Shown here: positions 1 to 33,347 of the stretch, piece after piece
Layout: each line of letters begins with the position of its first letter
How positions within the stretch are numbered: the stretch's first letter is position 1
Program-made: the position numbers and the translations under genes
Source of the DNA: Thermoleophilia bacterium
GTDB lineage: Bacteria; Actinomycetota; Thermoleophilia; Miltoncostaeales; Miltoncostaeaceae
Assembly: GCA_020438485.1 (NCBI GenBank)
Contig: JAGQUM010000007.1
Coordinates: 2,219 to 35,565, forward strand
DNA length: 33,347 nt
Direction: 5' to 3'
The notes under the pieces: model-generated
What the model saw: only the letters and a program-made list of their open reading frames with translations
The model's database searches: none
Told to the model about the DNA's origin: nothing

Positions 1-701
1 AGGTCACCGACCCGAAGGCCGCGACGTACGAGATCGCCGACTTCATCCAGGGCATCGAGCAGATCACGGTCACGACGCTGCGCAACGTGATCGGTGGCAT
101 GTCCCTGGAGCGCACGCTGACCTCGCGGGACGACATCAACCGCCAGCTGCGCGGCGTGCTGGACGAGGCCACGGGCCGCTGGGGCATCCGCGTGAACCGC
201 GTCGAGCTGAAGTCCATCGACCCCCCGGCCTCCATCCAGCAGGCCATGGAGACGCAGATGCGCGCCGACCGCGACAAGCGCGCCGCCATCCTCTACGCCG
301 AGGGCGAGAAGCAGTCGGCGATCCTCACGGCGGAGGGCCAGCAGCAGTCCGCCGTCCTCCAGGCGCAGGGTCAGCGCGACGCCGAGATCCTGAAGGCAGA
401 GGGGCAGGCGAAGGCCATCGAGACGGTCTTCGGGGCCATCCACGAAGGGCGCCCCGACGAGGGCCTGCTGGCGTACCAGTACCTGCAGATGCTGCCGCAG
501 CTCGCGAACGGCACGGCCAACAAGGTATGGGTCGTGCCCACCGAGTTCGCCAGCACGCTGGGCAAGGCCGGGCCGCTGCTCGAGGCGCTGGGCATCGGGG
601 CCGGCGGCCAGGACGTCCCGCCGCCCCCGCCGCAGCAGGCGGCGCCGCCGCGCGGACCCCACGCACCGGGCCATCCCCCGGGGCCGCCCGCCCCGCGCTG
701 A
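1..701 (+). CDS. SPFH/band-7 (stomatin/slipin-like) protein, 5' end missing
   Basis: The reading frame is open from base 3 and ends at TGA 699-701, so only the C-terminal part is present. The translation includes VTTLRNVIGGMSLERTLTSR, followed by a stretch ending VNRVELKSIDPP; this is the conserved second half of the band-7 domain of stomatin/slipin proteins. It is followed by an Ala/Glu/Gln-rich helix with repeated AEGQ/AQGQ units, typical of the coiled coil that drives oligomerisation. A Pro-rich tail ends the protein. Family members are anchored by an N-terminal hairpin or TM segment (outside this window) and form large rings on membrane microdomains, often next to an NfeD-type partner. 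The partner, if any, lies to the left. The next gene starts about 220 bases downstream on the same strand and looks independent. Family assignment is firm; the exact cellular role is unknown. Confidence 0.9.
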   Translation, partial: VTDPKAATYEIADFIQGIEQITVTTLRNVIGGMSLERTLTSRDDINRQLRGVLDEATGRWGIRVNRVELKSIDPPASIQQAMETQMRADRDKRAAILYAEGEKQSAILTAEGQQQSAVLQAQGQRDAEILKAEGQAKAIETVFGAIHEGRPDEGLLAYQYLQMLPQLANGTANKVWVVPTEFASTLGKAGPLLEALGIGAGGQDVPPPPPQQAAPPRGPHAPGHPPGPPAPR

Positions 702-776
702 GGCCGCGCGCGGGAGCAGTTCGCCGGGATCGCCGGGCGGGCGTCGCCGGGGCCTTCCGGCGATGGCGGCGACGTG

Positions 777-921
777 TAGCCTTGCGGACCACTCACCCGC
801 GGGTGTCCCGCCGAACGATTTCGGTCTTTCCGGAGCGCACGGTCGAATCCCCGGCGGGTGGCCGTTTTCCGGGCGTCGGCGCCGGTGCCGACGCCCGTCA
901 CCGCCGAACCGAGGACACCCA
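777..921 (+). promoter_or_regulatory. Leader region of the pnt operon: -10 box and two hairpins
   Basis: TAGCCT at 777-782 looks like an actinobacterial -10 box; no convincing -35 is seen. Two dyads follow: a 5-bp stem (811-815 with 820-824, loop CGAT) followed by TCTTT, which could be a weak terminator for the upstream SPFH gene, and a perfect 10-bp stem GGGCGTCGGC (871-880) with GCCGACGCCC (887-896), loop GCCGGT. The second lacks a T-run. It sits 25 bases before a short ORF with its own ribosome binding site, so a role in attenuation or translation control is possible but unproven. Confidence 0.4.
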
Positions 922-981
922 ATGACCGCCGCCCTCCGCCTCGCGCCCGGCGCCGCCGCCCGCGCCGGGGTCACGCCATGA
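922..981 (+). CDS. Candidate 19-residue leader peptide coupled to pntAA
   Basis: ATG at 922 opens a 19-codon frame (MTAALRLAPGAAARAGVTP) whose stop TGA (979-981) overlaps the ATG of pntAA (978-980) as ATGA. GAGGA at 911-915 lies 6 bases before the ATG and is the only good Shine-Dalgarno in the region, while pntAA itself has only GGGGT in front of it. This suggests ribosomes load here and reinitiate at pntAA. The peptide has no clear run of one amino acid that would mark classical attenuation. The alternative is that the frame is open by chance in GC-rich DNA. Confidence 0.4.
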   Translation: MTAALRLAPGAAARAGVTP

Positions 982-2204
982 GCACCGCCGCGGGGGGCGT
1001 GACCATCGGGGTGCCGCGCGAGACGCTGGACGCCGAGACCCGCGTCGCCATGACACCCGCCGCGCTCACCGGTCTCACGAAGGCCGGCGCGCGGGTGATC
1101 ATCGAGTCCGGGGCGGGGGCCGCGGCCGGGTTCACCGACGACGCCTACGCCGAGAAGGGCGCCACCGTCGGCGCGCGTGAGGCGGCCCTCGGGGCCGACG
1201 TCGTCGCAGTGGTGCGGGCCGTTCCGCGGGGCGGCCTCGAGAACCTGCGCGCCGGGCAGGTGCTGGTGGGCATGGCCACCCCGTTCGCCACCCCTGACGC
1301 CGTCGCGGCGTTCGCCGACCGCGGGGTCCGCCTGCACGCCTTGGAACTGGTGCCGCGCACCACGCGTGCCCAGGCGATGGACGTGCTGTCGTCCCAGGCC
1401 AACATCGCCGGCTACAAGGCCGTTCTGCTGGCCGCGGAGGCGCTGCCGAAGGTGTTCCCCCTGCTCACCACCGCGGCCGGCACCATCCCGCCCGCCAAGG
1501 TGTTCATCGTGGGCGCAGGCGTGGCGGGCCTGTCGGCCATCGCCACCGCCCGCCGTCTGGGCGCCGTGGTGGAGGCCTACGACGTGCGCTCCGCGGTGAA
1601 GGAGGAGGTTCAGAGCCTGGGCGCGCGGTTCGTCGAGCTGCCGTTGGAGACCGGCCAGCAGGGCGAGGGTTCCGGCGCGTACGCCCAGCAGATGTCCGAG
1701 GAGACCATCCGCCGGCAGCAGGATCTGATGACCAAGACCGTCGCGGCCAGCGACGTCATCATCACCACCGCCCAGGTCCAGGGCGCCAAGGCCCCCGTGA
1801 TCATCACGGAGGAGATGGTGAGGGCCATGTCCCCCGGCGCCGTCATCGTGGACCTCGCCGCCGAGCAGGGCGGCAACGTGGCCGTCACGAGGGCGGGCGA
1901 GACCGTGGACGTCGGGGGCGTCCGCGTGATCGGACCCGTCAACGTCCCCGGCACGGTCCCGGCCCACTCCAGCCTGGTGTACGCGAAGAACGTCGCGAAC
2001 TTCCTGGCGCTCATGGTGAAGGACGGGGTCCTGCACGACGAGGTCGACGACGACATCGTGCGCGACAGCCTCGTGGCCCACGGCGGCCAGGTCACCAGCA
2101 ACCGGGTGCGGGAGATGCTGGGGCTGGAACCCATCACGCCCCCCGCGCCGCCCGCGCAGGAACCCGACGACACCGACCCGCCCGCCGAGGGGAGCGCCGG
2201 ATGA
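978..2204 (+). CDS. pntAA: NAD(P) transhydrogenase subunit alpha part 1 (NAD-binding)
   Basis: 408 residues. The product is the soluble domain I of proton-translocating transhydrogenase (NADH + NADP+ to NAD+ + NADPH, driven by the proton gradient). It starts with IGVPRETLDAETRVAMTP, the alanine-dehydrogenase/PntA N-terminal signature, and contains the Rossmann loop VGAGVAGLSAIATARRLGA near residue 170 and the mobile-loop region QDLMTKTVAASDVIITTAQV. The C-terminal tail is Pro-rich. The frame is open upstream, but homology begins just after the ATG at 978, which overlaps the stop of a short leader ORF. The stop overlaps pntAB (ATGA). The separate PntAA/PntAB arrangement, rather than the fused PntA of E. 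coli, is common in Actinomycetota and Rhodospirillum-type operons. Confidence 0.95.
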   Translation: MSTAAGGVTIGVPRETLDAETRVAMTPAALTGLTKAGARVIIESGAGAAAGFTDDAYAEKGATVGAREAALGADVVAVVRAVPRGGLENLRAGQVLVGMATPFATPDAVAAFADRGVRLHALELVPRTTRAQAMDVLSSQANIAGYKAVLLAAEALPKVFPLLTTAAGTIPPAKVFIVGAGVAGLSAIATARRLGAVVEAYDVRSAVKEEVQSLGARFVELPLETGQQGEGSGAYAQQMSEETIRRQQDLMTKTVAASDVIITTAQVQGAKAPVIITEEMVRAMSPGAVIVDLAAEQGGNVAVTRAGETVDVGGVRVIGPVNVPGTVPAHSSLVYAKNVANFLALMVKDGVLHDEVDDDIVRDSLVAHGGQVTSNRVREMLGLEPITPPAPPAQEPDDTDPPAEGSAG

Positions 2205-2527
2205 CCGCCGACGTCATCATCACCAGCCTGTTCGTGTTCGCCCTGGCCGGCTTCCTGGGCTTCACGGTCATCAGCAAGGTCCCGAAGCTGTTGCACACCC
2301 CGCTGATGGCGCTCACGAACGCGCTGTCCGCCATCTCGCTGGTGGGCTCGCTGCTGATCCTGGGGCACACCGAGACCACGTACGCGCGGGTCCTGGGATT
2401 CATCGCCGTGCTGGCCTCCACGATCAACGTGGTCGGTGGATTCCTCATCACGGACCGCATGCTGAAGATGTTCAAGCCCGCCGAGAAGCGGGCCCCGGCG
2501 TCGCCGCGCGGGGAGGCGGGGCCGTGA
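2201..2527 (+). CDS. pntAB: NAD(P) transhydrogenase subunit alpha part 2 (membrane)
   Basis: 108 residues, with at least three hydrophobic helices. It corresponds to the membrane part that is fused to the C-terminus of PntA in E. coli. Recognisable features are FLGFTVISKVPKLLHTPLM, characteristic of the alpha-subunit membrane domain, and GFIAVLASTINVVGGFLITDRML. Together with PntB it forms the proton channel (domain II). The start overlaps the pntAA stop and its stop overlaps the GTG of pntB, so all three subunits should be translationally coupled in equal amounts. Confidence 0.95.
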   Translation: MTADVIITSLFVFALAGFLGFTVISKVPKLLHTPLMALTNALSAISLVGSLLILGHTETTYARVLGFIAVLASTINVVGGFLITDRMLKMFKPAEKRAPASPRGEAGP

Positions 2528-3927
2528 GGGAGAACCTGATTCAGCTGGCCTACCTGGTGGCCGTCATCGGCTTCGGGCTGTCCCTGTACTGGATGAACAG
2601 CGCCAAGACCGCCCGACGGGGCGTGCTGGCCGGCGAGATCGCGTTCGCGATCGCCATCGTGGCCACCCTGGCCTATCCGGGCGTCACCGGCACCGGCTGG
2701 GTGCTGATCATCATTGCGATCGCCATCGGCACCGCCATCGGCATCCCGCTGGGCCTCAAGGTGCCAATGACCGCGATGCCCGAGCGCATCGCGCTCAGCC
2801 ACGCCTTCGGCGCGCTGGCCGTGGCGTGCGTCGGCGTCGCCCATTACTTCCTCGACTGGGAGCACTTCGGCAAGTTCGAGATCGCCGTGATCGGCATCGA
2901 GATCCTGCTCGGTGGCCTGGTGTTCACCGGCAGCCTCATGGCCGCGGGCAAGCTGCACGAGATGCTGCCCCAGCGGCCCATCCTGTTCGCGGGCCAGAAC
3001 TACGCGAACTTCGCGCTGATCGGCGTGGGCCTCGCGATCGTCGCGTTCCTGATGTTCAACCCGGACCAGACGTGGCTGATCCCGGTGCTGGCGTGCCTCG
3101 CGCTGCTCATCGGCGTGGCCCTCATCGTCCCCATCGGGGGCGCCGACATGCCCACGGTCATCGCCCTGCTCAACAGCTACGCCGGGCTCTCGGCGGCGGC
3201 GCTGGGCCTCGTCCTCAACAACAAGCTGCTGATCGTGGCGGGCGCGCTGGACGGCACCGCCGGCCTCATCCTGGCCATCATCATGTGCCGCGCCATGAAC
3301 CGCTCGTTCCGGAACGTGCTGTTCGGGGCGTTCGGCGCGGTCGACGAGACCGCGGTGGAGGGCGGAGGCGACCAGGGCCAGGTGCGCTCGGCCTCCACGG
3401 ACGAAGCGGCGGAGATCATGAAGATGGCGCGCAGCGTCGTCATCGTGCCCGGCTACGGCATGGCCGTGGCGCAGGCCCAGCACAAGGTGCGGGAGCTGGC
3501 CGACACCCTGGAGGCGGAGGGAGTCGACGTGAAGTTCGCCATCCACCCCGTCGCGGGCCGCATGCCCGGTCACATGAACGTGCTCCTCGCCGAGGCCAAC
3601 GTCCCGTACGAGAAGCTGCTGGACATGGACGAGATCAACGCCGACTTCCCGCAGGTCGACGTGGTGCTGGTGCTGGGCGCGAACGACGTGGTGAACCCAT
3701 CCGCCCGCCACGTCAAGACCAGCCCCATCTACGGAATGCCGATCCTCAACGTGGATCAGGCGCAGTGCATCATGGTCGTGAAGCGGTCCATGCGCTCGGG
3801 CTTCGCCGGCATTGAGAACGAGCTGTTCTTCAACCCCAAGACCCTGATGGTGTTCGGCGACGCCAAACAGGTCGTGAGCGAGCTGACGCTGGATGTGTCG
3901 GGTCAGAGGGATGCGATCGGTCTATGA
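2524..3927 (+). CDS. pntB: NAD(P) transhydrogenase subunit beta
   Basis: 467 residues. The N-terminal two-fifths or so is membrane domain with several helices; the ALSHAFGAL motif carries His93, which aligns with the channel histidine (His91) of E. coli PntB. The C-terminal domain III binds NADP(H): VIVPGYGMAVAQAQHKV, then AIHPVAGRMPGHMNVLLAEA and VLVLGANDVVNPSA. Length agrees with the family. It starts at GTG 2524, overlapping pntAB by four bases, and ends over the ATG of the next small gene. The complete pnt set suggests that NADPH for biosynthesis is drawn from NADH. Confidence 0.96.
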   Translation: MRENLIQLAYLVAVIGFGLSLYWMNSAKTARRGVLAGEIAFAIAIVATLAYPGVTGTGWVLIIIAIAIGTAIGIPLGLKVPMTAMPERIALSHAFGALAVACVGVAHYFLDWEHFGKFEIAVIGIEILLGGLVFTGSLMAAGKLHEMLPQRPILFAGQNYANFALIGVGLAIVAFLMFNPDQTWLIPVLACLALLIGVALIVPIGGADMPTVIALLNSYAGLSAAALGLVLNNKLLIVAGALDGTAGLILAIIMCRAMNRSFRNVLFGAFGAVDETAVEGGGDQGQVRSASTDEAAEIMKMARSVVIVPGYGMAVAQAQHKVRELADTLEAEGVDVKFAIHPVAGRMPGHMNVLLAEANVPYEKLLDMDEINADFPQVDVVLVLGANDVVNPSARHVKTSPIYGMPILNVDQAQCIMVVKRSMRSGFAGIENELFFNPKTLMVFGDAKQVVSELTLDVSGQRDAIGL

Positions 3928-4307
3928 ATGAGACGACGGGCAACCCGGCCATGCGGCGAGCCACCACGTGGCTGGCGCTCTTCATCACGCTGGGCATCGC
4001 CGTGCAGGCGTATCTGGCCATGTCCGCGTATGCCGGCGCCGGGGCCGACGCGTTGGACGTCCACAAGACGTTCGGCACCGTCGTCCTGCTCGCGGCCCTC
4101 GTGATTGCGGTCACGACGTACTACGGCTTTCCCGACAGGCGGGGCCTGGTATGGCACGCGGCGACCGTGCCGGTGATCCTTGCCGTGCAGATCTCGCTCT
4201 CCCGGGCCGACTCCTGGCTCGGCGGCCTGCACGGCTTCCTCGCCATCGCCGCCGCGGTCGCGGCGAGCAGCCTCGCGGCCATGGTCATGCGCGCGGGCCG
4301 CGCCTGA
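3924..4307 (+). CDS. Small four-helix membrane protein following pntB
   Basis: 127 residues with about four hydrophobic segments (roughly 12-35, 48-67, 76-92, 100-122). Two histidines occur in similar settings at the start of helices (DVHKTFGTVVLL and GLHGFLAIAAA), a layout seen in small uncharacterised membrane families such as DUF6220; I am not certain of that family name. The ATG at 3924 overlaps the pntB stop (ATGA); a second ATG at 3928 is possible. Coupling to pntB suggests co-expression with transhydrogenase, but no enzymatic motif is visible and the role is unknown. No terminator is evident between it and the next gene. Confidence 0.75.
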   Translation: MNETTGNPAMRRATTWLALFITLGIAVQAYLAMSAYAGAGADALDVHKTFGTVVLLAALVIAVTTYYGFPDRRGLVWHAATVPVILAVQISLSRADSWLGGLHGFLAIAAAVAASSLAAMVMRAGRA

Positions 4308-4349
4308 CACACGCTTACGGGACCGCCGCCCACCCGCGGCGGTTCACGC

Positions 4350-4367
4350 TAACGTGCCGGTACGACG
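4350..4367 (+). promoter_or_regulatory. Candidate leaderless promoter of the DUF218 gene
   Basis: TAACGT (4350-4355) resembles a -10 box. Transcription would start near 4362, where the in-frame codon is ACG. The spacing of six bases equals that seen in front of modA, the lipase, MarR and SHOCT genes. The rest of 4308-4460 holds no other recognisable element. Confidence 0.35.
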
Positions 4368-4460
4368 CTCCTCGGCACCACATCCGCCGGCCGCCGTCGC
4401 GGCTCGATCTTCGCCCGCTCCCGCTCGCGCCGCCGGCTCCGCCGCCGGCTGCTGATCGGC

Positions 4461-5132
4461 GTGGCGGCGATCGCGTTCGTCGTGTTCGGCGGGCGCGTCA
4501 TCATGCTGCTGGCCGCCGCCGGCACGCCGGGTGGCGGTGAACTGGCCCCGCTCGGGCCCGGGGAGCACCGCGTGGCCATCGTGTTCGGCGCGGGCCTTGC
4601 TCCCGGAGGGCGCCCGTCGCCGCTGCTGGACGACCGCCTGCGAGCCGGGGAGGACCTGCTGCGGCGCGGCATCGTCGACCGGCTGCTGATGACCGGCGAC
4701 AACAGCACGACCACGTACAACGAACCCAGCGCGATGCGGCGGGCGTCCATCGACCGCGGCGTGGACCCGGACGCGATCGCCCTGGACTACGGGGGCCGGC
4801 GCACCTGGGACTCGTGCAAGCGCGCCCGCGAGGTTTTCGGCGTGCGGCACGCCGTGGTGGTGTCCAACGACTTCCACCGTGCCCGGACCGTGGCGGAGTG
4901 CCGCGAGGCCGGGGTCGACGTGGACGGCGCCGTCGGCACGTCCACCCGCAAGTACGGCCTCGGTACGCGCACGTCGTGGCAGGTGCGCGAGCTGGGCGCG
5001 TCGTGGCGCGGCGTGATCGACACGTGGATCCACCACCCCGACACCGCCGTCGGCGGCGACCCCATCGACATCTACGACCCGGCGGCCGTGCGGGCGTCGC
5101 TCACGCCCGCCGATCGGGCCTACCGGCCCTAG
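4461..5132 (+). CDS. DUF218 (SanA/YdcF-like) membrane-anchored protein
   Basis: 223 residues from the GTG at 4461. A hydrophobic N-terminal anchor is followed by a DUF218 domain: AIVFGAGLAPGGRPSPLLDDRLRAG, LLMTGDNSTTTYNEP, an acidic/Arg cluster GGRRTWDSCKRAREVFG, and VVVSNDFHRARTVAECREAG. This order is typical of SanA/YdcF proteins, which are linked to envelope integrity and vancomycin exclusion, though their biochemical activity is not settled. The same frame stays open upstream to 4353 and encodes an Arg-rich stretch (RSRSRRRLRRRLLIG) that would make a sensible cytoplasmic tail before the TM helix, but it contains no ATG, GTG or TTG; the true start may be further left. The gene is convergent with the protease gene, with 3 bases between the stops. 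Confidence 0.82.
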   Translation: MAAIAFVVFGGRVIMLLAAAGTPGGGELAPLGPGEHRVAIVFGAGLAPGGRPSPLLDDRLRAGEDLLRRGIVDRLLMTGDNSTTTYNEPSAMRRASIDRGVDPDAIALDYGGRRTWDSCKRAREVFGVRHAVVVSNDFHRARTVAECREAGVDVDGAVGTSTRKYGLGTRTSWQVRELGASWRGVIDTWIHHPDTAVGGDPIDIYDPAAVRASLTPADRAYRP

Positions 5133-5135
5133 CCG

Positions 5136-6557
5136 CTACTGCGGCGGGCTCGTGGCGAACGGGATCGTCAGCGTCTGCCCGGCCGGGTTCGCGTCGGTCT
5201 GCACCGTGAACGACGCGCGGTCGGACGGACCCGACTTCACGGCCTGGCAGTAGCCCTGCAGCGTGCCGTCGAGATCCTGCCCGTTGATGGACGAGATGTA
5301 CGAGCCCTTCGGCCACCCCGCTTTGGCGGCCGGCGAGCCCGGCACCACGCGCAACACGGCGATGCCGGGTTTCGTGATGGCCGAGCTGTTGAGCCGGCTG
5401 GGGTCGGGCACGTAGGTGAGGCCGACGCCGACCCAGTAGAACGAACGACCCTTCGCGAGATCCGGCACGATCTCCTTCACGCGGTCCACGCCGATGGCGT
5501 AGTTCTGTCCCTGGATGAGCCGCTCCCCCCGCTGGGTGACGCCGGCGGAGTTGACGCCCACCAGCCGTCCCTGCATGTCGACAAGCGGTCCGCCGGAGTT
5601 GCCCGGGTTGATGGGCGTGTCGGTCTGGATGACGTTGGGGTACGCCGGCACGTCCACCGCGTCGCGCTGGTCGTAGCTGGTCTTGGCCACCGACACGACA
5701 CCGGTGTTCGTGGTGAGCTGGGCCTGCGCGGACGCGCTTCCCGGGTAGCCGATGGCCACCACGCTGTCGCCCTCGCGCAGCCCGGTCTGCGATGCCAGCG
5801 GAAGGGTCGTCAGGCCCTTTGTGTCGGCCACCTTGAGCACCGCCAGGTCCTCACACGGGGCGCTGCCCATCAGCTTCGCCGCCCGCGGCGTGCCGTCCAC
5901 GACGACCTGATAGTTCTCGCCCTCGTTGACGACGTGCTGGTTCGTGACGATGAGGCCCTCGGAGGCGTCGTACACCCAGCCGGTGCCCCCGGCGCCGCTG
6001 TCACCCGCGATCGACAGGATGCGCACCGTCGACGGCTTCGCCTTGGCCACGACCTCCGGCACCGTCGGCTGATCGTCTCCGCCGCCGATCACGCCAGTGG
6101 CGACCAGGCCCACCGCGCCCGCCACCGCGGCGATGGCCAGCACGCCCACGCCGATCGCGATGCGGTTGCTGCGGCGCAGCTTGATGCGCTCCACCGTCGA
6201 CGCGGACCGCGCCCCGTCGCGCAGATCCACCGGCACCACGCCGATCGTGGTGGCCTGCGAGGACGGCTTCGTGATCGCGGCACGCAGCACGGTCTCGCCG
6301 ATCTGGATCTGCTCGCCGCCCTGCAGCAGCACGGGGCTGGTGATGCGGTGGCCGTTGACGAACGTGCCGTTGGCCGACTGCATGTCGTGCACCTCGGCCC
6401 GGCCGTCGCCGTAGACGCGCAGAAACGCGTGCTGGCGCGACGCCCGGTCGTCGCTCACCACCAGCGCGCACGACCCGTCGCGGCCGATCGTGAACCTCTC
6501 ACCGGAGGCCTCGACCGAACGGCCCGCCTCCCCACCCGTCTCGAACGTCAGCCACAT
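5136..6557 (-). CDS. FHA-domain HtrA-like serine protease (FHA-TM-trypsin-PDZ)
   Basis: 473 residues. Residues 1-95 form an FHA phosphothreonine-binding domain (IGRD at 24-27, S40 and H43 in ASRQHA, NGTFVNG at 63-69). A basic stretch and one TM helix (about 133-157) lead to a trypsin-like domain with His208 (TNQHVV), Asp237 (CEDLAVL) and Ser321 (GNSGGP), then a C-terminal PDZ domain (about 376-470). Topology predicts FHA in the cytoplasm and protease outside, as in HtrA/DegP proteins that handle misfolded envelope proteins. All catalytic residues are present. The N-terminal FHA fusion is unusual and suggests control by Ser/Thr kinases. QATTIG (101-106) between the FHA domain and the TM helix could be a phosphorylation site; this is speculation. 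GGAGGG lies eight bases before the ATG and TAGGAT (6601-6596) is a likely -10. Confidence 0.93.
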   Translation of the reverse strand: MWLTFETGGEAGRSVEASGERFTIGRDGSCALVVSDDRASRQHAFLRVYGDGRAEVHDMQSANGTFVNGHRITSPVLLQGGEQIQIGETVLRAAITKPSSQATTIGVVPVDLRDGARSASTVERIKLRRSNRIAIGVGVLAIAAVAGAVGLVATGVIGGGDDQPTVPEVVAKAKPSTVRILSIAGDSGAGGTGWVYDASEGLIVTNQHVVNEGENYQVVVDGTPRAAKLMGSAPCEDLAVLKVADTKGLTTLPLASQTGLREGDSVVAIGYPGSASAQAQLTTNTGVVSVAKTSYDQRDAVDVPAYPNVIQTDTPINPGNSGGPLVDMQGRLVGVNSAGVTQRGERLIQGQNYAIGVDRVKEIVPDLAKGRSFYWVGVGLTYVPDPSRLNSSAITKPGIAVLRVVPGSPAAKAGWPKGSYISSINGQDLDGTLQGYCQAVKSGPSDRASFTVQTDANPAGQTLTIPFATSPPQ

Positions 6558-6595
6558 CGTCGTCGCCCTCCGGCGTCACTCCACTGGGTTGGTGA

Positions 6596-6601
6596 ATCCT
6601 A
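6596..6601 (-). promoter_or_regulatory. -10 box for the FHA protease gene
   Basis: TAGGAT on the minus strand lies about 39 bases before the ATG at 6557, giving a leader of about 32 bases with GGAGGG as the ribosome binding site. No -35 is recognisable. Confidence 0.4.
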
Positions 6602-6664
6602 TGTCCACCGACCCGACGGGGGGCCCGGCGTTTCGGATGGGCGGTCCGCCTGCCGATAGGGGGG

Positions 6665-6689
6665 TTGCGGGCACGTTTCGTGCTATCGT
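6665..6689 (+). promoter_or_regulatory. Candidate promoter for the tRNA pair
   Basis: TGCTATCGT (6681-6689) reads as an extended -10 (TGn-TATCGT) ending about 17 bases before the tRNA-Val 5' end. TTGCGG at 6665-6670 resembles a -35, but the spacer is only 13 bases, so the -10 part is the stronger evidence. Confidence 0.4.
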
Positions 6690-6706
6690 CCCCCGGCGCC
6701 GATCGA

Positions 6707-6778
6707 GGGCGGTTAGCTCAGCGGTAGAGCACCTGTCTTACACACAGGGGGCCGGCAGTTCGAACCTGTCACCGCCCA
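6707..6778 (+). tRNA. tRNA-Val (anticodon TAC)
   Basis: Acceptor strands GGGCGGT (6707-6713) and ACCGCCC (6771-6777) pair fully, with discriminator A at 6778. The D arm has AGCTCAGCGGTAGAGC, the anticodon stem CCTGT/ACAGG (6732-6736, 6744-6748) encloses loop CTTACAC with anticodon TAC at 6739-6741, and the T arm carries GTTCGAAC. CCA is not encoded. It reads GUA and, by wobble, other valine codons. Confidence 0.96.
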
Positions 6779-6805
6779 CTGCTCCTGCCGCGGGTCGCGC
6801 ACGCT

Positions 6806-6880
6806 GGGGGTGTAGCTCAGTTTGGTTAGAGCACCGGACTGTCAATCCGGAGGCCGCGGGTTCGAGCCCCGTCACTCCCG
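6806..6880 (+). tRNA. tRNA-Asp (anticodon GTC)
   Basis: Acceptor GGGGGTG (6806-6812) pairs with CACTCCC (6873-6879) with one G-T wobble; discriminator G at 6880. Anticodon stem CCGGA/TCCGG encloses CTGTCAA with GTC at 6841-6843; the T arm carries GGTTCGAGCCC. It lies 27 bases after tRNA-Val and probably shares its transcript. CCA is not encoded. Confidence 0.96.
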
Positions 6881-6886
6881 CCTCTG

Positions 6887-6917
6887 AAAGCCTCGCGCAT
6901 GCGGGGCTTTCCTTGTT
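6887..6917 (+). terminator. Rho-independent terminator after the tRNA pair
   Basis: AAAGCCTCGC (6887-6896) pairs with GCGGGGCTTT (6901-6910) over 10 bp with one T-G wobble and a GCAT loop, followed by CCTTGTTT. It lies six bases after tRNA-Asp, so it closes the tRNA transcript. Confidence 0.85.
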
Positions 6918-7188
6918 TGCGGGGCCACAGCCGGCGAACTGACCGGCCGGCGTTCCCGCGGCACGGGGTCAGGCCGCCCGCGGCCGGAAACACGCGTCCC
7001 CTCTCCCGGCTCCCTTCCCCGGATCCCCGCACCTGCCGTCCCCGCCGGTCGGCGAGCGCGCCGCGGGGGTTCCCCGGGGAGCACGACGCGGCCGCCGAAC
7101 ACGGCAGGGTCCGGCGCGGCGACGTCCCCCGAGGCCTCACCGGCTAGGCTGGCTCCCCAAAGGCCACGACCGGGTGGGAGACAACAGC
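6918..7188 (+). promoter_or_regulatory. Intergenic region with -10 box and RBS of the methyltransferase
   Basis: I see no gene here; open frames overlap the tRNA or are GC-rich noise. TAGGCT at 7145-7150 matches the -10 boxes used elsewhere in the window and would give a leader of about 30 bases, with GGGAG at 7176-7180 as ribosome binding site for GTG 7189. Confidence 0.45.
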
Positions 7189-8001
7189 GTGTCGGACCAC
7201 ATCCACAGGAGCCACGTCCGGGTCTCGTCCGGCTTCTCCGAGATCGCGTCCGACTACGACGACGCCGTCCGGTTCAACGTCGAGGGGGCCCAGCGCCTGG
7301 TGACCTCGATCCCGCCGGGCGAGTACGACCGCATCCTCGACGTGGGGTGCGGCACGGGCTTCTCCACCCGGGCCGCGATCGATCGCTTCTCACCGTCCCA
7401 CGTCACGGCCGTGGACCCCGCCGAGGGCATGCTCGAGCAGTTCCGCGCCCGCTTCGCCGACACGACCGACGTGCAGATCGACATCGTCAAGGCCGACGTC
7501 GAGTCGATGCCGGTACCCGAGGCCTCCTACGACCTCGTGATCTCGTCCATGGCGTATCACTGGTTCCCCCACAAGTGGGAGGCCGCCAAGGCCATGGCCC
7601 GCGCCATGAAGCCCGGCGCCGTCGTCGCCATCCTCATGTCCGGGCGCGGTGGAGAACAGGCCTACCGCGACGTGATCTCCAACATCGAGCCCATCAACTA
7701 CCGCTGGCTCGGGGCGTTCGACGGCAACCTGCGCAACTGCGAGGAGATGGACGATTACCTCACGGGTGCCGGCCTGGAGCCCATCGACGTCTGGATGGAG
7801 ACGCGCACCCGCTATGTGCCGGTGGAGGCGTACATGGAGCGCATGCGCGTGGTGGCCGGCCACATGATCGGCGACCAGTCCGAGGCCGACGTGGCCGACT
7901 ACGTCGCCAAGATCGAGGCCGAGCTACGGCGCCGCTCCGGCCCCCGGGGCTGGCGGTACGAGTTCGCGAAGCTCTTCGCGCTGGCGCGCAAGCCGGGCTG
8001 A
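7189..8001 (+). CDS. Class I SAM-dependent methyltransferase
   Basis: 270 residues from GTG 7189, chosen because GGGAG lies eight bases upstream; an in-frame GTG at 7174 is the alternative. Motif I (ILDVGCGTGFST) is at about 49-60, an acidic residue ending beta-2 (VTAVDPAEGML) follows, and VISSMAYHWFPHKWEAAKAMARAMKPGAVVAI is the usual Methyltransf_11 core with post-motif helix. The C-terminal third, which normally sets substrate choice, does not point to a specific substrate. It is monocistronic: tRNA terminator on the left, the leaderless modA promoter on the right. The fold is certain, the substrate unknown. Confidence 0.88.
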   Translation: MSDHIHRSHVRVSSGFSEIASDYDDAVRFNVEGAQRLVTSIPPGEYDRILDVGCGTGFSTRAAIDRFSPSHVTAVDPAEGMLEQFRARFADTTDVQIDIVKADVESMPVPEASYDLVISSMAYHWFPHKWEAAKAMARAMKPGAVVAILMSGRGGEQAYRDVISNIEPINYRWLGAFDGNLRNCEEMDDYLTGAGLEPIDVWMETRTRYVPVEAYMERMRVVAGHMIGDQSEADVADYVAKIEAELRRRSGPRGWRYEFAKLFALARKPG

Positions 8002-8054
8002 CCGCCCCGCCCGGCGGGGCCCGTAGCGGCGCGACACCCCGGCCCGTCTACTAC

Positions 8055-8068
8055 GCATCGCCTAGGCT
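8055..8068 (+). promoter_or_regulatory. Leaderless modA promoter with shared mod motif
   Basis: TAGGCT (8063-8068) lies exactly six bases before the modA ATG, so transcription should begin at the start codon. GCATCGCCTAGG (8055-8066) overlaps it and recurs with one mismatch, on the opposite strand, at the modB promoter, making it a candidate operator for the downstream HTH-Mop protein. Confidence 0.55.
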
Positions 8069-8074
8069 GCGCCC

Positions 8075-8842
8075 ATGACCTCCCGTCGCATCGTCTGGGC
8101 GGCGTGCGGACTCGCCGCGTCCGGGCTGATCACGGCCGGTGCGCAGGCCGCACGCCCGGCACCCCTGACCCCCAACCGCACCGTCACGGGGGTCACCGTG
8201 TACGCCGCGGCATCCCTGACGAACGTGTTCCAGGCGGCCGCGCCACGGGTCCGGTACAGCTTCGCCGGCTCCGACCAGCTTGCGTTCCAGATCGAACAGG
8301 GGGCACCCGCCGACGTCTACGCGTCGGCGAACGTGAGGTATCCGAACACGCTGTACCGGAAGGGATTGGTCGAGCGGCCACGGATCTTCGCGTACAACGT
8401 CCTCGTCGTTCTCGTCCCCAAGGCCAATCCGGCCCGCATCCGCTCGATCCCGGATCTCGCGCGGCCCGGGGTGAAACTGGTACTTGCCGCCCCGACGGTG
8501 CCGGCGGGGGCGTACGCCCGCACGGTCCTGCATCGCCTTGACGCCGACGCCGCGTTGCAGAACGTGGTGAGTGAGGAGCCGGACGTCCGCGGCGTGGTGA
8601 CCAAGGTCGCGCTGGGCGAGGCGGACGCCGGAATCGCGTACTGGACGGACTTCGCATCCCAGCGCCGGCGCGTCGGCTTCGTCGGCATCCCGGCCGCCGC
8701 CCAGCCCACCGTGGCGTACTCGGTCGCGGTCACCAGAGCGGCGTCCGATCGCGCCCGGGCCCGGGCCTTCGTGCGCTACCTGCTGAGCCCCGACGGCAGG
8801 CGGTGGCTGCGGCGCTACGGCTTCCGCACGCCCCTGCGCTGA
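8075..8842 (+). CDS. modA: Molybdate ABC transporter substrate-binding protein
   Basis: 255 residues. A Sec-type signal peptide (about 1-26) is followed by the ModA hallmarks VTVYAAASLTNVF, FAGSDQLAFQIEQGAPADVYASA and, near the C-terminus, YSVAVTRAASDRARARAFVRYLLSPDGRRWLRRYGF. These segments provide the oxyanion-binding Ser/Ala/Tyr residues of ModA. A cysteine at position 11 lies within the signal region, so a lipoprotein is possible but the lipobox is poor. The protein captures molybdate or tungstate outside the membrane and hands it to ModB. The start codon is fixed by the leaderless promoter. modB follows after about 150 bases. Confidence 0.93.
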   Translation: MTSRRIVWAACGLAASGLITAGAQAARPAPLTPNRTVTGVTVYAAASLTNVFQAAAPRVRYSFAGSDQLAFQIEQGAPADVYASANVRYPNTLYRKGLVERPRIFAYNVLVVLVPKANPARIRSIPDLARPGVKLVLAAPTVPAGAYARTVLHRLDADAALQNVVSEEPDVRGVVTKVALGEADAGIAYWTDFASQRRRVGFVGIPAAAQPTVAYSVAVTRAASDRARARAFVRYLLSPDGRRWLRRYGFRTPLR

Positions 8843-8849
8843 GTGCGCC

Positions 8850-8867
8850 GCCAACCACCGGGTTGGC
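8850..8867 (+). other. Hairpin just after modA
   Basis: GCCAAC (8850-8855) and GTTGGC (8862-8867) form a 6-bp stem, loop CACCGG, eight bases after the modA stop. No T-run follows, so it may protect the modA mRNA end or weaken read-through into modB, which has its own promoter. Confidence 0.4.
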
Positions 8868-8939
8868 ACCGCGGCCCCATCTCGCACCGCCGTGGCCGGG
8901 ATCGCCGGTGATTCGCACCCGGCGGCCCCCTCGGCCCCA

Positions 8940-8958
8940 CCTATGCGATGCATATGCT
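8940..8958 (+). promoter_or_regulatory. modB promoter with inverted copy of the mod motif
   Basis: CCTATGCGATGC (8940-8951) is, on the minus strand, GCATCGCATAGG, an 11/12 match to the element at the modA promoter. TATGCT (8953-8958) is a -10 box six bases before an ATG at 8965. ATGCGA (8943-8948) and TCGCAT (8961-8966) also form a dyad around the -10. Confidence 0.5.
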
Positions 8959-8964
8959 GCTCGC

Positions 8965-8994
8965 ATGCGACTCGCCTTTACGGCAGCGACGTGA
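8965..8994 (+). CDS. Candidate leaderless 9-residue leader peptide before modB
   Basis: ATG at 8965 is at the predicted transcription start (TATGCT plus six bases). The frame MRLAFTAAT ends with TGA at 8992-8994, overlapping the modB GTG (8991-8993) as GTGA. modB has no Shine-Dalgarno of its own, so translation of the mini-ORF would bring ribosomes to its start. It may act purely as a ribosome loader. Confidence 0.4.
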   Translation: MRLAFTAAT

Positions 8995-9809
8995 TCCGCG
9001 CGTTCTGGGTGCTCGCCGCGGTCCTCACGGCCGCCACCCTGACGTTCCTGGCACTGCCGATCGTCGCGGTCTTCCTGCGCGTGCCCCCCGGCGAGGCGTA
9101 CCTGTCGCCGGTCGCCATCGACGCGCTGCGGCTGACGGCGGAGACCAGCCTGGTGGCCAACGCCGTGTTCGTCGCGGTGGGCACCCCGGCCGCGTACCTG
9201 CTGGCCGTGCGCCGCTTCCCGGGCCGGGGGGCCCTGCTGACCCTGTGCGAACTGCCGCTGGTCCTGCCGCCCGCTGTCGCGGGCATCGGCCTGCTGGTGG
9301 CGTTCGGCCGCGCGGGGCTACTGGGTGGGACGCTGGACGCGCTGGGCTGGCAGGTGGCGTTCACGAAGGCCGCCGTCGTGCTGGCCGTGGTGTTCGTGGC
9401 CGGACCCCTGTACCTCCGCGGCGCCGTGGCGGCGTTCGACGCCGTCGACCGGGAGTGCCTCGAGGCGGCACGCACGCTCGGCGCGGGCCCGGGACGGGTG
9501 TTCGCACGCGTCGCCGTGCCCATGGCCGCGGGGGGATTGGCCGCCGCGTGGGCGACAGCGTTCGCCCGCGGGGTGGGCGAGTTCGGCGCCACCATCATCT
9601 TTGCCGGGTCCCTGCGCGGCACCACCCAAACCCTGCCCCTTGCCGTGTATTCCCAGTTCCAGAGCGATCTCGACACCGCCCTGGCCATCGGGGGGTTGCT
9701 GATCCTGTTCGCCGTCCTCGTCCTCGCCTGCCTGAGGCTCATCCCGCCATGCCGGACACTCTTGCGGCGCGCGTCGCGATCCCGCGGCGCGACGTCACCG
9801 TCGACGTAG
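8991..9809 (+). CDS. modB: Molybdate ABC transporter permease
   Basis: 272 residues from GTG 8991. About six TM helices are visible. The cytoplasmic EAA loop ECLEAARTLGAGPGRVFARVAVP (about 156-178) is the docking site for the ATPase, and GVGEFGATIIFAGSLRGTTQTLPLAVY is typical of ModB/CysT permeases. The start overlaps the stop of a short upstream ORF; an in-frame ATG at 8943 would add 16 residues but overlaps the promoter. Its 3' end overlaps modC by 61 bases. It forms the membrane channel of the molybdate importer. Confidence 0.92.
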   Translation: MIRAFWVLAAVLTAATLTFLALPIVAVFLRVPPGEAYLSPVAIDALRLTAETSLVANAVFVAVGTPAAYLLAVRRFPGRGALLTLCELPLVLPPAVAGIGLLVAFGRAGLLGGTLDALGWQVAFTKAAVVLAVVFVAGPLYLRGAVAAFDAVDRECLEAARTLGAGPGRVFARVAVPMAAGGLAAAWATAFARGVGEFGATIIFAGSLRGTTQTLPLAVYSQFQSDLDTALAIGGLLILFAVLVLACLRLIPPCRTLLRRASRSRGATSPST

Positions 9810-10459
9810 AGCTCGCGGTACCCGCCGGGTCGACGCTGGCGCTGGTGGGACCGTCGGGCGCGGGCAAGACCACAGTGGTGCGCGCCGTCGCGGGCCTCGA
9901 GCGCCTCGCTGCGGGTCGCGTGGCCGTCGGTGACGAGGTGTGGAGCGACACCCGCACCGGCCAGTGGCTGCCACCCGAGCGTCGCCGCGTGGGGCTGGTC
10001 TTCCAGCACCACGCGCTGTTCCCCCACCTCACGGTCGCGGGGAACGTGGCGTTCGCCGGGGTGGCGCCGGAAGCCGTCCACGACCTCCTGCACCGCCTCG
10101 GGATCGCCCACCTCGCAGGTGAGCGACCTGCGCGCCTGTCGGGTGGCGAGCGCCAGCGCGTGGCGCTGGCCCGGGCGCTGGCGCGCGACCCGCGCGTGCT
10201 GCTGCTGGACGAACCCATGTCGGCCCTCGACCCCCACACCCGCGCGGGCGTGCGGGCCGAGCTACGCGCGGTCCTCCGCGGACTGGAGATCCCGGCAGTG
10301 ATCGTCACCCACGACCTGGCCGACGCGTCCGCGCTCGCCGACGAGGCGGTGGTCATCGAAGCCGGTGCGGTGACCCAGCGCGGCACGCCCGCGCAGCTCG
10401 CCTCGGCACCGGCCACGGCGTTCGTGCGCGCTCTCGCGCGTGTAGCCTCGCCCCCATGA
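9749..10459 (+). CDS. modC: Molybdate ABC transporter ATP-binding protein lacking TOBE domain
   Basis: 236 residues. Walker A GPSGAGKTT, Q-loop FQHHALFPHLTV, signature LSGGERQRVALARAL, Walker B VLLLDEPMSALD and the switch histidine VIVTHD are all present. The family is usually near 350 residues because of a C-terminal Mop/TOBE domain; here the protein stops after the ATPase domain and the following gene carries a Mop domain. The ATG at 9749 lies inside modB. The stop overlaps the next ATG (ATGA). Substrate assignment as molybdate/tungstate rests on the neighbours, since the ATPase domain alone resembles other anion importers. Confidence 0.9.
   Translation: MPDTLAARVAIPRRDVTVDVELAVPAGSTLALVGPSGAGKTTVVRAVAGLERLAAGRVAVGDEVWSDTRTGQWLPPERRRVGLVFQHHALFPHLTVAGNVAFAGVAPEAVHDLLHRLGIAHLAGERPARLSGGERQRVALARALARDPRVLLLDEPMSALDPHTRAGVRAELRAVLRGLEIPAVIVTHDLADASALADEAVVIEAGAVTQRGTPAQLASAPATAFVRALARVASPP
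10443..10448 (+). promoter_or_regulatory. Internal -10 box for the HTH-Mop gene
   Basis: TAGCCT lies seven bases before the ATG at 10456, inside the modC 3' end. The regulator could therefore be made both from the mod transcript and from a leaderless transcript of its own. Confidence 0.4.
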
Positions 10460-10848
10460 CCATCCCGCGCGCGTACACCGCCGGCGAGGCCGCCCGCGCC
10501 CTCGGCATCAGCCTCGACACCCTGCGCCGCTGGGACCGTCAGGGGCGCATCACCGTCACCCGCGACGCCGCGAACCGCCGCGTGGTGTCGGCCGACGAGA
10601 TCGCCCGCGTGCGCGGCGCCGGCGACGGGGACCTGAGCGCCCGGAACCGCTTCGGCGGCACCATCCGGGACGTCCGGTCCGACGGCCTCATGACGCAGGT
10701 GGAGATCGACGTGGCGGGGCCCATCCGGGTCGTGGCGGTCATCACGGCGGACGCGGCGGCCGAGCTGGATCTGCGGGCGGGCGCGCCCGCCACGGCCGTG
10801 GTGAAGGCCACGTCCGTGATGGTCGCCGGCGGCGGCCACACGCCGTAG
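10456..10848 (+). CDS. MerR-type HTH-Mop (TOBE) molybdate-responsive regulator
   Basis: 130 residues in two parts. Residues 4-55 are a MerR/excisionase-type winged HTH (YTAGEAARALGISLDTLRRWDRQGRI). Residues about 61-126 form one Mop/TOBE domain (SARNRFGGTIRDVRSDGLMTQVEIDV, then LRAGAPATAVVKATSVMVA), the module that binds molybdate in ModE, Mop and ModC. It probably senses cytoplasmic molybdate and regulates the mod operon; a repeated 12-base motif at both mod promoters is a candidate site. It may also supply the TOBE domain missing from ModC. It differs from E. coli ModE in having a MerR-like HTH and a single Mop unit. The ATG overlaps the modC stop. Confidence 0.88.
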   Translation: MTIPRAYTAGEAARALGISLDTLRRWDRQGRITVTRDAANRRVVSADEIARVRGAGDGDLSARNRFGGTIRDVRSDGLMTQVEIDVAGPIRVVAVITADAAAELDLRAGAPATAVVKATSVMVAGGGHTP

Positions 10849-10882
10849 CCCCCGCGGGGAGCGCCCCCGCCCGAGCCCGGAT

Positions 10883-10907
10883 GCGCCCCGCGCCGGCCGC
10901 GGGGCGC
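10883..10907. terminator. GC-rich hairpin between convergent genes
   Basis: GCGCCCCGCG (10883-10892) and CGCGGGGCGC (10898-10907) form a perfect 10-bp stem with loop CCGGC between the ends of the HTH-Mop gene and pyk. No T-run flanks it, but position and symmetry suit a two-way terminator in a GC-rich genome. Confidence 0.55.
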
Positions 10908-10912
10908 GACGC

Positions 10913-12352
10913 TCACGGCACGCGGACGGCCCGCAGCACGTCGGTCGCGCGCGATGTCGACGTGACGCCCGCCAGGACCACGATCTGGTCGCCCTGGCGC
11001 ACGAACCCCTCGCGGCGCGCGGTCTCGACGACCTCCTTGACCATGGTCTCGTTGTCGAACGCCTCGCTGGAGATAGGCAGCGGCGTGGACCCCCAGCTGA
11101 CGCTCAGCTGACGCCGCACCCGCTCGTCGGGGGAGAAGCCCAGGATGGGCTGCTCCGGCCGGAACCGCGCCATGGCGCGCACGGTGCGCCCCGAGCGGGT
11201 GATGCACAGGATCGCCTCGGCGCCGAGGTCCTCGGCCACGCGCGTCGCCGCCTTCGTCATCGAGTCGGTGACCACGAAGTCCTCGACGCGTTGGGGGTCC
11301 GCCGGCGGCTTGCGGCTGGCCGAAAGGACCCGCATCCAGCTCTTGGCGTCGAACGCCTCGTCGGCCTTCTGGCAGAGCCGCGACATCGTCGCGACCACGT
11401 TGACCGGGTCGTCTCCCACCGCGGTCTCGCCCGAGAGCATCACCACCGAGGTGCCGTCGAAGACGGCGTTCGCGACGTCCGTGGCCTCCGCCCGGGTCGG
11501 GGTGGGCGCGTGAACCATCGACTCCAGCATCTGGGTGGCGGTGATGGCCGGGCAGCCCCGCCCGATGCAGGCGCGCACGATCTCCTTCTGCAGATGCGGG
11601 ACCTCCTCGATGGGGAATTCGATGCCCAGGTCGCCCCGGGCGATCATCACGGCCCCCGTCACGTCGAGGATGCCCGCCAGGTTCTCGACGGCCGCGTGCG
11701 TCTCGATCTTCGCCACCACCAGCGGCCCGCGCGGGTGGGGCTCGGTGCCCAGGCGGCGGATGTCGTGGGCCGAGCGCACGAACGACACCGCGATCATGTC
11801 CACGCCCTCCTCGACGAAACGGTCGAGGATGCGCAGGTCCTCCGGGGTCGGCGTGTTGATCTTCAGGCGTTCGGCGGGCACGTGCACGCCCGGGCTGCCC
11901 GACAGGTGCCCGCCGTGGATCACGTGGGCGACGACCCCGCCGGCGACCTCCACGACCGTCGCCACGATCCCGCCGTCGCCGAAGCTGACCCGGTCTCCCG
12001 GCTGCAGGCCGTCCACCACGCCCTCCGCGGCCACTCGCACCACGTCGCGGGTGGACGCGGTGGCGCCCTGCTCGAACCGCACCACGTCGCCGGCCGCCAC
12101 GTCGACACCGTCACGCCCGAACGACGCCGCCCGCACCTTGGGACCGGGCAGATCGACGAGCGTGCCGATCTCCCTCCCCTCCTCGGCGGCGATGGCACGC
12201 ACACGCCGGTGGAGCTCCACGGCCCCGTCCACCGAGCCATGCGACAGGTTGAGCCGCACGGCGTCCATTCCGGCGCGGATCATGCCGCGGATCACCTCGG
12301 GCGACTCGGACGCGGGGCCCAGCGTGGCCAGGATCTTGGTGCGACGGCTCAT
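10913..12352 (-). CDS. pyk: Pyruvate kinase
   Basis: 479 residues, the usual bacterial length. N-terminal RTKILATLGPASESPEVIRGMIRAGMDAVRLNLSHG, followed by the small B domain, then VAKIETHAAVENL with the catalytic Lys/Glu, MIARGDLGIEFPIEEVPHLQK (metal/substrate site) and ATQMLESMVHAPTPTRAEATDVANAVFDG are all classic. The C-terminal allosteric domain is present. It converts PEP and ADP to pyruvate and ATP in the last step of glycolysis. A G-rich Shine-Dalgarno sits a few bases before the ATG, and TAAGGT (12388-12383) is a candidate -10. It stands alone and converges with the mod operon. Confidence 0.97.
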   Translation of the reverse strand: MSRRTKILATLGPASESPEVIRGMIRAGMDAVRLNLSHGSVDGAVELHRRVRAIAAEEGREIGTLVDLPGPKVRAASFGRDGVDVAAGDVVRFEQGATASTRDVVRVAAEGVVDGLQPGDRVSFGDGGIVATVVEVAGGVVAHVIHGGHLSGSPGVHVPAERLKINTPTPEDLRILDRFVEEGVDMIAVSFVRSAHDIRRLGTEPHPRGPLVVAKIETHAAVENLAGILDVTGAVMIARGDLGIEFPIEEVPHLQKEIVRACIGRGCPAITATQMLESMVHAPTPTRAEATDVANAVFDGTSVVMLSGETAVGDDPVNVVATMSRLCQKADEAFDAKSWMRVLSASRKPPADPQRVEDFVVTDSMTKAATRVAEDLGAEAILCITRSGRTVRAMARFRPEQPILGFSPDERVRRQLSVSWGSTPLPISSEAFDNETMVKEVVETARREGFVRQGDQIVVLAGVTSTSRATDVLRAVRVP

Positions 12353-12523
12353 CGGGTCCCCCCCCCGGTCGGCTCGGCCGCGACCTTAGACGACGGGCCG
12401 CCCGTGGTCGAGGCCGGGCGGGCCGCGCACCCGCGTCAAGGCCGCGCAAAGAAGCGCCCGGGGGTGCGTCAGGAACGCGCTAAGGCCGGGGAAGCGCGGT
12501 CTTGGCGGAGTTACAACGCCCGC
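12353..12523. promoter_or_regulatory. Divergent intergenic region between pyk and the kdp remnant
   Basis: Leftward: TAAGGT at 12388-12383 is a likely pyk -10. TTGACG on the minus strand (12439-12434) looks like a -35 but is 45 bases away, too far for that box. Rightward: TACAAC at 12512-12517 lies six bases before the ATG at 12524, again the leaderless pattern. No KdpE-like operator is recognisable by eye. Confidence 0.35.
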
Positions 12524-12664
12524 ATGAGCGATCTCATCTTCCTGTGCGTGGTCGTGGCGTTCTTCGCCGTCGTCTACGCGTTCACCGTCGGCTGCGACCG
12601 GCTGATCGGCCCGCCCCCGGACCGCGGCACGCCCGACGACGCCTCCGCGGAGGACCGCCGTTGA
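12524..12664 (+). CDS. Small membrane protein upstream of kdpF
   Basis: 46 residues: one hydrophobic helix (about 4-22, LIFLCVVVAFFAVVYAFTV) followed by GCDRLIG and a charged tail. Short proteins of this shape with a final GC(D/E)RL are often found directly before kdpF in kdp operons; function unknown. The stop overlaps the TTG of kdpF (TTGA), and TACAAC six bases before the ATG suggests a leaderless transcript. Confidence 0.65.
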   Translation: MSDLIFLCVVVAFFAVVYAFTVGCDRLIGPPPDRGTPDDASAEDRR

Positions 12665-12753
12665 GCACCACCGACATCATCGGCCTCGCCGCATCCGTGG
12701 CGGCGTTGATCTATCTCCTCGTCGCCCTCGTCTTCCCGGAGCGTCTCGGATGA
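12661..12753 (+). CDS. kdpF: KdpF-like small subunit of the K+ ATPase
   Basis: 30 residues from TTG 12661: a single TM helix followed by a short tail (LIYLLVALVFPERLG), the size and pattern of KdpF (about 29 residues). KdpF stabilises the KdpFABC potassium pump. It overlaps the preceding gene (TTGA) and the following kdpA fragment (ATGA), so the local kdp order is intact up to this point. With kdpA broken and no kdpB or kdpC in this window, it is probably a relic. Confidence 0.7.
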   Translation: MSTTDIIGLAASVAALIYLLVALVFPERLG

Positions 12754-13037
12754 CCGGCGAGGGGTGGGTGCAGGCCGTTCTCCTGCTGGCGTCCGTCGCC
12801 GCCACCACGCCGCTGCTGGGCCGCTACATCGCGCGTGTGTTCGGCGACGGGCCGGGACCGCTGGAGCGTGTGTTCGGGCCCGTCGAGCGGCTGGTATTCC
12901 GCGCCTCCGGCGTCGACCCGCACCGCGAGCAGACGTGGCGCGTCTACACCGTCGGCGTGCTGGCGTTCAGCGCCGTGAGCGTGGTGGAGCCGGGGATCGG
13001 CTACCGGTTCGAGCGCGACGACGCCGGGTCGGCCTGA
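12750..13037 (+). pseudogene. kdpA: Truncated kdpA (N-terminal fragment only)
   Basis: 95 residues against roughly 550 for KdpA. The first 75-80 residues look right: an N-terminal TM helix, then PLGRYIARVF, then a region ending in ERLVFRASGVDPHREQTWRVYTVGVLAFSAVSV, which matches the KdpA N-terminus (GVERVLFRALGV in E. coli; actinobacterial forms have EQ..Y). After about 12984 the similarity stops and VEPGIGYRFERDDAGSA is unlike KdpA. No other frame continues the homology, and the next gene on the opposite strand begins to overlap here. This indicates a deletion that removed the rest of kdpA and kdpB/C, or an assembly join. Confidence 0.75.
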
Positions 13038-13651
13038 ACGGCGACGCTGCGGGCCGTGACCGAGCGGCCGCGAACCTCCACGATGCCCACCCGCGAGTCG
13101 GCGGCCTCCGGGGGTAGCAGACGGCGCCAGCGCCGGTATGCGCGCGCCCTCGGCGAGCCGGACATGTACCGCGCGTGAGCCTCCATCGTGTGGACCGCGC
13201 CGGGTGAGAACACCAGCGTGCCTCCCACGGTCCGCCACAGCGGCGCGTGCAGGTGCCCGAACACCACCACGTCGGCACCGCGGAAGCGACGGGCCAGCTG
13301 GCGCTCGAGGCCCGCCGTGTGCAGGCTCCCGGTCGCGAACGACGCAGCGATGGCCCCGGCCTCCCACGGGTCGGAGCGATCGCCGTGGACGAGGCCGATG
13401 CGCACGTCGCCCAGTGTCAGCGTGACCTCCTCGGGCAGGCGCAGTCCCGCGGCCCTGTCGTGGTTGCCCTGCACGGCCACGACGGGGGCGACCTGGCGCA
13501 GCTCGTCGAGGACGCGCGGGGCCGTGAGGTCGCCCGCGTGCAGGATCAACTCGACGCCGTCCAGGGCGTCCAGCACGCCCCTGGGCAGGCGCGGCAGCAG
13601 ATCGCCGACGTGGGTGTCGGCGACCACCCCCACCCGGCGGACGTGGCCCAC
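13001..13651 (-). CDS. YfcE/MJ0936-type metallophosphoesterase
   Basis: 216 residues from GTG 13651, eight bases after the fabI stop; an in-frame ATG at 13708 would overlap fabI by 50 bases and add unconserved sequence. Metal-binding motifs run in the expected order: VVADTHVGD (D12, H14), LILHAGDLTA, AVQGNHDRA, LVHGDRSD and VVFGHLHAPL. Such proteins are Mn2+-dependent phosphodiesterases, often active on artificial substrates, with unknown physiological targets. The tail after GIVEVRGRSVTARSVAV overlaps the antisense end of the kdpA fragment, so the last residues may not be original. It is probably co-transcribed with fabI. Confidence 0.86.
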   Translation of the reverse strand: MGHVRRVGVVADTHVGDLLPRLPRGVLDALDGVELILHAGDLTAPRVLDELRQVAPVVAVQGNHDRAAGLRLPEEVTLTLGDVRIGLVHGDRSDPWEAGAIAASFATGSLHTAGLERQLARRFRGADVVVFGHLHAPLWRTVGGTLVFSPGAVHTMEAHARYMSGSPRARAYRRWRRLLPPEAADSRVGIVEVRGRSVTARSVAVQADPASSRSNR

Positions 13652-13658
13652 GACCCGG

Positions 13659-14438
13659 CTACAGGCCCATCGCGTGGAACCCGGCGTCGACGAACAGCGC
13701 CTCGCCACTGACGGCGCTCGACAGGTCGGACGCCAGGAACAGGCCGGTGGCGCCCACCTCGTCGGTGGAGATCTCGCGTCGCAGGGGCGTGCGCGACGCG
13801 ATGGCGTCGGCCATCTCGCTGAACCCGGGGATGCCGCGCGCCGCCAGCGTGCGAACCGGCCCGGCGGAGATGGCGTTCACGCGGATGCCGCCGTCGCCCA
13901 GGTCCCACGCGAGATAGCGCACGATGCACTCCAGCGCCGCCTTCGACACCGCCATCATGTTGTAGCCGGGCATGGCACGGTCGGCGGCGATGTACGAGAG
14001 CGTCATGATCGACCCGCCGCCCGCCTCGCGCATGTGCGGCTCGGCGCGCTTGGCGAGGGCCAGCAGCGAGTACGCCGACACGTCCAGGGAGAGGAGGAAG
14101 CCCTCACGCGTGATCTCGGTGAACTTGCCCGACAGATCCTCCTGTCTCGCGAACGCCACCGCGTGCACCAGCACGTCGATGCCGCCGAGACCCCTCGCGG
14201 CCTCGTCGACGGACGCGTCCATCTGGGCGTCGTCCTGCACGTCCAGCGGCACGACGGGACCGGGGTTCGCGAGGGACTCGGCCAGCCTGCGCACGTCCTT
14301 CTCGACCCGCTCGTTCTGGTACGTCAGGGCCACGCGGGCACCGTTGTCGTCGAGTGCCTTCGCGATGGACCACGCGATGCTGCGCTTGTTCGCCACGCCC
14401 ACGACGAGGGCCCTCTTGCCCTCCACCAGTCCGGCCAT
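13659..14438 (-). CDS. fabI: Enoyl-[acyl-carrier-protein] reductase (NADH)
   Basis: 259 residues. The Rossmann loop is of FabI type (VVGVANKRSIAWSIAKAL, no GxxxGxG), and the catalytic residues are visible in SYIAADRAMPGYNMMAVSKAALE as Tyr159 and Lys166 (YX6K). RVNAISAGPVRTLAA follows, as in FabI/InhA. It reduces trans-2-enoyl-ACP in the last step of each fatty acid elongation cycle and is the target class of triclosan and isoniazid-type inhibitors. AGGAG precedes the ATG by seven bases. TAGCGT (14477-14472) is a candidate -10. Nearby fatty acid genes are absent. Confidence 0.95.
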   Translation of the reverse strand: MAGLVEGKRALVVGVANKRSIAWSIAKALDDNGARVALTYQNERVEKDVRRLAESLANPGPVVPLDVQDDAQMDASVDEAARGLGGIDVLVHAVAFARQEDLSGKFTEITREGFLLSLDVSAYSLLALAKRAEPHMREAGGGSIMTLSYIAADRAMPGYNMMAVSKAALECIVRYLAWDLGDGGIRVNAISAGPVRTLAARGIPGFSEMADAIASRTPLRREISTDEVGATGLFLASDLSSAVSGEALFVDAGFHAMGL

Positions 14439-14507
14439 TCGTTTCTCCTCGCGCTGCTCCCTAGGCGCCGGACGCTACCAGCCTCCCGGCGGCCGCCCGC
14501 GATGCCC

Positions 14508-14513
14508 TAGTGT
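14508..14513 (+). promoter_or_regulatory. Leaderless -10 box of the lipase-like gene
   Basis: TAGTGT lies exactly six bases (CGCGAC) before the ATG at 14520. It is back to back with the fabI promoter region on the other strand; the two -10 boxes are about 30 bases apart. Confidence 0.5.
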
Positions 14514-14519
14514 CGCGAC

Positions 14520-15347
14520 ATGACCGGCGAGCCGCTGCGCACCCCCACCGGCGAGCATGTCCACGTGTGGGCGCCACGCGGTGAGCCACGCGCCGCGGTG
14601 GTGCTGCAGCACGGGCTGGCCGAGCACGCCGGGCGCTACGTCACCGACCATGGCGGCATCGTCGGCCGCCTCACGGGCATGGGGATCGCCGTGTACGCGA
14701 TGGACCTCCTGGGGCACGGCGTGTCGCCAGGCCGGCGTCGCGTGGTCGACGTGAGGAGTGCCGTGCGCGCCCACGGCGCGGTGCGCCGCGAGGCGGGGCG
14801 GCTGGGCGTCGCGGTGGTGGCGGTGGGCCACTCGCTGGGAGGGCTGATCACGGCGGGAAGCGTCGCGGCCGATCCCGGCGGGCTGGCGGGCGCCGTGCTG
14901 CTGTCGCCGGCGCTCGTGCGGAGCCTTCCCGCGGCCGCGCGGCTCGGGGCGCTGGCCCTGGGGCGGGTCGCTCCGGCCCTGCCGGCGCGACCGATCACGG
15001 ACGGGCCGGACGCGCTGTCGCGGCGGACCGACGTGCTGGAACGCGCCGCGGCCGACCCCCTCATGAGCGGTGGCGCCGTGCCCCTGCGGACGGGGTCCAC
15101 CATCCTGCAGGTGTCGCAGGACGTGTGGCGGGCCGCTCCGCGGTGGACGACGCCCACGTTGATCGCCCACGGCACGGCGGACCGCGTGACCGGGTACGCG
15201 CACAGCGCGCGGCTGGCCGCGCTCATCGGCGGCGCGGCGACCTTCGTCCGCGTCGAGGGCGGCCACCACGAACTGCTGCACGACACCGACGGAGAGCACA
15301 CCCTTGCAACCGTCCTGGCCTGGGTGGACGCCCGCCTGGAGGGCTAG
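14520..15347 (+). CDS. Alpha/beta hydrolase, monoacylglycerol lipase/lysophospholipase type
   Basis: 275 residues of the Hydrolase_4 family. The oxyanion segment VVLQHGLAEHAGRY, the nucleophile elbow VGHSLGG (Ser105), the acid in AHGTADRVT and the histidine in VEGGHHELLHD complete a catalytic triad. The overall pattern resembles monoglyceride lipases and PldB-like lysophospholipases. No signal peptide is seen, so it acts in the cytoplasm or on the inner membrane face. The start is fixed by a leaderless promoter. Its stop overlaps the convergent DoxX-like gene stop by three bases. Confidence 0.88.
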   Translation: MTGEPLRTPTGEHVHVWAPRGEPRAAVVLQHGLAEHAGRYVTDHGGIVGRLTGMGIAVYAMDLLGHGVSPGRRRVVDVRSAVRAHGAVRREAGRLGVAVVAVGHSLGGLITAGSVAADPGGLAGAVLLSPALVRSLPAAARLGALALGRVAPALPARPITDGPDALSRRTDVLERAAADPLMSGGAVPLRTGSTILQVSQDVWRAAPRWTTPTLIAHGTADRVTGYAHSARLAALIGGAATFVRVEGGHHELLHDTDGEHTLATVLAWVDARLEG

Positions 15348-15832
15348 CCGGCACCGCGGCCGCCCCGACGGGCGGACCCGGCACCGCGCGCCGCGCGCCA
15401 CGCCGCCCCGATGCCCGCGGGCGGCGGCCCCGTCAGCAGCGGCGCCACCGCCAGGCCCATCACGATCGTCGCCAGGCGGTTCTTGAGCAGGTCCTCCACG
15501 ACACCCGACGTGGGGAAGCCGTACCCCAGCACCGCGACGAAGGCGAGGAACGCGACGATCGCCCACGCCGCCCAGGTGACGGCGTGGCCCCGCCACAGCA
15601 GCGCGAGACCGCACGCGATCTCGAACGCCGCCACTCCCCACGTGAGCCAACCGATGTTGGGCATCACGAACGACGTCCACCACGCGCTCATCCGCCCCAC
15701 GAGCGCGGTGTCGCCGAACACCCTGTAGCCCTCCGGGTCGGCGCGCCCACGCACCGCGTGAACGGCTCCGCCCGCGACGAACACGACCGCGTACAGCGTG
15801 CGGATCAGCGCGCGGGCGAGGTCACGTCGCAC
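15344..15832 (-). CDS. DoxX-like four-helix membrane protein
   Basis: 162 residues from GTG 15832, chosen because GAGG lies six bases upstream; GTG 15844 and ATG 15886 are alternatives. Four hydrophobic segments are seen: LIRTLYAVVFVAGGAVHAV, a region with WGVAAFEIACGLALLW, AAWAIVAFLAFVAVLGYG, and RLATIVMGLAVAPLL. Helix spacing and the E in the second helix resemble DoxX/DUF4870-type small membrane proteins. The C-terminus is Arg/Gly-rich and probably cytoplasmic. No partner gene is obvious: it is convergent with the lipase and divergent from copCD. Function unknown. Confidence 0.7.
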   Translation of the reverse strand: MRRDLARALIRTLYAVVFVAGGAVHAVRGRADPEGYRVFGDTALVGRMSAWWTSFVMPNIGWLTWGVAAFEIACGLALLWRGHAVTWAAWAIVAFLAFVAVLGYGFPTSGVVEDLLKNRLATIVMGLAVAPLLTGPPPAGIGAAWRAARGAGSARRGGRGAG

Positions 15833-15999
15833 GGGCCGCCTCACGTGTCCCCGGGCGGACCGGGCCGGACGCCGCCCATGCCGCACCGGCGGTGTCGTGG
15901 TGCGGACGTCCTGTGACCACGCCGTGATCCTAGGTGACGACGGCCCCGGGGACCGGTTGCCCCCTTGCGTCGCGCGCCGGGCCCGGTCACCATCGCCCG

Positions 16000-17421
16000 G
16001 TGCGTCGCTTCCCCGCCCTCATGGCGCTGATCGTTCTCGCCCTGTTCCCCGCGGGCGCGCTGGCCCATGCCCAGCTCGTGCGCAGCACGCCGCAGGCCGA
16101 GTCGGCCGGCAACGCGTCGCCCGCGACGGTGCGGATGGAGTTCACCGAGCCCGTGACGCTGCTGAAGGCGGCCGACGTGGAGGTGGTGAACCGCCGCGGC
16201 GAGAGCGTGGCCGCGGGCGCCGCGCGCGTCACGCCGGGCGACGTGAAGGCCGTCGAGATCCCGGTGCGTCCCGGGCTACCCGACGGCACGTACACGGTGC
16301 GTTACCGGGTGGTGAGCGCAGACAGCCACGTCATCCCGGGCGCGTATCCGTTCGCCGTGGGCGACGGGCCCGTCGGCCCGCCGTTCCTGGGCGGGCCCAC
16401 CAGCACCGGCCCGGGCATGACGAGCCCGTGGCTGGTGACGGCCCGCTTCCTCGAGCTCGTCGGCCTGGGCGGGCTGCTGGGCCTCACCGCGTTCCGATGG
16501 CTGGTGTGGCGCCCGGCGTGGGGCAGCCGCTGGGTCGCGGGCATCGCCGACGACGCCCGCGCCGCGGGCCTCGAGTGGGGACGCGACGCGTACTGGACGG
16601 CGTTCGGTGCGCTCGCCGTCGGCTCCATGGTCGCCGAGACATACCTGCTGGTGACGTACTCCGCGTCCGCGCTGGGCACGTCGGTGGCCGACGCGCTCAC
16701 GAACACGTCCGGCATCAGCACGGTGCTGTCCACCACCCGGCTCGGCGCGCTTGTGCAGGTGCGCGGGGCGTTGCTGTTCGCGCTGTTCGCCGTGGGCATC
16801 TGGGCGTTCCTGTCCGAGTTCGGCTCGGGGCAGCAGAGCCGGCCCGCGACGGCCACGCCGCCCCGCGCTCCGGCCGCCCTGATGGCGGCGCTCGTCGTCG
16901 CGGTCCTGTACGGCATCGCCGCGCAGGGGCACGCGTCGCAGGCGCCGGTCGCCCCGGCACAGATCGCCGCCGACCTCGGCCACATGTGCGCGGGCGCCGT
17001 ATGGGGAGCGGGGCTCGTGGCGGCGCTCGCGGCCATGCGGCGGCTGCCGGCCCGCATGCCGTCCGCGGGGGCCCGCGCGTCGACCGCCGTTCTGGCGGCG
17101 TTCTCCCGCGTCGCGCTCTGGGCGATCGTGGCGATCGTGCTCACCGGCGTCGTCCGCACGCTCGGCGAGATCGACGCGGTGGACGACCTGTGGCGCACCA
17201 CCTGGGGCAAGGTGCTCGTCGCGAAGGTCGCGGTGCTTGGGCTCGCGGGCCTGCCCGCCCTGCACAACCGGCGGGTCGTGGCGACGCTCGAGCGGCGCGG
17301 CACCACCAGCGCGGTCGGCCTGGCCCGCGTGCGCCGCGCCGTGCTGGTGGAGATCGCCGCGTCGCTGGCCATCGTCGCGCTGGCCGCGCTGCTTGTGGCC
17401 GAGGTACCCGGGCGGCTGTAG
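16000..17421 (+). CDS. CopC-CopD fusion, copper resistance/uptake protein
   Basis: 473 residues from GTG 16000, where a signal peptide begins ([24 protein letters not shown]). Mature residues open with [10 protein letters not shown], the N-terminal copper-binding histidine of CopC, and continue through MEFTEPV and [27 protein letters not shown], which carries the second conserved histidine. From about 130 onwards, around eight TM helices form a CopD domain, with [13 protein letters not shown] as the family-typical histidine motif. The fusion is common in Gram-positive bacteria and is linked to copper import or periplasmic copper handling. The frame is open back to GTG 15934, but the signal peptide argues for 16000. 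TAGGTG at 15931 is a weak -10. Confidence 0.9.
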
Positions 17422-17611
17422 GCGGGGCCCATCGCCGGGGCCATACGCCACCCGGCGGGCCGTTGACGGGTTCATTAGTCTCCCGGTGGGGAGACACACC
17501 TGCGCGAGCCGCGCGGTACGGCGTGGTTTCGTCACCCCCCGGCCGGGCCCGTGCGGCCCGCGCCCGGAGACGCGTGGGTCATCCGCCACACACGAGGGGA
17601 CACCACACCAC
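17422..17611 (+). promoter_or_regulatory. aceB promoter region with inverted repeat
   Basis: TAGTCT (17476-17481) is the best -10. It overlaps a perfect inverted repeat, GTCTCCC (17478-17484), GGTG, GGGAGAC (17489-17495), placed over the expected transcription start; this could be an operator or a 5' hairpin. TTGACG at 17463 is only seven bases before the -10 and is probably not its -35. The leader of about 120 bases ends with GAGGGG (17594-17599) ahead of the ATG. Confidence 0.45.
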
Positions 17612-19210
17612 ATGAGCACGATCAACGCTCCCGACGGGGTCGAGGTCCTGGGAGCCGCCACCGACGCGGCCCAGGAGATCCTCACGCCGGAGGCTCTGGA
17701 GTTCGTCGCGACGCTCCACCGCGCGCACAACGCGCGCCGCAAGGAGCTGCTGGCGGCGCGGGTCGAGCGCGCCAAGCGCCTCGACGCGGGCGAGAAGCCC
17801 GACTTCCTGCCCGAGACCGCCGACGTGCGCGCCGGCGACTGGAAGGTGGCCCCCGTACCGGCCGACCTCCAGGACCGCCGCGTCGAGATCACCGGTCCCG
17901 TCGACCGCAAGATGATCATCAACGCGCTCAACTCGGGCGCGTACGTGTTCATGGCCGACTTCGAGGACTCCAACACCCCCACGTGGCAGAACACGATGGA
18001 GGGCCAGGTCAACCTGCGCGACGCCGTGGCCCGCACCATCGAGTTCAGCCAGCCCGACGGCAAGCACTACGCGCTGAAGGACAAGATCGCCACGCTGCTG
18101 GTGCGCCCGCGCGGCTGGCACATGGAGGAGAAGCACGTCACGATCGATGGGGAGCCCGCCTCGGCCTCGATCTTCGACTTCGGCCTCTACCTGTTCCACA
18201 ACCACGCGGAGGCCAAGAAGCAGGGCACCGGCCCCTACTTCTACCTGCCGAAGATGGAGAGCCACCTGGAGGCCCGCCTCTGGAACGACGTGTTCGTCCA
18301 GGCGCAGGACCTGCTGGGCATCCCGCAGGGCACCATCAAGGGCACGGTGCTGATCGAGACGATCCTCGCCGCGTTCGAGATGGACGAGATCCTGTACGAG
18401 CTGCGTGACCACTCGGCGGGTCTCAACTGCGGCCGCTGGGACTACATCTTCAGCTGCATCAAGAAGTTCGGCTCGGACCCCGACTTCGTGCTGGCCGACC
18501 GCGGCCTGGTGACGATGACGACGCACTTCATGCGCTCGTACTCGCTGCTGTGCATTCAGACGTGTCACAAGCGCGGCATCCACGCCATGGGCGGGATGGC
18601 GGCCCAGATCCCGATCAAGGGCGACGACGCGGCCAACGAGGCGGCGCTCGGGAAGGTGCGCGCCGACAAGGAGCGCGAGGCCAACGACGGCCACGACGGT
18701 ACGTGGGTGGCCCACCCGGGCCTGGTGCCGATCGCCCTCGAGGCGTTCAACGCGGTCATGAAGACCCCGAACCAGATCGACTCGGGCAAGCAGCAGGATG
18801 TCACCATCACGCAGAAGGACCTGCTGACGTTCGAGCCCGACGCCCCCATCACGGAGGCGGGCCTGCGGCAGAACATCAACGTGGGCATCCAGTACCTGGG
18901 CGCCTGGCTGGGCGGCACGGGCTGCGTGCCGCTGTTCAACCTCATGGAGGACGCGGCCACGGCCGAGATCTCCCGCAGCCAGGTGTGGCAGTGGGTGCAC
19001 AGCGACAAGGGCGTGCTGGACGACGGCCGCAAGGTCGACATGCCGCTGGTGAACGCCATCGTCGCGGAGGAGATGGTGAAGATCCGGGCGGAGCGCGACG
19101 ACGACCCCACCGGTGACTACCAGAAGGCCTCCGAGCTGTTCGTCGGCCTCATCGAGCCGAAGTCGTTCACGGACTTCCTGACGCTTCCCGCGTACTCGAT
19201 GATCGACTAG
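17612..19210 (+). CDS. aceB: Malate synthase A
   Basis: 532 residues, the isoform A length. It condenses glyoxylate with acetyl-CoA to malate in the glyoxylate shunt. Diagnostic segments: [17 protein letters not shown] (111-127), LLVRPRGWH with the active-site Arg (about 162-170), [36 protein letters not shown] (metal-binding Glu/Asp and family signature), [16 protein letters not shown] and [18 protein letters not shown] with the catalytic Asp. The ATG at 17612 follows GAGGGG by 12 bases; the frame is open far upstream, but the family N-terminus begins here. Isocitrate lyase is not in this window; citrate synthase is 8 kb away. Confidence 0.97.
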
Positions 19211-19221
19211 CGATCGGCAGG

Positions 19222-19227
19222 TAGCGT
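19222..19227 (+). promoter_or_regulatory. -10 box upstream of sixA
   Basis: TAGCGT lies eight bases before an ATG at 19236 and 37 before the sixA ATG, within the short gap after aceB. It suggests that the sixA-membrane-EamA group is transcribed on its own. Confidence 0.35.
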
Positions 19228-19235
19228 TCGGGGCG

Positions 19236-19271
19236 ATGTCCACGCCGACGGAGCCCCGAACGCCATGCTGA
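19236..19271 (+). CDS. Candidate 11-residue leader peptide before sixA
   Basis: ATG 19236 starts a frame (MSTPTEPRTPC) that ends with TGA 19269-19271, just inside the start of sixA (ATG 19265). The ATG is near the predicted transcription start. GGAG at 19250-19253 could equally serve sixA directly (11 bases of spacing), so the mini-ORF may be fortuitous. Confidence 0.25.
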   Translation: MSTPTEPRTPC

Positions 19272-19756
19272 TCTGCCTGCTGCGCCACGGCATCGCCGAG
19301 GACGCCGGTGCCGACACCGGCTACGCCGACGCCCCGCGGCGCCTGACGCGCGACGGCGTCGAAAGGATGCGCCGCGAGGCCGCGGGCATCCGCCGCCTCG
19401 ATATGGGCGTCCACGCGGTGATCCACAGCCCGCTGGTGCGGTGCGCCGAGACCGCCGCGATCGTCGCCGACGCCCTCGGGGTGAAGGCCCGCGCCCACGA
19501 CGCGCTGCAGCCCGGCGCCGACGCGGAGGCCGTGCGCGAGATCGCCGCGGAGAACCGCGGCGCGGACGCCATCGTTCTGTGTGGCCACCAGCCGGACATG
19601 AGTGAGATCACGTACGACCTGGTGCGCGGGGGTTACGTCGAGTTCCGCAAGGGTACGCTGGCCGTGATCGACATCCCCGACGGACACACCGGAGGTGGCG
19701 TGCTGCGCGCCGTGTATCCCCCCCGCTCCCTGCGCCTGCTCGGAGGCGACGCGTGA
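19265..19756 (+). CDS. SixA-like histidine phosphatase
   Basis: 163 residues. LLRHG (Arg7, His8) is the phosphohistidine motif, HSPLVRCAETAAIVADAL the second Arg block and VLCGHQPDMSEITYDLV the second histidine. Length and motif layout match SixA, which removes phosphate from phosphohistidine proteins; in E. coli the target is the nitrogen phosphotransferase protein NPr. Actinobacterial relatives are of uncertain target. The stop overlaps the GTG of the following membrane protein gene, so the two are translationally coupled. Confidence 0.85.
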   Translation: MLICLLRHGIAEDAGADTGYADAPRRLTRDGVERMRREAAGIRRLDMGVHAVIHSPLVRCAETAAIVADALGVKARAHDALQPGADAEAVREIAAENRGADAIVLCGHQPDMSEITYDLVRGGYVEFRKGTLAVIDIPDGHTGGGVLRAVYPPRSLRLLGGDA

Positions 19757-20145
19757 TCGCCGCGGTCGGCGCGGCCCTCGTGGCCCTCGCACTCGCCGGC
19801 TCCGGCGTGCTGTTCGGCATCCTCGGCCTGGCCAAGATGGCTGTCGGGGCGCTGCAGACCACCGTAACGGGCCGCCTCGGCAAGACCATGGGCCAGGCCG
19901 GCGCCGTGGGGATCGGCTGGGGCGTCAGCCGCTTCGCCGGCAGGTTCGCGACACCCATCCTCATCTGGGGCCTGCTGCTGATCGGTGTGGCGGCCCTCGT
20001 GGCCGTGCTGACCTGGGAGACGCCTCAGACGCTCATCGGCATCGCGGCGGGAGCCGTGCTCGCACTGGCCATCGCGCGTGGCGTGCCGTCAGTGGTCGAG
20101 GGGATGATCAAGCGCCGTCTGGCCAAGGGCATCCTCCATCGCTGA
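19753..20145 (+). CDS. Small membrane protein coupled to sixA
   Basis: 130 residues from GTG 19753 (GTGA overlap with sixA). Hydrophobic helices at about 3-27, 66-86 and 92-110 are separated by a Gly-rich, weakly amphipathic segment (TVTGRLGKTMGQAGAVGIGWGVSRFAGRF). The C-terminus is basic (MIKRRLAKGILHR), probably cytoplasmic. I recognise no family. The coupling suggests its amount is matched to the phosphatase, but no functional motif is seen. Confidence 0.7.
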   Translation: MIAAVGAALVALALAGSGVLFGILGLAKMAVGALQTTVTGRLGKTMGQAGAVGIGWGVSRFAGRFATPILIWGLLLIGVAALVAVLTWETPQTLIGIAAGAVLALAIARGVPSVVEGMIKRRLAKGILHR

Positions 20146-20170
20146 CGATCGCGCCCGGTCCGGCGCCGCG

Positions 20171-21022
20171 ATGGCGCTGACGGCGCAGGCCCTGGTGGGG
20201 ACGTCGTTCGCGGTACTCGGCGCCCTGGACCGCTATCCGCTGGCGCTGGGGCAGGCGCCCCGGTACCTCGCGGCCGTCGGCCTGATGATGCTCGTCGCCC
20301 GCCGCCGGCTGCCGCGCGTCGGGTCCCGCGACGTGGTCCGCATTGCGCTGATCGCCGCATCGGGCCTGGTGGCGTTCAACCTCCTGGTGCAGGAGGGCGT
20401 GACCCGCAGCGACGCCGCGTCGGTGGGCGTGGTGGTCGGGTGCGTGCCGATCGCCCTGGCGCTGCTCGGACCGCTGCAGCGCGGCGAGCGACCGCGGGCG
20501 ACGCTGCTTCTGGCGGGCCTGGTGGTGGCGGCCGGAGCCGCGATCGTGCAGGGAGGCGGGGCCCGCTTCACCGTGGCGGGCGTCGCGCTGGCCCTGGGCG
20601 CCATGGCGTGTGAGGCGGCGTTCACGCTGCTGGCCGTGCCGCTGCTGCCCCGGCTGGGCGCCCTCGGCGTCAGCGGCTGGACGTGCCTCGCGGGCGCCGC
20701 GATGTTCGCGGCCTGGGCCCTCGCCGACGTCGGGCGCTGGCGGGCGCCGGACGCTGGAGAGGTGGCGTCGCTGGCGTGGCTCATGGCCGCCGTCACCGTC
20801 GCGGCGTTCCTGCTGTGGTACCGCGCCGTGGGACGCATCGGCGCGGAGCGGGCCGGGCTGTTCGTCGGCGTCGTGCCCGTGAGCGCCCTCGTCACCCAGT
20901 GGATGGTCGGGCAGGGAGCGCCGCGCGCCGCCCAGGTCGCCGGCGTCGCTCTGGTGGCCGCGGGCGTGACGTGGGGGATGCGGGCCGCCGCCCGGCCCCC
21001 GCGCGTCGTCCCGCCTGCGTGA
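20171..21022 (+). CDS. EamA/DMT-family transporter
   Basis: 283 residues with about ten hydrophobic helices in two similar halves, the drug/metabolite transporter layout. The first half has YLAAVGLMMLVARRRLP and ASGLVAFNLLVQEGVTRSDAASVGVVVGCVPIALALL; the second ends with WYRAVGRIGAERAGLFVGVVPVSALV, the EamA signature of the second repeat. It is an exporter or exchanger of small metabolites with unknown substrate. The N-terminus seems slightly short, so a non-canonical start a few codons upstream is possible. It follows the membrane protein by 25 bases and converges with the PPOX gene. Confidence 0.85.
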   Translation: MALTAQALVGTSFAVLGALDRYPLALGQAPRYLAAVGLMMLVARRRLPRVGSRDVVRIALIAASGLVAFNLLVQEGVTRSDAASVGVVVGCVPIALALLGPLQRGERPRATLLLAGLVVAAGAAIVQGGGARFTVAGVALALGAMACEAAFTLLAVPLLPRLGALGVSGWTCLAGAAMFAAWALADVGRWRAPDAGEVASLAWLMAAVTVAAFLLWYRAVGRIGAERAGLFVGVVPVSALVTQWMVGQGAPRAAQVAGVALVAAGVTWGMRAAARPPRVVPPA

Positions 21023-21032
21023 CCCCCGCGCG

Positions 21033-21464
21033 TCAGGCCGTGATGTCGTCCTGCGCCACGACGTGTTCGGGCCGCAGGCGCACCAGCATCTCTCCCGTCA
21101 CGGCGTTGCGGGCGCCGAACTCCTCGGCACGGTCCGCTCCCATGTAGCGCTCGCCGATGCGGGTGGCCCACGCCCGCATCTCGTCGAGATCCTCGCTCAG
21201 GTGCACGCGCCCGTCGACGCGCACGTACGCGTACGGCGGCTCCTGCATGTCGACGCACAGCGAGGCACGCCCGTCGCGCGCCAGCGCCCGCCCCTTGACG
21301 GACCCCTTCCACGTCGTGAACAGCAGGGACCCGTCGTCGTCGACGACGAACCAGACCGGCACCACCATGGGGGCCCCGTCCCTTCGGGTGACCGCCAGCT
21401 TGCCGGTGCGCGTCCCGCGGGAGAGGAACTGCCGCGCCTCGCTCTCGTCCATTCGCCTCGCCAC
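21033..21464 (-). CDS. PPOX-class split-barrel flavin/F420-dependent protein
   Basis: 143 residues from GTG 21464, supported by AGGAGG five bases upstream; the ATG at 21452 is less well placed. The sequence RTGKLAVTRRDGAPMVVPVWFVVDDDGSLLFTTWKGSVKGRALARDGRASLCVDMQEPPYAYVRVDG follows the PNPOx-like split beta-barrel pattern of F420- or flavin-dependent oxidoreductases and haem oxygenase-like proteins. Relatives in actinobacteria reduce biliverdin, fatty acids or quinones with F420H2. It begins two bases after the FeoC-like stop, so it belongs to the feo transcript; an iron-linked redox role is possible but not shown. Confidence 0.82.
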   Translation of the reverse strand: MARRMDESEARQFLSRGTRTGKLAVTRRDGAPMVVPVWFVVDDDGSLLFTTWKGSVKGRALARDGRASLCVDMQEPPYAYVRVDGRVHLSEDLDEMRAWATRIGERYMGADRAEEFGARNAVTGEMLVRLRPEHVVAQDDITA

Positions 21465-21466
21465 GC

Positions 21467-21802
21467 CTACCTCCTCAGTCGCAGGGCCACCGGGCCGCGG
21501 GACGTCGCGGGCCCTTCGGCGCCGCACCCCGCATCGCCGTCGGCGCGCCCCGACCCGCACGATCCGCATCCGGCGGCGGGGCACCCCCCGGCGAGCGGGT
21601 CCATGGACACGCGCCCCATGCGTACCAGGTGGTCCAGCGCCGTGTCGACCACCTCGGGGTCGAGGCCGGACGCCGCGGCGATCTCGGCGCGGGTCGACAC
21701 GCCTGCCTCCAGCGCGGCCGCGACGCGGCTCAGCGGGCCGGGGGACGACGCGTTGGCCAGCCCGATGGCCTCGCGTCCGTCGTCGGCGGGGGGCCCTACC
21801 AC
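21467..21802 (-). CDS. FeoC-like winged-helix protein with Cys-rich tail
   Basis: 111 residues; GTG 21802 or 21805 overlaps the feoB stop. Residues about 24-65 form a small winged helix (LSRVAAALEAGVSTRAEIAAASGLDPEVVDTALDHLVRMGRVS). The part after it holds five cysteines, GGCPAAGCGSCGSG and AGCGAEG, a spacing that resembles the Cys cluster of FeoC, which binds Fe-S or senses oxygen/iron and modulates FeoB. Position after feoB supports the assignment. Sequence divergence among FeoC proteins is large, so this is a functional guess based on order, fold and cysteines. Confidence 0.65.
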   Translation of the reverse strand: MVGPPADDGREAIGLANASSPGPLSRVAAALEAGVSTRAEIAAASGLDPEVVDTALDHLVRMGRVSMDPLAGGCPAAGCGSCGSGRADGDAGCGAEGPATSRGPVALRLRR

Positions 21803-23673
21803 CACCGAGACCCCACCTGGAACACGGCCACGGCCAGCGCATACGCCACCGCGAGCTGCAGCGCGATGCCGAACAGCGTCCAGCGCGCCCCGATCTCGCG
21901 CAGCTGGGCGGCGAGCGTCGCCACGCACGGCGTATAGGCCAGCAGGAACGCCATGAACGCGATGACGGCCGGCAGCGGGTGCCCGCCGGATGCGGCCTCG
22001 AAGTCGCGCCGCAGCGACGCGCGAAGCCCGCGCTCGCCGGCGGGCGTCGTCTCGTCCAGTGCATACGTCTGACCCCACGACGAGATCACGGCCTCCTTCG
22101 CAACGAAGCCGGTGACGAGCGCGCCGGCCGAGCGCCACTCGTCGAAGCCTGCGGGGGCGAACGCGGGGGCGACGGCCCGCGCGACGGACGCGTACGCACT
22201 GTGCTCCACCGGCACGCGCGCGAAGCCGTCGCCGGTGCGCACCGGGATGGACTGCAACAGCCACACCACGCACACGGTGGCAACGATGATGCCCCCCGCC
22301 GTGCGCAGAAACCCCTGCAGGCGCGTCCACGTGACCAACAGCATCACCCGCGGCGTCGGGTACTGGTACGGGGGCAGGTCCAGCATCAGGGGCTCGTCGC
22401 CCATCGAGCGCCACAGCGTGCGACGCAGGGCCAGGCCCACAAGCACGACCAGGGCGATGGACGTGAGGTACATGGCGAACACCACCGTGCCGGCGCGCGA
22501 CGGGAAGAACGTTGCCGCCAGCATCACGTACACGGTGAGGCGCGCTGAGCAGCTGGTGAACGGCACGAGCAGGGCGGTGAGGATGCGCTGGCGCGCGCCG
22601 CCCAGCACCCGGGTGGCGCTGATCGCGGGCACGTTGCACCCGAAGCCGACGATCAGCGGCAGAAACGCCCGGCCGGGCAGCCCCATGCGCCGCATCAGGC
22701 GGTCGACCACCACGGCCGCGCGGGCCATGTAGCCCGAGTCCTCAAGCAACGCCAACAGCAGGAACATCACGGCCATCAGAGGCGTGAACGTCAGCAGCAT
22801 CCCGACGCCGGCGACGAGGCCGTCGACCACCAGGCCCGTGAGCCACGGCCACGTGAGGTGGGCGGACTCCAGCAGCGACCGGGCGCCGTCGCTGGCCGGA
22901 CCGGTGACGAGCCGGTCGAGCACGTCCTGCAGGGGAGCCACCACCGTCGTGGTGGCCTGGAACACCAGCCACATCATGGCGGCGAACAACACCGGCCCGA
23001 ACACGCGCGACAGCACCACGCGGTCGACGCGGTCGCTCAGCGTGGCGCGGGGACCATCCGGCCGTTCCACGGACGCGTGCACCGCGGCGTCGACCCAGGT
23101 GAAACGCTCGTCGGCGCGCTCGAAGTCGTCCACGAGGGCCGCGTCGGGGTGGGCGCGCGCCGGGGTGGGCGCGTGACCCAGGCGGTCCAGGACCTCGCGC
23201 GCGAGGGCGTCCAGACGCTGCCGACGCCGGGGGTCGACGGCCACCACGGGCACCCCCAGCGCGGCCGACAGGGCGTCCACGTCGACGTGGATGCCACGGC
23301 GCAGCGCGACGTCCTCCATGGTGAGCGCCACGATCACGCGGTAGTCGAACTCCCGCAGCTGCGACACGAGGTAGAGACTCCGGGCCAGGTGCGTGGCGGC
23401 CGCGGCCACCACCACCACGTCGGGGCGCTCGCCCACCGGCACGTCCACGAGCAGCGCCCGGGTCAGCGCCTCGTCGGGCGACTGAGGATCCAGGGAGTAC
23501 GCGCCGGGCAGGTCCACCAGGTCGAACACGGTGTCCATGCCGGCGGGGCGCCACGCGCCACGGCCCACCTCGACGGTGGTGCCAGGCCAGTTGCCCATGG
23601 TGCGCCGGGCCCCCGTGAGCCCGTTGAACAACGTCGACTTGCCCACGTTGGGGGCGCCGGCGAGCGCGACCAC
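21796..23673 (-). CDS. feoB: Ferrous iron transporter FeoB
   Basis: 625 residues from GTG 23673. G-domain motifs: G1 GAPNVGKST (6-14), G2 WPGTT, G3 DLPGAYSL and a G4 of form TMED (T-x-x-D) in place of the usual NxxD. Then come the helical regulatory segment and a membrane part with two Gate-like repeats: FTPLMAVMFLLLALLEDSGYMARAAVVVDRLMRRMGLPGRAFLPLIVGFGCNVPAISATR, and FMAFLLAYTPCVATLAAQLREIG. It imports Fe2+ with GTPase control. The frame stays open upstream through TCHESGVPVAPKG (common-looking FeoB N-terminus) to 23856 inside feoA, but has no start codon between feoA and 23673, so the true start is uncertain. Confidence 0.93.
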   Translation of the reverse strand: MVALAGAPNVGKSTLFNGLTGARRTMGNWPGTTVEVGRGAWRPAGMDTVFDLVDLPGAYSLDPQSPDEALTRALLVDVPVGERPDVVVVAAAATHLARSLYLVSQLREFDYRVIVALTMEDVALRRGIHVDVDALSAALGVPVVAVDPRRRQRLDALAREVLDRLGHAPTPARAHPDAALVDDFERADERFTWVDAAVHASVERPDGPRATLSDRVDRVVLSRVFGPVLFAAMMWLVFQATTTVVAPLQDVLDRLVTGPASDGARSLLESAHLTWPWLTGLVVDGLVAGVGMLLTFTPLMAVMFLLLALLEDSGYMARAAVVVDRLMRRMGLPGRAFLPLIVGFGCNVPAISATRVLGGARQRILTALLVPFTSCSARLTVYVMLAATFFPSRAGTVVFAMYLTSIALVVLVGLALRRTLWRSMGDEPLMLDLPPYQYPTPRVMLLVTWTRLQGFLRTAGGIIVATVCVVWLLQSIPVRTGDGFARVPVEHSAYASVARAVAPAFAPAGFDEWRSAGALVTGFVAKEAVISSWGQTYALDETTPAGERGLRASLRRDFEAASGGHPLPAVIAFMAFLLAYTPCVATLAAQLREIGARWTLFGIALQLAVAYALAVAVFQVGSRWW

Positions 23674-23770
23674 GGGCGCCCCCTTCGGCGCGACGGGGAC
23701 GCCGGACTCGTGGCATGTGGCGACGGGCCCCGCGGCGGCGGGGGCGCCGTCCCGGTGGGGTCCGTCGTGA

Positions 23771-24028
23771 CTAGGCGTCCGCGACGACCTGCAGGGCGGA
23801 CGCGGCGGTGCGGTCGAGCGCCACGCGGGCGTCGCCCGCGGCCACGACGCGCCCACCGCCGCTGGTGCGCTGGGTGGCGGTGACGCTCATGCCGCAGCGC
23901 AGGCCGAGTTCGGCCAGCCGGCGGCGCAGTGCGGGGTCGGCCGCAACGTTGCACAGCATCGCGGTCTGACCCAGCGGGCAGTCGAGGAGGCACACGGCCT
24001 TGCTGAATACGCGGGGAGCGGCGTCCAC
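23771..24028 (-). CDS. feoA: Ferrous iron transport protein A (SH3-like)
   Basis: 85 residues. The core LLDCPLGQTAMLCNV, LRRRLAELGLRCGMSVTATQRT and RVALDRTAASALQVV corresponds to the SH3-like fold of FeoA, with the usual L-x-LGLRxG motif. FeoA is needed for full FeoB activity. GTG 24028 is the start: it is six bases after a TATGGT box, so the transcript is expected to be leaderless. The gene is the first of a leftward operon feoA-feoB-feoC-like-PPOX. Confidence 0.92.
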   Translation of the reverse strand: MDAAPRVFSKAVCLLDCPLGQTAMLCNVAADPALRRRLAELGLRCGMSVTATQRTSGGGRVVAAGDARVALDRTAASALQVVADA

Positions 24029-24061
24029 GCGGCAACCATAGCGGAGGTTAGGGCCGCCGAA
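24029..24061 (-). promoter_or_regulatory. feo promoter with candidate IdeR/DtxR iron box
   Basis: TATGGT (24040-24035) is the -10, six bases before GTG 24028. Immediately upstream, 24043-24061 reads, on the plus strand, GGAGGTTAGGGCCGCCGAA, which agrees with 12 of 19 positions of the IdeR/DtxR consensus (TTAGGTTAGGCTAACCTAA), including an intact AGGTTAG half. Its position would block RNA polymerase when iron is plentiful. Confidence 0.45.
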
Positions 24062-24135
24062 TGGCGATGGGGGCCTCTATTAACCATGTTCGTTTCCCAA
24101 AAGGGACGGACGCCCCGCCGGAACGTGCCCTGGCG

Positions 24136-24561
24136 TCAGCGCGCGGGTGCGCGGAGGATCATCTGCGTGCAGCGGAAATGGGCGATGGCCCGCCCCGCCT
24201 CGTCGTCGACGCGGGCGTCCCATACCTCCGTGGAGCGTCCGGCGTGAAGCCGGGTGGCGGTGCACGACAGCCCGCCGTCCCTCGCCGTGCCTACGAAGCT
24301 CGCGCTCAGGTCCACGGTGGCGAAGCCGGTGGCGTCGTCGGGCAGGCCCCGCCAGCACGCGTAACCGCACACCGTGTCGGCGAACGCGACCACCGCGCCG
24401 CCGTGCAGGAAGCCGTTCGGCGCCATCACACGCGGCTCCGCACGCATCGTGCCCACCAGGGGATCCGCGGCGAGGTCGGGGAACTCGATGCCCAGGAGCC
24501 CCACCAGGCCGTCGCGGCCGAGCGCCTCGAGCTCGGTGAACGACGCGCGCCCCGCCGTCAC
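24136..24561 (-). CDS. PaaI-type hotdog-fold thioesterase
   Basis: 141 residues from GTG 24561, which overlaps the stop of the upstream NTF2-like gene (GTGA). The hotdog core is visible: MAPNGFLHGGAVVAFADTVCGYACW (the HGG motif with the catalytic Asp in FADT), then TVDLSASFVGTARDGGLSCTATRLHAGRSTEVWDARVDDEAGRAIAHFRCTQMI. Such enzymes hydrolyse aryl- or acyl-CoA thioesters, for example in phenylacetate degradation or general CoA recycling. No catabolic genes are nearby, so the substrate is not predictable. It is last in a leftward run of four overlapping or adjacent genes. Confidence 0.85.
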   Translation of the reverse strand: MTAGRASFTELEALGRDGLVGLLGIEFPDLAADPLVGTMRAEPRVMAPNGFLHGGAVVAFADTVCGYACWRGLPDDATGFATVDLSASFVGTARDGGLSCTATRLHAGRSTEVWDARVDDEAGRAIAHFRCTQMILRAPAR

Positions 24562-24878
24562 GGCAGCTGTGCCACCCACACCACCGCGCCGCCGCGCATC
24601 TCGGCCACGAAGGCGTCGGTGCCTCCGGCGCCGCGCCACACGGCCCGGGCGCCGCTGACCTGCGGGGCCTGCCAGGCCACGCCGCGGCCGGCGAGCTCGC
24701 GCGCCCGTGCCCGCGCGTCGTCGCCGTCGTGGACGCCGTCCGCGGACACCCACGCGGCGTCGGACCGCAGCAGGCCCGCCAGCGCGTCGCCGTCGCCGTC
24801 GCGCAGCGCGTCGTCCACCCGGGCGCGCACGCCGGCCACGCGCTCGGCCCTCTCGGCGTCGGTCGGATGCGCCGCCAC
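24558..24878 (-). CDS. SnoaL/NTF2-like protein
   Basis: 106 residues from GTG 24878. The pattern VDDALRDGDGDALAGLLRSDAAWVSADGVHDGDDARARARELA, then WQAPQVSGARAVWRG and DAFVAEMRGGAVVWVAQL follows the helix-plus-curved-sheet layout of SnoaL/NTF2-like proteins, which range from isomerases to small binding proteins. No catalytic residues can be assigned. It starts five bases after the stop of the preceding gene and its stop overlaps the thioesterase start. Assignment is by fold pattern only. Confidence 0.72.
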   Translation of the reverse strand: MAAHPTDAERAERVAGVRARVDDALRDGDGDALAGLLRSDAAWVSADGVHDGDDARARARELAGRGVAWQAPQVSGARAVWRGAGGTDAFVAEMRGGAVVWVAQLP

Positions 24879-24883
24879 CGCGA

Positions 24884-25285
24884 TCAGCCGTTCATGTGCG
24901 AGAACGGCTCCACGGAACGGGCGAACATGGACAGCAACTCAGGGGGCAGCACGCTTTCGGAGCGGTCCACCAGCGAGGCCACGAGCGCCACGCGACGCTC
25001 GCCGGACTTCTCGACGATGGCCTCCCAGCCGGCCTGCTCGTTGGGGCGGGCCTCGGTGGCCAGATCGGCCATGGTCATCGCGATCTTCTCGGTGGGCTGC
25101 ATCTGCGACAGGGTCGCGTGCGCGTCGACCATCAGGATGAGACGGATCCACGGCTGGCTGCCGAAGTCGCGCGCGGCCCTCACCCACTGGGGCGAGATCC
25201 ACTCCTCCAGGTCGCCGATGAGGGCGTCCCACACCTCGGGGCCGGGCGCCGGGCCCTGCGGCATCGGGGTTTCGCCGTCGCTCAC
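24884..25285 (-). CDS. Conserved-looking protein of unknown function in the SHOCT operon
   Basis: 133 residues from GTG 25285, overlapping the SHOCT gene stop (GTGA); an in-frame ATG at 25264 is the alternative. The sequence is mainly helical and soluble (EVWDALIGDLEEWISPQWVRAARDFGSQPWIRLILMVDAHATLSQMQPTEKIAMTMADLATEARP, then WEAIVEKSGERRVALVASLVDRSES), with no signal peptide or TM helix and two tryptophan-rich spots. I recognise no domain. Position between SHOCT and NTF2-like genes suggests a shared, unknown process. Confidence 0.65.
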   Translation of the reverse strand: MSDGETPMPQGPAPGPEVWDALIGDLEEWISPQWVRAARDFGSQPWIRLILMVDAHATLSQMQPTEKIAMTMADLATEARPNEQAGWEAIVEKSGERRVALVASLVDRSESVLPPELLSMFARSVEPFSHMNG

Positions 25286-25560
25286 AGGCGTCCCAGCAGC
25301 TCGGCCTTCTTGGCCGTGTACTCGGCCTCGGTGATGAGCCCCTCTTGGTGGAGGGCCGCCAGGTCGCGGATGGCGTCGGCGATCGACGCCTGCGGGGCCG
25401 GCGGGGCGCCCTTGCCGGGCCGCAGCCGCTCGGGCAGCCCCACGTACCCGCCCACATCCTCCGAGATCTGCTTCGCCATCTTCTTGGCCTGGTCGGCCGC
25501 CCGGCGGACCTCGTCCATCATCTCGCGTAGGGCGCGCTGCGCCTCGTCCCTGGAGTCCAT
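25282..25560 (-). CDS. SHOCT-domain protein with N-terminal coiled coil
   Basis: 92 residues. The N-terminal half is a charged helix (EAQRALREMMDEVRRAADQAKKMAKQI), likely coiled coil. The C-terminal half ends in a SHOCT domain: IADAIRDLAALHQEGLITEAEYTAKKAELLGRL, with the typical L..L...G.IT..EY..KK..LL pattern. SHOCT modules are thought to aid oligomerisation. The ATG at 25560 lies six bases after a TATCGT box, marking it as the first gene of a leaderless operon running left through the unknown, NTF2-like and thioesterase genes. Confidence 0.85.
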   Translation of the reverse strand: MDSRDEAQRALREMMDEVRRAADQAKKMAKQISEDVGGYVGLPERLRPGKGAPPAPQASIADAIRDLAALHQEGLITEAEYTAKKAELLGRL

Positions 25561-25566
25561 GGGGCG

Positions 25567-25572
25567 ACGATA
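25567..25572 (-). promoter_or_regulatory. Leaderless -10 box of the SHOCT operon
   Basis: TATCGT on the minus strand is followed by CGCCCC and then the ATG at 25560. Together with TAGTTT for MarR on the other strand it defines a compact divergent promoter region of 97 bases. Confidence 0.5.
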
Positions 25573-25645
25573 CCGCGTCGCGGCCCCCGGTGGTCGCGCG
25601 CGTGTCGCGCCCGCCGGGGGCCGGGCCTGGGGTCCGTGCCGTTGC

Positions 25646-25651
25646 TAGTTT
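25646..25651 (+). promoter_or_regulatory. Leaderless -10 box of the MarR gene
   Basis: TAGTTT is followed by six bases and then the ATG at 25658. The shared intergenic region is where a MarR regulator would bind to control itself and the SHOCT operon; no clear palindrome is visible. Confidence 0.5.
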
Positions 25652-25657
25652 CTTGGC

Positions 25658-26155
25658 ATGTCGACCGAGGCGCTTGCGCAGGCCGATCTGCGCACCAGCC
25701 ACGCCCGTGCCGCGGCCGAAGCCGTGCTGTCGCTGGCCGGCACCGTCGACCGCAGCCTCGACCGTCACGCCGGGGAGTTCGGCATCAGCGACGCGAAGCT
25801 CGAGGTGCTGGAGCTGCTGTCGTGCTGCGCGGGCCGCCGCGCGTGCCTGCACACGCTGGGCGACCGGCTCAGCGTGACCCGCCCGAACATCACGAAGCTC
25901 ATCGATGGGCTGGAGCGCGCCGGTCTCGTGCGGCGCCTTCCGCATCCGGAGGACCGCCGCCGGGTGCAGGCCGAGCTGACGCCCGACGGCGCGACGCTGG
26001 CGGCCCGTGCCCTGCCGGGTCGCGTGGCGCGCCTGGAGGGCCTGTGGGAGCAGGTGGACGACGCAGAGCTTGCCGAGCTCGCGGCGGTGCTCACGCGCGT
26101 CGCCACCGCGGCGTCCGCACGGTGGCGCCCGGCCGAGGACGACGCGCCGAGCTGA
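25658..26155 (+). CDS. MarR-family transcriptional regulator
   Basis: 165 residues. A dimerisation helix is followed by the winged HTH: KLEVLELLSCCAGRRACLHTLGDRLSVTRPNITKLIDGLERAGLVRRLPHPEDRRRVQAELTPDG, where the recognition helix is SVTRPNITKLIDGLE and the wing contains the DRR motif. Unusual Cys-Cys at about residues 55-56, in the helix before the HTH, could respond to oxidation as in OhrR, though this is speculative. It is divergent from the SHOCT operon, a plausible target. Confidence 0.9.
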   Translation: MSTEALAQADLRTSHARAAAEAVLSLAGTVDRSLDRHAGEFGISDAKLEVLELLSCCAGRRACLHTLGDRLSVTRPNITKLIDGLERAGLVRRLPHPEDRRRVQAELTPDGATLAARALPGRVARLEGLWEQVDDAELAELAAVLTRVATAASARWRPAEDDAPS

Positions 26156-26170
26156 CCGGCGCGCCGCGGC

Positions 26171-26425
26171 TCAGGCCTCGGCCGCGCCCCAGAGCGCCTC
26201 CACGCTGGTGCCCAGCGCCCGGGCCACCTTCAGCGCGAGGTACACCGACGGGGCGTAGTCGCCGGTCTCCATCGAGATGATGGTCTGCCGGCTGACCCCT
26301 ACCGCACCGGCCAGGGTCTGCTGGGTGAGGCCCGCCCCCTTGCGGCGGGCCCGGATGGCCTCGCCCGCTCCGCCGCTCCGGTCGTCGGCGCGGACGAGAC
26401 CACCCCTGCGGCTACTGGTCGTCAC
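26171..26425 (-). CDS. Small XRE-family HTH regulator
   Basis: 84 residues. The HTH_3 core IRARRKGAGLTQQTLAGAVGVSRQTIISMETGDYAPSVYLALKVARALGTSVEALW is textbook for short regulators of the YgzD type, consisting of little besides the DNA-binding domain. The GTG start at 26425 overlaps the end of the membrane protein gene by 14 bases, so the two are translated together. A perfect palindrome over the shared promoter (26924-26936) is its likely binding site. Pairs of a bare XRE protein with a small membrane protein recur in many Gram-positive bacteria; function unknown. Confidence 0.88.
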   Translation of the reverse strand: MTTSSRRGGLVRADDRSGGAGEAIRARRKGAGLTQQTLAGAVGVSRQTIISMETGDYAPSVYLALKVARALGTSVEALWGAAEA

Positions 26426-26921
26426 CGGCGTCTGGGCGACCGCGGTCCTTGCGGCGCACGCTCATCCCGAGCACCGCGAGGGCCAGCCCGACGAGCGCAC
26501 CGGCACCGATGCCCCAGGCGGTCGACGGCTCCAGGTCGCCCACGCGGACGAACCCGGCGAGGAACACCGCGACCGGGAGGATCGTGATCACCGACCAGAG
26601 GACGCGCTTTGCGGTCCACCGCTCCACCGTGGTCTGGACCCGCCGGTGCTCCACGTAGATGGTGGCCAGGGCCATCGGCAGGATGAACGCCAGACCGAGA
26701 CCCGCGATCGCGCGCGCGGTCTCGGCACTCGCCGACCAGATCATGATGGCCGCGACCCACGGCACCAGAATCCACTGCGCCGACGCCGCCAGCGCGATGC
26801 CCTCGTACCAGCGGGTGCGCTCCCGCTCGTCCCGGCCGTACAGGTCACCGTCGAAATCCAGCACGTATGCGACCGCGCGGTCGAAGGCGGACGGCCGGTC
26901 GCCGATATGTGAAGTAGACAT
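26412..26921 (-). CDS. Membrane partner of the XRE regulator
   Basis: 169 residues with four helices (roughly 43-64, 69-89, 106-124, 134-153). The cytoplasmic N-terminal part AFDRAVAYVLDFDGDLYGRDERERTRWYEGIALAAS precedes the first helix and includes an acidic-aromatic stretch. The layout is that of uncharacterised four-helix proteins encoded with small XRE regulators. The ATG at 26921 is six bases after the -10 of a near-consensus promoter, so the mRNA should be leaderless. Confidence 0.75.
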   Translation of the reverse strand: MSTSHIGDRPSAFDRAVAYVLDFDGDLYGRDERERTRWYEGIALAASAQWILVPWVAAIMIWSASAETARAIAGLGLAFILPMALATIYVEHRRVQTTVERWTAKRVLWSVITILPVAVFLAGFVRVGDLEPSTAWGIGAGALVGLALAVLGMSVRRKDRGRPDAGDDQ

Positions 26922-26923
26922 GA

Positions 26924-26956
26924 CACGATTATCGTGCCCGGCCCACCGGGTGTCAA
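26924..26956 (-). promoter_or_regulatory. Strong promoter with XRE operator-like palindrome
   Basis: On the minus strand TTGACA (26956-26951), a 17-base spacer and GATAAT (26933-26928) form the most consensus-like promoter in the window, six bases before the ATG. CACGAT-T-ATCGTG (26924-26936 on the plus strand) is a perfect 6-1-6 palindrome covering the -10, ideal for repression by the XRE protein encoded in the same operon. Confidence 0.7.
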
Positions 26957-26997
26957 GTCGGCTTTACTCCAGGTTCACCGACCGCCCCATGCAGACG

Positions 26998-27023
26998 CAG
27001 GGGCGCCCCGGAGGACGCCCCTG
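26998..27023 (-). terminator. Hairpin terminator after citrate synthase
   Basis: An 11-bp stem (26998-27008 with 27013-27023, one G-T pair, four-base loop) lies 28 bases after the citrate synthase stop on the minus strand. No U-tract follows. It separates gltA from the promoter of the XRE pair. Confidence 0.5.
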
Positions 27024-27050
27024 GCAACCGCGTCGTGACAGGCCGTGCGC

Positions 27051-28343
27051 CTAGCGCGCGTCCATTTCCACGTAGTCGCGCTCGTCGGAGCCGATGAAGA
27101 TCTGGCGCGGACGGGAGATCTTCTGCTCCTTGTCGTGGATCATCTCGTACCACTGGGCCAGCCATCCGGGGGCGCGGCCGATGGCGAACATGACGGTGAA
27201 CATCTCGGCCGGCAGGCCGAGCGCCTCGTAGATGAGGCCGGAGTAGAAGTCGACGTTCGGGTAGAGCTTGCGCTGCACGAAGTAGTCGTCGGCCAGCGCC
27301 GTCTCCTCGAGCTTCGTCGCGAGGTCCAGCAGCGGGTTGACACCGGTGACGGCGAACACCTCGTCGCAGGCCTTCTTGATGATGCGGGCCCGCGGGTCGT
27401 AGTTCTTGTACACCCGGTGGCCGAAGCCCATCAGGCGCTCCTTGCCCTCCTTCACGCCGTTCATGAACTCCTCGGCCGACTGGCCGCCCTCGATGCGGCG
27501 CAGCATCTTCAGCACGGCCTCGTTGGCGCCGCCGTGCAGCGGGCCGTACAGCGCGGCGATGCCGGCGGCGACGGCCGAGTAGACGTCCACCTGGGACGAG
27601 CCCACCGAGCGCACGGCACTGGTCGAGCAGTTCTGCTCGTGATCAGCGTGGAGGATCAGCAGCACGTCGAGCGCGTGCACCAGGTGCGGGTCGGGCGTGT
27701 ACGAGCCCTTGTCGTCCTGGTACAGCATCGTCAGGAAGTTCTCGCTGTAGCCCTTCGACGTGTCGGGCTTCACGAACGGCAGCCCCTTGCTGTGGCGGTA
27801 CAGGTACGCGCCCAGCGTGGCGATCTTGCCGATGATGTTGATGATCTGCGTGCGCTGCACCGCGTCGTCGGTGAGGTCGACGGCCTCGGGGTGGTTCGCA
27901 CCCAGCGCGGCGATGGCCGCGAGCAGCATCGCCATCGGGTGGGCGTCCCGCGGGAACGCCTCGATGAACTTCTCGATGTGGTCCGGGACGGGCATCGCCG
28001 CGACGACGTCCTTCTCCCACGCCTCGAGGGCGGCCTTCGACGGGAGCTCCCCGTCGAGCAGCAGGAGCGCCACCTCGAGGAAGCTGCTCTTGTCGGCGAG
28101 CTGCTCGATGGGGTAGCCGCGGTACCGCAGCACCCCGTTGTCGCCGTCGAGGTACGTCACCGCGCTGCGACACGAGGCCGTGTTCATGTACGCGGGGTCG
28201 TACGTCATCAGGCCGAACTCTTCATCGCTCGTCTTGATCTGCCGCAGATCGGTCGCGCGGATGGTCTCCTCGCTGATCGGGACCTCATACGACGTGCCCG
28301 TGCGGTTGTCGGTGATCGTGAGGGAGTCGGACTTGCTGGTCAT
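27051..28343 (-). CDS. gltA: Citrate synthase (type II, hexameric class)
   Basis: 430 residues, like E. coli GltA. It condenses oxaloacetate and acetyl-CoA into citrate. LILHADHEQNCSTSAVR (about 229-245), GPLHGGANEA with His270 (equivalent to E. coli His264), GFGHRVYKNYDPRARIIKKAC (His305 equivalent) and VDFYSGLIYEALG (Asp362 equivalent) form the active site. The N-terminal domain with YDPAYMNTASCRSAVTYLDGDNGVLRYRGYPIEQLA is typical of the NADH-sensitive type II enzymes. ATG 28343 is preceded by GAAGGTGG; the frame is open upstream, but homology starts near here. It is monocistronic, with terminator and promoter on either side. Confidence 0.97.
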   Translation of the reverse strand: MTSKSDSLTITDNRTGTSYEVPISEETIRATDLRQIKTSDEEFGLMTYDPAYMNTASCRSAVTYLDGDNGVLRYRGYPIEQLADKSSFLEVALLLLDGELPSKAALEAWEKDVVAAMPVPDHIEKFIEAFPRDAHPMAMLLAAIAALGANHPEAVDLTDDAVQRTQIINIIGKIATLGAYLYRHSKGLPFVKPDTSKGYSENFLTMLYQDDKGSYTPDPHLVHALDVLLILHADHEQNCSTSAVRSVGSSQVDVYSAVAAGIAALYGPLHGGANEAVLKMLRRIEGGQSAEEFMNGVKEGKERLMGFGHRVYKNYDPRARIIKKACDEVFAVTGVNPLLDLATKLEETALADDYFVQRKLYPNVDFYSGLIYEALGLPAEMFTVMFAIGRAPGWLAQWYEMIHDKEQKISRPRQIFIGSDERDYVEMDAR

Positions 28344-28606
28344 CTGCCACCTTCGACGCGGTTGCTCAGGTTCGGTGCGTAGCCCGATGGAGTCTAGTTG
28401 AGCCGGACGGGTCGGGGACCCCCCGGGAGACCGCCGGGACCGGGTCAGCGCTATCACACAACGGCCACCGGTTTGTCACCACGGCGGGCGGGCCCGTTGT
28501 CAGCGTGGTCGGCAACACACGCAACGCGCCGCGCGCGGTCCTTTCGTTCGTGAGATCCCCACGGGTCCGGCGCCGCAGCGCCCACTCCCCCTCCCAGGAG
28601 CCGCCC
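28344..28606. promoter_or_regulatory. Divergent region between gltA and the PHP-GT operon
   Basis: Leftward, TAGACT (28396-28391) is a likely gltA -10, giving a leader of about 40 bases. Rightward, no convincing promoter is seen; TATCAC near 28451 is one weak candidate. AGGAG at 28596-28600, six bases before GTG 28607, is a good ribosome binding site. Nothing else is recognisable. Confidence 0.35.
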
Positions 28607-31081
28607 GTGCGACGACTGTTCCGCCCCGCGCCCGCCCGCACCACGACGCGCGTGGATTTGCACCTGCACTCCCGGGCCTCCACCGACACCGGCAGCTGGT
28701 TCCTGTCGCGCGCGGTGATGCCCGAGTCGTTCGTGGACCCGGCCGACGCGTACCGCACCTGCAAAGCCCGCGGGATGGACATGGTCGCGCTGACCGACCA
28801 CAACACGATCGCGGGCGCCCTGGAGATCGCACACCACCCGGACGTCATCGTGGGCGTCGAGATCACCACCGGCTTCCCCGAGGAGCCGCTGGTCCAGCTG
28901 CACGTGCTGGCGTGGGGGGTCACCGAGGCCGACTGGGCCGAGCTTGACCGCGTCCGGCCCAACGTGTTCGAGCTGGTGGCGGAGCTGCGCGCGCGCAACA
29001 TCCCCCACGCGCTGGCGCACGCGCTGCACCGGGTGGGCGACGAGCTGACGGTGGACCACCTGGAGATCTGCCTGCTGCTGTTCCCGCTGTGGGAGGGCCG
29101 CAACGGCGCCCGCCCGGCGGTGAGCAACGAGGTGGGCGTGAGGATCGCGCGCTCGGCGTCGCCCGCGCTGCTGGCCCGCCTGGCCGAGAAGCACGGCATC
29201 CCCGCGTGCGGCGACGGACCGCCCGCCCTGACGGGCGGCAGCGACGACCACTCGCTGCTCGAGGCGTGCAACGCGTGGAGCGAGTTCCCGCGGTCGTCGA
29301 CCCCCGCCGAGGTGCTGGACCATCTGCGGGCCGGGCGCGTCGAGATGGGCGGGAACCACGGGGGCTCCACGGCCCTGGCCCACAGCGTGGGGACGCTGCT
29401 GCTCAAGCAGTACGCGAACTCCGGGGCGAAGGGGGTGCCGGACGCCATGCGCGGGGTGTTCTCGGACCTGATCCACCACCCGCTGGCCGACCTGCCCTCC
29501 CTCGGCGACGCCGCGGCGGCCCCGTCCGGGCGCGGCCACGGCCTGGGCCAGGACCTGATGCGCGACCTGCGCGGCGACAAGCGGTTCGTGATGCGCTACA
29601 GGGCGGCCGGGAAGCGCCCCGACAGCCCGGAGCGCTCGCGCGAGCGCCTGCGGATGGCCACGTCGTGGCTGCACGAGCGGGCCCTGGCGTCCGCGCTGTC
29701 GCCGGAGGGCTTCTCGCTGGGCCGGCTGGGCGCCCGCGTCGACGCGCTGACGGCGTCCGCCGCCGTGGCGGCCCCGTACTTCCTGGCCGCCCGCTGGATG
29801 AAGGGCGAGCGGCGCCACGCGGTGGACATGGAGCGCGAGTACTTCGGCGTGCCGGGACTTGAGCCCGAGCGGGGGCGCCCGCGGGTGCTGATGCTCACCG
29901 ACACGTTCGACGCGCTGAACGGGGCGGCCGGCACCATGCGCCGGCTGGCCGCCTGGTCGGCCGCGCAGCCCGACCGCCCGGTCACCGTCGTGACGTGCGC
30001 CCGCCGGGAGTCCGCCGATCCCGGCGTGCACCGGCTGCGCAGCGTCGTGGAGTGGCCCATGCCGGCCTACCCCAGCGACGACGTGCGCCTGGCCGTGCCG
30101 TCGCTGCTGGACCTGCTGCGCCTGGCCGACGAGTCGGGGACTGAGGTGATCCACGCCGCGACGCCCGGTCCCCTGGGCGTCGCGGGCCTGGTGGTCGCGC
30201 GGGCGCTGGGCATCCCGTTCGTCGCCAGCCACCACACCGAGCTGGCCCAGTACGCCCTGGACCTGACGGGCGACCGCCTGGCGGCCGGGCTGGTGGGTCA
30301 GGGCCTCGGCTGGTTCTACGGCCAGGCCGCGCGCGTCTACGTGCCGTCGCGGGTCAGCGGGCGGGGCCTGATGGACGCGGGCGTCGATCCCGAGCGGGTG
30401 TTCATCTTCGGCCGCGGCGTCGACCCGGACGCGTTCTCGCCCGCGCACCGCTCCTCCGCCGGGCGCCGCCGACTCGGGGCCAGGGGTGGAACGGTCGTTC
30501 TGTACGTGGGGCGCCTGTCGGCCGAGAAGGGCCTCGACCAACTGGCCGACGCGTTCCGGCGGGTGTCCGCGACACGGCCGGACCTGACGCTGGCGCTGGT
30601 GGGGGACGGTCCCCACCGTGACGCCCTGGCGAAGCGCCTGGCCGGCACGCGGCACCGTTTCGTCGGGCCGCTGCGCGGCAGCGAGCTGGCCGAGGCGTAC
30701 GCGTCGGCCGACATCTTCTGCCTGCCCAGCCTCACCGAGACGTTCGGCCAGGTGGTGGTCGAGGCGTCGTGCTCCGGGCTGCCGGTGATCGTGTCCGACC
30801 GCGGCGGGGCCTGCGAGCAGGTGCGCGCCGGGGAGACGGGGCTCGTCGCGAGGGGCGGGGAGGCCGAGCACGTCGCCGCGGCCATCGCGCGGCTCGCGGA
30901 CGAACCGGAGGAGCGGATGCGCATGGGCGCCGCGGCCCGCGCCCACGCGGCCTCGCGGGCCGGCTGGGACGAGGTGTTCTCCACGCTGGTGTCGGGGTAC
31001 GACACCGTTGCCGGGCACGCCGAGCCGGCGCCGGCGCCGGCGCGGCCGAGCCGCCTGACCACCGAAGGCGAGCGCGCGTGA
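28607..31081 (+). CDS. PHP-domain/GT4 glycosyltransferase fusion
   Basis: 824 residues from GTG 28607, chosen for the AGGAG six bases upstream. Residues about 15-225 form a PHP phosphoesterase with its metal ligands: DLHLH (His19, His21), LTDHN (Asp64, His65), GVEITTG (Glu85), His99, His134/138 and GGSDDHS (Asp213, His215). Residues 226-420 are a mostly helical linker of unknown kind. From about 425 a GT4-type glycosyltransferase runs from LMLTDTFDALNGAAGTMRRLA through VLYVGRLSAEKG and the EX7E motif ETFGQVVVE to the C-terminus. It probably transfers sugar from a nucleotide donor to a lipid or glycan, and the PHP part could remove a phosphate from donor, acceptor or product. Neither substrate is visible. 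The stop overlaps the next GT. Confidence 0.88.
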   Translation: MRRLFRPAPARTTTRVDLHLHSRASTDTGSWFLSRAVMPESFVDPADAYRTCKARGMDMVALTDHNTIAGALEIAHHPDVIVGVEITTGFPEEPLVQLHVLAWGVTEADWAELDRVRPNVFELVAELRARNIPHALAHALHRVGDELTVDHLEICLLLFPLWEGRNGARPAVSNEVGVRIARSASPALLARLAEKHGIPACGDGPPALTGGSDDHSLLEACNAWSEFPRSSTPAEVLDHLRAGRVEMGGNHGGSTALAHSVGTLLLKQYANSGAKGVPDAMRGVFSDLIHHPLADLPSLGDAAAAPSGRGHGLGQDLMRDLRGDKRFVMRYRAAGKRPDSPERSRERLRMATSWLHERALASALSPEGFSLGRLGARVDALTASAAVAAPYFLAARWMKGERRHAVDMEREYFGVPGLEPERGRPRVLMLTDTFDALNGAAGTMRRLAAWSAAQPDRPVTVVTCARRESADPGVHRLRSVVEWPMPAYPSDDVRLAVPSLLDLLRLADESGTEVIHAATPGPLGVAGLVVARALGIPFVASHHTELAQYALDLTGDRLAAGLVGQGLGWFYGQAARVYVPSRVSGRGLMDAGVDPERVFIFGRGVDPDAFSPAHRSSAGRRRLGARGGTVVLYVGRLSAEKGLDQLADAFRRVSATRPDLTLALVGDGPHRDALAKRLAGTRHRFVGPLRGSELAEAYASADIFCLPSLTETFGQVVVEASCSGLPVIVSDRGGACEQVRAGETGLVARGGEAEHVAAAIARLADEPEERMRMGAAARAHAASRAGWDEVFSTLVSGYDTVAGHAEPAPAPARPSRLTTEGERA

Positions 31082-32217
31082 CGGTGGCCGACGGCCCCCG
31101 GGTGGTGGACGTCACGCAGTGGTACTCCCCCACGTCAGGCGGCATCCGCACGTACCTCCACGCGAAGGCGGAATGGGCGGCGAGCACCGGGGCGTTCCAC
31201 GCCGCGGTGCTCACGGGCCCGCGGGACGGGGTATCGACCGTCGCGGGAAGCCCGGCCGTGCTGGTGCGCGGCCGCACCCCGCGCGCCACGTGGGGATACC
31301 GCGTCGCGTTGCGTGCCCGCGGCGTGCTGGCCGCCGTCGAGCGGCTCCGTCCCGACGTCATCGTGGTGCATGACGCCCTCGCGTTTCCGCGGTCGCTGGC
31401 CGAGTGGGCCTCCGACGCCGGCGTGCGGGTCGTGCAGGTGTGTCACTCGCACCTGGCCGACGCCGTGCGGGGCGCGCCGCGGATCGTGCGCAGGCCGGCG
31501 GGCGCCGCGCTGACCGTGATCCAGCGCCGTGCCCTCACCGTGGGGGAGGTGGTCCTCGTGGCCTCTCCCGTGGTGCGCGAGGCCATCCGGGGCGGGGCGC
31601 CCGGGCCCGACGTGGTGGTGTCGCCTCTCGGCATCGACCTCGACACGTTCCGGCGCGCCACCCCGGACCCCGAGCTGCGCCGGTGTCTCGGCGTCCCGGA
31701 CGGCGCGCCGCTGCTGCTGTACGCCGGCCGCCTGTCGCGGGAGAAGGCCGTCGACCTGTTGCCCGGCGTGGTGCGCGGCGTCGAGGACGGCGTGCTGGTG
31801 GTGGCCGGCACCGGCGCGGCACGGACGCGGCTGGAGCAGCAATGCCGCCGGGCGGGGGTCGGAGCGCGGGTGCGTTGGATGGGCCACGTGTCCGACCGCG
31901 ACCAGATGGCGAGCCTCATGGCGACCGCCGACTGCTTCGTCCACCCCAACGCCCGCGAGCCGTTCGGGCTGGCGCTGCTCGAGGCCCTCGCCGCCGGGTG
32001 CCGCCTCGTGGCCCCGCGGTCCATCGGCATCGCCGACATCGTGGGTGGCCGCGGGGCCGTGCTGGTGGATCCCCACGACCCCGACGCGCTCGCCGCCGGC
32101 GTGGCGACGGCGCTCGGCCGGCCCCGCCCCCGCCCTGACCTCGACGACCTGTCGTGGAACGCGGTGTTCCGCCGCGAGTGGACCCTGTACCGCAGCCTCG
32201 TGAACCAGACCGCGTGA
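31078..32217 (+). CDS. GT4-family glycosyltransferase
   Basis: 379 residues from GTG 31078 (GTGA overlap with the fusion gene). N-terminal VTQWYSPTSGGIRTYLHAKAEWAA is the acceptor-side loop of GT4 enzymes of the PimB/MgtA type; the second domain has LLYAGRLSREKAVDLLPGVV, VVAGTGAARTRLE and the donor-binding EX7E motif EPFGLALLE. It contains no signal peptide or TM helix, so it acts at the inner face of the membrane. Mannosyl- or glucosyltransfer to a lipid is typical of such pairs, but the sugar cannot be deduced. It probably acts in sequence with the preceding fusion enzyme. Confidence 0.9.
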   Translation: MTVADGPRVVDVTQWYSPTSGGIRTYLHAKAEWAASTGAFHAAVLTGPRDGVSTVAGSPAVLVRGRTPRATWGYRVALRARGVLAAVERLRPDVIVVHDALAFPRSLAEWASDAGVRVVQVCHSHLADAVRGAPRIVRRPAGAALTVIQRRALTVGEVVLVASPVVREAIRGGAPGPDVVVSPLGIDLDTFRRATPDPELRRCLGVPDGAPLLLYAGRLSREKAVDLLPGVVRGVEDGVLVVAGTGAARTRLEQQCRRAGVGARVRWMGHVSDRDQMASLMATADCFVHPNAREPFGLALLEALAAGCRLVAPRSIGIADIVGGRGAVLVDPHDPDALAAGVATALGRPRPRPDLDDLSWNAVFRREWTLYRSLVNQTA

Positions 32218-33023
32218 TCCGGTCGCTCGTCGTCTCCATCCACGACGTGGCGCCCGCCACGCGGGACGAGTGCCACGCGCTGCGCGTCATCGTCCGCGGG
32301 GTCGCGGGGGACGTCCCGGTGAGCCTGCTGGCCGTTCCGCGCTACCACGGCGAGCAGTGGGACCGCGCCACCACGGAGTGGCTGCGCGCCCGCGTGCGCG
32401 AGGGCGACGAGCCCGTCGTCCACGGCCTGGTGCACCAGGACGGCCGCGGCCGCGACGGCGCCGAGTTCGGGCGCCGCGACTCGCTGGGCGACACGATCGC
32501 GCGCCTGTCGTTCGCGGTCGCCGAGGTCCGCGCCCTGGGCGTACACCCCGAGGGCTTCGTGGCGCCCGCGTACGCGCACCCCGATGCGCTGGAGCGGGCT
32601 CTGCGCACCAGCGGGCTGCGCTGGTGGGCCACCCGCGGTCGCCTGACCGGCCGGGCCGGCCGCGTGGCGCTGCCCAGCGTGGGCCTCGGCGCCTCCACGC
32701 GGACGCGGCGCGTGGGGAGCGTCCTCACCGCTCCGCTGGCCGCCAGGGCCATGGCCGCGGCGCCGCGGGCGCGCCTTGATCTGCACCCCGCGGACCTGCA
32801 CCACCCGTCCCTGGCGCGGTCGGTCCGGCCGTTGCTGGAGGCCCTGCTGGGGCAGGGGCGGGTCGTCGTGACGCACGCCCGCCTGCGGGACGAGCAGGCG
32901 CCGCCGCCCGGCGAGGCGCACGGTGATGACGGTTCCGAGGCGGGCGCTGCTACTGTTGCGGGCGTCCTGCCCACGGGCGGGACGCCCGGCACGCGCCGCC
33001 TCAGGCGACGCAACGCCGCCTGA
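32214..33023 (+). CDS. DUF2334-type polysaccharide deacetylase
   Basis: 269 residues from GTG 32214 (GTGA overlap). VVSIHDVAPAT has the His-Asp pair near the start that binds metal in carbohydrate esterase family 4-like folds; EPVVHGLVHQDG, EGFVAPAYAHPDALERAL and LDLHPADLHHPSL supply the other conserved histidines and the family's 'FxAPxY' motif. The last 40 or so residues (EAHGDDGSEAGAATVAGVLPTGG) are low complexity. No signal peptide is present, which suggests deacetylation of a cytoplasmic, perhaps lipid-linked sugar made by the two upstream transferases. This three-gene order looks like a dedicated glycoconjugate step. Confidence 0.85.
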   Translation: MIRSLVVSIHDVAPATRDECHALRVIVRGVAGDVPVSLLAVPRYHGEQWDRATTEWLRARVREGDEPVVHGLVHQDGRGRDGAEFGRRDSLGDTIARLSFAVAEVRALGVHPEGFVAPAYAHPDALERALRTSGLRWWATRGRLTGRAGRVALPSVGLGASTRTRRVGSVLTAPLAARAMAAAPRARLDLHPADLHHPSLARSVRPLLEALLGQGRVVVTHARLRDEQAPPPGEAHGDDGSEAGAATVAGVLPTGGTPGTRRLRRRNAA

Positions 33024-33085
33024 ACCGCCGCCGGCCGCGCCACGGATGCGCCCGGCGGCACGACACATCGCATAGGAGAACCAAC
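32951..33085 (+). promoter_or_regulatory. Promoter and structured 5' leader of the NYN gene
   Basis: TACTGT (32951-32956) may be a -10 inside the end of the deacetylase gene. Downstream, three dyads stack: a 12-bp stem 32960-32971/32976-32987 (loop CACG, one T-G), a 7-bp stem TCAGGCG (33001-33007)/CGCCTGA (33017-33023) that includes the deacetylase stop, and an 8-bp GCCGCCGG/CCGGCGGC pair just before the RBS. AGGAG at 33074-33078 precedes the ATG by seven bases. The first stem could instead end the GT operon. Confidence 0.4.
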
Positions 33086-33347
33086 ATGGCCGAGCACGAG
33101 AGCTCGCTTGCCGTCCTGGTTGATTTCGAGAACATGGCCCGCCCCGGCGCGAAGGGCCGCGGCGACTTCGAGATCCACCTCGTCCTCGACCGGCTTGCCG
33201 ACAAGGGCCGCGTGCTGGTCAAGCGCGCGTACGCCGACTGGAGCCGCTATCGCGACGCCCGGCACGAGCTGATGAACGCGGGCCTCGAGCTCATCGAGAT
33301 GCCGTCCGCGCGCGAGGGCGCCAAGAACCGCGCCGACATCAAGATGG
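33086..33347 (+). CDS. NYN-domain (LabA/DUF88-like) protein, 3' end missing
   Basis: The first 87 residues are present, running off the right edge. LAVLVDFENMARPGAKG is the N-terminal acidic motif of the NYN/PIN-like nuclease fold, and VKRAYADWSRYRDARHELMNAGLELIEMPSAREGAKNRADIKM is the central part with the conserved Asp of the metal site (NRADIKM). NYN proteins are predicted RNases; many carry a C-terminal OST-HTH/LOTUS domain, which would lie outside this window. The ATG at 33086 follows AGGAG by seven bases. Confidence 0.9.
   Translation, partial: MAEHESSLAVLVDFENMARPGAKGRGDFEIHLVLDRLADKGRVLVKRAYADWSRYRDARHELMNAGLELIEMPSAREGAKNRADIKM

What the first reader, a model, noticed from the sequence alone, without database searches (positions are those of the whole stretch)
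28607..33023. PHP-glycosyltransferase fusion in a tightly coupled operon with a GT4 and a DUF2334 deacetylase
Seen: one 824-residue protein joins a PHP phosphoesterase with complete metal-binding residues to a GT4 domain through about 200 unassigned residues, and its stop overlaps a second GT4 gene, which overlaps a deacetylase gene (GTGA twice). Known: PHP domains hydrolyse phosphoesters, GT4 enzymes use nucleotide or phosphate sugars, and DUF2334 is deacetylase-like. Inferred: a self-contained route that assembles a sugar on a carrier, trims a phosphate and removes an acetyl group, analogous to GPI, mycothiol or PIM biosynthesis, where transfer, dephosphorylation and deacetylation follow each other. 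I do not recognise a described pathway with this exact gene set.
Basis: partly seen in the sequence, partly recalled or inferred. Interest (0 to 1): 0.6.

Follow-up and report, generated by a model that had tools for sequence, protein, structure and literature searches.

The report
PHP-glycosyltransferase operon for membrane sugar lipids
Three tightly joined genes encode a protein that joins a phosphate-cutting domain to a sugar-adding domain, a second sugar-adding enzyme, and an enzyme that strips an acetyl group; related gene sets in distant bacterial phyla suggest that they build sugar-bearing, probably amino-sugar, membrane lipids, but no activity has been tested.

Summary
An 824-aa PHP-GT4 fusion (28607-31081), a GT4 (31078-32217) and a DUF2334 deacetylase (32214-33023) overlap by GTGA twice. 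The fusion is an old, widespread family: 74 of 74 aligned full-length copies from many phyla keep it, with metal ligands almost all intact. The "linker" is a confidently modelled all-helical domain. Deacetylase genes adjoin the fusion in four separate clades, in two gene orders; in a fifth clade an unrelated PIG-L de-N-acetylase takes that place. All 25 deacetylases and 21 partner GT4s match the recently named GpgD and GpgS families (glucosaminyl-phosphatidylglycerol synthesis), the window's proteins well below equivalog cut-offs. A GpgF-type flippase follows in two relatives. Elsewhere the fusion adjoins ornithine-lipid, phosphatidylserine decarboxylase, diglucosyl-DAG synthase-like and Pst/PhoU genes. 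Best reading: an (amino)glycolipid pathway resembling GpgSDF/HexSDF, with the fusion perhaps a one-chain counterpart of the PlcP-Agt lipid-remodelling pair. What the PHP domain cleaves is unknown. New variant of a known kind.

The parts
28596..28600 (+). AGGAG ribosome-binding-like site for the fusion gene
   Evidence: read directly; 6 nt before the GTG at 28607
28607..31081 (+). PHP-GT4 fusion gene, 824 aa (P0001)
   Evidence: one open frame in all 73 homologous loci used
28643..29356 (+). PHP phosphoesterase-like domain, about residues 13-250; ligands H19, H21, D64, H65, E85, H99, H138, D213, D214, H215
   Evidence: RNase AM, TM0559, BAD_1165, PsfC, Cv1693 folds; Pfam PHP and PHP_C just under cut-off
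29357..29872 (+). all-helical linker domain, about residues 251-422, ending in a helix of about 43 residues
   Evidence: mean pLDDT 85.7 and 91.5; no transmembrane-like stretch in it
29873..31012 (+). GT4 (GT-B) domain, about residues 423-802; E711 and E719 of the EX7E motif
31078..32217 (+). second GT4 gene, 379 aa (P0002), nearest to GpgS
   Evidence: GTGA overlap 31078-31081
32214..33023 (+). DUF2334 deacetylase gene, 269 aa (P0003), nearest to GpgD; H10-D11, H70-G-x-x-H74, E84, H191, D194
   Evidence: GTGA overlap 32214-32217

Best explanation
The operon makes a sugar-bearing, probably amino-sugar, membrane lipid. Proposed order: (1) the fusion glycosylates a glycerolipid; its PHP domain removes a phosphoester from the same substrate or its precursor, for example to give diacylglycerol, so that one chain does what PlcP plus Agt do as two proteins; (2) the second GT4 (GpgS-like) adds a further sugar, likely GlcNAc; (3) the DUF2334 enzyme (GpgD-like) removes the N-acetyl group, leaving a positively charged glucosamine; (4) an UPF0104-type flippase, linked in some relatives and unlinked here, moves the lipid outward. 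Shown: gene structure, domains, conserved catalytic residues, linkage across phyla, nearest families, lipid and phosphate gene neighbours in relatives. Inferred: every substrate, the order of steps, and what the PHP domain cleaves. My estimates: membrane (amino)glycolipid pathway 0.65; deacetylation of a lipid-linked GlcNAc 0.65; phosphoester removal on the lipid path by the PHP domain 0.35.
For: Second GT4: GlcN_PG_synth is best at 148 bits, the next family 74; deacetylase: GlcNAc_PG_deac is the only hit, 103 bits; the fusion's GT half is also best with GlcN_PG_synth, 132 bits. All 21 partner GT4s and all 25 deacetylases from fusion loci match these two families. Of the 24 GT4 matches in the window's genome, the two best with GlcN_PG_synth are these two adjacent genes, and the deacetylase is its only GlcNAc_PG_deac match. 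Seven of the eight genomes with a GpgD-like gene among 61 have it beside the fusion. DUF2334 adjoins the fusion in four clades and two gene orders, at least 8 changes on the tree. PIG-L replaces it in a fifth clade. A flippase follows in L036 and L037. Lipid and phosphate neighbours elsewhere: OlsB and PlsC (L088, L068, L124), PSD (5 loci), diglucosyl-DAG synthase-like (L068), PstS-PstC-PstB-PhoU and DUF47 (L116), PstS or DUF47 (L045, L092, L097, L121). Five of six verrucomicrobial genomes tested with the two-gene form carry a strong GpgS homologue elsewhere.
Against: No activity was tested. The window's proteins score far below the equivalog cut-offs (148 of 480; 103 of 280). Other GT4 families also match the fusion (MshA 107 bits). 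The window itself has no Pho, Ols, Psd or flippase gene beside the operon and no Streptomyces-type Pho box by a simple pattern. Many fusions have no deacetylase beside them (L038, L039, L041 in the window's own family; most proteobacterial and planctomycete loci), so deacetylation is not universal. In other lineages the fusion adjoins radical-SAM genes of unknown role.
Confidence: 0.62

Rival explanations
1. Mycothiol-like logic: the fusion's GT half makes GlcNAc on a phosphorylated soluble acceptor such as inositol phosphate, the PHP half removes the phosphate (the MshA2 step), the deacetylase makes the free amine.
For: MshA and BshA are among the best folds and profiles for the GT half; GT-phosphatase fusions of this logic are known in sugar-phosphate synthesis (own knowledge); PIG-L, the MshB/BshB fold, replaces DUF2334 in one clade.
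Against: The best-scoring family is a phospholipid GT; neighbours in relatives are lipid and phosphate genes; a flippase is linked in L036 and L037; there is a second GT that this logic does not need; MshC best 249 bits against a cut-off of 485 in the window's genome.
Confidence: 0.15
2. GlcN-PG synthesis proper: the second GT4 and the deacetylase make glucosaminyl-phosphatidylglycerol as in P. aeruginosa, and the PHP-GT makes a separate glycolipid with which they are merely co-expressed.
For: Families and order GT4-deacetylase as in gpgSDF; a GpgF-type flippase linked in L036 and L037.
Against: Scores are far below the equivalog cut-offs; in Verrucomicrobia the deacetylase sits beside the PHP-GT while the GpgS homologue is elsewhere in the genome, so the deacetylase tracks the PHP-GT rather than GpgS.
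Confidence: 0.25
3. Polysaccharide or other cell-envelope glycan assembly unrelated to membrane lipids, with the PHP domain as a regulatory phosphatase of the CpsB type.
For: GT4 enzymes are common in exopolysaccharide clusters; CpsB/YwqE are PHP-fold tyrosine phosphatases and appear at Z about 7.
Against: No polymerase, flippase (Wzx) or chain-length genes recognised beside the operon in the window's gene list; the PHP half is far closer to COG0613-type enzymes (Z 16-19) than to CpsB (Z about 7).
Confidence: 0.06

Closest known systems
GpgSDF, glucosaminyl-phosphatidylglycerol synthesis in Pseudomonas aeruginosa (PMC12713373)
   Same: GT4 gene followed by a DUF2334/COG3233-type deacetylase; an UPF0104-type flippase linked in some relatives; best-scoring families for both proteins
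   Different: The paper names no PHP protein and its operon has one glycosyltransferase; the window's proteins are far below the equivalog cut-offs; no linked flippase in the window; lipid acceptor unknown
HexSDF, aminohexosyl-hexosyldiradylglycerol synthesis in Clostridioides difficile (PMC10128005)
   Same: Sugar addition then N-deacetylation of a glycolipid, three-gene operon logic
   Different: HexS is annotated as an MGDG synthase-type enzyme, not GT4; HexF is an MprF-like flippase; no PHP domain in the operon as described
PlcP-Agt phosphate-limitation lipid remodelling (PMC4796936); glycolipid synthase Dde_3613 of Desulfovibrio alaskensis (PMC5193443)
   Same: A phosphoester hydrolase coupled to a lipid glycosyltransferase; Pho and ornithine-lipid neighbours in some relatives; Desulfovibrio-type genomes carry the PHP-GT (L063, L066, L094, L096)
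   Different: PHP rather than PlcP, and fused; whether Dde_3613 itself carries a PHP domain is not stated in the paper and was not tested
MshA/MshA2/MshB, mycothiol synthesis
   Same: GT4, a phosphatase step, then N-deacetylation
   Different: Deacetylase is DUF2334, not PIG-L; no MshC over cut-off; fusion scores 107 bits against a MshA cut-off of 462.5

Membership tests
GpgSDF (GlcN-PG synthesis) | GT scores over the GpgS equivalog cut-off (480 bits) | tested here: not met
   P0002 148 bits, fusion 132 bits
GpgSDF (GlcN-PG synthesis) | deacetylase scores over the GpgD equivalog cut-off (280 bits) | tested here: not met
   P0003 103 bits, but no other family matches
GpgSDF (GlcN-PG synthesis) | GT4 and deacetylase genes adjacent and co-directional | tested here: met
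   GTGA overlap 32214-32217
GpgSDF (GlcN-PG synthesis) | UPF0104/LPG_synthase_TM flippase in the operon | tested here: not met
   absent beside the window's operon; present in relatives L036, L037; unlinked homologue at G000:C80
GpgSDF (GlcN-PG synthesis) | makes GlcNAc-PG and GlcN-PG | not testable with these tools
   needs lipidomics
HexSDF | GT of the MGDG-synthase type (HexS) | tested here: not met
   both window GTs are GT4 by Pfam
PlcP-Agt lipid remodelling | PlcP-type metallophosphoesterase beside the GT | tested here: not met
   the hydrolase is a PHP-type domain; no calcineurin-like metallophosphoesterase family in its Pfam matches
PlcP-Agt lipid remodelling | association with phosphate-starvation genes | tested here: inconclusive
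   Pst/PhoU/DUF47 beside L116, L045, L092, L097, L121; none beside the window's operon; no Pho box by pattern
Mycothiol synthesis | MshA equivalog (462.5 bits) and PIG-L MshB | tested here: not met
   fusion 107 bits; deacetylase is DUF2334
Mycothiol synthesis | MshC in the genome | tested here: inconclusive
   best 249 bits, under the cut-off of 485.1, possibly CysS; draft genome
PHP phosphoesterase superfamily | metal-binding HxH, DH, E, H, H and D/H residues | tested here: met
   all present; six of ten invariant in 74 rows
PHP phosphoesterase superfamily | PHP fold | tested here: met
   3e38 and 3o0f at Z 19.0, rmsd 2.7-3.0 over 187-193 residues; RNase AM E 6e-8
PHP phosphoesterase superfamily | hydrolysis of a phosphoester | not testable with these tools
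   needs an assay
GT4 glycosyltransferases | GT-B fold and EX7E motif | tested here: met
   Pfam and fold; E719 74 of 74, E711 E or D in all

The most novel reading that the evidence does not exclude
The PHP-GT is a single-chain phospholipid-to-glycolipid converting enzyme: its PHP domain removes the phosphate head of a phospholipid or phosphatidate and its GT domain caps the freed diacylglycerol with a sugar, with N-deacetylation giving cationic aminoglycolipids that stand in for phospholipids in several phyla. The PHP domain would then be a lipid phosphohydrolase, an activity I know of for no PHP enzyme.
Probability: 0.28. Interest if true: 0.72.

Novelty: new variant of a known kind. Interest (0 to 1): 0.52.

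Why it matters
It would extend the recently found GlcN-lipid pathways to a set with a new kind of part, give a function to an uncharacterised fusion family found in many phyla and in about a third of the genomes sampled from the window's class, and name a candidate gene for phosphorus-free or cationic membrane lipids in bacteria whose lipid enzymes are mostly unknown. Both the module and the PHP step can be tested by expressing a few genes in E. coli.

Tried and rejected
Mycothiol-like route: considered, less favoured. Pho box in the window: none by a simple two-repeat pattern with up to 3 mismatches; weak evidence, as other repeat forms were not tried. Promoter and terminator scan: nothing, which says little at such high G+C. 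Radical-SAM partner in seven loci: no named family close, left open. The helical linker: no PDB row covers it well, but it was never searched by itself, so its fold is not claimed as new. My first gene caller (GC3-based) placed genes badly in 73% G+C and was replaced by one trained on the fusion's codons. Literature: no paper in the held library describes a PHP-GT fusion with DUF2334; absence from that library is not absence from the literature.
Full report
Observation. The three genes are as described. 28607-31081 gives 824 residues, 31078-32217 gives 379 and 32214-33023 gives 269, with GTGA stop-start overlaps. An AGGAG stands 6 nt before the first GTG. Pfam finds GT4 domains in the first two and DUF2334 in the third; the PHP half falls just under Pfam's cut-offs, so I tested it by conservation and fold. 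The window is 68-78% G+C along its length and lies on contig C18 of a 2.58 Mb draft genome, 95% complete.

The fusion is an old family. Among 61 related genomes, nine relatives of the window's own family carry a full-length copy at 48-75% identity, each adjacent to a GT4. A scan of named genomes with the PHP domain found relatives in Desulfovibrio and Syntrophobacter types, Verrucomicrobia, Aquificales, Planctomycetes, Nitrospirae, Chloroflexi and Solirubrobacterales, among others. 73 loci carry PHP and GT in one open frame. In the window's class, 46 of 149 sampled genomes have a full-length PHP-plus-helical match, with a clean gap between these (at least 295 bits) and the rest (46 bits or less). 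In the 74-row alignment H19, H21, D64, H65, H138 and D213 never vary; E85 is Q in six rows, five of them from Verrucomicrobia; H99, D214 and H215 vary in one or two.

Structure. The whole fusion models at pLDDT 85.7 and PHP-plus-linker at 91.5. The GT half is closest to PimB', MshA and BshA. The PHP half is closest to COG0613-type enzymes: BVU_3505 and BAD_1165 (Z 19), TM0559 (Z 18), PsfC (Z 17), Cv1693 with AMP (Z 17) and RNase AM. Characterised relatives such as RNase AM and Cv1693 act on nucleotide phosphoesters (entry titles and own knowledge), so lipid phosphate is a guess from context, not from fold. Residues about 251-422 form a helical domain ending in a helix of some 43 residues, with no transmembrane-like stretch.

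Which enzymes these resemble. NCBIfam holds two equivalogs, GlcN_PG_synth and GlcNAc_PG_deac, which I take to represent GpgS and GpgD of Pseudomonas aeruginosa, where GpgS puts GlcNAc on phosphatidylglycerol and GpgD removes the acetyl group (PMC12713373). The window's GT4 scores 148 bits with the first (next family 74) and its deacetylase 103 bits with the second and nothing else. These are below the cut-offs of 480 and 280, so relatives, not members. The pattern holds for the whole set: all 21 partner GT4s and all 25 deacetylases from fusion loci match. In the window's genome, out of 24 GT4 matches the two best are the adjacent ones here, and the deacetylase is the only GlcNAc_PG_deac match. 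The deacetylases keep H10, H70-G-x-x-H74, E84 and H191 in all 25 rows, and D11 and D194 in nearly all.

Linkage is beyond chance. DUF2334 genes adjoin the fusion in 24 loci besides the window. The window's genome holds two DUF2334 genes, so adjacency within two genes by luck would be well under 1% per locus (my estimate). Related loci share ancestry, but on a tree of the fusions the DUF2334 neighbours fall in four separated groups (the window's family, Solirubrobacterales, an Aquificales-Thermodesulfobacteriota group, Verrucomicrobia) with at least 8 changes, and in two gene orders: after PHP-GT in Actinomycetota, before PHP-GT in the others. L101, titled Acidobacteria, groups inside the Aquificales, so it may be a mislabelled bin. 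In a fifth group (L042, L043, L047, L062) the gene right after the fusion is a PIG-L de-N-acetylase: a different family with the same chemistry in the same place. Seven of the eight genomes with a GpgD-like gene among 61 have it beside the fusion. In Verrucomicrobia the pair is DUF2334 and PHP-GT alone, yet five of six such genomes tested carry a strong GpgS homologue elsewhere (278-293 bits); in the neighbourhoods read it stands beside an acetyltransferase-like gene rather than a deacetylase.

Lipid and phosphate context. A GpgF-type flippase (LPG_synthase_TM, 104 bits) follows the deacetylase in L036 and begins likewise in L037; the window's genome has its best homologue unlinked on contig C80 (171 bits). 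In other phyla the fusion lies near OlsB and PlsC (L088, in line with the DUF2334 gene; L068; L124), beside phosphatidylserine decarboxylase (L069, L073, L074, L075; 2.5 kb away in L068), beside a diglucosyl-DAG synthase-like enzyme (L068, 241 bits), and near phosphate-uptake genes (PstS, PstC, PstB, PhoU and DUF47 in L116; PstS or DUF47 in L045, L092, L097, L121). Ornithine lipids and glycolipids are common phosphorus-free substitutes for phospholipids under phosphate limitation, and PlcP next to the glycosyltransferase Agt is a known gene pair for it (PMC4796936). In Desulfovibrio alaskensis a 'glycosyltransferase group I', Dde_3613, is needed for all glycolipids under phosphate limitation (PMC5193443); Desulfovibrio-type genomes carry the PHP-GT, but I could not test whether Dde_3613 is one.

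Mechanism. The best-supported reading is a membrane (amino)glycolipid pathway: sugar transfer to a lipid by the fusion, a further, likely GlcNAc, transfer by the second GT4, and N-deacetylation to a cationic glucosamine. It works like GpgSDF and HexSDF but is not a member of either (membership table). The PHP domain's conserved ligands mean it is probably an active hydrolase; that it removes a lipid phosphoester is my preferred guess at 0.35. Alternatives are given with odds. The deacetylase is dispensable in some relatives (L038, L039, L041 have PHP-GT and GT4 without it), so the core shared product may be a plain glycolipid, with amination as an option.

Limits. Homology below equivalog level, gene neighbourhoods and models only; no substrate is known. 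Many loci come from metagenome bins. The window itself shows no lipid or Pho neighbour: upstream is a divergent citrate synthase gene, downstream a NYN-domain gene. The fold of the helical domain was not searched alone. Whether others have described the PHP-GT cannot be settled from the held library.

Noticed in passing
window 12750-13037 (+): A 95-aa ORF matches only the first 70 of 548 positions of KdpA (46.8 bits) and stops: a truncated or decayed potassium-transporter gene.
   Followed up: no
L072, L077, L080, L084, L086, L124, L132: A radical-SAM gene adjoins the PHP-GT in seven loci of Desulfobacterota, Geobacteraceae, Nitrospirae and Planctomycetes types; no named family is close. Possibly a further lipid-modifying step.
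   Followed up: partly
L142 4368-6193, L143 4478-6431, L145 3544-5277: In Verrucomicrobia the strong GpgS homologue is paired with an acetyltransferase-like (GNAT by eye) gene in an overlapping or adjoining arrangement, behind a gene that looks like thioredoxin reductase.
   Followed up: no
L116 981-18549: In a Solirubrobacterales genome the PHP-GT lies between two sets of phosphate-transport-like genes, with a PF04185 phosphoesterase 1.9 kb upstream.
   Followed up: partly
window 27051-28343 (-) and 33086-33347 (+): The operon sits between a divergent citrate synthase gene and a NYN-domain gene; citrate synthase is also divergent upstream in L033, L034, L040 and others, and a similar NYN-type gene follows in L040.
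   Followed up: partly
L101: A contig titled Acidobacteria groups inside the Aquificales on the fusion tree and shares their gene order: probably a mislabelled bin.
   Followed up: no
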